Positions 1 through 64,000 of a stretch of DNA of 64,000 bases are shown one piece after another; position 1 is the stretch's first letter; every line of letters begins with the position of its first letter. The notes below the pieces were generated by a model, which saw nothing but the letters and a program-made list of their open reading frames with translations, ran no database searches and had not been told where the DNA came from. Made by a program: the position numbers and the translations under genes. Origin of the DNA: Labia minor (lineage: Eukaryota; Arthropoda; Insecta; Dermaptera; Spongiphoridae); NCBI GenBank assembly GCA_963082975.1, contig OY720345.1:26730611-26794610 (forward strand). The letters are read 5' to 3'.

Positions 1-497
1 CATGGGCAATATCTATCTCCAATTACTTTCACTATTTAGTCTCATGTAAGCTACCCTATCACTAATGGACAATGGTTGTTATGGGATTTCTGATCCTTGT
101 AAGCTGATAGTACAAGGTACAGAGATCATCCTACAAGTTAACTAATAATAATCACAAAAGTAGTAAAAATTTAAGAAAATATATCTATAAATTAATTTTA
201 AAAATTAGATAAAAATTAAATTTGTATATTTAAATAATAAAAACAATACCTCCCTTACTATCGTCGGTCGGTAAAAAGAGACTGGAAGGAATATTTAAAT
301 CTTAAATATAGGTATATTTCTTTGAATACTATAATAAGACAGCTTATTTAGCCATGTGTATGTTAAATTTTAAAATTAATGATATTGTTTTAATTAATAA
401 TTACTAAATAATTGAAAATGATTTAAATATTTGCATGTTAATTCATTTAAAATAGAAGAGGAAATATAATTATATAATAAATTTCTCGTATATTTGC
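1..497. other. A+T-rich DNA with one repeat-A terminus
   Basis: No gene is visible. Positions about 241-277 carry the conserved end of dispersed repeat A (core CCTCCCTTACTATCGTCGGT), identical over about 38 bp to the copy at 2958-2994. The remainder is low-complexity A+T sequence with short reading frames that have no recognisable content. Confidence 0.6.
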
Positions 498-1459
498 ATC
501 TAATCAAAAACATACCTGTTAAAAAGGGGGCCAAGTTCCTATCGGCTATTTGTTTGCCTAAAAAAGGGTTCAAATCCATCCCAATGCCAAGTTTAGATGC
601 ACTTTAAAATCAATCATAATCATTTTCATCAACAGCCTGATCCACTGGTAAACATTTGGCATTCCCAAGAATCGCCACCACACCCAGGCACGCCACTTTA
701 TTCGCGTCAACGGTCCATCTGGCCGAAATTCACTTTACCATACACCCAACTTAAAATATGGTATAGTTGTTAAAATACGTAGGTACATGGTTTAAAATAT
801 CTAAAATTATAATACTTAGAAATTTGAACTTGGCAGGTTTTCGTGCTGTACATAACACTCAGTCCCACACCAAGTCCTCCGCCTCCTGCATCCAGGCACA
901 CTACACGCCACTTTATTCACGTCAACGGTCCATCTGGCCGAAATTCACTTTACCATATATTCAACTTAAAATATGGTATAGTTGTTAAAATACGTAGGTA
1001 CTTGGATTAAAATATCTAAAATTATAATACTTAGAAATTTGAACTTAGAAGGTTAATTTATATATTTAAATAATAAATATAATTATACAATTAATCTAGT
1101 GTTATGTACAGCACGAAAACCTGCCAAGTTCAAATTTCTAAGTATTATAATTTTAGATATTTTAAACCATGTACCTACGTATTTTAACAACTATACCATA
1201 TTTTAAGTTGGGTGTATGGTAAAGTGAATTTCGGCCAGATGGACCGTTGACGCGAATAAAGTGGCGTGCCTGGGTGTGGTGGCGATTCTTGGGAATGCCA
1301 AATGTTTACCAGTGGATCAGGCTGTTGATGAAAATGATTATGATTGATTTTAAAGTGCATCTAAACTTGGCATTGGGATGGATTTGAACCCTTTTTTAGG
1401 CAAACAAATAGCCGATAGGAACTTGGCCCCCTTTTTAACAGGTATGTTTTTGATTAGAT
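498..1459. repeat. Perfect 362-bp inverted repeat with 238-bp loop
   Basis: The left arm (498-859) and right arm (1098-1459) are reverse complements with no mismatch or gap that I can find in a base-by-base reading; positions pair as x and 1957-x. The loop 860-1097 contains a diverged direct copy of part of the arm: 907-1053 resembles 692-838, a 215-bp offset. The arms are more G+C-rich than the surroundings. The right arm ends in a good splice-donor-like string (AACAG|GTATGT near 1437-1446). I do not recognise the arm sequence. A transcript would fold into a very long dsRNA hairpin. Recent inverted duplication, gene conversion between arms and a false fold-back in assembly are all possible. 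Confidence 0.9.
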
Positions 1460-1789
1460 TTCAATACTTTTTTTTAAGAAAGCTTCCTATTTTTTCCTTT
1501 TTGTGCGTCCATTCTTAGCCTTTGAAGTAATTTTGTGTTTAAAAAAATTGCAAATTTTTTTAAATTAAAATTATATTTGTTTATATATTAAATATAATAA
1601 TTTTATTTGTTCTTTTATTTTATAGTTCTGAATTTCCAACTTGTATTGAATAATAAATAATTAGAACTATTAATTAATTCATTGAAAATTATATAGAAAC
1701 TGTTAAGTTATAACAATAAAAATAAACAAACTAATTAATTTAAATTATAAAGTAAAATGGTTTAACACTATTATATATATTTATAATTT

Positions 1790-2350
1790 ACACCTAACGC
1801 TACTTGTAAAGGTAAAATGTCACTTCCGGTAGTCAGATCATGATGAACTTTGGTATCTGAATTTTTTTCATATTTTTAAATCTATATACAAAATATGAAG
1901 CAAATATCTCGAAGCAAACTGGTACTTTACTTGAAAGGTAAACGCAACCAGTGTAGGTAAAGTACCACTTCCGGTTAACCGATTTTGACGAAATTTTAAA
2001 AGAAATCTACAAACTGTGAATAATATCGGTGTACCAAATTTCGAAGTCCTAGCTTGATTAGTTTCTGACAAAACCAATGAATTCGTTTGAATTCGTTAAA
2101 ATCGCATTGAAATTCGATTATAACAACTCAAGCTTGACCGATTTCTTAAATTTCATAATTTTTTGTTAACCTACTTATAACACACGACCTGTATGCCAAA
2201 TTTCATAGCGCTAGGACAATTGGAAATACCCTAAGAATTTTGTTGACCAATCAGTGAATCAGTTCCAAAATAAGCTATTTTCACAGGGTCATATTTCAGG
2301 ATCTACTGAAGCTATAACTATGAAATTTGGCATACTGCTTTAGTTCTAGT
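1790..2350. repeat. Degenerate interspersed repeat with 'cacttccggt' motifs
   Basis: Two blocks contain CACTTCCGGT (about 1821 and 1968), followed by phrases of the type 'accaaatttcgaag' and 'gccaaatttcatagc' that recur near 22806-22880. Such tracts are typical of LINE or SINE 3' regions in arthropods. No coding content is seen. Boundaries are approximate. Confidence 0.45.
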
Positions 2351-2843
2351 ATATGACTACGTAGATAAAATTTTATCTTTGTACTTGCAATAGGCACTGA
2401 GATACAGGGGGGTCAAAAGTGACTCCAAACCATTCGTGTAAATATACTTACGGCATGCGCGCGGCTTGCTGGAACTTGGCCGGCGCACTGCCGTGCGCAT
2501 AGATATAATAAGATATTTTGACCTACAAATAAAGCGGTAAAAAATCAACAATAAATAAATACCATCTAATTCGAATTTATATAAATAATATACAACTTAT
2601 TATACTAGCAAAATACATATATATATACGTATGTACACCTATATCCTGCTAAGGATTTTATTAGAATTCACACACTTGCATCCCAACAAATTCTTTTTTA
2701 ATTGATATTGAATTAATTATTTTTAGTATTTGAAATATTTTAAATTTTTTATAAAATTACAAATATTTATTTTAGCAATATTTTAAAATCAAATTACGAA
2801 ATATATCATTCGTTTCCCTCACAAAAAAAATAAGTTGACCTGT

Positions 2844-2857
2844 GGGGGGGGGGGGGG
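2844..2857 (+). repeat. G14 homopolymer
   Basis: Fourteen consecutive G residues replace the short GGCC tract found at the same point in the other repeat-A copies (20534, 44590). This is exceptional in such A+T-rich DNA and may be a sequencing or polymerase-slippage product. Confidence 0.9.
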
Positions 2858-2957
2858 CAGGCACAGAACCGACCGACAGTTTGATATATTAGGTCGAGTC
2901 ATAAATAACTTCCGTTTCTTATTCATACATTTATTTTTCGATAACACAAAAACAAAT

Positions 2958-2994
2958 AAAAACAATACCTCCCTTACTATCGTCGGTCGGTAAT
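2958..2994 (+). repeat. Repeat-A terminus embedded in the mariner
   Basis: A ~38-bp block (core CCTCCCTTACTATCGTCGGT) identical to 241-277 lies exactly where the transposase reading frame is cut off. It therefore marks the deletion or insertion junction inside the mariner element. Confidence 0.8.
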
Positions 2995-3294
2995 TAATCT
3001 AAAATGTATTCTAACAGTTGATTGGGATGTATTGAGCTTCTGTGATAACTCTAGTTGACTGGCGTGGATTTTCTTCCAAAACTGACTTCAAAACATCGTC
3101 ATCAAAGTCAGAAGGACGACCCATCCTTGGCTCGTCTTTTAAGGTCATGTCTCCAGAACGGAATTTTACAAACCAATTTCTTACTGCCCGAACAGTTATC
3201 ACTCCTTCACCATATACACTGCAAAGTTTTCGAGCTTGCCTTGTTTAAATTCCCAAAGCATCACATGTCGAAAGTGTATTTTTTGATTATCCAT
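2995..3294 (-). pseudogene. Mariner transposase N-terminal fragment
   Basis: Reading leftwards on the minus strand from the ATG at 3294, the frames spell a mariner N-terminus: a start resembling the 'QKIHFRHVMLWEF' helix, then RAVRNWFVKFRSGDMTLKDE and GRPSDFDDDVLKSVLEENPR, followed after a one-base shift by an LSQKLNTSQSTV helix. These are the two helix-turn-helix units that bind the terminal repeats. At least two frame breaks are present, a few codons are missing near residue 20, and the whole DDD catalytic domain is absent because repeat-A sequence follows directly. It is non-functional. Confidence 0.88.
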
Positions 3295-3712
3295 TTTAAA
3301 GGTATAAATAAAAAAATATTTACGTGCGCACCGAAACGAGGTTGTCTAGAGACTGACCAGTTTATACTTGCTAAGCGAAAACAAAAATCCCTTATCAAGG
3401 GGAATCTCATTGTGTACAAACAATACCAAAAGAAGCACACTACTTAGGCGGAAGTTATTTATGACTCGACCTAATAAATTAATTTCCAGCTACAGAAACA
3501 ATTTCAAATAATTTTAATATATCTATTAATGCAATAAAAACAGATATGGATATAACATAAATATTTTTAACTTTATTTTAAATATAATATATAATGAGGC
3601 GCTGGCTGTGACGTCATATAATTTTATATTAAGAAAAAACTAATGCAGATGATTTTTCCCGAGGATAAAACCAATACAAAGTTCGTGGAGATATATAAAA
3701 AAATCTTATGTA

Positions 3713-4638
3713 CAATTATAAATGAAAAAATATCATATATTACATATGAATATATGAACAATTATAAATAAAGATACTTTAAATATTATTTCTTAAAAGA
3801 AGATAATTGATTGATATTTTCTATTTACAAATATGGCTTAGTAGTATATAATTTATATCGTAATCTAAAATTGTTCTTATTTGAATGGAAAATGTAAATA
3901 TATACATATTATCTTTCTGTCTTTCTAATCTTGAAAATTATTATCGAGATAGAAATGGTGAGTTGTCTCTTTAGTACATGATTAAACTTAAATAATAATA
4001 GAATAATTTATATTATATATATTATTTTATATTAAAAGAGTATATATGGTAATATAATTTCATAATTTATATTATTAACCGAAATAATCCTTGGTCGAAA
4101 CAATCATTAAGCTATTCCTACTTTGACAAATATAAAACTGAAGCCTTCTAAGTATAATAAGATATATTTTATAGTTCATCGAGTAAATTTGAAATAGAAA
4201 TAGAGTTATTTTAATTAATTTGCATCATTTTATAGAAAACACATTTTTGATGTCTCATTCTTAGAAAACTCATTTAATAAATGTAATAAATAATTAAAAA
4301 ATTGTATAATTTTAAAATTTAAAGAAAGTATAAATTTGTTAAAAAAATGAAGCGATAAGTGCATTACATTCTAAATAATTTTATAATAATATTTAAATAA
4401 TAAAAATCAATAAAATATAAAAATTTATTCAAAGGTAAAATAATAAATTTATTCAATAAATAATTTTCATATTTATATATGTACTATTATTAATTATAGT
4501 TCTTGTTTATTTCTATTCCAAATTATTCTAAATTACTCCAATATTGTTAAAAACTCATTAATATTCATTATATATAAAATACACTTAATTAAACGTAATT
4601 TCGAACAGAATAAGAGTGGGGTGGAACACATATATATA
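3713..4638. other. A+T-rich DNA, no gene seen
   Basis: Low-complexity sequence with no coding, RNA or transposon signature that I can support, directly upstream of the tRNA gene. Confidence 0.5.
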
Positions 4639-4720
4639 GCAGTCGTGGCCGAGTGGTTAAGGCGTCTGACTAGAAATCAGATTCCCTCTGGGAGCGTAGG
4701 TTCGAATCCTACCGACTGCG
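4639..4720 (+). tRNA. tRNA-Ser (anticodon AGA)
   Basis: An 82-nt sequence folds as a type II (long variable arm) tRNA. Acceptor stem GCAGTCG pairs with CGACTGC, with discriminator G at 4720. The A box is TGGCCGAGTGG. The anticodon stem TCTGA/TCAGA encloses CTAGAAA, with AGA at 4672-4674. An extra arm CCCTCTGGGAG and B box GGTTCGAATCC follow. CCA is not encoded, as expected for a eukaryote, and a T-run (from 4725) ends transcription by RNA polymerase III. There is no intron. It reads UCU and, through inosine, other UCN codons. The 3' end of this tRNA matches the primer site of the LTR element at 36798-42579 with one mismatch. Confidence 0.97.
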
Positions 4721-4724
4721 ATCT

Positions 4725-4736
4725 ATTTTTTTTTTC
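4725..4736 (+). terminator. RNA polymerase III T-run terminator
   Basis: A run of more than ten T residues (one A near its start) begins five bases after the tRNA-Ser 3' end. Confidence 0.85.
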
Positions 4737-5469
4737 TTTATTGTACTTTAACAAAATTTAATCATTTATAAAAGTGAGTGCTGTGCAACTCATTTAATTT
4801 TTATATTTATATATCATAAAAGATATTTAATTTAATAAAAAAAATAATAATAAAAAAAATCTGGTTGCTATTCTATATATAAATATAAATTAGTAGATAT
4901 AAGTGAAATTTAATTAATTTAATTTTCTTTTATATAAATCCATAACAACTAATGAATTACCAGAGAGAAATTATCCATCCAGGATGTAAATAATTTAAAA
5001 TTTATTTTTTGTTTAATATTTGAGAAATTAAATTGTCTTATATTGAAAATAATAATAAATTCTGATATTATTAATTAGTTCTAATAATTATTATGATAAA
5101 TAATTAAGTTAAAATTTAATTTTGTTTTTTGAAAGTTTAATTTCTGATTAAGTAGATAAACTAAAAATATTTTTTCCCTTTTTTTTTTTTTTTTTTTTTT
5201 TTTTATTTTATTAAGATAAAAAAAACCTCACCTCTTACTTTTCAAAAAGTTATTTCACATGGTCAGCAAATGTATGATCTTGCAAACCTCTCAAATTCGT
5301 TGTTAATTCGTAGATTTCGTAATTGCACAGTATTAAAAATTTAAATAAATATTTTTATAAAAATATTAGAAATAAGTAAAATAATATCTTGTAAGTATAA
5401 TAATAAATTCTTACACGAATCAAAAGTCGTATTTGTAAATATATGTAATAAATTATATGATGGATACTT
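4737..5469. other. A+T-rich DNA with a long poly-T tract
   Basis: No gene is seen. A T-tract of more than 25 bases lies near 5178-5204 and could be the poly(A) tail of a minus-strand retroposed copy, but no matching body was recognised next to it. Confidence 0.45.
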
Positions 5470-6036
5470 ATGAATTATAATGTAATTCTTTTAATAATAA
5501 TAACTGGAAATGTCATCGTTGATGGGTATGCCAATCAGGCTAGATTAACTGGTGAATATCTCAACTTAGCTTTCCCTGTCTCGGACATTATGCCCTTTAT
5601 TAAAGAAGAAATATATAAAAAATGGCAACTTGATTGGAACCAATCATCAAAGACGAAAGGTAGTCATTTTCATTCATTGATGCCATTTATATATAGAAGA
5701 CCATGGTTTCACAATACAAACATTTATAGGAAAATTATTACTTTAATTCTAAGATTAAGATTCAATCATGCTACCACCCCACATAAACTTTATCTATTTA
5801 ACTTAAGAGAACATCCATTTTGTGATTGTAATAATGAAATAGTGGCAGATATAAATCATTTATTTTTGGGATGTAAAAAAAATAAAAAAGCAATTGACTC
5901 CCTTTATATAGATATTAAAAGTATAATTCAACTCCCTATAAACATCACTTGTATTCTATCTTATTTACAAAATAACTTTGAGTCTTTTAAAAAAATTTTT
6001 CTTAAATTCATTATTAAATCTAATATATTTATATAA
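5470..6036 (+). pseudogene. 3' end of an I/Jockey-type LINE ORF2
   Basis: The 188-residue frame is the C-terminal part of a LINE polyprotein. Residues ~14-30 (GNVIVDGYANQAR) resemble the end of an RNase H domain. The following region ends in a cysteine-histidine motif, CDCNNEIVADINHLFLGC (C-x-C ... H-x4-C), typical of the tail of I, R1 and LOA elements. Endonuclease and reverse transcriptase are missing, so the copy is 5'-truncated, the usual outcome of target-primed reverse transcription. The first methionine is simply the first in-frame ATG, not a natural start. The remaining frame is uninterrupted, so the insertion is fairly young. The exact clade is uncertain. Confidence 0.75.
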
Positions 6037-6243
6037 TATAATGTTATATTTTATTTAATAACTTAATGTTACTCTATATTGTCATATATTTAAGTATTTA
6101 AACATCATGTAATGTAATGACCAAATGGGTTAGTTCCCGAGGTCAATATTTTTCATTTGTTGTCTTTTTTGTTCTTCTGTTCTCTTGTTATTAAATAAAT
6201 AAAAAAATTTGTTTATTTATTTAAGTAAAAAAAAAAAAAAAAA
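6037..6243 (+). other. LINE 3' UTR with poly(A) tail
   Basis: After the LINE stop codon come about 190 bases ending in AAATAAATAAAA-type signals and an A-run at about 6228-6243. This marks the 3' insertion end of the LINE copy at 5470. Confidence 0.65.
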
Positions 6244-6653
6244 TTAGAAAAAAAACAAAAATATTTTTTCTTAATTAATTAACATATTTTAATTATTATA
6301 CTATTTTATATTACCTATAGTTTGTCGTTTCCGAACTGGAAATATTTTATTGTTTTGATATTTTTAATATTATATTTTACAACAAAAAAATAGACAGGAT
6401 ATGAACTTATTTGTTATCAAGTCAGTAAGATAGAAAAGAAATTGATTCTGAAATAAATAAAAAATAGATTTCAATTTCTTTTCTTCTTTTTATTAATTTT
6501 ATTTTTATTTATTTATTTAATTTTTTTCTTTACTATTTATGGGATAATTTTGGAAAATTTTATATTAATAAATTAGAAATAAAATAGTTAGATATAGATT
6601 TAGAAGTTTTCTTTGAAAAGGGACCATCAAAAACATAATGATATTATGTTATA

Positions 6654-6690
6654 TGAGGGCAGGTCAATAAGTCCGTGACTTTTGGAATGA
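6654..6690 (+). repeat. Solo left terminus of a mariner (family M1)
   Basis: TGAGGGCAGGTCAATAAGTC follows a TA at 6652-6653 and matches the terminal repeat at 7004 and the inverse at 7528. No partner for this end is needed by the inner element 7004-7528, so this is either an older outer copy or a truncated neighbour. Confidence 0.7.
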
Positions 6691-7003
6691 AACATAGGTT
6701 TTTGGATATAGGAATCACATACTCGCGTTAAGAGATTCGGATCATCTCCCTCTTTCTTTTTTATTCATTCAATGAAATGAAAAAATGTAAATGAGATGAA
6801 TGTATGGAAAATCAAAAGCGTTCGAGTTGCAATGCACTAGATAGGAGAAGAGAAATTGTCAGACGTTTCAAAAAGACTTAACAAATTTACAATTTAATAA
6901 AAGCAATCTATATTTAAAAAAAAATTACATTTTAGTAGATATGAAATGATTATCTTCTTATACCTTTTATCACAATAAGAATAATTCTTTAAATGGCTTG
7001 TTA

Positions 7004-7528
7004 AGAGGGTAGGTCAAAAAGTCCGTGACTTTTTTAAATGAAACGCAGGTTTTTTGATAAAAAATTATTTCATTTTTCAACGAAATCTCCTTTGAGCTAT
7101 ATACACTTCGTACAACGTTTCTCCAATTTTTTTATTCCTTCAAAAAATAAGATTTGTCGAGGACATCAAAATATATTTGTTTGTGAAATGATTTTATCGT
7201 TGGTGTCAAATCTTCAGGTTTGGCAACAAGAAATAATCATTTGAGGCTAAATCCGGAAAATAGAGCGCATGAGGGAGCAATTCGTTAACCAATTCATGGA
7301 TTGTCATGTAAATTCACTTTTTTCTTTTTCTTCTCAATAACGAGGTAGTCTGCTAACACAATGGATGTTATACAAAAACTTAAAGACCCAACTGGTTTAA
7401 ATTTCGAAATTTAGCTTAAATTTAGAATATTTCGTCAGCTGATAGTTGTCTGTTGTCAGGAGCAGTGTTGCCATTTCATTTAAGAGACGAGAAATTCAAA
7501 AAGTCACGGACTTATTGACCTGCCCTCG
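7004..7528 (-). mobile_element. Mariner deletion derivative M1a (525 bp)
   Basis: Terminal repeats (AGAGGGTAGGTCAAAAAGTC on the left; reverse of CGAGGGCAGGTCAATAAGTC on the right) are flanked by TA at 7002-7003 and 7529-7530. The minus strand carries degenerate C-terminal mariner transposase sequence. The equivalent region of relatives encodes the SPDLAPSDYFLF motif with the third catalytic Asp, and a tail of the type YIELK-DYVEK. The N-terminus and the first two Asp motifs are missing. Copies of the same deletion type lie at 18964, 28777 and 59886. Confidence 0.85.
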
Positions 7529-7530
7529 TA

Positions 7531-8874
7531 TAAATAATACTGCATATACTTAATGATGTAGTAATGTAACAGATATAGTTTTTAACTAAAATTAACATGC
7601 AGTGATTTAAAATAAATATTTATCTAGTTAAAATTCAAAATAATGTATTAAACTAACGACAAATAGAGCCAAAGGGATTGAACAACAAATTGTATATTAA
7701 AAATGATCTATTATGGTAGAAATAGTAGTAAAGTTTAATAATAATATGATTATTTGTTTCTTTAAAATTTAGATCATATAAAAACATACTTTTATATGTA
7801 AAATTTCATAAGAAATCTTTACAAATCTTAGAATAGTTAATTTTAAGTAAAAATTATATTAATGAAATAAAACTATAATATCTATATCTTTGAATTAAAA
7901 AAAAATCGTTAAAGTAGTTTTCTATAATATCTAAAAAGCATTTAATGATTATACTGATACTTAACTTTTTATGCCTAAAGTTATTTCTTTTGTCTGATTA
8001 AAAGTTACAATTATTGGAATTTAAAAAAAATATTTTACTTCACAAGTATTCTTCAAATTCTTTGGACAGTTTATGTTAATTAGATTAATAATAGATATAG
8101 ATATCAATAAGTTAGAAATAAATAAATATAGGGAGGTATATGACCAAATTGTAATGCTAGGAACCAACGGGAAACATTATACAAGTTGTGTCTGTTTTCC
8201 TCTACTAAGGAAGGAAACCTCTAGTTAGGAAAACTTTGTTTCATCCGCCACGTTGACGTGACTGTCATACTTTAACTCCATTTCCTAATATAATATAATA
8301 TTACAACGTTCACACATATGGCGAATTGAATTCACACATAAAAATCAACAAAAATTGATTTGTTCAAACATTTACCCTCGATCATCTCCCCCTTTCCCCT
8401 TATATTACATTTTCACTCCTTACTCATTTGATAATTTTGATTGGAAGTGTATTTATTTTATTTTATGGTAATTTTGGGGGATGTTAAATATTCAATTGGT
8501 ATTAATATGTTAAATAATGTTTTGTTTGGTTATTGAAGTTATTTTAGTTGAACAATTGTACATTCTGAAGGGAGAATTAGATGTTTTCCCTTCTCCTTCC
8601 TTTTCTTTCTCTCTCATTCACGTCTTGACGTATACCCTCCGGGGTGGTGCCAAAGACAGACGATTGTCTACTAACCTGATTACTTTGCGACAAAATCAGC
8701 CCCAAGGGTACATAGATACGCACCACTGAATATTCCCCATTTTGTAGAAGCAAAAAAAAAAAAAAAACTTCGAACCAACGTCCTTTAAAATAATCAATGG
8801 CGTTAGGAAATAGGAATTTATTTGTAAATTTAATCAATATAACAGGAAAAAAAATAAATCGTAGAACTTAAATC
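7531..8874. other. A+T-rich DNA, no gene seen
   Basis: The first ~35 bases (to 7565) match the right flank of the mariner copy at 19293. Around 8600-8730 there is a more G+C-rich block that on the minus strand starts CAGTGGTGCGTATC, reminiscent of a hAT terminus, but no partner end or target duplication was found. No coding gene can be supported. Confidence 0.45.
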
Positions 8875-8882
8875 ATATAACA
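8875..8882 (+). repeat. hAT target-site duplication, left
   Basis: ATATAACA, repeated exactly at 12156-12163. Confidence 0.95.
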
Positions 8883-9587
8883 CAGTGGTTCTTAAACTGT
8901 GGTCCGCGGACCCCTGGGGGTCCGCGAAGCCTTTACTGGGGGTCCGCGGTCCTCGGAAAAAAATCATCGTAAAAATATATACATATATAAATATTTAAAG
9001 TTCATTGTTTAACTATATCCTCCTAGAGAATTACGGCTATAATTTAATACTATTAATAATACTATTTTATTTTATTAAATTGATAATTATGTCAATTAAT
9101 TTTTTGTGAATAAATAAACATATATAAAAAACTATATATAAAATTTGAATTTTCATCCATTCATTCATTTAAAATCATTTTTCGATTGTTCCTTTAAAAT
9201 AACCCCTCTTAGGGGCTCGGAAGGGGAGGCATATAAGGGAATTTTCTTTCACTTTGTTATTGGGGAAAACCAGGGGAGGGGACAGTCTTACCCGGAAAAA
9301 CCCAAATTGTCAGCGTCCACTCTGGGGTTTTAAACAGTTTTAAAGCAAATGTTAATTATAAGTTCATTTCTCAACGAGTTGTATCTTTAAATTATTTTTA
9401 TTAATTTAATTAATTATAATTAAATTATAGCTAATAATAGTTTATTATAGCTAATAATTTTTTTTAATTTTTAGTGTAATTTGCATGATCATTATTTTAT
9501 AAAAACACTAAACACATTTTGCAATTTCCCAGAAAGGCTGTTTTTGAGAGTAAGTATAAGTTAGTTTTATGAATAAAAAATATTTAT

Positions 9588-9681
9588 TTTAATAATATTT
9601 TAGAATCAAATTACGAAATTAATAATATTTTAGAATCAAATTACGAAATTAATAATATTTTAGAATCAAATTACGAAATAT
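9588..9681 (+). repeat. Tandem repeat, ~30-bp unit x3
   Basis: Three near-identical copies of a 30-bp unit (AATAATATTTTAGAATCAAA + 10 bases) lie in the 5' region of the hAT element. A similar single unit is at 2770-2803 outside the element. Confidence 0.9.
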
Positions 9682-9696
9682 ATTTATTATATAAAT

Positions 9697-9835
9697 TAAT
9701 ATTCATTTAAAATGATATTAAATCATTTATTTAAAATGATTTAAAACATTTATTAAAATGATTTAAAACATTCATTTAAAATGATATTAAAACATTCATT
9801 TAAAATCATATTAAAACATAGCTAGTAAATAATAA
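9697..9835 (+). repeat. Tandem 'attcatttaaaatgat' array
   Basis: Five to six imperfect copies of a ~23-bp unit containing CATTTAAAATGATATTAAAA directly upstream of the hAT transposase gene. Subterminal repeats in hAT elements often serve as transposase binding sites; here that is only a possibility. Confidence 0.75.
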
Positions 9836-9908
9836 TTCGTTATATTTATATTATATTTATATTATATTTATATTATTGTAGTTCAATGTTAATAAATTAC
9901 TCCATAAA

Positions 9909-11768
9909 ATGGATCGTTGGCTACAAACTGGTTCAACACAGAAACGGAAAGAATCAGATGATGAGGCATCAACAGCAAACTCTACCAAGAAACGCAAAAC
10001 TAGAAAATATTCGGATGATTATTTATCATTTGGATTTACTTATATTTGCAACAATGATGTGGAAAGACCAGTCTGCGTTCTATGTCAGGAAAGTTTATCC
10101 AATGAAAGTATGAAACCTGCTAATCTCAGACGTCATTTACAAACAAAGCACAGCGAGCATGTTAGTAAGTCTATCGAATTTTTTAAAATGAAAAAAGAAG
10201 AACTTAATTCAAGTCAGAAATTGATGGTAAAGACGGGATCTGGTGGTATGAGTAAGAAAGCAGTAATGGCATCATATGAAGTAGCTCTACTTATTGCTAA
10301 AGCAGGAAAGCCGCATAATATAGCAGAGCAATTAATTCTTCCTGCTACAAAAGTAATTACAAATATAATGTTAGGAACTAAAGCAGCAAACGATATAAAT
10401 TTGATTTCATTATCAAATGATACGGTTAAGAATAGGATTGAAGACATGTCATGTAATATAAAAGAAGAATTAATATCGAGAGTGCGCAAAAGTCACTATT
10501 ACTCATTACAATTGGATGAAAGTACTGATGTCACTAATAATGCCAATTTGTTAGCTTTCATTAGATATGAGTTTGAAAATCAAATACAAGAAGATGTATT
10601 GTTTTGTGATTCACTACCTTCACGAACGACAGCTAATGACATATTTAACAGTTTGAATAATTTTATAACCGAAAATGAAATAGAGTGGCCAAAATGTGTT
10701 GGAATTTGCACTGATGGTGCTCGTGCAATGTCAGGTACAAGAACTGGATTGATTGCTCTTATTAAAAATGTTGCGCCTCAGGTTGTTTGGAATCATTGCT
10801 GCATTCACAGAGAATCATTAGCAGCCAAAAATATGTCACCAGATTTGAAAAGAACATTAGACGAAGTAGTTAAAATTGTCAATTTCATTAAGGCTCGTCC
10901 ACTTAATTCCAGAGTTTTTAAAATTTTGTGTGAGGAAATGGGTAGTCAACATACACATTTATTATTACATACAGATGTACGTTGGTTGTCCCGCGGGAAA
11001 GTACTCATTCGCCTTTTTGAGCTTCGAGATGAAATACGATTGTTTTTAATAGATGCGCATTTTGAACTGACCGAATGTTTCAATGATTTTATCTGGTTAG
11101 CTAAGGTGGCTTACTTGACTGATATTTTTACAAAATTGAACGAACTTAATTTGAGCCTGCAAGGTACTGTTGTAAATATATTTAAAGTTGAAGATAAAAT
11201 AGAAGCAATGATTAAAAAAATCGACTTGTGGTCGAAACGAATCCAGAACGGTGTATATGAGTCTTTTCCAACTCTCAATGATTTCATAGAAAGCTCCAGT
11301 GAAAAATTGCTTAATCAAACGCGTCAATTATTTGTTGAACATTTAATTACTTTGAAAAGCAACTTCAGGAAGTATTTTTCTACTCCTGATCCTTGCAATA
11401 ACTGGATCAGAGATCCATTTAATATGGAAATTACAAATGCTAAACATTTATCTGCACCTGAACAAGATATTCTCGTGGAATTATCATGTGATACAACTTA
11501 TAAACTAAAATTTAACAAAACTGAATTGAGCAACTTTTGGTTACTTCTCAGGTCAGATTATCCTGCGCTTGCAAATAAAGCACTTCAACACTTGATTCCA
11601 TTCTGCACAACATATTTATGCGAACAAGCTTTTTCGGTACTATTTTATATTAAGTCTAAATATAGAAACAAATTAAATGTAGAGCCGGATCTTAGATTAA
11701 AAGTTTCCAATATTAAGCCAGATATTGAGATTCTTGTTTCAAGAAAACAACTGCATACATCTCATTAA
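9909..11768 (+). CDS. hAT-family transposase with BED zinc finger
   Basis: The 619-residue frame is the DNA-cutting and strand-joining enzyme of the surrounding hAT element, related to ZBED5/SCAND3-like transposases. A lysine/arginine-rich stretch (residues ~10-40) may serve nuclear import. A BED finger follows: C-V-L-C near residue 60 and H-x4-H in LRRHLQTKHSEH near 82-88. The RNase H-like core shows LDESTDVTNNANLLAF (first Asp), CTDGARAMSGTRTG (second Asp) and WNHCCIHRESLAAK (the C-x2-H motif at the start of the inserted domain). The C-terminal dimerisation segment reads TYLCEQAFSVLFYIKSKYRN, whose Glu is the expected third catalytic residue. All hallmark residues are present and there is no internal stop, so the protein could be active. 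The first ATG of the frame gives a normal N-terminus. Overlapping frames on both strands are shadows. Confidence 0.95.
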   Translation: MDRWLQTGSTQKRKESDDEASTANSTKKRKTRKYSDDYLSFGFTYICNNDVERPVCVLCQESLSNESMKPANLRRHLQTKHSEHVSKSIEFFKMKKEELNSSQKLMVKTGSGGMSKKAVMASYEVALLIAKAGKPHNIAEQLILPATKVITNIMLGTKAANDINLISLSNDTVKNRIEDMSCNIKEELISRVRKSHYYSLQLDESTDVTNNANLLAFIRYEFENQIQEDVLFCDSLPSRTTANDIFNSLNNFITENEIEWPKCVGICTDGARAMSGTRTGLIALIKNVAPQVVWNHCCIHRESLAAKNMSPDLKRTLDEVVKIVNFIKARPLNSRVFKILCEEMGSQHTHLLLHTDVRWLSRGKVLIRLFELRDEIRLFLIDAHFELTECFNDFIWLAKVAYLTDIFTKLNELNLSLQGTVVNIFKVEDKIEAMIKKIDLWSKRIQNGVYESFPTLNDFIESSSEKLLNQTRQLFVEHLITLKSNFRKYFSTPDPCNNWIRDPFNMEITNAKHLSAPEQDILVELSCDTTYKLKFNKTELSNFWLLLRSDYPALANKALQHLIPFCTTYLCEQAFSVLFYIKSKYRNKLNVEPDLRLKVSNIKPDIEILVSRKQLHTSH

Positions 11769-12155
11769 ATATGTAAGTTATATTTAATGAGATAGATGCA
11801 GTTATTTTTTAAAATATTTCTTATTTAATATTTTCTGAAAAAAATTATAAAATATTTATATGAATTTAATGTAAGTACCCATTATAATTTGTGAGATTTG
11901 TTGCTATGACAATGTTTGTATTTTCTTTCTTCAATATTATAATTTCTAATAAAATGTGTTCTACAATATGCAAAAAAATCGTTATTCACCAATCACTGTT
12001 AGAAATATTCATCATATATCCTTGTCCTTATGAGATCGTAAGCCAGAAATTAATTAATAAAATGACGTAAAGTACCTAAAGTTGTGATGGGGGTCCGTCA
12101 AAAAAAATTTTTTCAAGTGGGGGGTCCGTGGAGTACATAAGTTTAAGAACCTATG

Positions 12156-12163
12156 ATATAACA
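12156..12163 (+). repeat. hAT target-site duplication, right
   Basis: ATATAACA, identical to 8875-8882. Confidence 0.95.
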
Positions 12164-12286
12164 TATCGTACATATAAATTGAAATTCAAACTGATTATTA
12201 TTTAAATTATTTAAATCAGTCTAAGCCCAAATTGATCGTTTCTGAATTTTAATAAGAGGGATTTTCAATGGGCTTGATCTCGCCTG

Positions 12287-12289
<3 letters not shown>

Positions 12290-12320
<31 letters not shown>
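12290..12320 (+). repeat. (AT)n microsatellite
   Basis: About 30 bases of alternating A and T. Confidence 0.9.
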
Positions 12321-12322
<2 letters not shown>

Positions 12323-12332
12323 TATATAAATA

Positions 12333-13434
12333 TAAGAGCCGTTTATTTTGAAAGTGGCCGTTTTCATTTTTTTTTTTGCAGGTTACAATGATTACATGTA
12401 CAACTTCATGTTATTTTTCAGTGAAGTATTTCAAGTTGTTTACCATATATTCCAAGCAAATACAATAAATTTTTGACACATAGGTTTTCTGAATTAATTC
12501 AAATAACTAAACCGTGTATTTTGAAAGTGGCCTAACTCGATTTATACTTACATCAAGATTTTAGCGTGGTAGAAATGTCATTAAATAAAATAATTTACTA
12601 TTCTTTCCCCAAGATTATTATAAAATGTCGGAAAGGAAATAATTTTATTGTACAATAAATGAAATGAGACAAGAAGATTTTGTATCGACAGAATTATTAG
12701 AAGAAGCAATTTTTAAACGAGCAAAGTATTCTGATGGAGATGGATCAGTAAACTGATTAAAAATATGTTGGATGCCTTTTGTCAGAAATTATCTATAAGA
12801 CATCAATGAAAATTTTAAAGTCCTGAATTTATTGCCAATTCGGGGCAGATCTAGAAAATTCGAAAATGTTGTATTGACACCACTCTATAAAAATATCAGA
12901 ACAATTACAACAGTAAAATTCAAGGGCATGATTGATCTGTTACGATATATACCACTGGAACTTCATAATTTCTTCAAATCCCTTTCATACGCGTAATATT
13001 TAAATTGTTTTGTAATAAATTTATGTTTGTAGTTATGTATGTTCTGTAATTAAAAAATGTTTTAAATCGCATAAATTATGTTACCTAAGAGTTTTATAGA
13101 TATGTAAAATAAATTCAGGATTGTTTTTTTTTTCAATTTGAAGCATCTCAATTTATGATGAATGGACTTGGGCACCTTCAAATTTTATAATGAATCTGAT
13201 TGTTAATTTTGAAAGTGACCTTACTTCATTCTTGATAAGAAAACGCAAATTATTACTTAATAATTGCCACTATTTTAATGGAAACTATAAATTTAGCACC
13301 CTTAGATACACTTAAGCAGTATGACTTATTAGGATCCTATACGTATATTTTTAAATTAATGGAAACCCAAACCTTTAAATATTTCGATTTGAAGATAAAT
13401 GGTGTTAGGCCACTTTCAAAATAAATGGCTCAAA
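12333..13434. mobile_element. Unclassified TIR transposon (~1.1 kb), TA-flanked
   Basis: A 24-bp terminal repeat (GAGCCGTTTATTTTGAAAGT + GGCC at 12336-12359; inverse at 13408-13431 with one mismatch) is flanked symmetrically by TA at 12331-12332 and 13435-13436. The motif TTTTGAAAGTGGCC (or one change from it) also recurs inside each end, near 12516 and 13203. The interior contains only short frames, for example one ending LLRYIPLELHNFFKSLSYA at about 12929-12997, which I cannot assign. The TA flanks suggest the Tc1/mariner superfamily, but the family is undetermined. Confidence 0.75.
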
Positions 13435-13436
13435 TA

Positions 13437-13868
13437 GTATATATAGATAGATAGATGTATTATATTATATTATATATTCTAAAATTATTTACTGATCAAG
13501 AAAGTTGTCTATGTGGCAAATTATGTATGGATATTTTTACAATCGTTATTTAATTCAAATATGACTAAAATCTAAATTTAATATATTTTTATTTTTAGAT
13601 TCTAAACATTGTAAGATTATTTATTATTAAAAAAAATTTGTTTTAGGATTGAGTTTAAAGATTTTGATTGTTAGGTAAATTAAAAAAATAAATAAATAAA
13701 CTATTTTTTTAATTAATTAAGTTATTACTTTTCAGTACCAATTAATATAATGTTTATTTATATTTAATATCTAATTTAATTAAAATTTTTCACAGAGAAA
13801 TAATATTCTTTGATATAAAGAAAAATATTATATTAGTTTGAGTAAGCATAATATGATATATATATATG
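13437..13868. other. A+T-rich DNA, no gene seen
   Basis: Low-complexity spacer between two transposons; contains short TA runs. Confidence 0.5.
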
Positions 13869-13870
13869 TA

Positions 13871-14542
13871 TATGGGGTGTGGATATTAAATAACGAGACT
13901 GCTTACAAAAAATGGTTTAATTAAAAAAATTATGGTACAATCGAACTTTCTCTCTCAATATACTCCCCTCCACTCGCCACACACTGCTTCATCCTTTTTT
14001 TCCACTGCTCAAAGCAGTGTTCGAAATCGTTTTTTGTTAGGCCTTTCAGAAGCTACGCCGTTTTTCTTTTCACCTCTTTCATCGACTCGAATTGGCTTCC
14101 CTTTAGTGCGGACTTGATTTTCGGAAATAGGTAGAAGTCGCAGGGTGCTAGATCAGGGGAGTAAGGAGGGTGTTCCAGCACTGGAGTTGAAATGGAATCA
14201 GGACGCCCCGGGCTCTGGTCATCATCGACCCTCAGAAAATCTTTTGTGCCACTCAAAAACACACGCACGCGAAGAACTCTCACTGTAAGCTTCTTTTAAT
14301 AATTTATAGCACTCCGTCGGGGTTGATACGTTGTTCGTGTTTTTCGTCACACATCGTTTTCGGAACAAAAACACGTTTATTTAAACCGCTACAGAAAAAA
14401 AACTACTTCACCGCCAGACATGTGTTCTCGTGCTGGAATAGTAGACCCTTCCAGCTGTACAACGGTGCATTAGGTTCCCACCTACCCTCTCCTGGAGGCC
14501 GTCTGCGCGCGCAGTCTCGTTATTTAATAGCCACACCTCGTG
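13871..14542 (-). mobile_element. Internally deleted mariner M2 (672 bp)
   Basis: Terminal repeats share GGTGTGG-ATTAAATAACGAGACTGC (left from 13876, right inverse to 14537), with TA at 13869-13870 and 14543-14544. The minus strand keeps both ends of a transposase joined by a central deletion. A (TA)n run abuts the right end. Confidence 0.9.
13935..14362 (-). pseudogene. Mariner transposase, N- and C-termini joined
   Basis: On the minus strand an ATG near 14362 begins MCDEKHEQRIN. After a frame change comes the helix-turn-helix region ECYKLLKEAYSESSSRACVFEWHKRFSEGR and a PGRPDSISTP block. The sequence then jumps directly to LEHPPYSPDLAPCDFYLFP, the third catalytic Asp motif, and continues to KGLTKNDFEHCFEQWKKRMK near the C-terminus. 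One in-frame TAG interrupts the tail just after KRKTA (about 14050). The first two catalytic Asp motifs are deleted, so no activity is possible. The ends still present explain why it could be mobilised in trans. Confidence 0.9.
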
Positions 14543-14544
14543 TA

Positions 14545-16100
14545 TATATATATATATATATATATTAGTTATATTAAAAATTAAAATTAAATTTATTTTT
14601 TTTTAGAATATTTATGGAGAATAAATGCATTTTTTCATTAACAATCATTTACATAATAGTAGCGATATTAAAAAAAAATTAATGAATAAATTAATTATTG
14701 ATTTTTCTATTTTCTTTTCTTTTTGCTCTTTTAATATTCCCTTTCCCTTACAGCATTTCGTTTTTAATAAATAATTTTTTGCATACAATTATTTTTGTAT
14801 GCATTATTTATTCACTCTAGGTAAATAATAAGCTAATAGTGTATAAAACCAGTGAACTTTAAAAATAAATATAAATAAATAAATCAGACGAAAATTTAAT
14901 TGTATATTTGTGATGCTGGGAATTAATTAGCTAGCTATAGTTGTAAATACAGAAAGGCAGATTTCTTCTTCGATAATTCTTCTTAAAATTTAAAACTGGT
15001 TTCTTTTCATTTTTTTAAATAAACAAAAGTTGTGTCTATGGAACTACGTGACGAATTTTGCTGAAACTATCTTGTGAAGAATGATGTTTCGTAAAGAGAA
15101 ATAATGTTGTATATTAAGAGTGTCATCTTTTGGAAGTTCAGTGTACTAATATGGCCACAATGAATTTGGAGAATACCGAATATTCTTCGAAATGCTTTTC
15201 AGTGGAAAGTGTTCACTGAAGAGACAAACCAATCTTCCAAAATGGCCCCGTGGAACTGGGGAAACACTCTTGGAACACCGACACGTTGTCCCCTTACCAA
15301 CCACCAATAACTTTGGTTCAATAAATAATTATTTAGTCCAGACACGAATTTCGGTGAGATATGTGATTATTGATTGATTGTTATCAAATAAAAATACAAA
15401 ATGTATTATACAATTTACGTTTGGAAATACATATTTTTTTATAGAAGAATTAAAACTATTTTACTATAAATGAAAAAAATGATAGAGGATGTGTGGTAAA
15501 GAGAGAATGTAAGGGAGGAGAGGTGGGGGTGGTAATAAAAGGAAAAAAAATTCCAATAGAGGAAACTGAGTGTAAATATTGTGGTGTTCCAATTGAAAAC
15601 GCATTTATTCGGGTGTGTCCTGAATGAATAGAATTCTCTTCCTGAACTCGATCTTATCTAATTCATAGCCTCTCCCTTTTGAGCTTTCCACTTGGCCCCT
15701 TTCATCCCCTCTTCTATCCAATCGACGTTTTCCTCTCAGATCAATTCAATGAACGAAATTGAAATGAATCTCTTTTCGATTTTCTTGTTGTGGAATGGAA
15801 TCAAACATTGAAATTAATTTGTCAAATTGTCATCAAATATTAGAATCAAATAAATTTTATCTCACATTACATAAAAAAAACAAATACCTTAATTTAAAAT
15901 TAGAAACATGATATCCAAATAGGGTTACTATTTATTTATATATAAAAAAGCTATATAGGTATAAATTTAAATACCATTTGTAATAATGTTAAAATTCTTG
16001 TAGAAGAAAATTTGTTCTTTTAGAGATGTATTAATATTTTAGATTAGAGCTAAATATATAATATAATATAATTTCATTGGTGTTAATATATACACATATA
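14545..16100. other. A+T-rich DNA, possible degenerate retroelement piece
   Basis: A (TA)n run at 14547-14567 is followed by unremarkable A+T-rich sequence. A more complex block at 15180-15345 (for example ACAAACCAATCTTCCAAAATGGCCC) could be an LTR or MITE fragment, but no matching copy or terminus was found in the window. Confidence 0.4.
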
Positions 16101-16980
16101 TATTTTAATTAAATTATTTTTAATGAATGTTAAAACAAAATATTTAGTAGCAGAGAGGAATAGTATAAACATGAAAATCTTAATAGAAAAAATGGAATTT
16201 GAAAATACAGAAAAATTTAATTACTTAGGTTCTGTAATTATGAAGAATAATAATATTCGAGAAGAATTTAAATCAATGTTGCAATGCGGTAACGCTTGTT
16301 ATCATCCAATAAAGGGGCTTATCTCGTCAAAATTATTATCAAAGGGGGTCTAAATTAAAATATAAAAAAAAACAAAACAATTATTTTGCCGTATATTTTT
16401 TTGTTGAATTATACGGATGTGAGGCGGAGGTTATGACCTTGGATGACGAGAGTAGAATTAGAGTAGGTGAAAATAGGATTTATTGCAGCATAGGTCAAAG
16501 AAAGATCAGGACACCGGGGAATGGCGGAGACTACATAACGAGGAATTCATGACCTCTATACATTTCCAGATAGAGTCAGAGTAATAAAATCAAGGTTGTG
16601 AAGGGCACGTAGCAAGATAGACTAGCGAAAAATATATTTGTGGGGAGACTGATTGAGAAACGTCCGGTTGGAAGACTAATGTGAGTGGCGAATGTAGGAA
16701 GGGACGTGAGAGAGATGGGAGAGGGTGGGAGTTGGATGGATGTTTCTCAGGATAGAGACATATTAAGAAATGTGGTTGTTGCGGCCAGAACTTTCGAGTT
16801 CTGTAGAGCCACAAAGATAGATTGGTATTTTTAATGAACTTAATTTTTCAAGACTAGGGAGGAACGGGAGAATGATAGGAGAAAATAACCGTTTGATGGA
16901 AGTGGCTAGTGGAAGGTTGCAGGAATATGGTTGCTGTTGCCATGGATTTTGAGTTCCTTAGAGCCTCAGCGATAAATGGA
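16101..16980 (+). pseudogene. Degenerate LINE endonuclease/RT 3' part (family L2)
   Basis: Interrupted frames spell the C-terminal half of an RTE/Jockey-like endonuclease-reverse transcriptase. FENTEKFNYLGSVIMKNNNI (16200-16260) is the YLGS block after the RT palm. RREEFK.. NACYHPIKGLISSKLLSKG follows, then RSKKDQDTGEWRRLHNEEF (about 16493-16550) and EMGEGGSWMDVSQDRDILRN up to 'VVVAARTFEFCRATK' near 16815. A second, shorter copy of that tail follows at about 16850-16975. Several stops and frame changes show decay. It belongs to the same family as 18706, 21147, 46080 and 63775. Confidence 0.75.
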
Positions 16981-18700
16981 GAGATAAAATATTAAAAGAT
17001 CAATAAGAATTTGTATACAACACATTTCAATTTAACATTAAATTATATTTAAAATAATTTTATTTTAATATCAAATTAGATTGAAATAAAATTATATTAA
17101 CAGGATCAACGTATTTCATTTTAATATTCCATAACACTTCACTATTTAAGTTATTATGAAGATAAAATGATTTTTTTTTAGGTCATAAATTATACTTTTC
17201 TGCAAAAATTTTTCTCTTGACTTTTGTATTTTTTTTTTTATTTTCTTTTTTTTTTGCTTTTCTTCAAGACGAATATTTTAACTTCTTTTATGTCACGAAT
17301 AATATATGGTTCATAATTTAATGCGAATGGACTACTACTATTATGTCCTGTGAACAAAAAAGTTATTTCTGCAATATACGATTTTCAATTCTAGAATCTA
17401 TAATATAATAGTTAAAGCAGCCAATAGCTGTCTTCATTAACTGATTTTTTGGAAGGTTAAAGATAGTTTTTAGTCTCCTATAAAAATATTATAGTTTTCA
17501 ATGAAAAATCTGCTTTTTAGAATAAAAAGACCCAGAAAGGCAGAATTAGCATATCTTGAAAACTACTTATTAAAGTTGATATGTTCATATTTTGAATAAA
17601 TATGTTTTTAAAATTTCAGTCCTTCAACTTCTTGGAAAAACCCTGTAAATATGTGTATATAAGTAGATCTTTTAGAGTACTAGTATATTTTTTACTACTA
17701 AGAGACTATTCTGTGAATCAAGTACTATCTATTAATGGAATTGAAAAGAAGCAATTTTTATAATTTTTTCCTTCTTTAATTAAGAAATGAAAAAAAAAAA
17801 TTGAATTTATTTCCCTAGGGTTATTATTTTATAAGTGTATAAAATGTAGAAGAAAAGCATATGCCCAAGAAACAAAAATAATTATTATAATTATTTCGAA
17901 AGGCGTTTTAAATACACATATCCAGTAAAATTCATTGTCAAAGTTTTCAAGTTATATCGTACTTCTTCACTTAGTATAATATTGTATATTAAAGATATAC
18001 ATTTAACCATAAGTGAAAGCAAAAATCAATTATTAAATTAAGCTGGAAAAACTTTTTGTCTTAATTAACAATGTCTCTGTTTATACAGAGTAAATTAAGG
18101 GCAGAGACGGTCAAAGTCATCTCGAATTAAAGTGGATGCAGCCCTCAACAGTTGGAAACTTTTCAAGATAAGGGTTCTATTAAAAAAAAAAATAGTATAG
18201 AGAAGTTGGGAAAGAAAGTGGTTCGAGAAAGGTTTTTTTTTGGAAGGGAAGAAAGAGAATAATACGCACACACTAAGTTTCTAATAATAATTGCAAATTC
18301 AATATGATAATTTAATTTATTATTAATTAATTCGGGGTCGAATTTCTTGTTAAGGAAAAAAGTAACTTAAGTGTCAGCTGTCGGATTAATTTTTAACATG
18401 AAAGATATGAATCAAAACAGATTGATGTAAGTGAATTGATTAAAATATGTATATTTTTTAAAGAAGATGGGATTTAAAAACTACAATTGTTGCTATACCC
18501 CAAATTTATTTGTCTTATTTTAACTATTCACAAACTCATATCAATCAGTTAATTTAATTAATACTTTAACATTTCTCATTAATTATTTTGAATTTCTTTT
18601 ATTTTTTTAAAATAAGAGTTGAGTATTGCTTTAAATTATTTCGAAATGAAAATAACTATAAAAATAACTATTTTTTTATTTGTTTTATAATATTAAAATT
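16981..18700. other. A+T-rich DNA, no gene seen
   Basis: Low-complexity sequence without identifiable coding or repeat content, apart from A/T homopolymers. Confidence 0.45.
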
Positions 18701-18705
18701 AATAT

Positions 18706-18868
18706 TTGGGGAAACCAATTGGGAAACGGCGATTGGAATGCGATTAACTGAAAAAATTAATATTGATTTAAGAGAATTGGAAGAAGATAGAAAAGGATGG
18801 AGATTATGAATGGTTTGAGAAATTTTGATTGTACGGCCAAGAACTTTCGAGTTAAAGAAGCGCTATAA
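18706..18868 (+). pseudogene. LINE family L2 tail fragment
   Basis: Frames reading RELEEDRKGW and, after a frame change, 'IVRPRTFELKKRYKE' match the last part of the L2 ORF at 16690-16815. The fragment is truncated on both sides. Confidence 0.6.
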
Positions 18869-18963
18869 GGAGAGTGAATTTTTTATTTCGAGATAACATT
18901 GTTTATTGTTAACAGATTTATATTCATATATTATTTATATAAATATTAAATATTAAATATTTG

Positions 18964-19292
18964 TTTATTTTTGTGAGATGATTTAATCGTTGGAGTCAAA
19001 TCTCTTTCCGCCTAGCCATTTCTTCAAGAAATAATAAATCGGGGGTAAATTCGGAGAATAGGGCGGATGAGGGAGCAATTCGTATCCCAATTCATGAATT
19101 TTCATGGAAATTCACTTTTCCCCATTTTCTTCTCATATCATGAGGTAGTCTGCTATTAATGGATGTTAAACAAAAACTAAAAGACCCAGCTGGTTCAAAT
19201 TTCGTCAGCTGATAGTTGCCTGCTGACAGTGATGCCATTTCATTTAAAAGTCGGAAAATTCAAAAAGTCACGAACTTATTAACCTGTCCTCG
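18964..19292 (-). mobile_element. Mariner M1b, left-truncated copy
   Basis: It matches 7180-7528, ending in the inverse terminal repeat AACCTGTCCTCG followed by TA at 19293. The left end is missing. The right flank (19293-19330) also resembles the right flank of M1a (7529-7565), so both may derive from one duplicated locus. Confidence 0.8.
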
Positions 19293-19330
19293 TAATAAAT
19301 AATACTGCATTTACTTAATGACGTAGTAAT

Positions 19331-20360
19331 TGTATAATATGACTGTAAATGCTCTAATCATGAAAGAAAATCTTAATCAATGGATTTTGTTTTGTAAAGA
19401 AATTTGTTATGAAATGCCAAATGATGCCAAATGCATTAAAGAATAAATAATAAAAATAAATTTTGTATTTTTTTATTTTTAGCTATCAAAAACAGATTTG
19501 GATAAAATTCTATGTTTTTTTTCAAATTCTGGGAAAATTTTTTATATAGACTTTAATATACACATGGTATATTTCGTGTAATTATATACTTAATATGTAA
19601 AGAAACGTTCAACAATAACAAAAAAATAAATAAATAATCAAAATTTCAATTGCATTCTATTATAGATTCATAAAATTAACATAAAAATGAAGCAATTATT
19701 TTATATTTTTATTTTCACTGAATTAATGATGAATTGTACTGACTAGAATACCACAACAAATTTTCCAACTAGAACATGTTAAATAAATTAAATAGGAAAA
19801 AAAAAACTTATAGAGAAGAATAAGATGATTCAGTTTATGATCTGTGAAATGTCAGATTCTAGAAAGTAACAAACAAATCCAATTCAAAAACGGACAAATA
19901 AGAAAAGTTACGAAGAGAATCCATTCAGCTCCATGACCAACTTGTTTACGAAATTTCCACACTTTTCTATTTCTCCATCTCTTTCTTTTATTTCTACTCG
20001 TCAATATTTACTAGATGATAATGATGGTTGTTTTTCACACACAATCTACACATAACAATAAAATAATTTGAAAACTGATTTAATTTTATTTTATTAGACA
20101 TTTATTATTTGTTTTCTATTATATTTTAAGATTTTTGAGATCTAAGCACATTTCATTCATTTTAGACATTTTTATTTAATTTTATTAATTTATTTCAATT
20201 TTTTTTATAATATTTTTTGTTATTTAAATTTTATTAGATTTGGTGAACTTTCAGCCTCAACTTTACATCAAAACTATACTAAAAGAGGGGGAAGTATTTT
20301 AATAATTTATTTATTTTTTTTCAATTTATATTTTTCAAAATAAACAATTTAATTTTTCAT
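19331..20360. other. A+T-rich DNA, no gene seen
   Basis: No coding, RNA or transposon signature that I can support. Confidence 0.45.
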
Positions 20361-20364
20361 TTTT

Positions 20365-20576
20365 ACCGACCGACGATAGTAAGGGAGGTATTGTTATAAT
20401 TAAGAATATTTGGCAAAAAGGAATTCATTTTTTATATAGATATTATATTATAACATTTGTAAATTTGTGGTAAAGCATGATTTTAATACATAGAAGTAAC
20501 ACTTTATTCCAATCTATAAATATGAGCTGTGGCCAGGCACAGAACCGACCGACTATTTGAAATAAATTAATTTCCA
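20365..20576. repeat. Two repeat-A termini in opposite orientation
   Basis: ACCGACCGACGATAGTAAGG (20366 on) is the inverted form of the end seen at 241 and 2958. At 20534-20576 the other conserved end (GGCCAGGCACAGAACCGACC) lies in direct orientation. The two ends share an inverted ACCGACCGAC core. Confidence 0.75.
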
Positions 20577-20589
20577 AACATTATATAAA

Positions 20590-22634
20590 TCTATATATAT
20601 AAAGGAGACTGTTTGTATGTATGTATGTATGTAATTCGTTTACTTTTTTGCTGTCATAGTTTAATATGTTAAAATGTAAGTTATTTACATTTTAACATAA
20701 AATAGAAAATATATTATTTAAGGATTAAAGAATAAAAATAGAAAGTAAATTAGTGAATATTTTAAAAATTAGACAATTTGTGGAAATTGAAATAACTAAG
20801 AAATGAGAGGTGGAGGGGATGAGGAGAGAGGTGAGAGTGTGTGTGAGCGGGAGAGAGAGAGATTTAAAGTTTATATATAGTTCTCCGTGTTGTTCATTCA
20901 AGAGCCAGGCGTGGCCCACTGACTGGCGGACTCATTTTACACAATGTATATAACTAGCAATCAAAGAATTATTATAAATTTTAACTTTTTATTTTAAATT
21001 CTAATATTCAAATATCATTTCAATTAAATAATTTATTCTAAAAGTTCTCATTTTAATTAATATAATAAAATATTTAAATCATATTTAACTTAAATTATTT
21101 TGTATTTATTCTTTCCATATTTGAATAGGTACTTCTTTTATTTTAAGGGAGGGAATTAACTATGATCTAAAAAAATTAATAAATGAACTTAATAATAAAA
21201 AATCAAATAAATCCATTAATTTAAATTAATACTATTAATGAATGTATATATTGTTAATTTATCTTTAGTTTTATCAATACTTTTATACCGTTAATTTTTA
21301 TAAATTAATTTTTATAAATTGTCTCAAGTCTCTAACTTTGCATTTTCTCTAATTTTATTATAATTAAAAATATTCAATAAAAATCAAACAATGAAATTAA
21401 AATATCGAAATGAAATGATCAAGAAATATTATACTCTATTATAACATATACAATACTTATAAACTATAGGCGGAGGAAATATTAGACGATATCATTGCGG
21501 GTTCATGCCAAATCGATCAACATTAATGAAGATATTTTCATTATGACAGATATTAAAAAAACCGCGAATTCAATATCTCTGTTCACTAATTATTTGTAGA
21601 CTTTAGTAAAACCTACGCATGACTCAATAGATCCGGATAAACTTTTTCAAATTTTGATCTTAAAATTTATCTTGAAGGTAGTAAAGAAAGAGTAAGATGT
21701 GGAAATCAATTGTAAAATATTAGGTGACCCAGACGACTTAAATATAATAGGAGATTCGGCAATTGCAATTACAGATAGCGAGGAAAAATTAATCGAGGTA
21801 GGAAAAGAGATGAGGTTTGAAATTAATAATGATAAATAAATATATTTAGAAACAAACAGGAGCAGTATTAACATACAAAATGTAGAATTTGAATATGTAG
21901 AAAAATTGAATGTAATCACGAAGGATAATAATATTTGAGAAGAATTGAAATCGAAGTTGCAATCGGAAAACGCCTGTTATCATGCAGTAAAGAGGCTTAT
22001 CTCATCAAAATTATTATAAAAGGGAATGAAAATTAAAATATATAAAACAATTATTTTGTCTGTTGTATTATATGAGTGTTAGACATGGTCTATGATCTTT
22101 GGAGATGAGAGTGGATTCAGAGAATAGGATTCTCCCCAGCATTTATGGGCCAAAGAAAGATGAGTACATCAGGGAATGACGTACGAGAGATGGAACAGAG
22201 GCTCAGGATAAGGACACTTGGAGAAATGTGGTTGTAGCTGCCAAGAACTTTCGAGTACCGTTGAGCCACGCATGGTCTATGACCCTGGGAGATGAGAGTA
22301 GATTCAGATTATTCTTTCCAGCATTTATTGGCCAAAGAAAGATGAGGTCACCGGGGACACTTGGAGAAATGTGGTTGTAGCTGCCAAGAACTTTCGAGTA
22401 GATAGATATAACATATTCAATAATAATATATATAATTAATTTACTAAATAAATTAAAATATATTTTAAATAATCACACAATAAGAAATGAATGTTTTATG
22501 TTATACATTGTTTGAAACAAAATGGATGAAAACCTTTTACTACTTTCAACCAAATACTATGTACCACTCGGGGGTACAGGGGGCGGAGCCCCCGTCTAGA
22601 TGTGAAGAGCGACGAAGGAGCCCTGAGCAGCTAG
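20590..22634 (+). mobile_element. Candidate non-autonomous Helitron
   Basis: The left end is TC (TCTATATATATAAAGGAGAC) preceded by A at 20589. The right end is CTGAGCAGCTAG followed by T at 22635. A|TC...CTAG|T is the Helitron insertion pattern, without terminal inverted repeats or target duplication. Near the right end there is a GGGGGC-GGA-GCCCCC hairpin (22580-22594), and a related 3' end at 63885-63911 has a perfect hairpin. No Rep/helicase gene is present. The interior is filled with decayed LINE L2 sequence. The left boundary is less certain than the right one. Confidence 0.5.
21147..22400 (+). pseudogene. LINE family L2 RT fragment, degenerate
   Basis: Interrupted frames give RT motifs in order: CGFMPNRST (21496 on), a VDFSKAYDSI-like block around 21598-21635 with frame changes, and a catalytic loop degraded to GDPDDLNIIGDSAIAITDSE (about 21723-21785) where YADD is expected. 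Then come EVGKEMRFEINNDK, VEFEYVEKL..., ENACYHAVKRLISSKLL and KIKIYKTIILSVVLYEC. The tail is duplicated at 22262-22400. The stretch 21147-21600 is closely matched by 46080-46580. Many stops make it inactive. Confidence 0.8.
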
Positions 22635-22639
22635 TATAT

Positions 22640-22795
22640 ATATAAAGTGTCAAAAAAAATATTTTTAAAAGTTGAATTAAAATGACTAAATTATATAATA
22701 TTATCTTAGTTTTTATTTTTAGTTTAATTAATCAATTATTTATCACTATTATTTTTTAAGTAAAATATTTTCTGACAATAAATATAAAATTAATA
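22640..22795. other. Short A+T-rich spacer
   Basis: No feature seen. Confidence 0.4.
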
Positions 22796-22797
22796 CT

Positions 22798-23056
22798 TCG
22801 TAAACTACCACTTCCGGTTTGAATTCATGCTACTGGTGTATTAAGAAAATATACCAAATTTCATCAAAATCCGTTCAGCCGTTCAAGCTACGTATACACG
22901 TCTATCCGGACACACAATGGACAGACGGACGGACATACAGATCGACGGACGGCCAGACATTACACTAAAAATTCTTTTTGGAGATATGTAAAAATCTCCA
23001 CATGTGAAATTTGGTGTGAAAATAATACCTTCCCTTCCTATCATCGGTTTGTAAAA
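22798..23056 (+). repeat. LINE/SINE 3'-like repeat ending in a repeat-A terminus
   Basis: ACCACTTCCGGTTTGAATTC, then 'caaaatccgttcagccgttc', a run of GACGGACG-type repeats (22920-22960), and finally CTTCCCTTCCTATCATCGGT, the repeat-A end. This composition is typical of arthropod LINE or SINE 3' tails. The segment after 22990 recurs inverted at 61320-61375. Confidence 0.6.
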
Positions 23057-23400
23057 ATCGCATTTGTTAAATAAAAATGTTTATTTTTATTTTTATGTAA
23101 AAAAAATACACATTACAAATGAAATAGTATATGTTTGATATTTGTTCATAATCTAAGAGAGATTAGTAGCCCTAGCATGTTTTATTTAAATTTACTTTCA
23201 CCTTCTTATCTAAAGAAATTATGTCTTCTACACCGCCGGTCAGAAGGTTTTTGTTTTAAACTTCACAGACCACTAAACACGTTATTTTCACTAGGCGGAT
23301 CACTAAATTAATATAATATATAATTTTACATCTTATCGATTAATTTAATTCTGAAACTAAAAATTTTCAGAAAATAATAATGAATATATATATTAAAAAA
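23057..23400. other. A+T-rich DNA, no gene seen
   Basis: Nothing recognised. Confidence 0.4.
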
Positions 23401-23402
23401 CT

Positions 23403-23648
23403 GGTTTTTGGACATCCTTCACAAAGACAGCGTCATCAAGATGGTTGACCTAAACGAGGTGGAGGTGTTATGAGATCAGCATAACTTTCAACCTTTATCA
23501 TGTTTTTCCTTATCAGAGATCGTTACTTTTTATTTCAAGTATCAACCTAATAGTGGTCACATAAGCTCAGTTACCTTCGTTCCCATAAATTGAACCTGGA
23601 ACCACGAAGTTGAAAGTCAATCATGTTACCTACCAGACTGCGTGCCGT
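23403..23648 (-). mobile_element. Candidate tRNA-derived SINE (copy 1)
   Basis: Read on the minus strand, the head GCAGTCTGGTAGGTAACATG resembles a tRNA A box and GTGGTTCCAGGTTCAATTTA resembles a B box 30-odd bases later. A body of about 170 bases then ends with CACCTCGTTTAGGT ... GACGCTGTC ... GGATGTCCAAAAA. That tail is shared with the plus-strand sequence at 30740-30815, which supports a family rather than chance. It has no coding capacity and would depend on a LINE. Confidence 0.6.
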
Positions 23649-23649
23649 C

Positions 23650-25002
23650 TTTATTTATATTACTCAATATTACTCAAAAAGATAACAATAAAGTAAAAAT
23701 AATTGTAAAAGAGTGTAAAGAACAAACAGAAAATGAACAGGAACGCTTCAGAATGGATCCCTGTGGACCATTGGAAGGTGTATTAAAAACTGACAGATTC
23801 CCATCATACTAAAAAATCCTCTCCTCTCAAATAGGGGCAATGAATCGACTAAGGAAGAGGAATTTTTTAAGAATCAAATGATGAGGGACCTTATCAAACA
23901 CATTAATAAAAGTAACTTATAAGACATACACTTGATCGTAGTTCTCCACTTCGTGACCAATTCTTTCATCAGTAGTTGTTAATCTTCCTCGAATAAATTT
24001 AAGATTAAGAATGACATTCATTCAGTCTTGAACGTTAACAGGATAATTAAATAATTTTCAATTTTAAAATATTTATATTAATAAATGAGTAATTATTAAA
24101 TTTGATTTAATCATAAATTAATATAGATAAGTTACTAGAAATTATTATACAAACAAATTTATGTTGATTAAAATCTCTGTCGAGGACAAAGTTACATCAA
24201 TCGAATCAGAAAACAACCTCAAAAAAAAACCGATAATCTAATTCCAAAAGATTCATTTCATATTTGGACATCCGCACCGTCCCTTAATTTCTCCCTTTCA
24301 TTTCCCTCCACCCTTTCATCCACTTTCACAAGCCTATTCGCTTTTACCTGTATTATTATTTTCATGCTGGGGTCTCTTTAGCAGCTTAATAAATTGAATT
24401 TCGTTGTGCCCGGTGAACCTAAACTAATTCGTGATATCCCTTTATCGTGTCAGAAGAATGCCTTGCCCGATTCACTGATGCGTTCACTAGAGTAGCTTTT
24501 CGGAGGCTATTCAACGGAAATTTCAACTGAGGTGATAAAGCTTCAATTAATAAACTATATTTAATATATATATACGATATATATCTAAGCTTATAAGTAA
24601 ATTACAAGATCCTTACTTTTATAGGTTTTTTTTATTATTTTGAATTTCATTTAATCTCTTCCTATTTATGAAATTTCTCATTTAAAAGAATAATTATTAT
24701 GAATGAAAAATTTTATATTTCATTAATTTTTATTCATTTAAATTTTATTATTTTTTTATATTAATATTTTATTTCTAAGTCCATGCCAGGTGGTTCTCGG
24801 TGGTCGGGAAGGGAGGGACTATAATATTTTAAATTCATCTCCCTCACCCTATCAACCTTCAATCTTCAACATATAAGTTTTTATAGATTTATATAAAGAT
24901 TATTTAATATATATATTTTTTTAATTATGTGTATGGTTTTGATTTGCAAAAATTTAATTTATGTGCCAACTTAAATTAATATTCAATGTTTTTTAGAACA
25001 AT
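23650..25002. other. A+T-rich DNA with one complex block
   Basis: Most of it is featureless. The block 24360-24540 (for example GTTGTGCCCGGTGAACC, CCCGATTCACTGATGCG) has balanced composition unlike its surroundings but no long reading frame and no recognised family. A conserved non-coding element or an old repeat would both fit. Confidence 0.4.
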
Positions 25003-25010
25003 GTACTAAA

Positions 25011-25285
25011 CAGTGGTGTATTGGGAGGGGAACGCGGGGAACGACGTTCCCTTACCTTTTTCAGAACCGGAACGCGTTCCAGTACTTTTTTATGTCCCGA
25101 CAACTCCCACTTAAATCTACTGTTAGAATTTCTTTTTTTGTGTTCGTTAATATTTTGTATAAAAAGAATAAGAAAAAATAAAAACTTATATGGAAAAAAA
25201 TAGTATGCTTAAAATAGGACTATTTTTTGCTCCCACTATGCGTTCCTTTATTTTATTTTATTCTTATTTTACCAATACATTACTG
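25011..25285. mobile_element. Non-autonomous hAT element (275 bp)
   Basis: The left end CAGTGGTGTATTGG and inverted right end CAGTAATGTATTGG form 14-bp repeats with two mismatches. They are flanked by GTACTAAA (25003-25010) and GTACTCAA (25286-25293), an 8-bp duplication with one mismatch. The interior keeps a palindrome-rich GGAACGCGTTCC-type block and has no transposase. Confidence 0.85.
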
Positions 25286-25293
25286 GTACTCAA

Positions 25294-26085
25294 ATATTTT
25301 CTCCAGACAAATTTGTAAAAAAAAATATGTAAATATTTTTTATTAAAAATATGTTCTTTGAATTGTCTCCTCTTTGGCTTAATATAATTTATTCTTACCC
25401 AAAAAAGAAATGTTTGATAAAATAAGAATAAAAATGAGATAAGCTATAAAAATATCATGACACAATCTTATCAAATAAATTAAAAATAAATTTCAGTCTA
25501 AAAAAATAAAAGAATTTCTGCCTTTATACATTCCCAAGCGCTCTACCGCTTGTGATGAAATCTTCACAGATATAATATGTTATAGTAGATACTACATAAA
25601 TGAAGAGCACTGATATATATATTTTTATTTTGAACTTTGCAAGTGAAATAAAGTACTTTATGAATAATACAAAAAATATTTTAAAACAAGTGAATATCTC
25701 ATTTTTTAAAAGTAATTAATAATTTTTAATTTTCTTTAATTTTCATGAGGAATTTTATATTTTATTAACAAGTAGTATGAATACCTCTCTCCCACCTCCG
25801 AGGAAAAATAAGGTTAAATGTACTCATTTAATACTACATAAAATAATTAAGTTTTTTAATGAGTTTTATTTTGTATTTTAAAAATATGAATGATTCAGTG
25901 TCATGGCAAGATAAGAGTAAAAAGTACATTTTGTTAACCTGAAAATGGTGAAACTTTCTTTGAAATTTAATAAAGGAACACGAGAGAGTATATTTCTATA
26001 TCTATGTACCATATATCGAAAATCACATATTATTTAAAATCATAAACTTGTACTCTTTTCAATTTATATATATATAGGATATCGA
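25294..26085. other. A+T-rich DNA, no gene seen
   Basis: Nothing recognised. Confidence 0.45.
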
Positions 26086-26130
26086 TTCGCAACCTGTGGG
26101 GCGTGCCCCCTAAGGGGCACGAGATAACGA
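26086..26130 (+). repeat. Solo hAT-like terminus 1
   Basis: ATTCGCAACCTGTGGGGCGT with a following CCCCC...GGGG hairpin resembles hAT ends. No matching inverted end or target duplication is found. A directly repeated relative is at 26622. Confidence 0.5.
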
Positions 26131-26621
26131 AAGGGGGAATAAAACAAAAATTTAATTAATTAATTTAAGTTATTTATTGTTTGTTTGTTTTATAGTATAT
26201 ACTTTTTATTAATTTAATAATATTTACTTTTATTACTATTATTTTATTAATTTTATATAACAATCAAGTTTGTTCATTTTCACTTTGTGTATACAAGAAT
26301 GAATTGAAATGCTGAAACATGATACGTTTCATTACTATCTAATTTATTTTTATTTAATATATACCAACCATCCTAGAATAATTTATAAAATGGAAAATTT
26401 GAAAAATATTCTTTTTGGGGCAATAATTGCATTGTTACTATACAAATATGATGTAAAAATAGTTTTTTTTTTATTTTAGAATGATTTGTTATTTTAATAT
26501 TTATTTTCTTTTATTTATATTCTTAATTATACATATTATTCAGAATTATAAATATACAAAATAAATATATTTATATCAATTTTATTTCTCAATATTGTAA
26601 CTTATTTTATTTATACAATCA

Positions 26622-26668
26622 GCAATTTCAACCTGTGGGGCGCGAGAATATGCGAAAGAAAATATTAT
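26622..26668 (+). repeat. Solo hAT-like terminus 2
   Basis: CAGCAATTTCAACCTGTGGG is in the same orientation as the copy at 26086, with further homology (GCGAGA...CGAAAG). These are probably remnants of two copies of one hAT family. Confidence 0.5.
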
Positions 26669-26776
26669 TGAAAAAAATTGAATAATTTACTGAAGGTAAA
26701 GTACACACACACACACATAAAGTTAAATGTTAGAAGATTGGGAATATAGAGGTATCCTATGATCGAGACCTTAAAG

Positions 26777-27251
26777 CAGTGTTTTTCAACCTTTTTCATT
26801 GAATGGCACCCCTGACGGGAAATTAAAAAATCGCGGCACCCTTAAATGTAAAAGAAAAAATAATGGCAGTCAATTTATTTTTTAAATGTAGTTTTATTAT
26901 GAAGTCTATACTTTATGATTGAAGTACATACAATGCGACGCTTTTTAATAGATATAAGTATATAGAAGACAAATGTGCATATCATTCTTCGTTGATTAGC
27001 ATAGTACTGTGCAACTGTGAATCAAGAATCACTCGTCTAACTCTCCCACTCTAAATTCGGGCGAACTCGACTTACGTCGTGCGCATACATAACATCGAAC
27101 CTTATATCAAACAAAATATTTAATAATTACTATATTGAAACTATTATCCATGTAGAAATATTTTGTGGTGTCTATTGCAGGATCTCGCGGCACCCCAAGC
27201 GTGGCGTTGAGGCACCCAAAGGTGCCGCGGCACCCCGGTTGAAAAACACTG
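26777..27251. mobile_element. Non-autonomous hAT element (475 bp), perfect 8-bp duplication
   Basis: The left end CAGTGTTTTTCAACC and the inverted right end (GGTTGAAAAACACTG) are identical over 15 bp. Flanks CCTTAAAG at 26769-26776 and 27252-27259 are a perfect 8-bp target duplication. Subterminal GGCACCCC motifs occur near both ends in the inverted sense. There is no transposase frame, so it is a MITE moved in trans by a hAT enzyme. Confidence 0.95.
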
Positions 27252-27277
27252 CCTTAAAGTAAAGATATAAAAAAATA

Positions 27278-27785
27278 AGCTGGAGTGTCTCCACTCGACT
27301 ACCTCGCAATTTGAATTGGATTAAATAACATATGTTATATATAAATTAAATTAAATTAATTAAATTAATTATAAATTAAAATCAATAAATAATATTTATT
27401 AAACCAGCTCGTGTTTGGCTCTTTGTTGATGGCACCACAAGTGCTGGCGCGTGATTTGCAGTGTTAAAAAATTTTTTCCGGTACTTTCAGCAATTCAACC
27501 AAGCTGAAATTTTATATATAGCAGTTTTATACAATTTTTAATAATGTGAAAAACTATTAAACATATATCTTTATTTTTAAAGTTAATTTAGAGTATTTCG
27601 ACTATTTTAGCAATTTGAATTGGATTAATTTTTATGGACATTTTAGAGGTTGGGCTACATTTTTCAAAAGTTGATAGAAAACTACGAATGACTCAGGGAC
27701 CTTCAAAACGTATAAAAACATCAAAATCTCGACATCGAAAATTTTCGAGGTCGCAATACTATCTCTGGCAAGATAGTAAAAAAAT
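27278..27785 (+). repeat. Dispersed repeat C, copy 1
   Basis: It starts GGAGTGTCTCCACTCGACTA, passes the conserved AAACCAGCTCGTGTTTGGCT ... 'ggcaccac' ... GCGCGTGATTTGCAGTG block and 'caagctgaaatttt', and ends in CGAAAATTTTCGAGGTCGCA and TATCTCTGGCAAGATAGT. Seven further full or partial copies are listed below. No coding potential is seen. The 3' phrases resemble arthropod LINE tails. Confidence 0.85.
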
Positions 27786-28774
27786 AATAAAATAATTGTG
27801 AAGATGTTTCTTACCAGTTTTATGTACATATATACATTGTCTAATAAATATTCAATAATAAAAAATACCAATGGCTAGATGGTAAATCGGGATCAGTATA
27901 AAATTAATAAAAATAATAAACATTCAACAAGCAATATCAGGTTATTGGAAAAATTTAAAATATAAAAGCTAAATTCAATATCAATATCATACTAATAAGA
28001 ATATAAAATAAATAAATTTATTTTCAAAAAAAAGAACATAAATATTATTTGTTTTGATTGAATCTGATATATCATGACGAACAAATATATCCCTCTGAAT
28101 TCATCCATCAGAATAAAATATAATAATAAAATAAAAAAAAGACAAGATTTTGAGCGAAAATTGAAAATAATGAGGGTATTCTGTAAAATCATTACAAAAG
28201 ATTCGTTATTATTTCAGTGGAAAAGTAACATTTATGGGATGGTAGGTATATAAAAAAAAAAAAGCGAAATTCTCTATGCAGCCTCGGGCAAAAGGATATT
28301 TATAACTCCTCGGTTCAATCACATATGACAGGAATGGCTCGTTAAATTTTGACATTTGGAATCGTTTTTCTGCTTGATTCAACCCCTTTCTCTTTCATCC
28401 TTAACCAGACCATCCCCATCACACTATCTGATGATGATAAAAGGCAATAAATAATATTTACAAGAGAAGATGGATGGAATGTTCTGAATGAATGGAAACA
28501 ATGTTAAAAAATACTCCAAAGTTGGGTGAGATGAACGATAGTGAGAGAAGGGGAGAGTAGATGAGGAAAGGGGGATGTTGAAGATAGATGACGATAGATT
28601 TGTCTTTATTGGCGATTTTAATGGATTTTTTTTAAATTTATTATTTGTCCGATTTAATAGGTTATTCGAATATTTTATTGTATTTCAACGTTAACCGCTT
28701 AATACAGCCAAACCAAAATACCAGAAGTCAAACAAATATTCATTATTTATAAATCTTAATTAAGAATAGTAAGA
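27786..28774. other. A+T-rich DNA, no gene seen
   Basis: Nothing recognised; a short more complex stretch at 28265-28440 has no coding frame. Confidence 0.45.
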
Positions 28775-28776
28775 TA

Positions 28777-29200
28777 CGAGAGTAAGTCAACAAGTCCGTA
28801 ACTTTTGGAATTTCCCGTCTCTTAAATGAAATGGCAATACTGCTCCTGTCAGCAGGCAACTATCAGCTTACGAAATTTGAACCAGCTGGGTCTTTTAGTT
28901 TCTGTTGACATCCTTTAATAGCAGACTACCTCGAGATTTGAGAAGAAAATGGGAAAAAGTGAATTTCCATGAATTGGGATACGAATTGCTCTCCCATCCG
29001 CCCTATTCTCCGGATTTAGCCCCCAGTGACTATTTCTTGTTTTCGAACTTGAAGAAATGTTTCGGCGGAAAGAGGTTTGCCCTAACGAAGAAATCATCTC
29101 ACAAACAAATACCTATTATGATGTTCTCGACAAATCTTATTTTTTTGGAAGAAACGTTTGATAAAATGTACAGAGCTTTAAGGAGACTTTTTCAGGTATT
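28777..29200 (+). mobile_element. Mariner M1c, right-truncated copy with partial ORF
   Basis: It begins with the M1 terminal repeat (CGAGAGTAAGTCAACAAGTC) after TA at 28775-28776 and is in the coding orientation. The plus strand encodes FHELGYELLSHPPYSPDLAP, then SDYFLFSNLKK (third catalytic Asp motif), and later loses frame. The same N-terminal deletion as in M1a, M1b and M1d precedes it. The 3' terminal repeat is missing. No activity is possible. Confidence 0.85.
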
Positions 29201-29429
29201 GCATGTATAGGTATTTTATTTTCTTCATGAGGGTGCATCTAGATGCTTTAATAAGTGATTTAATAAAGAAAAAATAGTTTTTATGATACAATTACCTAAT
29301 CTATTCATATCTCATTGGAAATCACCTTATACTGAAACACAATAAATAAGCATAGTAAGCAGTTCACACCCATACTTCCTCAGTTCTACAAGTTGATCGC
29401 GACAGTCTTTTAAGTTCGAAAAGTAGATC

Positions 29430-29584
29430 CTCAACACAACAGGGTGTCAAACTGTGGCACATGTACTGGTTTACCTACAGTACCGTAGTACTTTTAGTAA
29501 CGAAATCATTTTAGCATTACATAAACTTTTTGAAGTTTCTGTGGTACCAACTTCAAAAAGTTTGAGATCCTCTGCTCAACACAA
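29430..29584. mobile_element. Small hAT-like MITE (135 bp) with 10-bp flanking repeats
   Basis: CAGGGTGTCAAACT at 29440 and the inverted right end CAGAGGATCTCAAACT at 29574 are related. Flanks are CTCAACACAA on both sides (29430-29439, 29575-29584), 10 bp rather than the 8 bp of hAT. An internal hairpin (ACTTTTTGAAGTT/AACTTCAAAAAGT) lies near the right end. Confidence 0.6.
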
Positions 29585-30585
29585 AAAAGTTGACCACACC
29601 TGGTATATATTGATAGAAAATTAAACAATCTATATATGATGTATGAATAAATAGGAATAAATTATTTTAAATATTTATTGAAATCAATGAATATAAATAT
29701 TTATAAATGAAAATTACCTGTCAATCAATATTTAATTGACCATATTCAATATAACATAAGTATAAAACACACACACACACTCATACATAAAAAAAAAACC
29801 CTTATCACTATTAGTATTATTAAAATACTAAAAAAAAGAGAGAAAAGGAAACAATTCCCTCATCCTATGGATAATCAAATCCATCTATCTTCATCCGATC
29901 GTCATTTATCAAAATAAATCCAAATCTTAGGATTACATTTTCCTTTCGATTCCATTTTTTTCATGAAATATTGAGAAGTTATGTTTCACAATTCATCCAA
30001 TTCAATTGATTTAATTTTAAAAAGTTTCTTCTTTTATATATATATATATATATATTAAAGGAGTGACTTGTTCAACTTTTGACATCTTCCAAACTCTGCA
30101 AGTTTCACCCAACTCCTTCCCTCTTGTTCCCCTTATACTCACCTTCTCTACCCATTTTCTCGTTTCCCTTTTATAAGATAAAAATTTATCTATTTTAATC
30201 AAATTTAACTTTACCTATTTAAATTCTGAATGTATATTTTCTACATTCAAAGCTCCCCTATCGCTTGCACTTTGCCGTAGTCTTTTAATTGTCTTTTATT
30301 TAATATTCATAAAAACTATACATTTATGATGATGGAGAGAAGTGTGGATACTTTGAAAATGAATAGCTTGAAGTAATTATTAACTATCTATTTATATGTA
30401 GTTGAAACATTTAAACAATTAGAAATTAAAGTTTTAATGAATAAATTATGAGAATTTAATTAAAACATTAAAAGTATGTATTATAAGATTTTTTTATTTT
30501 ATAGAGTAGTATAGATGGAAACTCTTATTTTATTTTTTGATCTATATGAAATATTTAAATAAAGATAAGTATATGTAATAAAGAT
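29585..30585. other. A+T-rich DNA with microsatellites
   Basis: (CA)n near 29770-29782 and (TA)n at 30036-30055. No gene recognised. Confidence 0.45.
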
Positions 30586-30587
30586 GC

Positions 30588-30818
30588 CACGCAGTCTGGG
30601 GCAACTCTCTAGCAGGAGAAAATAAGTACAAGGTTCACCCAGCCTACATGATAAAAATTGGGTAACTACCTGGAATAACAAGTAGTATTCCCCGATTAAG
30701 AAAATCATGATGAACGTTAAGAGGTTTAGTTGGGTTGATCATATAAAACCACTACCACGTTTAGGTGATAGCAGACTAGATAGGCGCTGTCCTTTCTAGA
30801 ATGTCCAAAATGTTAAAA
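30588..30818 (+). mobile_element. Candidate SINE (copy 2)
   Basis: The head GCCACGCAGTCTGGGGCAAC resembles that of the minus-strand element at 23403-23648. The shared tail is AACCACTACCACGTTTAGGT, then GGCGCTGTCCTTTCTAGAAT, then GTCCAAAA. The middle (TGATAAAAATTGGGTAACTA CCTGGAA) is specific to this copy, as in SINEs that share a 3' end but differ in body. Confidence 0.55.
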
Positions 30819-30892
30819 ATATGTAATATTATTTATACTCTAATAAAAAAATAATAAATTTAATCAACTTAAATGTGTAAATAATATAAATA

Positions 30893-31240
30893 TCTAAAGT
30901 TCAAAAATGCCAGAGGTTGAAATAACAGATTTTATTAAAACTAAAAAGTAATTTACATTATTAGTATAATATAGTGTAATATATAGTAGATAATAAAAGG
31001 TATATTTACCTAAAAAGTAATAATTAAATTACAAGTTATTTCTATTCAATTATGTAATAAATACAGGAATTTATATTTGACAAGATGACAGTTCAACTCT
31101 CTTATAGAAAATGAAATAGTTCTTACTATTAACACTTAGTCCAATGCGGTGGCTTCCTAAACTGGCGCTAGTTGTAAAAGTCAAATAGGGCGCCAGTTTA
31201 AAATATCAAATATACCAAGAACATATATTTGATATTTACA
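30893..31240 (-). repeat. G1 3' LTR
   Basis: In minus sense it begins TGTAAATATC and ends CTTTAGA. It holds two hairpins: a 14-bp stem at 31201-31214/31224-31237 close to the LTR start, and an 11-bp stem TAAACTGGCGC/GCGCCAGTTTA at 31158-31200. A sequence at 31022-31034 is complementary to the leader next to the 5' LTR. Confidence 0.95.
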
Positions 31241-31252
31241 CCTTCCCCCCTG
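31241..31252 (-). other. G1 polypurine tract
   Basis: Minus-strand CAGGGGGGAAGG abuts the 3' LTR. It is the expected primer for plus-strand DNA synthesis. Confidence 0.9.
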
Positions 31253-31255
31253 AGA

Positions 31256-34200
31256 TCATTTTTCGACCGAATACAATGATAGCTTGCTACTATGAAAGCA
31301 ATTTGAAATTTTTTTTCTTTTTCCGCAATTCACTTCATACATTGTTGGCGAAATCTTCTTTATTATTGTAAAAGGGCCGATTCTTACTGGATCTGTCTTC
31401 TTTCTGTTTAATTTGTTACCTTGCTCTATATACACTTGGTCTCCCGTCTTAAATTCGTAAATTTTTCTGGTTTTGTCGACACGTTTTTTATTTATGTGAA
31501 AATTCTTCATTGAGTTTTCAAATGCTTCTCTTCTATCTTTATTGAGGTCATGTTTTTTAAAAATCTCAACTGGACAAATAGATGATTGTTTTCCCATCAG
31601 TAAATATGCTGGTTCAAATTTAGTTGAACTATGTATTGTTTTGTTGTATTCTTCTGCGCATTTCTCAGCTATTTTCGACCATGCTCCTTTCATTCCACTA
31701 TTAATTTTGCATCTTATCCTATTTACCAGTGTTTGGTTTAATCTCTCGTTTAATCCATTTGATGTTGGGCAATCTATACTGGTGAATATTAATCTTATAT
31801 CTAGTCCTTTTAGATATTCCCTGAATTCTTTTGAATTTAATGCTGTATATTGGTCCGCTAATATGATTTTTATTTTGTTTTTTTCTTTGATTTTATCAAT
31901 GAGTTTCATGAACTCTTTTGCTTCTTGGCCTTTTGATGTCGATATCCATGCATACCTGGTAAAATGATCCACCAAAATGTGCATAAATTTCTTTGTTGAA
32001 TTATTCCCTCCGAAACCTCCTACTGTATCGATGGACATGATTTCATATGGTTCAACTGGTGGGCCAAGTTTTTGCATTAAGCCTATTGTTCTACTCCTCC
32101 TCGTCTTATTTTCTCTACATATTTTGCACTCTTCACAGAAGTCAGTTATTACTTTATCTAAGTTTTTAAAATAATAATTTGGTCTTATCTTTTCTTTTAG
32201 TTGTGCCACACCTATATGGCCGTAATATTCGTGGATTCTTTTTATTATTTCTGTTCCAAATTTTTTAGATACATAAATTCTTTTCCTTTCTTTTAAATTT
32301 TTATATATAACATTATTATGTTTTTCTATTCTTTTATCCGAGCTAATTTCTTCCTTGTTTTCCATTTGGTCTTTTACTATTTCGTTTAGTTCAATTAAGT
32401 TTACCACCTTTATTCCGTCTTCGTTTTCAAAATATTCCAAAACAGGTTGTCTAGACAATAAGTCCGCTAGAATATTTTCTTTCCCTTTTTTGTAAATAAT
32501 TCTGAAATTGAATTGAGATAAATAGTGTACTAGATCCCCTAAAATTTCATCGGTCCTTGATTTTGTTTTTAGGTTTTCTAATGGCTTATGATCGCTGCAC
32601 ACTATAAATTCTCGACCCATTAGGTAGTATTGCCAATATTTAATAGCTTCTTTAATAGCTTTACATTCTAGGTGGATTATATCCATTTTTTTTTCTTTCT
32701 CTGATAATTTCCTAGAGAAGTAAGCTACAGGATGCAGTCTTCCATCTTTTTGTGGTTGTTTTAATGCAGCCCCTAAGCCTTTCAAACTAGCATCTGTGTC
32801 AATGTATACCTCTTTTTCTGCATCGTAAATAGCTAGAATTGGTGAAGAGCATAAGTATTCTTTTATTAAATTAAAACTTTTTTCACATTCTTCTGTCCAG
32901 ACGAACTCTACATTTTTTTTTAACAATTTGTGTAATGGTTCAAATTTTTCTGCACTATTTTCTATATATTTTAGGTAAAAATTTATAGAACCTAATATAC
33001 TTCTTACACCAGTTTTATCTTTAGGTGTCTTTAGTTTCTTGATTGCAATAAGATTTTCTTGTGCCGGTGATATTTTGTCTTCTTGAATCAAGTGACCTAG
33101 ATATTTCACTGATTCTGTTCCAAATGTACACTTTTCTAATTTTATCTTGAATCCTTCCTTTTCCAGAGTTTGTAGGAGCTGTTGAATATGTTCTATATGA
33201 TCTTCCCATGTTCTCGAAAAAACTAACAAGTCATCTATGTAGTTAATACAATAATCGTCCAAATTGTTTTTTCTTAATATGCTTGATAAGATCCTTTGGA
33301 AAATTGCAGGTGCATTCTTATATCCAAAAGGAAGAACGTTAAACATAAATTTCCCGTATTTTGTTATAAATGCTGATTTCTCTCGATCTTCTTTTTTTAG
33401 TTGGATACACCAGAAAGCTGAATTTATATCAATCACACTAAAATATTTGCAATTTGGTACCTTTTCTATTATATCACTGATAGTGGGAAAGGGATAGCAC
33501 TCAGGGATAACTAAGCTATTCAGTCTCCTAAAATCTATACATAATCTAGTCTTCCGACCATCTTCTTTCTTGTATGCTAGTGTAACTGGAGATGCATATG
33601 GAGAGTCAGATTCTTCTATTAATTTTGCTTCTAATAGTTTCTTTATTTGTGTTTTTATTTCTAGTTCATCTGGTTTTGTACAATTGTATGCACGTGAAGT
33701 GATATATTCATCTCTTTTTAATCTAATTTCGGCCTCTCTTGATTTTACTTTTCCAACATCATATTTGTCTTTTGCACATATGTGTTTATATTTCTCTACT
33801 AATTTTAAAATTTGAATTTTCCTCTTTTTTTCTTTTACGTGTTCTATATTTACTTTTAATGAATTTCCATTTGTTTGTTCATTTAAATGAACTTCTGATT
33901 GGGTTTCTTTTTGTTTATTTTCATTTACTTTCTTATTTATTATCCCCTTTTCTAAGTCTAAATTCTTTTCTATATCTATTAATTTTTTTGTTTCATTATT
34001 TTTATCTTTTTGCCAGATGTCTAAATTTTCATCTTGAAGAAGCCTAAAACTTTTTATGGCATTTAATCCTAATAGTAAATCGTAAGAAAAGTTATTCTTT
34101 TTTATTACGTATACGTTTAATTTATTTGTAATATTTCCTATTTTTAGTGTTATATTTGCTCTGCCGGAAGAGAAGTTAAATCCATTGATCGTTTTGAAAG

Positions 34201-34369
34201 CACTTTTTTGTTTCAATAACGTTGTTTTTAAATTGTCAATAATTCTTTGATTTATTAGGCTCACATTTGATCCTGAATCATATACTCCTTTTATTTTCTT
34301 TTTTTTATCAATTATTACATTTATTTTTATCAATGGATTTAATCTTTCCGGCCTTACTCGTTTAAAGAT
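31256..34369 (-). CDS. pol: G1 Pol polyprotein (PR-RT-RNase H-integrase)
   Basis: The frame is open from 34369; the printed 1025-residue numbering starts at the TTG at 34333, and no ATG is needed because pol is probably entered by -1 frameshifting. The protease active site is VYDSGSNVSLI (Asp19). RT shows SVIDINSAF (Asp302), LPFGYKNAPAIFQ and the catalytic YIDD (365-368). RNase H has YIDTDAS (512/514), LECKAI (Glu556) and SDHKPLE (Asp581). Integrase has an N-terminal HHCC finger (H701, H706, C736, C739) and a DD35E core at Asp769, Asp827 and Glu863. No stop or gap occurs. All catalytic residues are present, so the enzyme set looks functional. Frames overlapping on the other strand are shadows. 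Confidence 0.96.
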   Translation of the reverse strand: MFKRVRPERLNPLIKINVIIDKKKKIKGVYDSGSNVSLINQRIIDNLKTTLLKQKSAFKTINGFNFSSGRANITLKIGNITNKLNVYVIKKNNFSYDLLLGLNAIKSFRLLQDENLDIWQKDKNNETKKLIDIEKNLDLEKGIINKKVNENKQKETQSEVHLNEQTNGNSLKVNIEHVKEKKRKIQILKLVEKYKHICAKDKYDVGKVKSREAEIRLKRDEYITSRAYNCTKPDELEIKTQIKKLLEAKLIEESDSPYASPVTLAYKKEDGRKTRLCIDFRRLNSLVIPECYPFPTISDIIEKVPNCKYFSVIDINSAFWCIQLKKEDREKSAFITKYGKFMFNVLPFGYKNAPAIFQRILSSILRKNNLDDYCINYIDDLLVFSRTWEDHIEHIQQLLQTLEKEGFKIKLEKCTFGTESVKYLGHLIQEDKISPAQENLIAIKKLKTPKDKTGVRSILGSINFYLKYIENSAEKFEPLHKLLKKNVEFVWTEECEKSFNLIKEYLCSSPILAIYDAEKEVYIDTDASLKGLGAALKQPQKDGRLHPVAYFSRKLSEKEKKMDIIHLECKAIKEAIKYWQYYLMGREFIVCSDHKPLENLKTKSRTDEILGDLVHYLSQFNFRIIYKKGKENILADLLSRQPVLEYFENEDGIKVVNLIELNEIVKDQMENKEEISSDKRIEKHNNVIYKNLKERKRIYVSKKFGTEIIKRIHEYYGHIGVAQLKEKIRPNYYFKNLDKVITDFCEECKICRENKTRRSRTIGLMQKLGPPVEPYEIMSIDTVGGFGGNNSTKKFMHILVDHFTRYAWISTSKGQEAKEFMKLIDKIKEKNKIKIILADQYTALNSKEFREYLKGLDIRLIFTSIDCPTSNGLNERLNQTLVNRIRCKINSGMKGAWSKIAEKCAEEYNKTIHSSTKFEPAYLLMGKQSSICPVEIFKKHDLNKDRREAFENSMKNFHINKKRVDKTRKIYEFKTGDQVYIEQGNKLNRKKTDPVRIGPFTIIKKISPTMYEVNCGKRKKISNCFHSSKLSLYSVEK

Positions 34370-34491
34370 TCATTATCCATTTCGATTTTTAATTCATCTA
34401 AATTTTCCTTTTTTTCATTAAGATTAACTTTTCCTATTTCCCTATAAAATTCTTTATTTCTACAGTAGTTTGGGTTGTGAAAAAGGTTTGG
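34354..34491 (-). other. Gag C-terminal extension in the -1 frame
   Basis: This frame is open between TAA stops at 34492-34494 and 34354-34356. It begins with the latter part of a zinc-knuckle-like motif (FHNPNYCRNKEF) similar to the HPSEICRNK end of the first knuckle, and it leads straight into the slip site. It therefore looks like the true end of gag, displaced by a one-base loss near 34485-34491. Confidence 0.75.
34360..34366 (-). promoter_or_regulatory. Candidate -1 ribosomal frameshift site TTTAAAC
   Basis: In the gag-extension frame the codons read TCT-TTA-AAC-GAG-TAA, so the heptamer T_TTA_AAC has exactly the phase required for tandem -1 slippage. A -1 shift enters the pol frame (CGA-GTA-AGG...), which opens just upstream at 34369. 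The two frames overlap for only 16 nt, and the slippery heptamer lies inside that window. Confidence 0.85.
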
Positions 34492-35618
34492 TTAGTATAA
34501 AAATTCTGACTATTTGCATTTCCGGGATTTATATGAGAAAGATTTTTATTCTGATTTACAGGAGTTAAATGTCTTTTTATTTTTTTTTCAACCTTTTCAA
34601 CTTCTACCTTATTTCTACAAATTTCAGAAGGATGAAACCGGTTTTCTAAACCTCGTGCTTCACAAATAGAACATGCTTTTATATTTTTATTTATTTGTGT
34701 GTTTTCATTATTTTCAAAATTTTTTTTAGTAAATTTACTATCTTTTTTTTGTAATTCTAACATAAGTTCATTTGTTGTTTTTATTTCAGATTTATCTAAT
34801 TCTTCTTGTATCTCTACAGGAAGTCCCATTAAAATAATATTTACTAATCTCTTTTCAGCTGAAATATCCTTTTCAGCCTCTAACACTAACCTTTCTTTTG
34901 CTAAGGCATATTCTAAAATAGATCCACCCAAATATTTGTAATTATAAGCTTTTTTTGTTGTTAACCAATCATCTTTTTTAAAAATATCAAAAAATGATGT
35001 TTTCCAAGAAAACCAATTTTCAAGGCCAATTTTAATTAAATTCGATGAATACCAATTTTCTGATGGACCAGTCATGAAGTATTTTAGTACTTCAATTTTT
35101 TTTCTTTCAGTTTGTATGGAAAATTTTTTACATGCATTTTCAAAATCGTCCATCCATATAATTGGATTTTGTTTTTCGAAATTCTCTAAATAAAATTTTT
35201 TACAAATCTCGTGGGTGTCCATATGGTTATTTTCATTTAATTTTTTTTCTAATTCTTTAAATTTATAAAAATAATAATTTTCATTTGACTCACATGGATC
35301 CATTAATTTTGTATTTTCCTGTTCCAATATTTCTTCAAGTGGTAAATCCTTGAAACAAATATTTCCGTCGTTGTCTATGTATTCTTCTTTGAGTTCTTCA
35401 TCCAATTTTAATTGGACATTTCTAAATCCACCACATGGTTTTATGGCCGATATAGCATTTTTGATGGAAGATTTTTTTATTAATATTTTGTGCTCTTTTA
35501 TATTTCTGAACTCTTCTGGAATAGAATACCAGTCGATTTTATTCTCCGACATCTTTGCAACTTCAAATTCATTCTCTCCTTTTTTTATTATATGGAAGAA
35601 AAAATTTTTATTTTCCAT
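34434..35618 (-). CDS. gag: G1 Gag (frame broken near its end)
   Basis: The 394-residue frame starts at the ATG 42 nt inside the 5' LTR. Residues 140-300 fit a retrotransposon capsid ('ENWYSSNLIKIGLENWFSW', 'LILEYALAKERLVLEAE'-type helices; 'LVNIILMGLP'). A zinc knuckle C316-x2-C319-x9-H329-x4-C334 should bind RNA. The apparent stop at 34434 follows a probable single-base loss in the CCAAACC stretch at 34485-34491, after which the residues no longer look like Gag. The -1 frame continues the zinc-finger-like sequence to the slip site. A real mutation and a consensus error in the A/C run are both possible. Confidence 0.9.
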   Translation of the reverse strand: MENKNFFFHIIKKGENEFEVAKMSENKIDWYSIPEEFRNIKEHKILIKKSSIKNAISAIKPCGGFRNVQLKLDEELKEEYIDNDGNICFKDLPLEEILEQENTKLMDPCESNENYYFYKFKELEKKLNENNHMDTHEICKKFYLENFEKQNPIIWMDDFENACKKFSIQTERKKIEVLKYFMTGPSENWYSSNLIKIGLENWFSWKTSFFDIFKKDDWLTTKKAYNYKYLGGSILEYALAKERLVLEAEKDISAEKRLVNIILMGLPVEIQEELDKSEIKTTNELMLELQKKDSKFTKKNFENNENTQINKNIKACSICEARGLENRFHPSEICRNKVEVEKVEKKIKRHLTPVNQNKNLSHINPGNANSQNFYTNQTFFTTQTTVEIKNFIGK

Positions 35619-35660
35619 TTTTTTATTTATTTTAAAAGAAATAAAATTTGTAATTTAATT
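35619..35660 (-). other. G1 leader with candidate self-priming site
   Basis: Immediately after the 5' LTR the minus strand reads AATTAAATTACAAATTTTAT. It has no TGG and no resemblance to a tRNA 3' end. Its first 13 nt are exactly complementary to an LTR segment (35790-35802 in the 5' LTR), and the pairing extends imperfectly to about 22 nt. This is the arrangement expected of Tf1-type self-primed reverse transcription. Confidence 0.6.
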
Positions 35661-36008
35661 TCTAAAGTTCAAAAATGCCAGAGGTTGAAATAACAGATTT
35701 TATTAAAACTAAAAAGTAATTTACATTATTAGTATAATATAGTGTAATATATAGTAGATAATAAAAGGTATATTTACCTAAAAAGTAATAATTAAATTAC
35801 AAGTTATTTCTATTCAATTATGTAATAAATACAGGAATTTATATTTGACAAGATGACAGTTCAACTCTCTTATAGAAAATGAAATAGTTCTTACTATTAA
35901 CACTTAGTCCAATGCGGTGGCTTCCTAAACTGGCGCTAGTTGTAAAAGTCAAATAGGGCGCCAGTTTAAAATATCAAATATACCAAGAACATATATTTGA
36001 TATTTACA
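35661..36008 (-). repeat. G1 5' LTR
   Basis: 348 bp, no difference seen from 30893-31240. The segment complementary to the leader lies at LTR positions ~207-219. About 30 nt upstream is an A+T-rich TATTTATTACATA that could serve as core promoter, which would place the complementary sequence at the start of the transcript. Confidence 0.95.
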
Positions 36009-36012
36009 AATA

Positions 36013-36793
36013 TAATATAAATAATGTATTTTTAAAAATACTAGATTTAACAAAGTATTTTAAAAAATGAAAATATAAATGTTAATTCTATAAAATAAAA
36101 AAGCTCATTTTCTATGTTATAATTATAATACAATACATTTTTTATGTATTAAATTTTATATTAATGTTATGAATTTTTTTACTATATCGCCAGAGATAAT
36201 ATATCTTCCTACCTGTTACGTCATGAAGGACTGGGTGACGTTTAAATCAAGGAAAAACTAATGAAGATGATTTTTCCTAAAACTCGATTTTTTTTATAAA
36301 TACTATCTATGGGGTGAATTTCAAAAAAATCGATCGAGCGGTTTCTAAGAACCAATTTACAAATATATATATACATACATATATATATACAATTTTAGCT
36401 AGCATAATAAGATTAGACTATGATAAAAGTTAAATGTAGCTAAAAGCAGTTGAAAACCAATACTATTTCATAAATTTTCGCAACTCACAAAAATATAGTA
36501 TTGAGCCAAACTCTTCGTATGTCAATAAAATGTTATCAGTGAAAATTATATTAAAAACCTTAAATCCTAAAATCGGATAAAATAAAATAATAATTAATTT
36601 TCAAATTTAGAAAAAACTTGATTATCTAATTCAAATTTGCGAGATAGTCGAGTGGAGCACTCCAGGTTTTTGTGTTCTATCTATTTTAAGCTTAAAAGTA
36701 GTAATATAAATTTTTTCTAATAATCATGACTAATATCATATTAATGATTAAAGTTTTAATTTCTCTTTTTTTGTATCAGTAAACACTCACTCA
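36013..36793. repeat. A+T-rich DNA with fragments of repeats A and C
   Basis: 36200-36380 (TTACGTCATGAAGG, 'aggaaaaactaatgaagatg') resembles the middle of repeat A. 36640-36668 (TTTGCGAGATAGTCGAGTGG) is the inverted beginning of repeat C. Confidence 0.6.
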
Positions 36794-36797
36794 TACA

Positions 36798-37501
36798 AGT
36801 TATGTGCTTACCTTCCTACTAGGATAGTAGGTAGTTAAAAGGTAACAATAAAAGGCGAATTTTTATAAAGAAGGAAATAGAAGTTTTATTTGTGAACTTG
36901 TTACAAAATCATACAAGGCCGAAAAGGTGTGTGTTGAGTTTCTTAAAACTAAAACTAAGAACTAAAGACTAGCAATTGAATCGTCTGCAATTTCTGCTCT
37001 CCATATATATATATTACTTGACTAGGGGGCGGGGGAGCTGAGGGGACACATGGAGGTTCGTAGAAGGGGCTGTGGGAAGAAAGTGTCTAGGTGGGTGATT
37101 TAAGACATTCATCTGGACGACACTTAGCCGTCTCTTGGTCATGACGTTAATTGCTAGCAGATATTAAATTAATTAGGTGGGTTGACATTTCTTGGGCTTT
37201 GTTCATCCCTATAATAACTTAAATCTAAAGAAAGGGTTAGGATGGACCATTCTTTGACCAGATGTTAGGTCGGGTCAGAATACACTAAATTACGAAGTTG
37301 ATTGACAGATAGTGGACCCTGTCAATCCCTATAATAACTTAAATCTAAAGAAAGGGTTAGGATGGACCATCCTTTGACCAGATGTTAGGTCGGGTCAGAA
37401 TACACTAAATTACGAAGTTGATTGACAGATAGTGGACCCTGTCAATCCCTATAATAACTTATTCTAGTTATGTGAGCACAAGTAGCCGTGGGAACATGAC
37501 A
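36798..37501 (-). repeat. E1 3' LTR
   Basis: 704 bp, identical in length and, on reading, in sequence to 41876-42579. It contains a 120-bp tandem duplication near its U3 start. Confidence 0.95.
37207..37446 (-). repeat. 120-bp tandem duplication in the LTR
   Basis: 37207-37326 and 37327-37446 differ by one base visible to me (CCATTCTTTG versus CCATCCTTTG). The same pair is in the other LTR, so the duplication predates this insertion. In U3 it may act as a repeated enhancer or insulator. Confidence 0.9.
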
Positions 37502-37515
37502 CCTCCACCCTCTAA
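37502..37515 (-). other. E1 polypurine tract
   Basis: Minus-strand AGAGGGTGGAGG abuts the 3' LTR. Confidence 0.88.
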
Positions 37516-37563
37516 GGAAATTTGTCCAACAAATTTTAGCGGGCGAAGTTAATCTGTCCACCT

Positions 37564-38511
37564 TCAGTGAATACATCCACATGTTTCGTTGGATGGTATG
37601 AATTGAATTTTATTATTTTCATTTAAACTGTTTTTTTCTTTACATGTCTCTTTGCTTGATATGAATCGAACCCTGCTATTTCCAACGAGACTGTTTTTTC
37701 TTACAAATAAGCGTTTCTTAAATGCTACTACAAATATTGTCACTATAATTAATACTAATATAATGATTGTAATAATTAACAATGTGGTTTTGTTTTCGTG
37801 AATTACTGATCCAATTTCCTCAATTTCTTTTAGCCTGGGGCTATCTATCTTAATTTCTTTAATACTATGCATAGTGATTTCTTTGCTTGTGTCTATTTTC
37901 CTAATATTTAAACTTAAATTGAGAATGGAAATTTCCGTATTGGACCTGTAAATCGTGTGAATCTTTCTATTGTTAATTATACATTCATTATTTACAATTT
38001 TATACAATCCTCTTGACAATGTTGTATTGACACTTTTACAATTAATTTTTACATTATTATTATCTATTACATTTATGATTACCACTTCACTGTTAGGGAT
38101 CACTAAAAACTGTGGGAAATGTTTTAGGGGGTGAGATTTACAATTTTTGCTGTTATTATCAATAACTAAGTTTCTTGTACAATTGCTTGCCTTCTCCTGG
38201 CTAACCTTACAATAGTATTTATTATTATTATTAATTATACAATTAGTTATTTTCTTTAAGTCTAAGTTATCTGCTACAATATATTGGAACGGTTCATTTA
38301 GTAGTACGAGTTGCCCTTCTTGGTATCTAGGTATGGGGGTGATTTGAATTATATTAGATTCTTTCTCGCTATAGTTCGGTATTTCGAGGACAATGTCAAT
38401 AATGTCATTATGGACTTTACAGAAAGGTCTGATGAATTTAGCTGCCTCCCAAAAGTCATTGATTTCAATATTAATTTTATATAGTTTGAGTAAATCGAGG
38501 AGGTAAGGAAT
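37564..38511 (-). CDS. env: E1 Env-like frame without ATG
   Basis: This 315-codon frame is open between stops from 38511 to 37564 and overlaps the end of ORF1 by about 30 nt. It has several N-x-S/T sites (NCT, NNS) and paired cysteines, IPRYQEGQLVLL-type sequence, and near the C-terminus one strong membrane span (LLIITIIILVLIIVTIFVVA) followed by a basic KKR cytoplasmic start. This is the layout of the membrane-anchored half of an errantivirus Env (baculovirus F-like family). There is no ATG in its first ~135 codons and no signal peptide in frame; errantivirus env is normally made from a spliced RNA that supplies the start. The surface half seems shortened. It cannot be called functional. Confidence 0.75.
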   Translation of the reverse strand: MPYLLDLLKLYKINIEINDFWEAAKFIRPFCKVHNDIIDIVLEIPNYSEKESNIIQITPIPRYQEGQLVLLNEPFQYIVADNLDLKKITNCIINNNNKYYCKVSQEKASNCTRNLVIDNNSKNCKSHPLKHFPQFLVIPNSEVVIINVIDNNNVKINCKSVNTTLSRGLYKIVNNECIINNRKIHTIYRSNTEISILNLSLNIRKIDTSKEITMHSIKEIKIDSPRLKEIEEIGSVIHENKTTLLIITIIILVLIIVTIFVVAFKKRLFVRKNSLVGNSRVRFISSKETCKEKNSLNENNKIQFIPSNETCGCIH

Positions 38512-40726
38512 TTATATAAAGTGACATCTGGGAGATTTGATTAATCAGATCCTGTATTGTCAAATAAAATTTTGTCCTCAAAATTATATTTAAATACATA
38601 TTCAATAATAATAATAATAAAGTTAAGGGAAAGGGAAAGGGTTTCATATACTCGGCTCCTGTATAGGTTGTTTGTGGTCCCTGCTCCTTACCTGACACTT
38701 CTACTTGATATCTATCATTTATAAATTTATTAATAACCCGATGAGGACCTAAATATTTCTGTTTAATTATTATATCAGATCCAAATTGTTTGTATTTGGT
38801 AGCCTTTCGATATCTTTTCCAATTATATATTCGAATTTCTTCATGAAATTTTAATATTTGCTCTTTCCTACTTTTTCTTAATTCTTCTCTCTCGTTATCG
38901 AATTGTTTTATCAATTCCTTTCCTATTAATTCACGCATATGCATATCTTTTTCGTTTTTCATTTTAACTTCTAATAAAACTTCGAAGGGTATCATGTCGA
39001 TTGTTCTTTGATGGGTATTATTTATTGCTTGCTGCCCATCTTCGACTTTTTTATATTTTTGTAAAATGCCGATTTTATCATTTAAATCTTTTAAGTCTGT
39101 TTCTTTTGCTGTTAATTGAGAACATATTTGTGATTTTTTTCTTTTAGGATTTTCTAAACCATCAATTAAAGAAACTAATTGTTTTTCTTTATCATAATCG
39201 GAGGATTTAGTAATAATTATTTCTTTTTTTATTTTATTTATTTTGGTATTTAAATTATCAATTTCTTTTTTCCGTTCTTCTAATAAACATAAATTATTTT
39301 GTAAATCATCCCTTAATTTATTGGAGGTTTTCATTTCATTATTCAATTTCTCTTCTAATAATTTTTTCTCTTCATTGGAAATCTCTGATTTAAGTTTTAA
39401 TTCATCGTCTTTAGATTTTAGAAACAATTCCATTTCATTTAAATTTTCATTCAAAGAATTATTTTCCAGTCCTACATCTTCCAATTGCACTTGTAAAGAT
39501 AAATCATTGTCATATAATTTTTTAGAATCATTTTCTTTACCATGTCTACTAGGTATGTTTATAATAGACTCCTCTTCGTTGTTTAATATTAACAAGATCT
39601 CTGTTGATTCATTTTTTATTTCACTTGGATTAATAATTTCTAGATCTTTATCTTTTGAGTTAATATTAATTTTATTTCTTTCATCTCGTTGTAATTTTTC
39701 TAGTTTAATCGAATTATTTTCTATTTGAATAGGAATTATATTATCAATTTTTTGATTAATTAAATTTACACTTTCTTTTTTTAAATTCTCGCTATTAATT
39801 TGGGTTTTTATATCTAAAAAATTATTCTGTTCGTCCCTAATGTTGTTAAATTCATGAATGTTCATTCTAGATCGGTCAGAACGAGCGTTTCTTGATCTAG
39901 TCGTTTGAATAGTCATAGGGGTGGAAGGGGGATAAAAATTTTGTTGTTGGTTGCCGAACCAGGGGGGGTGGCTGTGGTGAGGGTTATGTTGGCGATTTCC
40001 ATTGTTTCTAAATTGGGGGGGTTGGTTAAAATTTGGTGAGTTGAATTGGTTAAAGAAGCCTTGTGAATTGTGGTGGCGGGGAGGGGGGTGGTAATTTTGA
40101 TAATAATTATTATGATAGGAGTGACTCCTGGGGGCGAATTGTCTAGGCCTCTGCTGTCCATTGGAATTGTAATTATTGACATTGTTCTCCCTACTTAATA
40201 GACTGGTTTTATTCGATAAGTAACTAAAAACTTCATTGATTGTTTTGAAACTTTGCGCTATAATTTGCGATCTTTCTGGCTCCGGGAGAGACCTAACGAA
40301 AATGTTAACAGCATCCGTTTCGAAATGCCTTTTGGCCACATCCTTGCCACTGGAGGTTTCATTTGACGCGTTGATGCGCGCTGCGAATTTTCCGATAAGC
40401 TCCTGAATTTTTTTATACCTATCTATAATTTTGGCTCGAGACCTCTCCATGTCATAAAGTTCGCGGCGGAGGGTGCTCTCATCTTTTGTTTCTAAAAATA
40501 AGTCATTAAGCACTTTTCTCAGATCTTCCCAAATGGTCAGACTAACGTGAGTTAATAATTCGTCGGCTTGGCCTTGAATTTTATTCCTAACAAACAAAAG
40601 GAGGAATTGATGGTGGTCGTGGGAGATACCTCTATAAACCGCATCAACTGTACTGATAAACCTTTCCAATTTATTTGAGTCGCCCGTGAAAATGGGGATA
40701 CAATTTAATAAATCACTTACATTCAT
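38477..40726 (-). CDS. E1 ORF1: Gag + coiled coil + integrase tail fusion
   Basis: 749 residues, uninterrupted, starting at the first ATG after the leader (MNVSDLLNCIPIFTGD). Residues 1-180 are a gypsy/errantivirus-type Gag capsid. Residues 181-295 are rich in Asn, His, Gln and Pro and likely flexible or RNA-binding, and no zinc knuckle is present. Residues ~300-565 are highly charged, Lys/Glu/Asn/Leu-rich and predicted coiled coil (for example LLEEKLNNEMKTSNKLRDDL). I do not recognise their family. Residues ~566-696 are the last part of a gypsy integrase (NNTHQRTIDMIPFEVLL; FLGPH-type 'KYLGPHRVINKF'; NDRYQVEVSG...TTYTGAEYMKPF). Residues 697-723 are hydrophobic. No protease, RT or RNase H motif occurs. 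The continuous frame through three unrelated parts implies a translated fusion under selection or a very recent origin. Confidence 0.85.
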   Translation of the reverse strand: MNVSDLLNCIPIFTGDSNKLERFISTVDAVYRGISHDHHQFLLLFVRNKIQGQADELLTHVSLTIWEDLRKVLNDLFLETKDESTLRRELYDMERSRAKIIDRYKKIQELIGKFAARINASNETSSGKDVAKRHFETDAVNIFVRSLPEPERSQIIAQSFKTINEVFSYLSNKTSLLSRENNVNNYNSNGQQRPRQFAPRSHSYHNNYYQNYHPPPRHHNSQGFFNQFNSPNFNQPPQFRNNGNRQHNPHHSHPPWFGNQQQNFYPPSTPMTIQTTRSRNARSDRSRMNIHEFNNIRDEQNNFLDIKTQINSENLKKESVNLINQKIDNIIPIQIENNSIKLEKLQRDERNKININSKDKDLEIINPSEIKNESTEILLILNNEEESIINIPSRHGKENDSKKLYDNDLSLQVQLEDVGLENNSLNENLNEMELFLKSKDDELKLKSEISNEEKKLLEEKLNNEMKTSNKLRDDLQNNLCLLEERKKEIDNLNTKINKIKKEIIITKSSDYDKEKQLVSLIDGLENPKRKKSQICSQLTAKETDLKDLNDKIGILQKYKKVEDGQQAINNTHQRTIDMIPFEVLLEVKMKNEKDMHMRELIGKELIKQFDNEREELRKSRKEQILKFHEEIRIYNWKRYRKATKYKQFGSDIIIKQKYLGPHRVINKFINDRYQVEVSGKEQGPQTTYTGAEYMKPFPFPLTLLLLLLNMYLNIILRTKFYLTIQDLINQISQMSLYINSLPPRFTQTI

Positions 40727-41861
40727 TTTTGAAGCTTAGATTATTTTATTTTTACTATAATTTTTAATTATTTTATTTTATTTTAATTGTTTGTTTATTA
40801 TTATTAATTATTTAGCTATTTATTATATTTATTTTTTATTAATAATTCAATTTTAATTTTTATTTATTTTTATATTTTAAATTATTTTATTTAATTTCAA
40901 TTTTTAATTAATTATTATTTCTTTTATTTAGTTAGTTATTCACTGTTATTTTAATTAATTATTCAATTATTATTTATTATTACAATTCAATCAATTATTT
41001 AATTTTTTTTTTTTTTTTTTTTTATTTCTTTATTTTATTCCTAACTTTTTCACGAGGTTTGGTCGCATTAATGGATCAAACTTCCTCGGAGTATCTTTAT
41101 TATTGTTAATTACGTTATATTCCTGAGATACAGCTGCGTAAAAATGACCGCTCCTTCTCAGATTTATTATTAACTAACTATTCAAAGATTATTTTATTAT
41201 TTAATTATTTCAATCAATTCACTTTTATTATTCTATTTTAATTAATTATTTAGTTTAATATCATTTATTTATTTTTCATTATTTAATTATTATTTTCCTT
41301 TATTTAATTATTATTTTCCTTTATTTAATTATTATTTTCCTTTATTTAATTATTATTTTTCTTTATTTAATTATTATTTTCTTTATTTAATTATTATATT
41401 TAATTGGCAATTTATTATTATATTTTTTTTTTTTATTTTAATTAATTTAAAAATTATTTAATTGTTAAAATTTTTATTTATAATTTTGATTTTATTTATT
41501 TAAATTTAGGCTTAATTAATTTTGGTGTATGATTGTTTATATGGCTCACGTTTTTTTCTTCTTTTCCTTCCTTGATGACTGCGCCCTTCGGAGAGATGAT
41601 AACCGCTCCTAGTATTTATAGGTGACCTGGGATTATTTGCTTGAACCGCTCCTCGTTAAGGCAGTGGACGTCGCTTTCCTCAGTGTCGTGTAGTCGTGGT
41701 AGGCTCGTAAGCTCGCGGTGACTTCTCCTGCTTCTTGATAGCTGAAGACGATGATCAGACGCCGTCAGTTGATCGGGAGATTGAAGCAAGATGTTGAAGT
41801 TTTAACACCGTTCGCGATAAAACTTAGAAAAGTTTACGTAAAATATTACGTTCGCGAAAAA
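40727..41861 (-). other. E1 5' leader
   Basis: A long untranslated stretch between primer site and ORF1. The part next to the primer site (about 41530-41860) has complex sequence with repeated GGAGCGGT motifs. The ORF-proximal part is extremely A+T-rich with poly-T tracts (41000-41023) and a tandem array. It probably holds packaging and splice-donor signals, which I cannot place. Confidence 0.6.
41276..41401 (+). repeat. 21-bp tandem array in the E1 leader
   Basis: Five to six copies of a unit TTTATTTAATTATTATTTTC with small changes. Confidence 0.85.
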
Positions 41862-41876
41862 ATACCGACTGTGCCA
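41862..41876 (-). other. E1 primer-binding site (tRNA-Ser type)
   Basis: Minus-strand TGGCACAGTCGGTA starts at the last LTR base. It pairs with the 3' end of tRNA-Ser as encoded at 4639-4720 plus CCA, with one mismatch in 14. tRNA-Ser priming is known for several errantiviruses. Confidence 0.82.
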
Positions 41877-42579
41877 GTTATGTGCTTACCTTCCTACTAG
41901 GATAGTAGGTAGTTAAAAGGTAACAATAAAAGGCGAATTTTTATAAAGAAGGAAATAGAAGTTTTATTTGTGAACTTGTTACAAAATCATACAAGGCCGA
42001 AAAGGTGTGTGTTGAGTTTCTTAAAACTAAAACTAAGAACTAAAGACTAGCAATTGAATCGTCTGCAATTTCTGCTCTCCATATATATATATTACTTGAC
42101 TAGGGGGCGGGGGAGCTGAGGGGACACATGGAGGTTCGTAGAAGGGGCTGTGGGAAGAAAGTGTCTAGGTGGGTGATTTAAGACATTCATCTGGACGACA
42201 CTTAGCCGTCTCTTGGTCATGACGTTAATTGCTAGCAGATATTAAATTAATTAGGTGGGTTGACATTTCTTGGGCTTTGTTCATCCCTATAATAACTTAA
42301 ATCTAAAGAAAGGGTTAGGATGGACCATTCTTTGACCAGATGTTAGGTCGGGTCAGAATACACTAAATTACGAAGTTGATTGACAGATAGTGGACCCTGT
42401 CAATCCCTATAATAACTTAAATCTAAAGAAAGGGTTAGGATGGACCATCCTTTGACCAGATGTTAGGTCGGGTCAGAATACACTAAATTACGAAGTTGAT
42501 TGACAGATAGTGGACCCTGTCAATCCCTATAATAACTTATTCTAGTTATGTGAGCACAAGTAGCCGTGGGAACATGACA
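41876..42579 (-). repeat. E1 5' LTR
   Basis: 704 bp; see the 3' LTR. Flanked on the outside by TACA (42580-42583). Confidence 0.95.
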
Positions 42580-42583
42580 TACA

Positions 42584-44570
42584 CTCACATTGAAGTTTAA
42601 TTTTATATATTATAAATAAATCAGAGGTGGTCAAAGTGGTCTGTTTACCAAAAGCGGTCGTCTATCTAAGCCAGGGGTCAAATAAATATTAAGGTATTTA
42701 AATTTCAACATTAATATATTTTTCATCAAATTAGTGTTACATAATGTACTACTACCTTAATAAATATTTAAAATCATAAAATAAATATACAAAGACAATA
42801 GAGTTTTATTTTAAATAAAAGAAATTATGTTTATGGGGTCGATGGAAATTTCGAAAAATTTTATAAATTTTGAATTATTTAAATTTTAATAATTTATCTA
42901 CTCCCTTTGGTATTACAATAGGTTTCATAAAGTTATAAGAGTATTGTATTTCCTATTTCAAGTTGTAATAAAACAATCTAAGCAAGTAGCTCGGGTGAAA
43001 TTTCATCATTTAAACAGTACTTCCCATAATTAAACTGATTATCTATAATATGTACTATATACATATTTATCGATAAATAAGTTGGAATTAATAAACTAGT
43101 TGAATTATTAAATTATATTACATATCGTTTGATTGGAAATTCATTGGAAAATTATGAAAATTAATGCTATTATATTAATGATCAATACTTGTAAATATTC
43201 ATTGAGTATTATTGAATATTCTATATTTGTATAATAATATTAAAAAAATTTAAAACTTAGTTATATATAATTTTTCATCTTTTTATTATAATAAATAAAA
43301 TAAATAAATAAATAAATAAAGTAAAACTATTACTTTTAAATAATTATCATAAATTACTTAGTATTTTTTTCATAATAAAGAAAGAAATAATTTTATATTT
43401 GACTAAATTTCTTGATTTTCTTTGGAATTACATTAAATATAACCACTTGCAATATCATAAAATGTGAATGTAGTTGCCACTGAATTTGAATTTATAATTA
43501 TTTCCAAGTTAAGTTTTCTCTAATTTCATTCAAATAGAAAATTGGATTAAATTTTCCTGACCCTTTTACCTCTGCTTCAGCTTTGCCTATTCAACACCAC
43601 CCCCTTTTTATCAAATGATAGTTGATCCTTTAACCCCCCTCTCCACTAACCTCGTTCTCGATTATTATAGCAAATTACATTTCTATTAAAATTTGGATGA
43701 TTATTAATATTATTATAAAGATATTGCTTTAATAAAATAGGATTGGAAAATTGAGCAACTGAATTAGAGCATGCGCAGTTCGTTATTTCTTTTTCATTAA
43801 AAGTTCATTACATTTAACGCGAGAGGTTGAATAGAAAAGAGAAAGTGAGAGAGGGAGTGGGTGTGTGTGAGAGAGAGAAATATATAGAGCATGCCGTAAA
43901 AATATCGCCTATAAATAGAAATTACTTTTATTCGCCTTTTGAATAAATACATTTTTTTTTATTATTATTTTAGACGAAAAGGAACAACTTTTAAAAAGTA
44001 AAATAAAAAATTAAAATGCAAGTTAATAATTGAATTTTTCTGTTTTTATATAAAAAGCTTACTTCTGAACTAATTAAATAATTTGTTATTAGTTAAAATT
44101 AAAAACAAAAAAAGAAAATTTGAAAAAAAAAATGTATATGGTATTACATATTAAATAAACATCAAAATTGTCCATTTGATGAATAAATTTTGAATTAAAA
44201 ATCAAAATTATACATAAAAAGAGGAATATTGTTTCTGAGGTGAAGGGAGAATATTATAAAATGCATTCATTTTTATTAGTATTATTATATTAATTGAAAA
44301 AAATTATAATATTATATATTTCATTCAAATATTATAATTGAAATGTAATAATGTAATATAATAGGAGACAATTCAAGGTTCAATTTGTGTTTGAATAGCC
44401 CTCCTGCAAATTTGTCTTCTTTAATGGAATATATTTCACCTAGAAAGATTTTGATAGGCAGCAAGAGATCATCAAACTGGCTAAAAGTTAAGTCTAAAAA
44501 TTTCTATTACCATTTAGTATGGTTTTTTGATTAAAAAGAAGAAAGGAAAAAAAATCTCTGTTTTCATACA
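42584..44570. other. A+T-rich DNA, no gene seen
   Basis: At 42622 CAGAGGTGGTCAAAGTGGTC resembles a hAT terminus but lacks a partner. A (GT/GA)n stretch lies at 43840-43885. Otherwise nothing is recognised. Confidence 0.4.
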
Positions 44571-44572
44571 TT

Positions 44573-44935
44573 AAAATAAGTTGACCTGCGGCCAGGTCCG
44601 AACCGACCGACGGTTTGAAGTAAATTAATTTCCAGCTACAGAAACAATATCAAATAATTTTAATATATCTATTAATGTAATAAAAACAGATAGGCATACA
44701 TAAATAATAAATATAAACATTTTTAATTTTATTTTATTTATAATATATATGCAAGACCAGGCTGTAACGTCATGAACGGCTGGATGAGGTCATATAATTT
44801 TAAATCAAGAAAAAACTAATAAATATGATTTTCCCGAGGATAAAACCAATACATAGTGTATGATTCGTGGTGATATATAAAAAAATCTCCTCATGTGAAA
44901 TTTGGTGTGAAAATAACCCTTCCCTTCCTATCGTG
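44573..44935 (+). repeat. Dispersed repeat A, most complete copy
   Basis: It runs from AAGTTGACCTGCGGCCAGGT through GAACCGACCGACGG, TAAATTAATTTCCAGCTACA, the TGACGTCAT-like block and 'gtgaaatttggtgtgaaaat' to CCCTTCCTATCGTG. About 360 bp, no coding frame. It provides the empty-site reference for the mariner insertion at 2889-3474. Confidence 0.8.
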
Positions 44936-45210
44936 TCTCTACTCGAATATCTCGAAATTTAAATAAATAACATATATTATATTTAAATTAAATTTAATTA
45001 ATTAAATTATAAATTAGAATTAATAAATAATATTTATTAAACCAGCGATGATGGCACCACGTCACGTGTTGGCGCGTGAGATTTCCAGTGTTAAAAAATT
45101 AATTCTGGTACTTTCAGCGATTCTATCAAGCTGAAATTCTATATATAGCAGTTTTATACAATTATTAATCATGTGAAAAATTATCAAACATATATCTTTA
45201 TTTTTACGGT
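44936..45210 (+). repeat. Dispersed repeat C, copy 2 (partial)
   Basis: It matches the first ~280 bp of copy C1 and ends at the (CA)n tract 45211-45232. It directly abuts the end of repeat A. Confidence 0.8.
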
Positions 45211-45232
45211 CACACACACACACACACACACA
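45211..45232 (+). repeat. (CA)n microsatellite
   Basis: About eleven CA units. Confidence 0.9.
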
Positions 45233-45550
45233 TATTTAAAAATTAATTTATTAAAATATATATTATATAATATATTATATATAGTATATAATTTAATATA
45301 TATATATAATATATATATATTCTGAAATTAATTTAATATAATTTAACATATAATAATATATTAAAATATTTTATTTTATATATACATAATTTAGTAATAC
45401 TGATTATTAATGTAAATATAAATAATAATATTTAATATGGCAAATATGTAAAATTTTGTAAAGAATGTATCAGAAGTTTAGTGTCTAACATTCTGGCGTA
45501 TTGCGCATGCGTATATCGGTCGGGTCGGTCGGTCGGGTCGTTTTGGAATC

Positions 45551-45619
45551 TCACGCGAGTTCTATACTATTTCCCCATCCCGCAAAAGTGCTCAACGCCG
45601 CTAAAGAAGATTTCACTTT
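45551..45619 (+). repeat. Conserved ~69-bp block (family D), copy 1
   Basis: TCACGCGAGTTCTATACTAT ... CCGCAAAAGTGCTCAACGCC ... TTTCACTT recurs inverted at 57624-57692 with only a few differences. It is strikingly G+C-rich for the region. The family is unrecognised. Confidence 0.75.
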
Positions 45620-45639
45620 AAAAATTAAATATATAGATC

Positions 45640-46075
45640 AAATGTGTAACCGGGTTGTCCACTGATTAAAGAACAAGATATATATAAAATCATTTAGATT
45701 TATTTGAATCTAATTATATATTTAATTACATTTATAAAACACAAAAATAAATAAAAACTTAAAAGTAAATATTAAAAATAAAATAAATGTCTCATGAGTT
45801 GGACACATCTTCTTTCTTCACGGGCCACACTCTCTTCGCTCCCTTCCTCTCACCTCAATGCCCGAGCTTGGTCTGTCTAGCCAGCAGTAGGCAAACGCTA
45901 GCCACCTTTATTAGATCAAGGGTCATTTCTCCCACTATTACACATGATTAAGAGAAGCAAGAAATTTGAGAGACTGTTGGATGGAGGTCGGACATGACAG
46001 AAACTGTAAGCGAAATCTTCATGTTGCGACTAATAATTTTCAAATCTCCTAGCACCACAGAATTAGAAAAGATAC
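45640..46075. other. Mixed-composition DNA, no gene seen
   Basis: 45830-46060 has balanced composition but no sustained reading frame and no family I recognise. Confidence 0.4.
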
Positions 46076-46079
46076 TTTT

Positions 46080-46580
46080 AAGGGAGGAAATTAACTATGA
46101 TCTAAAAAAAATAATAAATGAACTTAATAATAAAAAAACAAATAAATCAATTAATTTAAATTAATACTATTAATGAATGTATATATTGTTAATTTATCTA
46201 TAGTTTTATCTGTAGTTTTTTTATACCGTTAATTTTTATAAATTGTCTCAAATCTTTAACTTTGCATCTTCTCAAATTTCATTATAATTAAAAATATTCA
46301 ACAAAAATCAAGCAATGAAAATAAAATATCAAAATGAAATGATCAAGAAATATTATACTCTATTTCTATTATAACATATACAATATTTACGAACCATAGA
46401 CGGAGGAAATATTAGGAGATATCATTGCGGGTTCAAGCCAAATCGATCAACATTAATTAAGATATTTTCATTATGACAGATATTGGAAAAAAACCACGAA
46501 TTCAATATTTCTGTTCCCTAATTATTTGTAGACTTTAGTAAAACATACGTATGACTCAATAGATCCGGATTAACTTACTA
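46080..46580 (+). pseudogene. LINE family L2 RT fragment
   Basis: Closely similar to 21147-21640: GGGTTCAAGCCAAATCGATC encodes the GF-PNRS motif, followed by the decayed 'VDFSK-YDSI' block at 46530-46565. Truncated at both sides and interrupted by stops. Confidence 0.7.
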
Positions 46581-46838
46581 GGTGCCTTCCTATCTGGATG
46601 ATTCTTCTTTCTTTTCTGGAAACCATACACAATTAATTAGATATTCATCAATGAATAAAATGATATCGAATAGTTTTCATTAAATGATCAAACAAAATAA
46701 TTAATTCATATGATCAATAAATTCAGATAAAAAGACAATTTTTGAAAACTATAGTTTATTCAAAAATCTAACAATAAGTAAGAATTTTTAGATTTATTTC
46801 TTTGAATATTATTTTTATTAAACCTTTTTATTAATATA

Positions 46839-47434
46839 TGTAAGAGGGATTCCCTCTTAAAAGAAAGCCGCTATTAGGGTCGACTTGAATAATACTTTTA
46901 ATCTCTTACTTTGTCAGCAAGAGACTTCAAACAATGTCTGGGTCTCGCCGAAAATCTTTTATCAGCAGGTGGCCGTTATCCGAAAAGACAAAGTAACGAA
47001 TTATATAAAATATGACAAAGTATATCAACAGTCACCCTCTTTATTAAAGACCGCTCATCAATGTTGGCAAATGAACAGCCAAACATCAATCAAGATATTC
47101 ACCGCGAAAGAACGCGTCGGTCAACAGGTTAAACTACACCGAACGCTGCGTCTGCGAGTGTCATACTCATCCCCATCTTATCTTCTCTATTTTATCCTTT
47201 CTCTTTCCGTGGGTTACTATCCAGTAATCCACTAACCTTTAAATTGTACATTGATTATACGGGGGACCGGATCAATTATAATTCCTTGTCCAACTGGACT
47301 CCTCACTAGGCCAGTTGGATTATTTTCTTGAAATACACTTGTTACTTTGAAAAACCGAGTTATTTCATTTCTTCCCCTTAACCTTTCATCACTCTTACCT
47401 CTATATCTATTTCTTAGTATCTATATTCCTTACA
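46839..47434 (+). repeat. Candidate 5' LTR of a third LTR element (596 bp)
   Basis: It starts TGTAAGAGGG and ends CTATATTCCTTACA, a TG...CA LTR with a short inverted TGTAAG/CTTACA. A TATATAAAA lies at 47002-47010. Eleven to twelve bases after the end comes a primer-site-like TGGCGCCCATACG. No second LTR is in the window. The 116-codon frame inside (46885-47235) is taken as accidental. Confidence 0.65.
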
Positions 47435-47446
47435 GGTAACCCTTGT

Positions 47447-47460
47447 TGGCGCCCATACGT
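47447..47460 (+). other. Candidate primer-binding site
   Basis: TGGCGCCCATACGT resembles the TGGCGCC-type primer sites common in retroelements and lies just past the candidate LTR. Confidence 0.55.
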
Positions 47461-49115
47461 GTTTTTTACCTTTTTCATCTCTAATTACCCCCTCTCCTCG
47501 CTCCTTTGGTACCGAACAATTCCCCCCCCTTATCTCCTTACTTATCCACACCCCAACCATATCCAACCTCTAGTCATCCCTCTACATATATAATTTTCGA
47601 TATATTGAATCTATGATGGTCAACATATTTACAAGTGGTATTATATAAAATCTTTCACAACTCAATAGTCTAGACTTACATTTAAAATACGAAATACAAT
47701 ATATATATTTATCTATATATAGATATAATAGATATATAGATAACAGCAAGAATTTCTTTTAATTTTGTTTTATTGTATTTATTTTCCTAAAAATAAAATT
47801 GATGAGATATTAAAAAACAAATATATCTATCTATCTACCTTTTAATCTCTTAATTCAATTGGAATTGGAATCTCTTTGAAAAATAAAATATTTCAGTAAT
47901 CTTTTTCTCTTACATATTTCCTATATATATATATATACATAAATGAAATTAAAATGATTAAAAATCTTTGTGAAACATTCATTTAGTCGCATCCGATTAA
48001 TTCATTTCCTCTCGTTAGAAGGGATGGAAATGTTTGTCAATCACTTTGTCAGATCAAATGATTTTCCCCCTGAAACAAAGAACCCCATTAAGAGGGTGGG
48101 TGGGGTGAGGAGGATGAGAAGAAGCTAGAATGAGGAAGGACACATGGACTTTGTTTTTCATCAGGTAGAACTCCAACCTCTGACCTACATTCTTCTCTAT
48201 TGACCACAACTCCTTCTCTCTTTCCCACTCACACACAATTCCAATTATATTTATAGAATGAATCCATGACCCGTTTTAAAGCGGATCTCATGCAGCATCA
48301 ACTCCCCCTTCCTCTTATTCATCTAAATTACTAATCAACTGACACTATAGGAAAAAATGATAAATAAAACTTATTAGATCCTGTACAGTCAAATATTAAT
48401 TGAAGAAAATATATGTTTTGATATTTAAAATACAATACTCTCAAATTAAATAATAATAAATAAAATTAAAAATATAACTTTATTCTGTGAGTTGAGTACT
48501 AAAAAAAGTAAATTGATATTATATCGATATAACCTTTAATTAAAAATATATAATTAAAATTTTAATTTAGACAATTTTAAAAAGAGGTGCACGATTGGAT
48601 TTCTTTTTTTTTATATCGAAATGGAATCAATTGAAATATTAATAAATAAACACTTATATTTGATATACCATATTTTGATAATAATAATAATATTTCTATC
48701 GTGATAGGAATGAAACATTAAAGATTACCCCTTTTTCTGAGAATATATTGTTTCTTGAATTTTTTATTTTCATTTCCTTGGTTCTTAGAATCCCTCTTTG
48801 AATTTGCTTGTTGCTCTTTTCTTACTTTACTATTCCATTTGAAGAACTTTTATTTATTACCATAATTTATAATTTTTAATTTCATCGAATATATTTTTCA
48901 TCTAATTTTTTTTTTTTTTTATTTAATTTAAAAACTCATTAAATTTAAAAAAATATAAATAAATGTATAATTGAAAAAAAAAGTTGACCCTGAGTGTGAA
49001 TAAAAGGAAATTCAAAGCAATATACCTTCAAAACTTGAATACAATTTTAATAATATTATATAATAATAATAAATAATTACCGAAATTTATTTCTTTGAAA
49101 AATATAATAAATATA
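47461..49115. other. A+T-rich DNA, no gene seen
   Basis: The first ~120 bases after the primer site are C/T-rich and could be leader remnant. No gag or pol sequence follows. Confidence 0.4.
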
Positions 49116-49119
49116 ATAA

Positions 49120-49714
49120 GTCTCCACTCGACTATCTCGCAATTTGAATTGGATTAAATAACAAATAAATTAAATTTAATTAATTAAATTATAAATTAAA
49201 ATTAATAAATAATATTTATTAAACCAGCGCGTGTTTGGCTCTTTGTTGATGACACCACGCCACGTGCTTGCGCGTGATTAGCAGACAACGTGTAAAAAAA
49301 TTTTAAAAATTAATTCCGGTACTTTCAGAGATTCGATCAAGCTGAAATTCTATATGTAGCAGTTTTATACAATTTTTAATCATGTGGAAAAACTATCAAA
49401 CAGATATCTTTATTTTTACTGTCAGTTTACAGGAAAAAAATGAAAACGATAGGTAAATGGTCCTCTTCCGAATGAGCTATATTTCTCAAAATTTGATAGA
49501 AAAATAGGAATTTTTTATAATGCCCGTGTGTCAAATTTAATGATTCTAGCTCAAACCGTTTTAGCGTAATCTTGTCTACATACACACATACACACACATA
49601 AACATTTTTCTCAAACTTAGTGACTCCGGGACCTTCAAAACTTATAAAAACATCTAAATCTCGACTTCGAAAATTTTTGTCATCGCAATACTATCTCTGG
49701 CACAAGAGTAAAAA
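49120..49714 (+). repeat. Dispersed repeat C, copy 3
   Basis: A nearly full copy: GTCTCCACTCGACTATCTCG to CGCAATACTATCTCTGGC, including the region 'cttccgaatgagctat' and an imperfect (CA)n near 49580. Confidence 0.85.
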
Positions 49715-50360
49715 TTTAAAAGTTGATTTTTTAATTTTAATAAATAATTTTACTTTGTAAAATTAAAACTGGTATATACAAAAATATTTTATTAAAATTC
49801 ATACTAAATACTATCTTAAAAATAATTATAATTTATTTTGATCAAAGAAAATTAATTATTATTTCTATTCATTTAAATAAATAAAATGATTAGATATATC
49901 TTTGAAATGATAATTTTGAAGAAGAAAACAAATCAATGTATAATATATACATTATAATATATAGAATATATTCAGAGTATATGCTTCAACTGCTGATTAA
50001 TTGCATATTCTTCATACATATATAGAATTGGTTTTATGATTTAGTGATGAAAGGTCATAACGAATATTAATGATTCGAAACGTCGCGGAATAAATATGGG
50101 ATAAAAAGTGGATACCACGCACAATGACAACTTAGATTAATTGATTCCCCTCACCATCTCCAATCACGTAGAATATAAAAAAAAGATGAATAGCTTTTTT
50201 AGAAATAATGCATTCGAGAGATTGAACATCGATGATTTCAAAGATCTGTTCGGAATCAATTATTTTTCTTTCATAATATTTTTTTTCTGACTGAAATCAC
50301 TTTTAAATAAATTCTTCCTTCACAATTTTGTATTTGTTATTATTTTGATTATTATTAATA
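49715..50360. other. A+T-rich DNA, no gene seen
   Basis: Nothing recognised. Confidence 0.4.
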
Positions 50361-50364
50361 TTAT

Positions 50365-50762
50365 ATTTTCAATATTATATATATAAAAGCCATAAACATT
50401 CATTGTATGTATCATTGTATCCTTTTCACCTAAACACATAAGTTGGCCACATGACATTAGATGGCGACTTTCGACGTGGGTCTTTCAAAAAAGAAAATTC
50501 TATAAATGGTAATTTTATTTTTATGTGTTTTAAAAAAATGTTAATTGAATACTATATTTCGTTTTATATATATATATAAGATTTATCAGGGATAATCACG
50601 TATTTTTGTGAGATTGTTTTCAATATTATATATATAAAAGTCATAATCATTCATTGTATGTATCATTGAATTCTTTTCACCTAACCACTTAAGTTGGCTA
50701 CATGACATGTTTGGAGAAAACAATCTCACAAAAATACGTGTTTATATCCCTGATAAATCTAA
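50365..50762. repeat. Direct and inverted repeat cluster
   Basis: A ~92-bp sequence (TTTTCAATATTATATATATA ... AAGTTGGC-ACATGACAT) occurs directly at 50365-50459 and 50616-50709. The segments 50579-50621 and 50716-50760 are inverted copies of each other (AGATTTATCAGGGAT...) with a two-base difference. It is probably the ends of small transposons in tandem. Confidence 0.8.
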
Positions 50763-52495
50763 TAATAATAATATCAATAACATTCACGGAAACCTAAACC
50801 AACACATATATATATATATCTTTTAATCAAATTTCTTTTTGGTGTTTGAATTTGTTAAAAAATTAGTTCTTATTAATATATTTATTTACTATTTTTCAAT
50901 AGTATGAATTAATATAAACAATTATATTATTATATTATATAAGTTTTATTTATTATAAAATAAATAATATATAACTATTGTTATTAAAATAAAAAAAATA
51001 ATTAAATATTAAATTATTTGATTTTTGTTTAAATATTTAAATTATATATTTATATATATACACAGGCAACAGCCCATAGATTAGAGCAACCAACAAAAGT
51101 CAATATTAAACATGAACTTATCAACAAAAGAGATCGTTTTTTTAATTTTTTAATATCCACGACCAGAACTCCCAACAACATGAAAACAAAAATTAAAGAA
51201 ACATCGAGGCAGATTACTAAAAAAAGATCATTAGGTATACGAAAAATATTGTTTTCAAAGAACTATTTAATTAATTGCTGCAAACCTGAATAAATTCATT
51301 TTAAACTGAAATTGCAAACACCGTTTGCAACGAGTTCGACTATTAATAAATAGTTAACAATATTATTCATGAAAAATAATCTCAAAACTCACAAAATTTT
51401 ATTAATTTTCCGTCTTTTGAATTATATATTTGTTCATTTGTTTTTATCATCCGTCAAGTTTTTTGATATAATAATCTTTTTCCAAGATTTTCATTAAAAT
51501 TTTAAGCATTTTCTTTTTTTTTAGAAAATAAAGAGACGTGCCTTTCATTAAAATAATTTCCTTCTTGACATCAAGACAAAATCTAAAACCTTATTTTCTC
51601 CTACTCACCATCCATCCACCCATTTTCACTCTTTACTCCCACTAAATTCATTTTGTTTTCTTTCTATTCATTTATTGCCTTTAATAATATCAATTATAAC
51701 CATCTGATGGTTGTGATTTATCATCAAAAACGTTTATAAAAAGCGAAGCTTTTTCCATGAAATGAATTGTTCATGATTATTCATTTTTTCTAATTATATT
51801 TTAAGGCCCAACCAACGCCATAGGGAAAAATAAATACCCTGGTTGATTATCATAAAACGAGATTTTTTTGTTATATAAAATTAAATTATTAAAGAGGGAA
51901 AATTAAAAAAAAAATATGAAAAATTACTATAAATTAAAATTGCTTTAATAAAAAGACAAAAAAATATAATACATTTTTCTTTTGTTACAAAGAAAAAATG
52001 ATATAAATTAAAAGGTATAATAGAAAATTTGAGATATTTTTGTTCTAAATTTTAATTTAATTAAAATATATATATATCTTTAGATTTAAATGAAATTTTT
52101 TATTATTATGATAAATTATTTTCAGGTTATGTTTATATTTTATTGTGAGATTTGAGTCTCGACTTTTCGGAGCCGATTTTGAAGTTATTTTCAAGAATTT
52201 TTTAGGAGGAAATTTTTGGGCCTTAGTGCCCAGGAGTTGATGATGGGATAGAATTCAATGGGTAGGTAATCTTGTGTACAAAAACTAACATTAAAACCCA
52301 TCTGATTTTGACAACTCGAGGCCAACTGTCTGAACACCGATGTATTTATATTTTCTTAATTTTCTTATATTTTAAAAAAAATTGATCATTTAATCTATTT
52401 ATTATACATTAAGCAACATTTTTTACATTTACCGAAATAAAAACTCTAAAATGGAAAATTAATAGTAATATGAAGATGATGATTTTATAATTATT
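50763..52495. other. A+T-rich DNA, no gene seen
   Basis: 52140-52340 is slightly more complex but has no reading frame or match within the window. Confidence 0.4.
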
Positions 52496-52499
52496 ATTA

Positions 52500-52615
52500 T
52501 TATTTGCAAATAGACGCTGAGAATCACGCAGAGCTTCAAAGAGAAATGATTAATTATTGAATTTTCCAAGTGAAGTAGACTGTCGTGCTAACCACTAAAT
52601 CACTGAAGAGCCTTT
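52500..52615 (-). mobile_element. Candidate tRNA-derived SINE
   Basis: On the minus strand GATTTAGTGGTTAGCACGAC is an A-box-like tRNA head, and the sequence ends in a TAATAATAATAATT simple-repeat tail, as SINEs do. No clear B box is visible, so this is tentative. Confidence 0.4.
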
Positions 52616-52668
52616 TATATTTATATGTATTAAAGAAAAATTATTTATGCTGTTTTTACTGTTGAGAT

Positions 52669-52715
52669 GTTGAGATTTTGATGTTTTTATACGTTTTGAA
52701 GGTTGAGAAAAATGT

Positions 52716-52760
<45 letters not shown>

Positions 52761-53203
52761 TATGTAGACAAGATTACGCAAAAACGGTTTGACCTAGAAT
52801 CATGAAATTTGGCACACGAGCATTATTCAAAATTCGTAGTTTTCTATCAATTTTTGAGAAATATAGCTCATTCGGAAGAGGCCCATTACCTACAACGTTT
52901 TGATTTTTTTTTCCTCTAAAGTGATTGTAAAAATAAAAATATATGTTTGATAATTTTCCACATAATTAAAAATTATATAAAACTGCTATATATAGAATTT
53001 CAGCTTGATTGAATCACTAAAAGTACCAGAATTAATTTTTTAACACTGCAAATCTCACTCTCCAACACGTGACGTGGTGCCATCAACAAAGGGCCAAACA
53101 TGCGCTGGTTTAATAAATATTATTTATTAATTTTAATTTATAATTAATTAAATTTAATTTGAATATAATATATTATGTTATTTAATCCAATTCATTTTTT
53201 ATA
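52669..53203 (-). repeat. Dispersed repeat C, copy 4
   Basis: Inverted copy with a long (TG)n (52717-52753) at the position of the (CA)n of other copies. Confidence 0.82.
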
Positions 53204-54283
53204 AATTTCCATTTTTAAATATAGTTAATACTATTTACTTGGACTCAATTGTTCTAAATCTAAAGTTATAGTACTTATGTATCTCTTCTTAATTTCTTCA
53301 TTATATATTCAGAATTTAATTTTACGACCTAAACCGGTGCAGCTTACAGGTGAAACTTTCATAATCTAGTTAAATACACCCATTGAAATATTTATATGCA
53401 GCGAAAACCTTCACTGTAAAGGAACTTATAATATATTTCTCAATATTAAGACGGCTTGATAGTTTGATAAATCCGTTAATAAAAAAATATTAGTATATTA
53501 TTTTAAATATTGTGATGTTTTAGTATATATATAAAAATATTTTTTATAATAGGTACTAAAAACTGCCCATAGAAAATTTTTTATTGCATTATCATCAATT
53601 TGGTTAAACTTTCAATATCTATTTTATCAATTATATATCTTTGTGGTTTTACGGAACACGAAAGTTCTTTGCCATAGCAACCACACTCCTCCAAATGGTT
53701 ATTTGGTAGCTCTCCAGAGCTCTCCATCCATCTATCTAGATATCTAGAGAGAAACAAAAATGCAAACTTTCAGACTTGTAGATGATAATTTTGAAAACAC
53801 TAATCGCAACGTACATGAGAATTCAATAAAGCACAGTTTCTGAAAAAAACTGGAGGCTTCAAGGTAATAGAAATCTTTCTAATACAATAGTTGAATCCAT
53901 GTATTTCTCCAAATTTCTCTATAAAAGATGGATGAGAAAAGGCGACATTGCCATTTTGGATGTGGTCTCTGTCACTGACCCATAATTGATTCACTAATTA
54001 ATCTTTTATTAAAACTTATAAACTATATAAACTTTTTCTTAACTTTTTGCTTCAACAACCTTTCAATCATGAACATAGAATTAAATGGCAGCCAGTTGTC
54101 ACTTCGTGTTGAAGAACCACGTAATTTGGCGGCAGCCTGTTATAAATTTTCACACTATCCATCAACAAGGACACTACAGTGTAAATACTTTTCACAATAA
54201 GTGCTTTTCTATATTAAAATGGCCGCAAATCATCCAACCGCAAATCATCCAATGTTGATCATCAAAATACAAAAAAAAAAAAA
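53204..54283. other. A+T-rich DNA, no gene seen
   Basis: A stretch at 53640-53760 ('aacacgaaagttctttgcc', 'agctctccatccatctatc') resembles in inverse the tail of LINE L2 (AARTFEFCRAT). It is too short to call a coding remnant with confidence. Confidence 0.4.
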
Positions 54284-54284
54284 T

Positions 54285-54832
54285 CTGGCGTGTCTCCACT
54301 TGACTATACCGAAAATTTGAATTGGATTAATTAACATAAATTAAATTTAAATTAAATTTAATTAATTAAATTATAAATTAAAATTAATAAATAATATTTA
54401 TTAAACCAGCCCGTTTGGCTCTTTGTTGATGACACCACACCACGTGCTGGCACGTGATTAGCAGACAACGTGTTAAAAAATTTTAAAAATTAATTCCGGT
54501 ACTTTCAGAGATTCGATCAAGCTGAAATTCTATATGTAGCAGTTTTATACAATTTTTAATCATGTGGAAAAACTATCAAACAGATATCTTTATTTTTACT
54601 GTCAGTTTACAGGAAAAAAATGAAAACGGTAGGTAAATGGTCCTCTTCCGAATGAGCTACGAACTACGAATTTTGAATAATGCCCGTGTATCAAATTTCA
54701 TTATTTTAGCTCAAACCGTTTTTGCGTAATATTGACTATACACACACCAACACACACGCACACAGAGAGAGAGAGAGAGAGAGATTTCTCAACCTTAGTG
54801 AAAATGACTCAGGGGCCTTCAAAACTGTCGAG
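54285..54832 (+). repeat. Dispersed repeat C, copy 5
   Basis: Very similar to copy 3 over 54290-54720; ends early after a (CA)n/(GA)n tract (54740-54784). Confidence 0.85.
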
Positions 54833-54834
54833 AT

Positions 54835-55570
54835 AGTAATTATCTTATATTATAAAACTTTTTTATCAATTATTCTTAAAATCTACCGTCTTTAACAGTG
54901 TTTTCCTGTGTAAGTGCCCCCTTCCGCTCACCACACGCTAAGCTAATATATTTTTATATTATTTGATGGTATGAAACATTTTCTATTGAATTACATATTA
55001 TGAATAATTTCAAATAATATTTTATTGATGGTTTTATTTTTAACTACATATAATTGATCTTTAAATTTACAACATTTTAAATCAGTCAAAAACAATATTT
55101 GTATTTTACTTTATACAATTATTTTATTTATTTCGCTTTCAGATTTTTGATGTGATGAATATGTTTGATCGAAACATGGAAATTATACAATTTTTGGTAA
55201 ATATTGTTTTCGTTATCAAATATGCAGATGCATAGATGAATTTCAATTAAATTAACACACAAAGCAAATATAAAATTTAAAAGTGAAACTAATTTTTATC
55301 TTTTTTTTTTATCGTATCTGGAACAGTTAGCATATAACTTAACAATAATTGTGAATTTATTTCGAATGTGTTTATATATAGTGTATGTGTATGTGTCTAG
55401 ATTTAGGTATATAAATTTACATTTTTATTGGGAAAAGTGATTTAAATTTTTTTTGCCCTAAGTGAGTCCTTGTAATACAAAAATATAATTAATATATACA
55501 TATATATATATATAGCAGGTAAAGCAAATTCTTTTAGAAAATAAATAACAAAATAAATTTAAATATTTAA
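54835..55570. other. A+T-rich DNA, no gene seen
   Basis: Nothing recognised. Confidence 0.4.
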
Positions 55571-55572
55571 TA

Positions 55573-55952
55573 AGATGGTCATTCAATAAGTAAAGAGACA
55601 AATGACTATAGCTCAAAAACGGTTTATTTGATTCTTACAAAGTCTTCTTCTGAAGTCACTTTTGCACCGCTTCCTTATCTTCCTCACTGGTAGCAAATCT
55701 ATTTTCATGTAGGGCGTCTTTGAGTGGTCAAAACAGGTTAAAATCAGATGGAGCGAGGTCGGGACGGTAAGAAGGATGAAGTAAGACCAACCAACCCAAT
55801 TTTTCAAGCTTAGGAAGCTGCAAGAAAGATGGGACAAGTGCATAACTGTGGGAGAATGAAAATGTTGAAAAATAGTCTGAATTTTGTAAGAATCAAATAA
55901 ACCGTTTTTGAGCTATAGCTATTTATCTCTTTAATTAATAGAATAATCCCAG
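55573..55952 (-). mobile_element. Mariner deletion derivative M4 (380 bp)
   Basis: The termini share a long inverted repeat of about 65 bp including ATAGCTCAAAAACGGTTTAT and TGATTCTTACAAA, and TA lies at 55571-55572 and 55953-55954. The minus strand retains LEKLGWLVLLHPSYRPDLAP followed by SDFNLF, the third catalytic Asp motif of mariner, then a stop. All else is deleted. It is a MITE-sized, non-autonomous copy. Confidence 0.88.
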
Positions 55953-55954
55953 TA

Positions 55955-56783
55955 TATATTTTTCTTTAATTTAATATAATTTGTTCAAAAGATTTGTTAA
56001 TAATTAACTATTTAATTATTTTTTTATTTATTTTTTATTTTAATAAAGGAAATTAAAAAAAGTTATTTAAATCGAGGAAATGAGATTAATTTTATCTCAA
56101 GAAGAGTTAGTTATTTGATTACTCGACCAAATACTCCTCCCCTAAACGCGTAGACAACCCACCTCGTCGACGGCATCTTTATTTATGTTTCAACTCAACT
56201 AGCAATCTACATTAAATTGGAATTAACGGATTTTTTTTTTAATACACAAGATTAAACTTTGTTTATCAAAAAAAAGAAAAAAAAATACAAAAAAAAATAC
56301 AAAAAAAAAAATTAAGGATTTAATATCTTTGTGTTGAAAAGAAAAATAAATAAAGATAGGGTAATTGTTCAGTTTCCGATGTTAAAAGGACATTAACTCA
56401 TTAAATTGAAAATGAAAGATAAATAAAATAACTTGGAATATAAAATCTAATAAATAAACTGAATAAATTATTGACTGTAATTGAAATTATATAATATTTA
56501 TATATTATATATATATATTTTTTGTATTTTATATGAGCTTTTGATATTCATCAATTCGATATAGTACTATAAATATTTGTTATCTTACAATAAAAAATTA
56601 TTAAAATTTTTACTTATTTCCGTATAGTTATATTTTGAAAAATATTTTGTTTTTATAATTTTATTTTTTTTTATATATATATTATTAGCTGGTATTATTT
56701 TATCTTTATTGATTTCTTTATATATATATAATGTATATTGCTTGTTATTTAATATATATATATAATGTGAGAAAGAAAGTTGA

Positions 56784-56818
<35 letters not shown>

Positions 56819-57155
56819 GTGTCAATTGACAAATGAAAGCGAAAAACAACCGAAAATTGTGATATTGAATTTGATCACGAACACAAGACTTCCATTATCT
56901 TATCTTATTATGCTAGCTAAAATTGTATATATGTATTTATCTATATATATTGGTTCTCAAAAACCGCTCTAACGATTTTTTTCAAATTCACACTAGATAT
57001 AGTATTTATAAAGAAAAATTAAGTTTTATTGATGATATCTCTTGAAACATACAGCTTCATTATTAATTTCTTAATTGAAAATTATATATGGAAAACGTCA
57101 AAATTTTTAATACTGCCTGCTAAGACAGTAAAAAAATGACAATTTTTTATCTAAA
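55955..57155. other. A+T-rich DNA with (TA)n microsatellite
   Basis: (TA)n at 56787-56815. No gene seen. Confidence 0.45.
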
Positions 57156-57162
57156 TACATAT

Positions 57163-57232
57163 AGTCCAGCGGTTGGACTGATGTTTTAACGAGTGGATTT
57201 CGTCGGTTCGAAACTCGCCGGGTGAATCGTTA
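57163..57232 (+). other. tRNA-like sequence, possible SINE head
   Basis: ATAGTCCAGCGGTTGGACTG resembles an A box and CGTCGGTTCGAAACTCGCCG a B box about 35 bases later. No acceptor stem or proper anticodon arm can be drawn, so it is not a functional tRNA. Confidence 0.4.
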
Positions 57233-57623
57233 TTTAAAAATGAAAATAATGATTTTGTTATTTTTTTTTCTTTTTATCTATTGTTTACTTTTTAATAAAT
57301 TACTATTCTATATTTATTTATTCATTGTTCTTTTATTAATAAAGTTTTAGATAGTTTTATAAGTTTTAATATTTTTTCAATAAAATATTATTCAATATAT
57401 TTATTAATATTATTTTATTTATTATTATTGAGTACCCGAAGTTCCATTCATTTTAATCAGATTGATGCAATGATGCAACAGTTAATAATTGTAATATTGT
57501 AATAAATTTCTATCTTGAAAATTGTTACATATTATTCAGGATATTTTAAAAACTATTTCTTTCTTTAATTAATATTCATTTTTTCTATAAGTCAGATATA
57601 TTTCCAAATATTAAATAATTTTT

Positions 57624-57692
57624 GAAGTGAAAACTTCTTTAGCGGCGTTGAGCACTTTTGCGGGATGGGGAAAAAGTATAGAACTCGCGTGA
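57624..57692 (-). repeat. Conserved ~69-bp block (family D), copy 2
   Basis: Inverted match to 45551-45619, preceded by a GAAGTGAAAACTTC palindrome. Confidence 0.75.
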
Positions 57693-57764
57693 TCGTGACC
57701 AACACCATGAAACCATCTGCTTTCAAATTTCTTATAACAGAGCGCGAAATTTGAATTGTCATTA

Positions 57765-57915
57765 GAACTGTTTTATAAATTATCTCTAACATATAAATAT
57801 ATATTTATTATGTAAAGTTCATTTCATATATACATATATAATCAAAATTATACGAAATGAACTTCACATAATAAATATATATTTTATGTTAGAGATAAGA
57901 ATTATAAAACAGTTC
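57765..57915. repeat. ~60-bp inverted repeat (hairpin)
   Basis: 57765-57825 and 57854-57915 are inverted copies (GAACTGTTTTATAAATTATC ... AAGTTCATTTC) with a few mismatches and a short loop. Together with family D this may form a foldback element. Confidence 0.85.
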
Positions 57916-57916
57916 G

Positions 57917-58678
57917 TATTGCAATATTTTAAACAAAGTTGTGTATTTATATATATATAAATATAAGTTACAAATTTGTTTAAAATATATGTTTAAAATA
58001 ATATATAAGTTATATATATATACATGCATATGAAATTCATCTTTCTCGTGAAATAGCGCGAATTTCGTCTGTTTTAAAATTTCTTACGCAGAAGTTTTCA
58101 CTTCTGTCGGCCAGTCCCACGACTGCCAATTTTGCTTTTTTAATTCCGAAAAGCTGCAAAGCACGTTTTTTTGTCTTTAGTTTGTTTTATAACCACTTGG
58201 GGCGCTAAACAGTTTTTCAAAAAAACACTATAGAAAAAAAATATATGTACCTATATATTATATATTTATGTATTATTGAGGAGCACAAGTTCATTAATTT
58301 TAATCAGATTGATGCAAATGTGTAACATTTAATAATTGTAATAAATAATTAAAGAATTGTGTATCAATATTTTTTAAAGGGTAGAGCGAGAGCTCGGTGT
58401 CCCAGGTATTAATATTACCAGCCAAATCCAATAATAATGAATCATTTTTTTTAACTTAAGTACCGAGCCGAGGCTCGGGGTCCCGGTACTGAGTATAAAG
58501 AGAGAACATTGAGGGTGTGTGTAGAGAGAGAGAGAGAGAGAAACAAAAGAATTTTCCATTACTGCTCATTCAAAACTGGTCCTGATTTGAGGGATGGTTG
58601 CATGCATCGAATCCATTAATAGAATTTAAATTATAAAGGAATTAAATATCTACAAAGCTCAAAGAAATTTATAATTCT
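57917..58678. other. A+T-rich DNA with two palindromic G+C blocks
   Basis: 58378-58410 (GAGCGAGAGCTCGGTGTCCC) and 58461-58495 (CCGAGCCGAGGCTCGG then GGTCCCGGTACTGAG) are related directly repeated hairpins. A (GA)n lies at 58528-58548. No gene seen. Confidence 0.5.
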
Positions 58679-58680
58679 TT

Positions 58681-59249
58681 TTTACTATCGCGCCAGAGAT
58701 AGTATTGCGATCACGAAAATTTTCGATGTCGAGATTTTGATGTTTTTATACGTTTTGAAGGTCCCGGAGTCACTAAGGTTGAGAAAAATGTGTCTGTATG
58801 TGTGTTTGTATGTAGACAAGTAACGGTTTGAGCTAGAATAATGAAATTATTGGCATTATTCAAAATTCGTAGTTTTCAATCATCTTTTGAGAAATGTAGC
58901 TCATCCGAAAGAGGGTCATTACCTACGACTTTTTGATTTATTTTCCTCTAAAGTGACCGTCAAAATAAAGATATATGTTTGATAGTTTTTCACATGATTA
59001 AAAAATGTATAAAACTGCTATATAGAATTTCAGTTTGATTGAATCGCTGAGAATACCGGAAATAATTTTTAAAATTTTTTAATGTCAATTTTAATTTTAA
59101 TTTGCCAATCACGCGCCATCACGTGACATAGTGTCATCAACAAAGAGTCAAACACGCGCTAGTTTAATAAATATTATTTATTAATTTTAATTTATAATAT
59201 AGTTTAAATATAATATATGTTGATTAATCCAATTGAAATTTGCGAGATT
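58681..59249 (-). repeat. Dispersed repeat C, copy 6
   Basis: A nearly complete inverted copy starting with TTACTATCGCGCCAGAGATA. Confidence 0.85.
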
Positions 59250-59443
59250 AATTTTTTAACACGACTGCAAATCACGCACCAGCACGTGACGTGGTGCCTT
59301 CATCAAAGAGCTAAACACGCGGTGGGGTTTAATAGATATTATTTATTATTTTTAATTTATAATTTAAAATTAATTTAAATTCAATATATCTGTTAATTAA
59401 TCCAATTCAAATTTTCGAGATAGTCGAGTGAAGACACTCCAGC
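59250..59443 (-). repeat. Dispersed repeat C, copy 7 (partial, tandem)
   Basis: The conserved head half of repeat C (GCACGTGACGTGGTGCCTTC to CGAGATAGTCGAGTGAAGAC) follows copy 6 directly in the same orientation. Confidence 0.82.
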
Positions 59444-59885
59444 ATATCTTTTTAAGATGATCTACACTTTTAAAATAATAATTATATTATTTTATTATCA
59501 AACCTTAATATTAATATTTATTAAATTTTTATATATAAACAAAAGAATATAATAAATATTTCAAATTAACATACATTATTAAAGAAATATAATTTTAAAA
59601 TTATGTTACATAGATAAATAGATTTCACATACAAATAAATAATGAATGAATTTATTCCTTCTTAATAATGAATTTTACACTATTTAATTAATTAACATAA
59701 TTAATTAATTAATAATATATAAAATTTTATTAGTAATTTTTTTTTAATTTTATATAGAAATAGATTTAATAAAATATTTGTTGATATTTTTTGAAATAAC
59801 TATAAAAAATTTTCAATATTTATACGTATATATAAATACATATATACTATACTTATATATCTATTTTCATGATAACGTTTTTATA
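59444..59885. other. A+T-rich DNA, no gene seen
   Basis: Nothing recognised. Confidence 0.4.
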
Positions 59886-60385
59886 TTGATGATAACGGGT
59901 CAAAAAGTTTGTGATTTTTTGAATTAAAATAGGTTTTTGGATAAAAAATTATTTTATTTTTCAACGTAGTCCTCTTTGAGCTCTATATACTTTGTCTAAC
60001 ATTTCTCCAATTTTTTTTATCCCTTCCAAAAAATAATTTGTCGAGGACATGAAAATAGGCATTTGTTTATGAGATGATTTCATCGTTAGAGTCCAATCCA
60101 AAGTATTTCTTCAGGTTTGGAAACAAGAAATAGTCACTCGGGACTAAATCCGGAGAATGCTCTATTCGAATTCATGGATTTTCATGAAAATTCACTTTTT
60201 CCCATTTTCTTCTCCTATCACGAGGTAGTTTGCTATTAATGGATGTTAAACAAAAACTAAAAAACCCAACTGGTTCAACTTTTAATAAGAGTGAGCTGAT
60301 AGTTGCCTGCTGACACTAACAGTGCTGGCATTTCATTTAAGAAACGGGAAATTCAAAAAGTCACGGACTCATTGACCTGCCCTCG
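59886..60385 (-). mobile_element. Mariner M1d, deletion derivative
   Basis: Homologous to 7004-7528 over its whole length. The left terminal repeat is eroded (GGGTCAAAAAGTTTGTGATT); the right inverse end ATTGACCTGCCCTCG is followed by TA at 60386. On the minus strand the C-terminal codons TKYIELKEDYVEK can be read near 59960-60000. Confidence 0.85.
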
Positions 60386-60387
60386 TA

Positions 60388-61305
60388 TATAGATTTTCCT
60401 TATTATTATTATTATTTCCTTCCCAATTTTTGTGAATTTCCTTAACTATTTCCGAAATAAAAATATTACGGTGGTTGTCACATGATATTATACTGTAGAA
60501 ATTCTTAACTAATTTTGTACAAAATAAATACATACATACCAAATGTATATACATTCATACATTTGTGTGGGTATGGATATGAAAATTATTCTATTATTAC
60601 CTTTCGATTTATATTAAAATTCTGTATAAATTAATAAATTTCAATATATATTAATACATTTTAAAAAATTCTCTTGACTTTTTATTTAATTTTTTGCAAT
60701 TTATTCTTTGAAGTTTTTGTATTGTCTGCTTTTATATTAATAAATAAATATATACATGTAAAACCTATAAATATATATATATATATACTCGTATTCTATT
60801 TTATAAGCAAAGAAATATCAAAAGAAATCAACTTTGACTAAAGATAAAACAACAAGAAAAAAAATAAATAAATAAATATTTTTTCATCTTTTATTGATTT
60901 AAAAAATATCAAATATGAGTTGAAATTGAAAAATATGAGAAGCTCATTCTAATTTTGTTAAAAAAAAAAATCACAAATTCAAAGATTGAGTGTGTAATCA
61001 AATAAATTTTTATAATGCATGACAACTCTCAATTTTATTATTATTATTATTATTATAATGATGGGAGAAAATTTTTATGTCAATATTTGATTTATGTCTT
61101 AGAGTGAAATAAGGGTGATGGTTGGAGAATAGATTTTCAAGGAATCTTAAATTGTTTGAGTTTCTAATCTATGTATATAGGAGAAATTGGAATATAGATT
61201 TTTTTGTCTTTCGAGCCTTTAAGGTACCTGACCTTTTTAATTAATATCGGCTTCATATTTATAGAAAGCACAACTATACTATTTCTATCTATTGTTTTTT
61301 CAGTC
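60388..61305. other. A+T-rich DNA, no gene seen
   Basis: Nothing recognised besides short A/T repeats. Confidence 0.4.
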
Positions 61306-61307
61306 AT

Positions 61308-61613
61308 TTTTACCGATCTACAATAGTAAGGGAGGTATTGTTTTCACACCAAATTTCACTTGTGGAGATTTTTACACGAATTACATGCTTTTTCTTAACA
61401 GAAAAAAGTATTTTTAGCATAATAATAATATATTTAATTAATTTCCTGATTAAATTAAAATATATTTTAAATAAGAACACAAAAAGAAATGAATGTTTTA
61501 TGTAATATACTGATTGAAACAAAATGGATGAAAACCTTTTACTACTTTCAAGCACCAAATATTATGTACCACTCGGGGGTACAGGGGGCGGAGTCCCCGT
61601 CTAACTAGTATTT
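61308..61613 (+). mobile_element. Helitron-like 3' end with repeat-A segment
   Basis: An inverted repeat-A end (ACAATAGTAAGGGAGGTATT) is followed by a region homologous to 22425-22600. It ends in the hairpin GGGGGC-GGA-GTCCCC and GTCTAACTAG before T at 61614. The CTAG|T end and upstream hairpin fit Helitrons. The left boundary is unknown. Confidence 0.5.
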
Positions 61614-62815
61614 AAATAAAAAAATAATATATAATTGTCTGTGTATAAATAGAAATTCAATATACTTACAAGTGATAATTGAAAAATTACAAATAAAACA
61701 CTTAAAATATTACATAAATGTATATTTAGCAATACGTAACGGTATAACATTTAAGAATTACGAATTTTTCTATTTCTTATATTCAAATTTAAATTTAGCA
61801 TAGAAATTCTATTTAACTGAAATATTTTATAAATTAACTGATCAGATGTTTTTTGTGTGTAATTATAAAAAAGATAACATGAAAATATATATATTAGTTT
61901 AATATATAGCTCTTGCTTGAAATCAAAATAAGAAAAACAAGTAAATATATTGGGAGTTGTCTCGAGATAGATACAATAGAATATAGAATACGAGTAATAT
62001 TTAATAAATATAACGCCTACGCTGTTTAGCTTCCGAGCTTTAAAATTATTTCCAAATGTATAATTAATTCAATCAAATAAAATATCTGCCTTTATAATCA
62101 GTTGTATTTTTTTTAATGCATCATAAAAATACTCTGAAACTGTTGTTAATCAAAGTATCACATATTAATTTTTCGTTATTATAACTTTTAATGAAATAAT
62201 AATATTTAGATATATTTCAAAGACACATAATAAAATTCTTGTTTAATATATGAAAGTATTAAAAACTGACCTTTTCTATTATCTATAATTAAATGAGAAT
62301 GTTAAAATGATTTCTATTTAAATTTCAATTGATTTTTGATTTTGATAATCATGTAGAATTCTCAGAAAATAATTGATATTGAAAGAATAAATATTTATCA
62401 GAATTTATCATTTTTTTAGATAAATTAAACAGTAAATTACAAGATAAAAGAAAAAAAGAAAATAAATTAGCCCTGCCGTTTGGGCGTCTCTAGAATAAAT
62501 GTCACTTCAAATTGAAAATAAAAAAATTATATTTACTTAAATGAATATTAATATACAAATATATATTAAAAAAATCAACTAATATTGATTAGAAAATATT
62601 AAAAAATAGAATAATAATAAATAGAAATATATATACCAATATATATATAGGGTACGATATATAATATATTCTATTATATTAAATGACATAACAAAAATGA
62701 AAGAGAAAAGAGATTAATTAGAAGAAAAGAAGATATATATACATTTTCAAATTCTAATAAAATGTGTAAATAATTTTAAATTAAATTTCAGTAATGTGCA
62801 GATATATCACGTTAA

Positions 62816-62846
<31 letters not shown>

Positions 62847-63020
62847 TAAAATATCATTCATAATATGAATATGAAGTAAAAAACAAATATGATATTTTTC
62901 TATTAAAATAATTATTAAAAAAAATCAATAAATCATTTGAGACTTTATTACAATGATGGTAGAGGTGATGTTAATTGATCGCTTTATATTGGTGAATTAT
63001 GATAATTTCAATAGAAAATA
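61614..63020. other. A+T-rich DNA, no gene seen
   Basis: (TA)n at 62817-62840. No gene recognised. Confidence 0.4.
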
Positions 63021-63026
63021 CACTTA

Positions 63027-63175
63027 CGCTTTTGATATAGTAGAGAGAGCCGCCCGCCTTGTTTGAGTTGGCATGCACACTCAAACAACGAAATCGACTG
63101 ACTGACTGAGTGAGCGTTCGTTCACTCGACTAGGAGCCCCTGGCATTTAGGCAACCAGCAATACAAGCCACCCAA
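63027..63175 (-). other. Possible non-coding first exon with splice donor
   Basis: On the minus strand a G+C-richer block ends with ATCAAAAGC|GTAAGTGTAT, a near-ideal splice donor (GT at 63025-63026). It contains tandem TCAGT motifs (63099-63111 in plus coordinates), the insect initiator consensus. All three frames have stops, so it would be 5' untranslated sequence of a gene lying to the left. There is no other evidence. Confidence 0.35.
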
Positions 63176-63770
63176 TTTAAACTTGAAATATTTAAATAGT
63201 ATACTCTATTATTCATTATTAATCGTATTAATTCTGCATCTAATATTTCCATAAAAATTTTTAATAAGCATGCAAAAATTTTAAAATAAATTTATATATT
63301 TGAATTTTCTAATATAATTTATCAATTTTAATGGAATTTAGAATAAAAATAAACAAATAAAAATTTTAAAAGAAACTATTGGAAAATAAAATATGAATTA
63401 TAGTATAATATCAAGATAATATGAAGATGATAGATATATCATATATATTAGGTTTTTTTGGAATATTGTTTTGATATTTTCATAAATGGGTTTAAATAGA
63501 ATTAATAAAAATAGAAAAGTAAAGAGCTATCAAAAGATGATTTCATACGAGATAAAAAAAGAAAATTTAAACAAAATTTATACAAAATTGATTAAGGTAC
63601 CTGCCAGTAGGTATAGATGATTATTAAGAATAAGTAAATTTAAAAATTTGCTTTATTTAATAAGTTAATGAGTGTTTCATATTTTCTCTCTTTAAATGAC
63701 AGTGGGCTAAAAAAGATCATCCACCCCCTTTTGTATTGAATGAGGTGTGTGATTCTATCTATCCGATCAT
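63176..63770. other. A+T-rich DNA, no gene seen
   Basis: Nothing recognised. Confidence 0.4.
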
Positions 63771-63774
63771 AAGA

Positions 63775-63911
63775 TTTAAAGATGAGGTCACCGGGGAATG
63801 GGGGAGAGTGCATAACAAGAAATTGCATGGCCTCTCTGCATCTTCAGAAATAGTTAGGGCACGTGGCTTGAAGAGTGGTGTGAAGAGCGCCGAGGCGCTC
63901 TGAGCAGCTAG
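63775..63911 (+). mobile_element. Helitron-like 3' end carrying LINE L2 remnant
   Basis: 63780-63850 reads DEVTGEW-.HN-type codons of LINE L2. It is followed by the hairpin GAGCGC-CGAG-GCGCTC (63885-63900) and TGAGCAGCTAG before T at 63912. The same end in eroded form closes the candidate Helitron at 22634. Confidence 0.55.
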
Positions 63912-63929
63912 TATTATAAATAAAATAAA

Positions 63930-64000
63930 ATTAAAAATATTTTTGTTATATCCATATCTGTTTTTTATTACATTAATAGATATATTAAAATTATTTGAAA
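63930..64000 (-). repeat. Repeat A fragment at the window edge
   Basis: Inverted match to 3508-3575 and 44650-44740 (TATCCATATCTG...TTACATTAATAGATATATTA). Continues beyond the window. Confidence 0.75.

What the first reader, a model, noticed from the sequence alone, without database searches (positions are those of the whole stretch)
38477..40726. Retroelement ORF in which a coiled-coil segment replaces the enzymes
One uninterrupted 749-codon frame joins an errantivirus-type Gag domain (1-~295), ~265 residues of charged coiled coil unlike any retroelement protein I know, and only the C-terminal tail of integrase (~566-696). Protease, RT, RNase H and the integrase core are gone, yet LTRs, primer site and purine tract remain and the LTRs look identical. 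This resembles the gag-host-gene fusions of transducing retroviruses: capture of foreign coding sequence in a recently mobilised insect element, moved in trans by a relative. The coiled coil could alternatively be a novel element-encoded domain.
Basis: partly seen in the sequence, partly recalled or inferred. Interest (0 to 1): 0.9.

Follow-up and report, generated by a model that had tools for sequence, protein, structure and literature searches.

The report
Retroelement carrying a stolen cytoskeleton gene
A jumping element present in about 40 similar copies in this (likely insect) genome has lost its enzymes and instead carries, fused in one reading frame to its coat protein, a piece matching the host's CLIP-190-type microtubule-protein gene and the tail of an unrelated element's integrase; it is likely moved by relatives in the same genome that still have their enzyme genes, and a second element family there carries an intron-free piece of another host gene, girdin, in the same arrangement.

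Summary
Window 36798-42579 (minus strand) is a 5782-bp LTR element with identical 704-bp LTRs and a 4-bp target duplication; its long frame recurs in 40 full-length, stop-free copies in this genome. It is a mosaic. (1) LTRs, leader, Gag and an Env remnant come from an errantivirus-like element with fuller relatives in the same genome. (2) The middle, with the integrase tail, comes from an unrelated CCHC-Gag Ty3/gypsy element (L026 type). (3) Within it, residues ~430-560 are 89% identical in DNA to an exon of the host's CLIP-170/190 gene. So a host coding piece sits in two element families and was amplified in one. A second family (L034, nine copies) shows the capture route: Gag fused to 946 nt of host girdin exons, 944 identical, five introns precisely absent. 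Host-gene capture is shown; helper dependence, the order of transfer and any job for the coiled coil are inferred. Substitutions among 20 copies look neutral, so selection on the fusion protein is not shown. Nearest known case: maize Bs1; the animal Gag-coiled-coil series and the hand-over between families are the new part.

The parts
41876..42579 (-). 5' LTR, 704 bp
   Evidence: identical to 3' LTR; 99.3-99.7% to LTRs of L021-L023
36798..37501 (-). 3' LTR, 704 bp
42580..42583 (.). target-site duplication TACA, one side
36794..36797 (.). target-site duplication TACA, other side
41864..41876 (-). primer binding site TGGCACAGTCGGT (tRNA-Ser-like: recalled, not tested), first base shared with the LTR
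   Evidence: same in 7 of 8 other copies sampled
37502..37515 (-). polypurine tract TTAGAGGGTGGAGG
40727..41875 (-). 5' leader, A+T-rich, with a 21-bp tandem array
   Evidence: shared with L021-L023
39812..40726 (-). Gag segment, residues 1-305, from the errantivirus-like parent
   Evidence: residues 1-180 differ from L021 Gag by 3 nt
39809..39814 (.). 5' recombination junction (Gag to L026-type middle), approximate
   Evidence: same junction in 20 of 20 copies examined, one with a single-base variant
39437..39811 (-). residues 306-430, part of the L026-type middle, source unknown, not clearly coiled coil
   Evidence: 94.9% DNA to L026; no heptad periodicity; own-genome search did not complete (last try)
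39050..39441 (-). piece matching a host CLIP-170/190 coiled-coil exon, residues ~430-560
   Evidence: 349/393 nt identical to C6 exon in L037; that gene has CAP-Gly and CLIP1_ZNF
38633..39049 (-). end of integrase core and C-terminal tail, from the CCHC-Gag Ty3/gypsy side
   Evidence: 95.2% DNA to L026; last 140 nt 92.9% to L036, earlier part diverged; protein alignment to L036 integrase frame
38560..38618 (-). edge of the L026-type 3' region; 3' junction just after it
37564..38511 (-). Env remnant, open 315 codons, N-terminal part missing
   Evidence: same frame as the third frame of L021; no Pfam hit
38477..40726 (-). whole 749-codon fusion frame

Best explanation
This is a defective errantivirus-like element whose single long frame joins its own Gag to a middle segment shared with an unrelated CCHC-Gag Ty3/gypsy element, and that segment contains a piece matching the host's CLIP-170/190-type gene, likely captured from RNA and handed on by template switching; the element is predicted to be moved in trans by relatives that keep their enzyme genes. 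How it would work, step by step: (1, RNA source shown for girdin by the missing introns, inferred for CLIP; the jumps themselves inferred) a reverse transcriptase switches from a packaged element RNA into a co-packaged spliced host mRNA and back, at short homologies, replacing pol. (2, mosaic shown, mechanism and direction inferred) RNA of a CLIP-bearing element was co-packaged with errantivirus-like RNA; two further switches gave the chimera, founded once. (3, inferred) the chimera keeps LTRs, leader, primer site, purine tract and a nearly unchanged Gag N-terminal half, so the relatives' Gag, RT and integrase can package, copy and insert it. (4, inferred, weakest) the fusion Gag joins those particles; the coiled coil adds oligomerisation, or attaches particles to the cytoskeleton as its parent protein does, or is only an open spacer.
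For: Host piece: 349/393 nt to the C6 exon, in a gene with CAP-Gly hits upstream (E 5e-29 and 1.7e-10) and a CLIP1 zinc knuckle downstream (3.8e-9), same strand, within about 11 kb. Mosaic: the element matches L021-L023 at 1 to ~2770 and 4076-5782 and L026 in between; L026 matches L036 at 97.7% before and 97.9% after a 1040-bp segment that L036 lacks. One founding event: 5' junction shared by 20 of 20 copies examined, 3' junction by 19 of 20, the last not located by the script. Recent movement: 0-1 LTR mismatches and own 4-bp duplications in 7 of 8 copies sampled. Possible enzyme sources: L021-L023 have identical LTR pairs and each has open 313- and 1162-codon frames plus a third of 513, 551 and 306 codons. 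RNA route: the L034 girdin fusion lacks 5 of 5 GT-AG introns, 944/946 nt identical.
Against: The CLIP piece lies within one exon, so it offers no intron test of its own. Residues 306-430 have no found source. Helper action was not observed. Across 20 of the 40 full-length copies (window included) N:S is what mutation alone gives (55:18, omega about 0.97, p=0.51), so selection on the fusion protein is not shown; the absence of stops has a chance of 0.023 by the same count, but the copies were ranked by likeness to the window, which favours unbroken ones. The order of events (CLIP first in the L026 lineage) is the simplest reading, not a tested one.
Confidence: 0.78

Rival explanations
1. The coiled coil is passive filler: any long open sequence in place of pol keeps the RNA from nonsense-mediated decay and near packaging length, and host pieces with long open frames, such as coiled coils, are simply the ones that survive.
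For: N:S among copies fits neutrality; L038, on the same backbone as L034, carries a different, charged but non-heptad insert; residues 306-430 of the window frame are not heptad-like.
Against: The two cargoes identified are both coiled coils of cytoskeleton-linked proteins (their function is recalled); P0017 from a caddisfly also shows CCHC knuckles, a charged segment and a weak integrase-tail hit. But I reached these from a query that contained a coiled coil, so the sample is biased.
Confidence: 0.4
2. The coiled coil is an old element-encoded domain and the host CLIP similarity is a copy of an element inserted in the host gene.
For: At least three other element frames here (L034, L035, L038) have Gag plus a charged segment.
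Against: The C6 exon belongs to a gene with CAP-Gly, CLIP1 zinc knuckle and apparent introns; the window element matches L037 only over this piece and in short A+T-rich stretches; L021-L023 and L036 lack the domain. For L034 the cargo is colinear with a cockroach girdin over about 325 residues.
Confidence: 0.04
3. Assembly chimera or a single pseudogene.
For: None found.
Against: 40 full-length open copies on several contigs, own target duplications in 7 of 8 sampled.
Confidence: 0.01

Closest known systems
Bs1, maize LTR retrotransposon with transduced host gene pieces
   Same: LTR element with pieces of host genes in a hybrid frame (passages seen in PMC7264820, PMC5408686, PMC13317346).
   Different: Plant; cargo from a proton ATPase, a xylan endohydrolase and a glucanase gene. 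The abstract of PMC7264820 says transduced extra frames sit in one or a few copies. Here a likely insect, at least 40 and 9 copies, Gag-coiled coil-integrase tail, and one cargo found in two element families.
Gag-onc transducing retroviruses (recalled)
   Same: Gag fused to spliced host coding sequence, pol lost, helper needed.
   Different: Endogenous errantivirus-like and Ty3/gypsy elements, no oncogene, cargo shared between families.
TR-GAG / other gag-only non-autonomous elements of plants (recalled)
   Same: LTRs plus Gag, enzymes absent.
   Different: No host cargo, as I recall them.
LTR-mediated retroposition in metazoans (Tan et al. 2016, not held; mentioned in passages of PMC5408686)
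   Same: LTR machinery makes retrocopies of host genes; by template switching, as I recall.
   Different: Those are retrocopies of genes; here an amplified family with a Gag fusion.

Membership tests
Errantivirus (gypsy-type) | Gag, leader and LTR of a Ty3/gypsy element with a third, env-like frame after pol | tested here: met
   95.6-95.9% over 1 to ~2770 and 99.1-99.5% over 4076-5782 to L021-L023, which have three frames each; L021 pol has RVT_1, RNase H, H2C2 and rve hits; its third frame has no Pfam hit, so 'env' and 'errantivirus' are my reading
Errantivirus (gypsy-type) | 4-bp target duplication | tested here: met
   window TACA; 7 of 8 other copies sampled
Errantivirus (gypsy-type) | own protease, RT, RNase H, integrase | tested here: not met
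   so a non-autonomous derivative, not a complete member
Errantivirus (gypsy-type) | place in a phylogeny of RT | not tested
   the element has no RT; no tree of L021 was made
Transducing LTR element (Bs1-like) | host-derived coding sequence inside the element | tested here: met
   CLIP exon; girdin in L034
Transducing LTR element (Bs1-like) | host sequence lacks introns | tested here: inconclusive
   window cargo lies in one exon; met in the sister case L034, 5 of 5 introns absent
Transducing LTR element (Bs1-like) | mobilised by a helper | not testable with these tools
   relatives with open frames present, no mobilisation observed
Gag-only non-autonomous element (TR-GAG type) | LTRs, primer site, purine tract and open Gag without pol | tested here: met
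   the extra cargo is outside that definition as I recall it

The most novel reading that the evidence does not exclude
Insect LTR elements repeatedly swap their enzyme genes for coiled-coil pieces of host cytoskeletal adaptor genes (CLIP-190, girdin), making hybrid Gags that steer or rebuild helper particles; the captured host module then travels between unrelated element families like a cassette.
Probability: 0.3. Interest if true: 0.93.

Novelty: new variant of a known kind. Interest (0 to 1): 0.8.

Why it matters
It shows, in one animal genome, several stages of host-gene capture by LTR elements: a fresh capture with introns missing (girdin), a more diverged one (CLIP-190), and the same captured piece in two element families, amplified in one. 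That makes the transduction route, known mainly from retroviral oncogenes and maize Bs1, directly datable, and it poses a testable question: whether cytoskeletal coiled coils are kept because they help Gag particles.

Tried and rejected
Protein search with the window's residues 300-620 found nothing at E<=0.01: candidates are limited by length and number, so absence is weak. PDB sequence searches with the CLIP exon and the zinc knuckle found nothing at E<=0.01; with the girdin cargo one weak hit at E 0.011, a GCN4/M-protein chimera. Selection test: no significant departure from neutrality in any of five segments or overall; Gag had the lowest ratio (about 0.61, p=0.15); zero stops among 73 variants has a chance of 0.023. 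The 20 copies (window among them) are those the search cut out, nearest to the window in protein, so the test is biased and weak; the count of variable non-coding columns is inflated by tandem repeats. The iqtree codon runs in the same call printed no omega and were not used. Window against host exon gives dN/dS 0.34, but the host branch alone could cause that; against L026 it is 0.42 for the CLIP piece and 1.07 for residues 306-430. One of 8 copies sampled for LTRs (C5:30.5M, 88% identity) showed no LTR where expected. An assembly chimera was rejected. The cargo of L038 and L035 was not sought in the genome, and the search for residues 306-430 did not complete.

Full report
What is there. Window 36798-42579 on the minus strand is an LTR element of 5782 bp. 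The LTRs are identical over 704 bp; TACA flanks both ends; the primer site and purine tract are in place. The 749-codon frame is as reported. An open Env remnant of 315 codons overlaps its end.

How many. The own-genome search (604 Mb, 71 contigs; only the best candidates are scored, so counts are lower bounds) gave 61 matches, of which 40 cover residues 1-749 without a stop: 39 at 96-100% identity, the window among them, and one at 88%. Four more loci appear in two pieces. The other matches are partial, mostly Gag of relatives. Eight further copies were sampled for LTRs: 7 have pairs with 0-1 mismatch in about 702 bp and their own matching 4-bp duplications; the eighth showed no LTR at the expected place.

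First parent. L021, L022 and L023 share LTR, leader and Gag (95.6-95.9% over element positions 1 to about 2770) and the 3' part (99.1-99.5% over 4076-5782), with other sequence between. Each has open frames of 313 and 1162 codons and a third of 513, 551 and 306 codons. L021's pol has RT, RNase H and integrase hits; its third frame has none, so calling it Env, and the element errantivirus-like, is my reading of position and hydrophobic end. Their LTR pairs are identical. Gag residues 1-180 differ from L021 by 3 nucleotides, the rest of the compared part by 37, so Gag itself is somewhat mosaic.

Second parent. The middle, 2771-3947, is 95.6% identical to L026, an element of another LTR family with a Retrotrans_gag domain and a CCHC knuckle. 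L026 matches L036, which carries Gag, protease, RT, RNase H and integrase hits in two frames, at 97.7% before and 97.9% after a segment (L026 3898-4937) that L036 lacks. So L026 is itself a defective derivative, and the window's integrase tail comes from this side. Part of that tail is more diverged from L036 than the rest, hinting at yet another element.

Host piece. Element 3139-3530 is 349/393 nt identical to an exon on C6. On the same strand that gene has two CAP-Gly hits upstream and the CLIP1 zinc knuckle downstream, with non-coding gaps between coding blocks: a CLIP-170/190 gene. Residues 431-560 show the 3.5-residue periodicity of a coiled coil (1 of 1000 shuffles as strong), 306-430 do not; Gag 1-300 shows it too (2 of 1000), so the measure marks helices in general.

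The sister case. Searching with the L026 frame brought up other single-frame elements (93 matches). Three were read: L034 (833 codons), L035 (752) and L038 (915), with LTR pairs differing by 1, 2 and 2 bases, L034 also by one gap. L034 and L038 share a backbone at 97% but carry different inserts at the same place. Residues 440-775 of L034 match girdin: cockroach girdin 49% identical over 94%, E 1e-67. Of 212 proteins at E<=0.01, 120 were listed; those with a name are girdin, Daple, CCDC88A, hook or HOOK-domain proteins, or bear generic names, three of them 'chromosome segregation ATPase'. The host gene is on C9: of 13 matches to the cargo, 9 are element copies with open frames of 829-833 codons and 4 lie in the host gene. 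Six exon blocks match, 944 of 946 nt identical, counted up to the 3' junction, and 5 of 5 GT-AG introns of 66-867 nt are absent with no mismatch within 15 nt of the joins. Short similar stretches lie at both ends of the insert. This is capture from spliced RNA, and recent.

Elsewhere. P0017, a 609-residue protein of the caddisfly Arctopsyche grandis, has CCHC knuckles, a charged segment and a weak, sub-threshold integrase-tail SH3 hit. P0001 and P0002 (source 'ena', no organism shown) have a Gag-like start, a charged segment and an RT remnant below its cut-off. Their cargo was not identified.

Does the fusion protein do anything? Unknown. Among 20 of the 40 full-length copies there are 55 amino-acid-changing, 18 silent and 0 stop variants; the first two are in the ratio that mutation alone predicts. 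The lack of stops (chance 0.023 in that count) is weak evidence, since the copies were ranked by similarity to the window. That a Ty3/gypsy capsid can associate with microtubules is reported for Cer1 in C. elegans (passages of PMC3315495); whether a CLIP or girdin coiled coil gives Gag such a handle is a guess.

In print. Nine of the ten literature searches looked for such cases and one for Gag and microtubules. In the titles and abstract openings listed I saw no animal Gag-coiled-coil capture family; only open-licence papers are held, and the searches are word matches. Bs1 is the nearest case (passages).

Noticed in passing
window 30893-36008 (-): A second Ty3/gypsy element beside the first: repeats 30893-31240 and 35661-36008, a 394-codon frame without Pfam hits and a 1025-codon pol frame with RT, RNase H and integrase hits.
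   Followed up: partly
window 9909-11768 (+): 619-codon frame with sub-threshold hAT dimerisation and BED zinc-finger hits: a likely hAT transposase relative.
   Followed up: partly
L038 2004-4748 and L034 981-3479: Same Gag backbone (97%) with different inserts at the same site: acidic segment against girdin coiled coil. The acidic insert's source is unknown.
   Followed up: partly
L035 932-3187: 752-codon frame: Gag and CCHC hits, then by my reading a protease-like part, a charged helical segment and an integrase-tail-like end. Other matches have frames of similar length.
   Followed up: no
P0001, P0002: Gag-like proteins with a charged segment before an RT remnant; I recalled a likeness to Rab11-FIP/Nuf, untested.
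   Followed up: no
window 37177-37461 and 42255-42539: Each LTR holds a direct repeat of 120-bp spacing, also present in L021's LTRs.
   Followed up: no
window 41248-41425: Tandem array of about 21-bp units in the leader.
   Followed up: no
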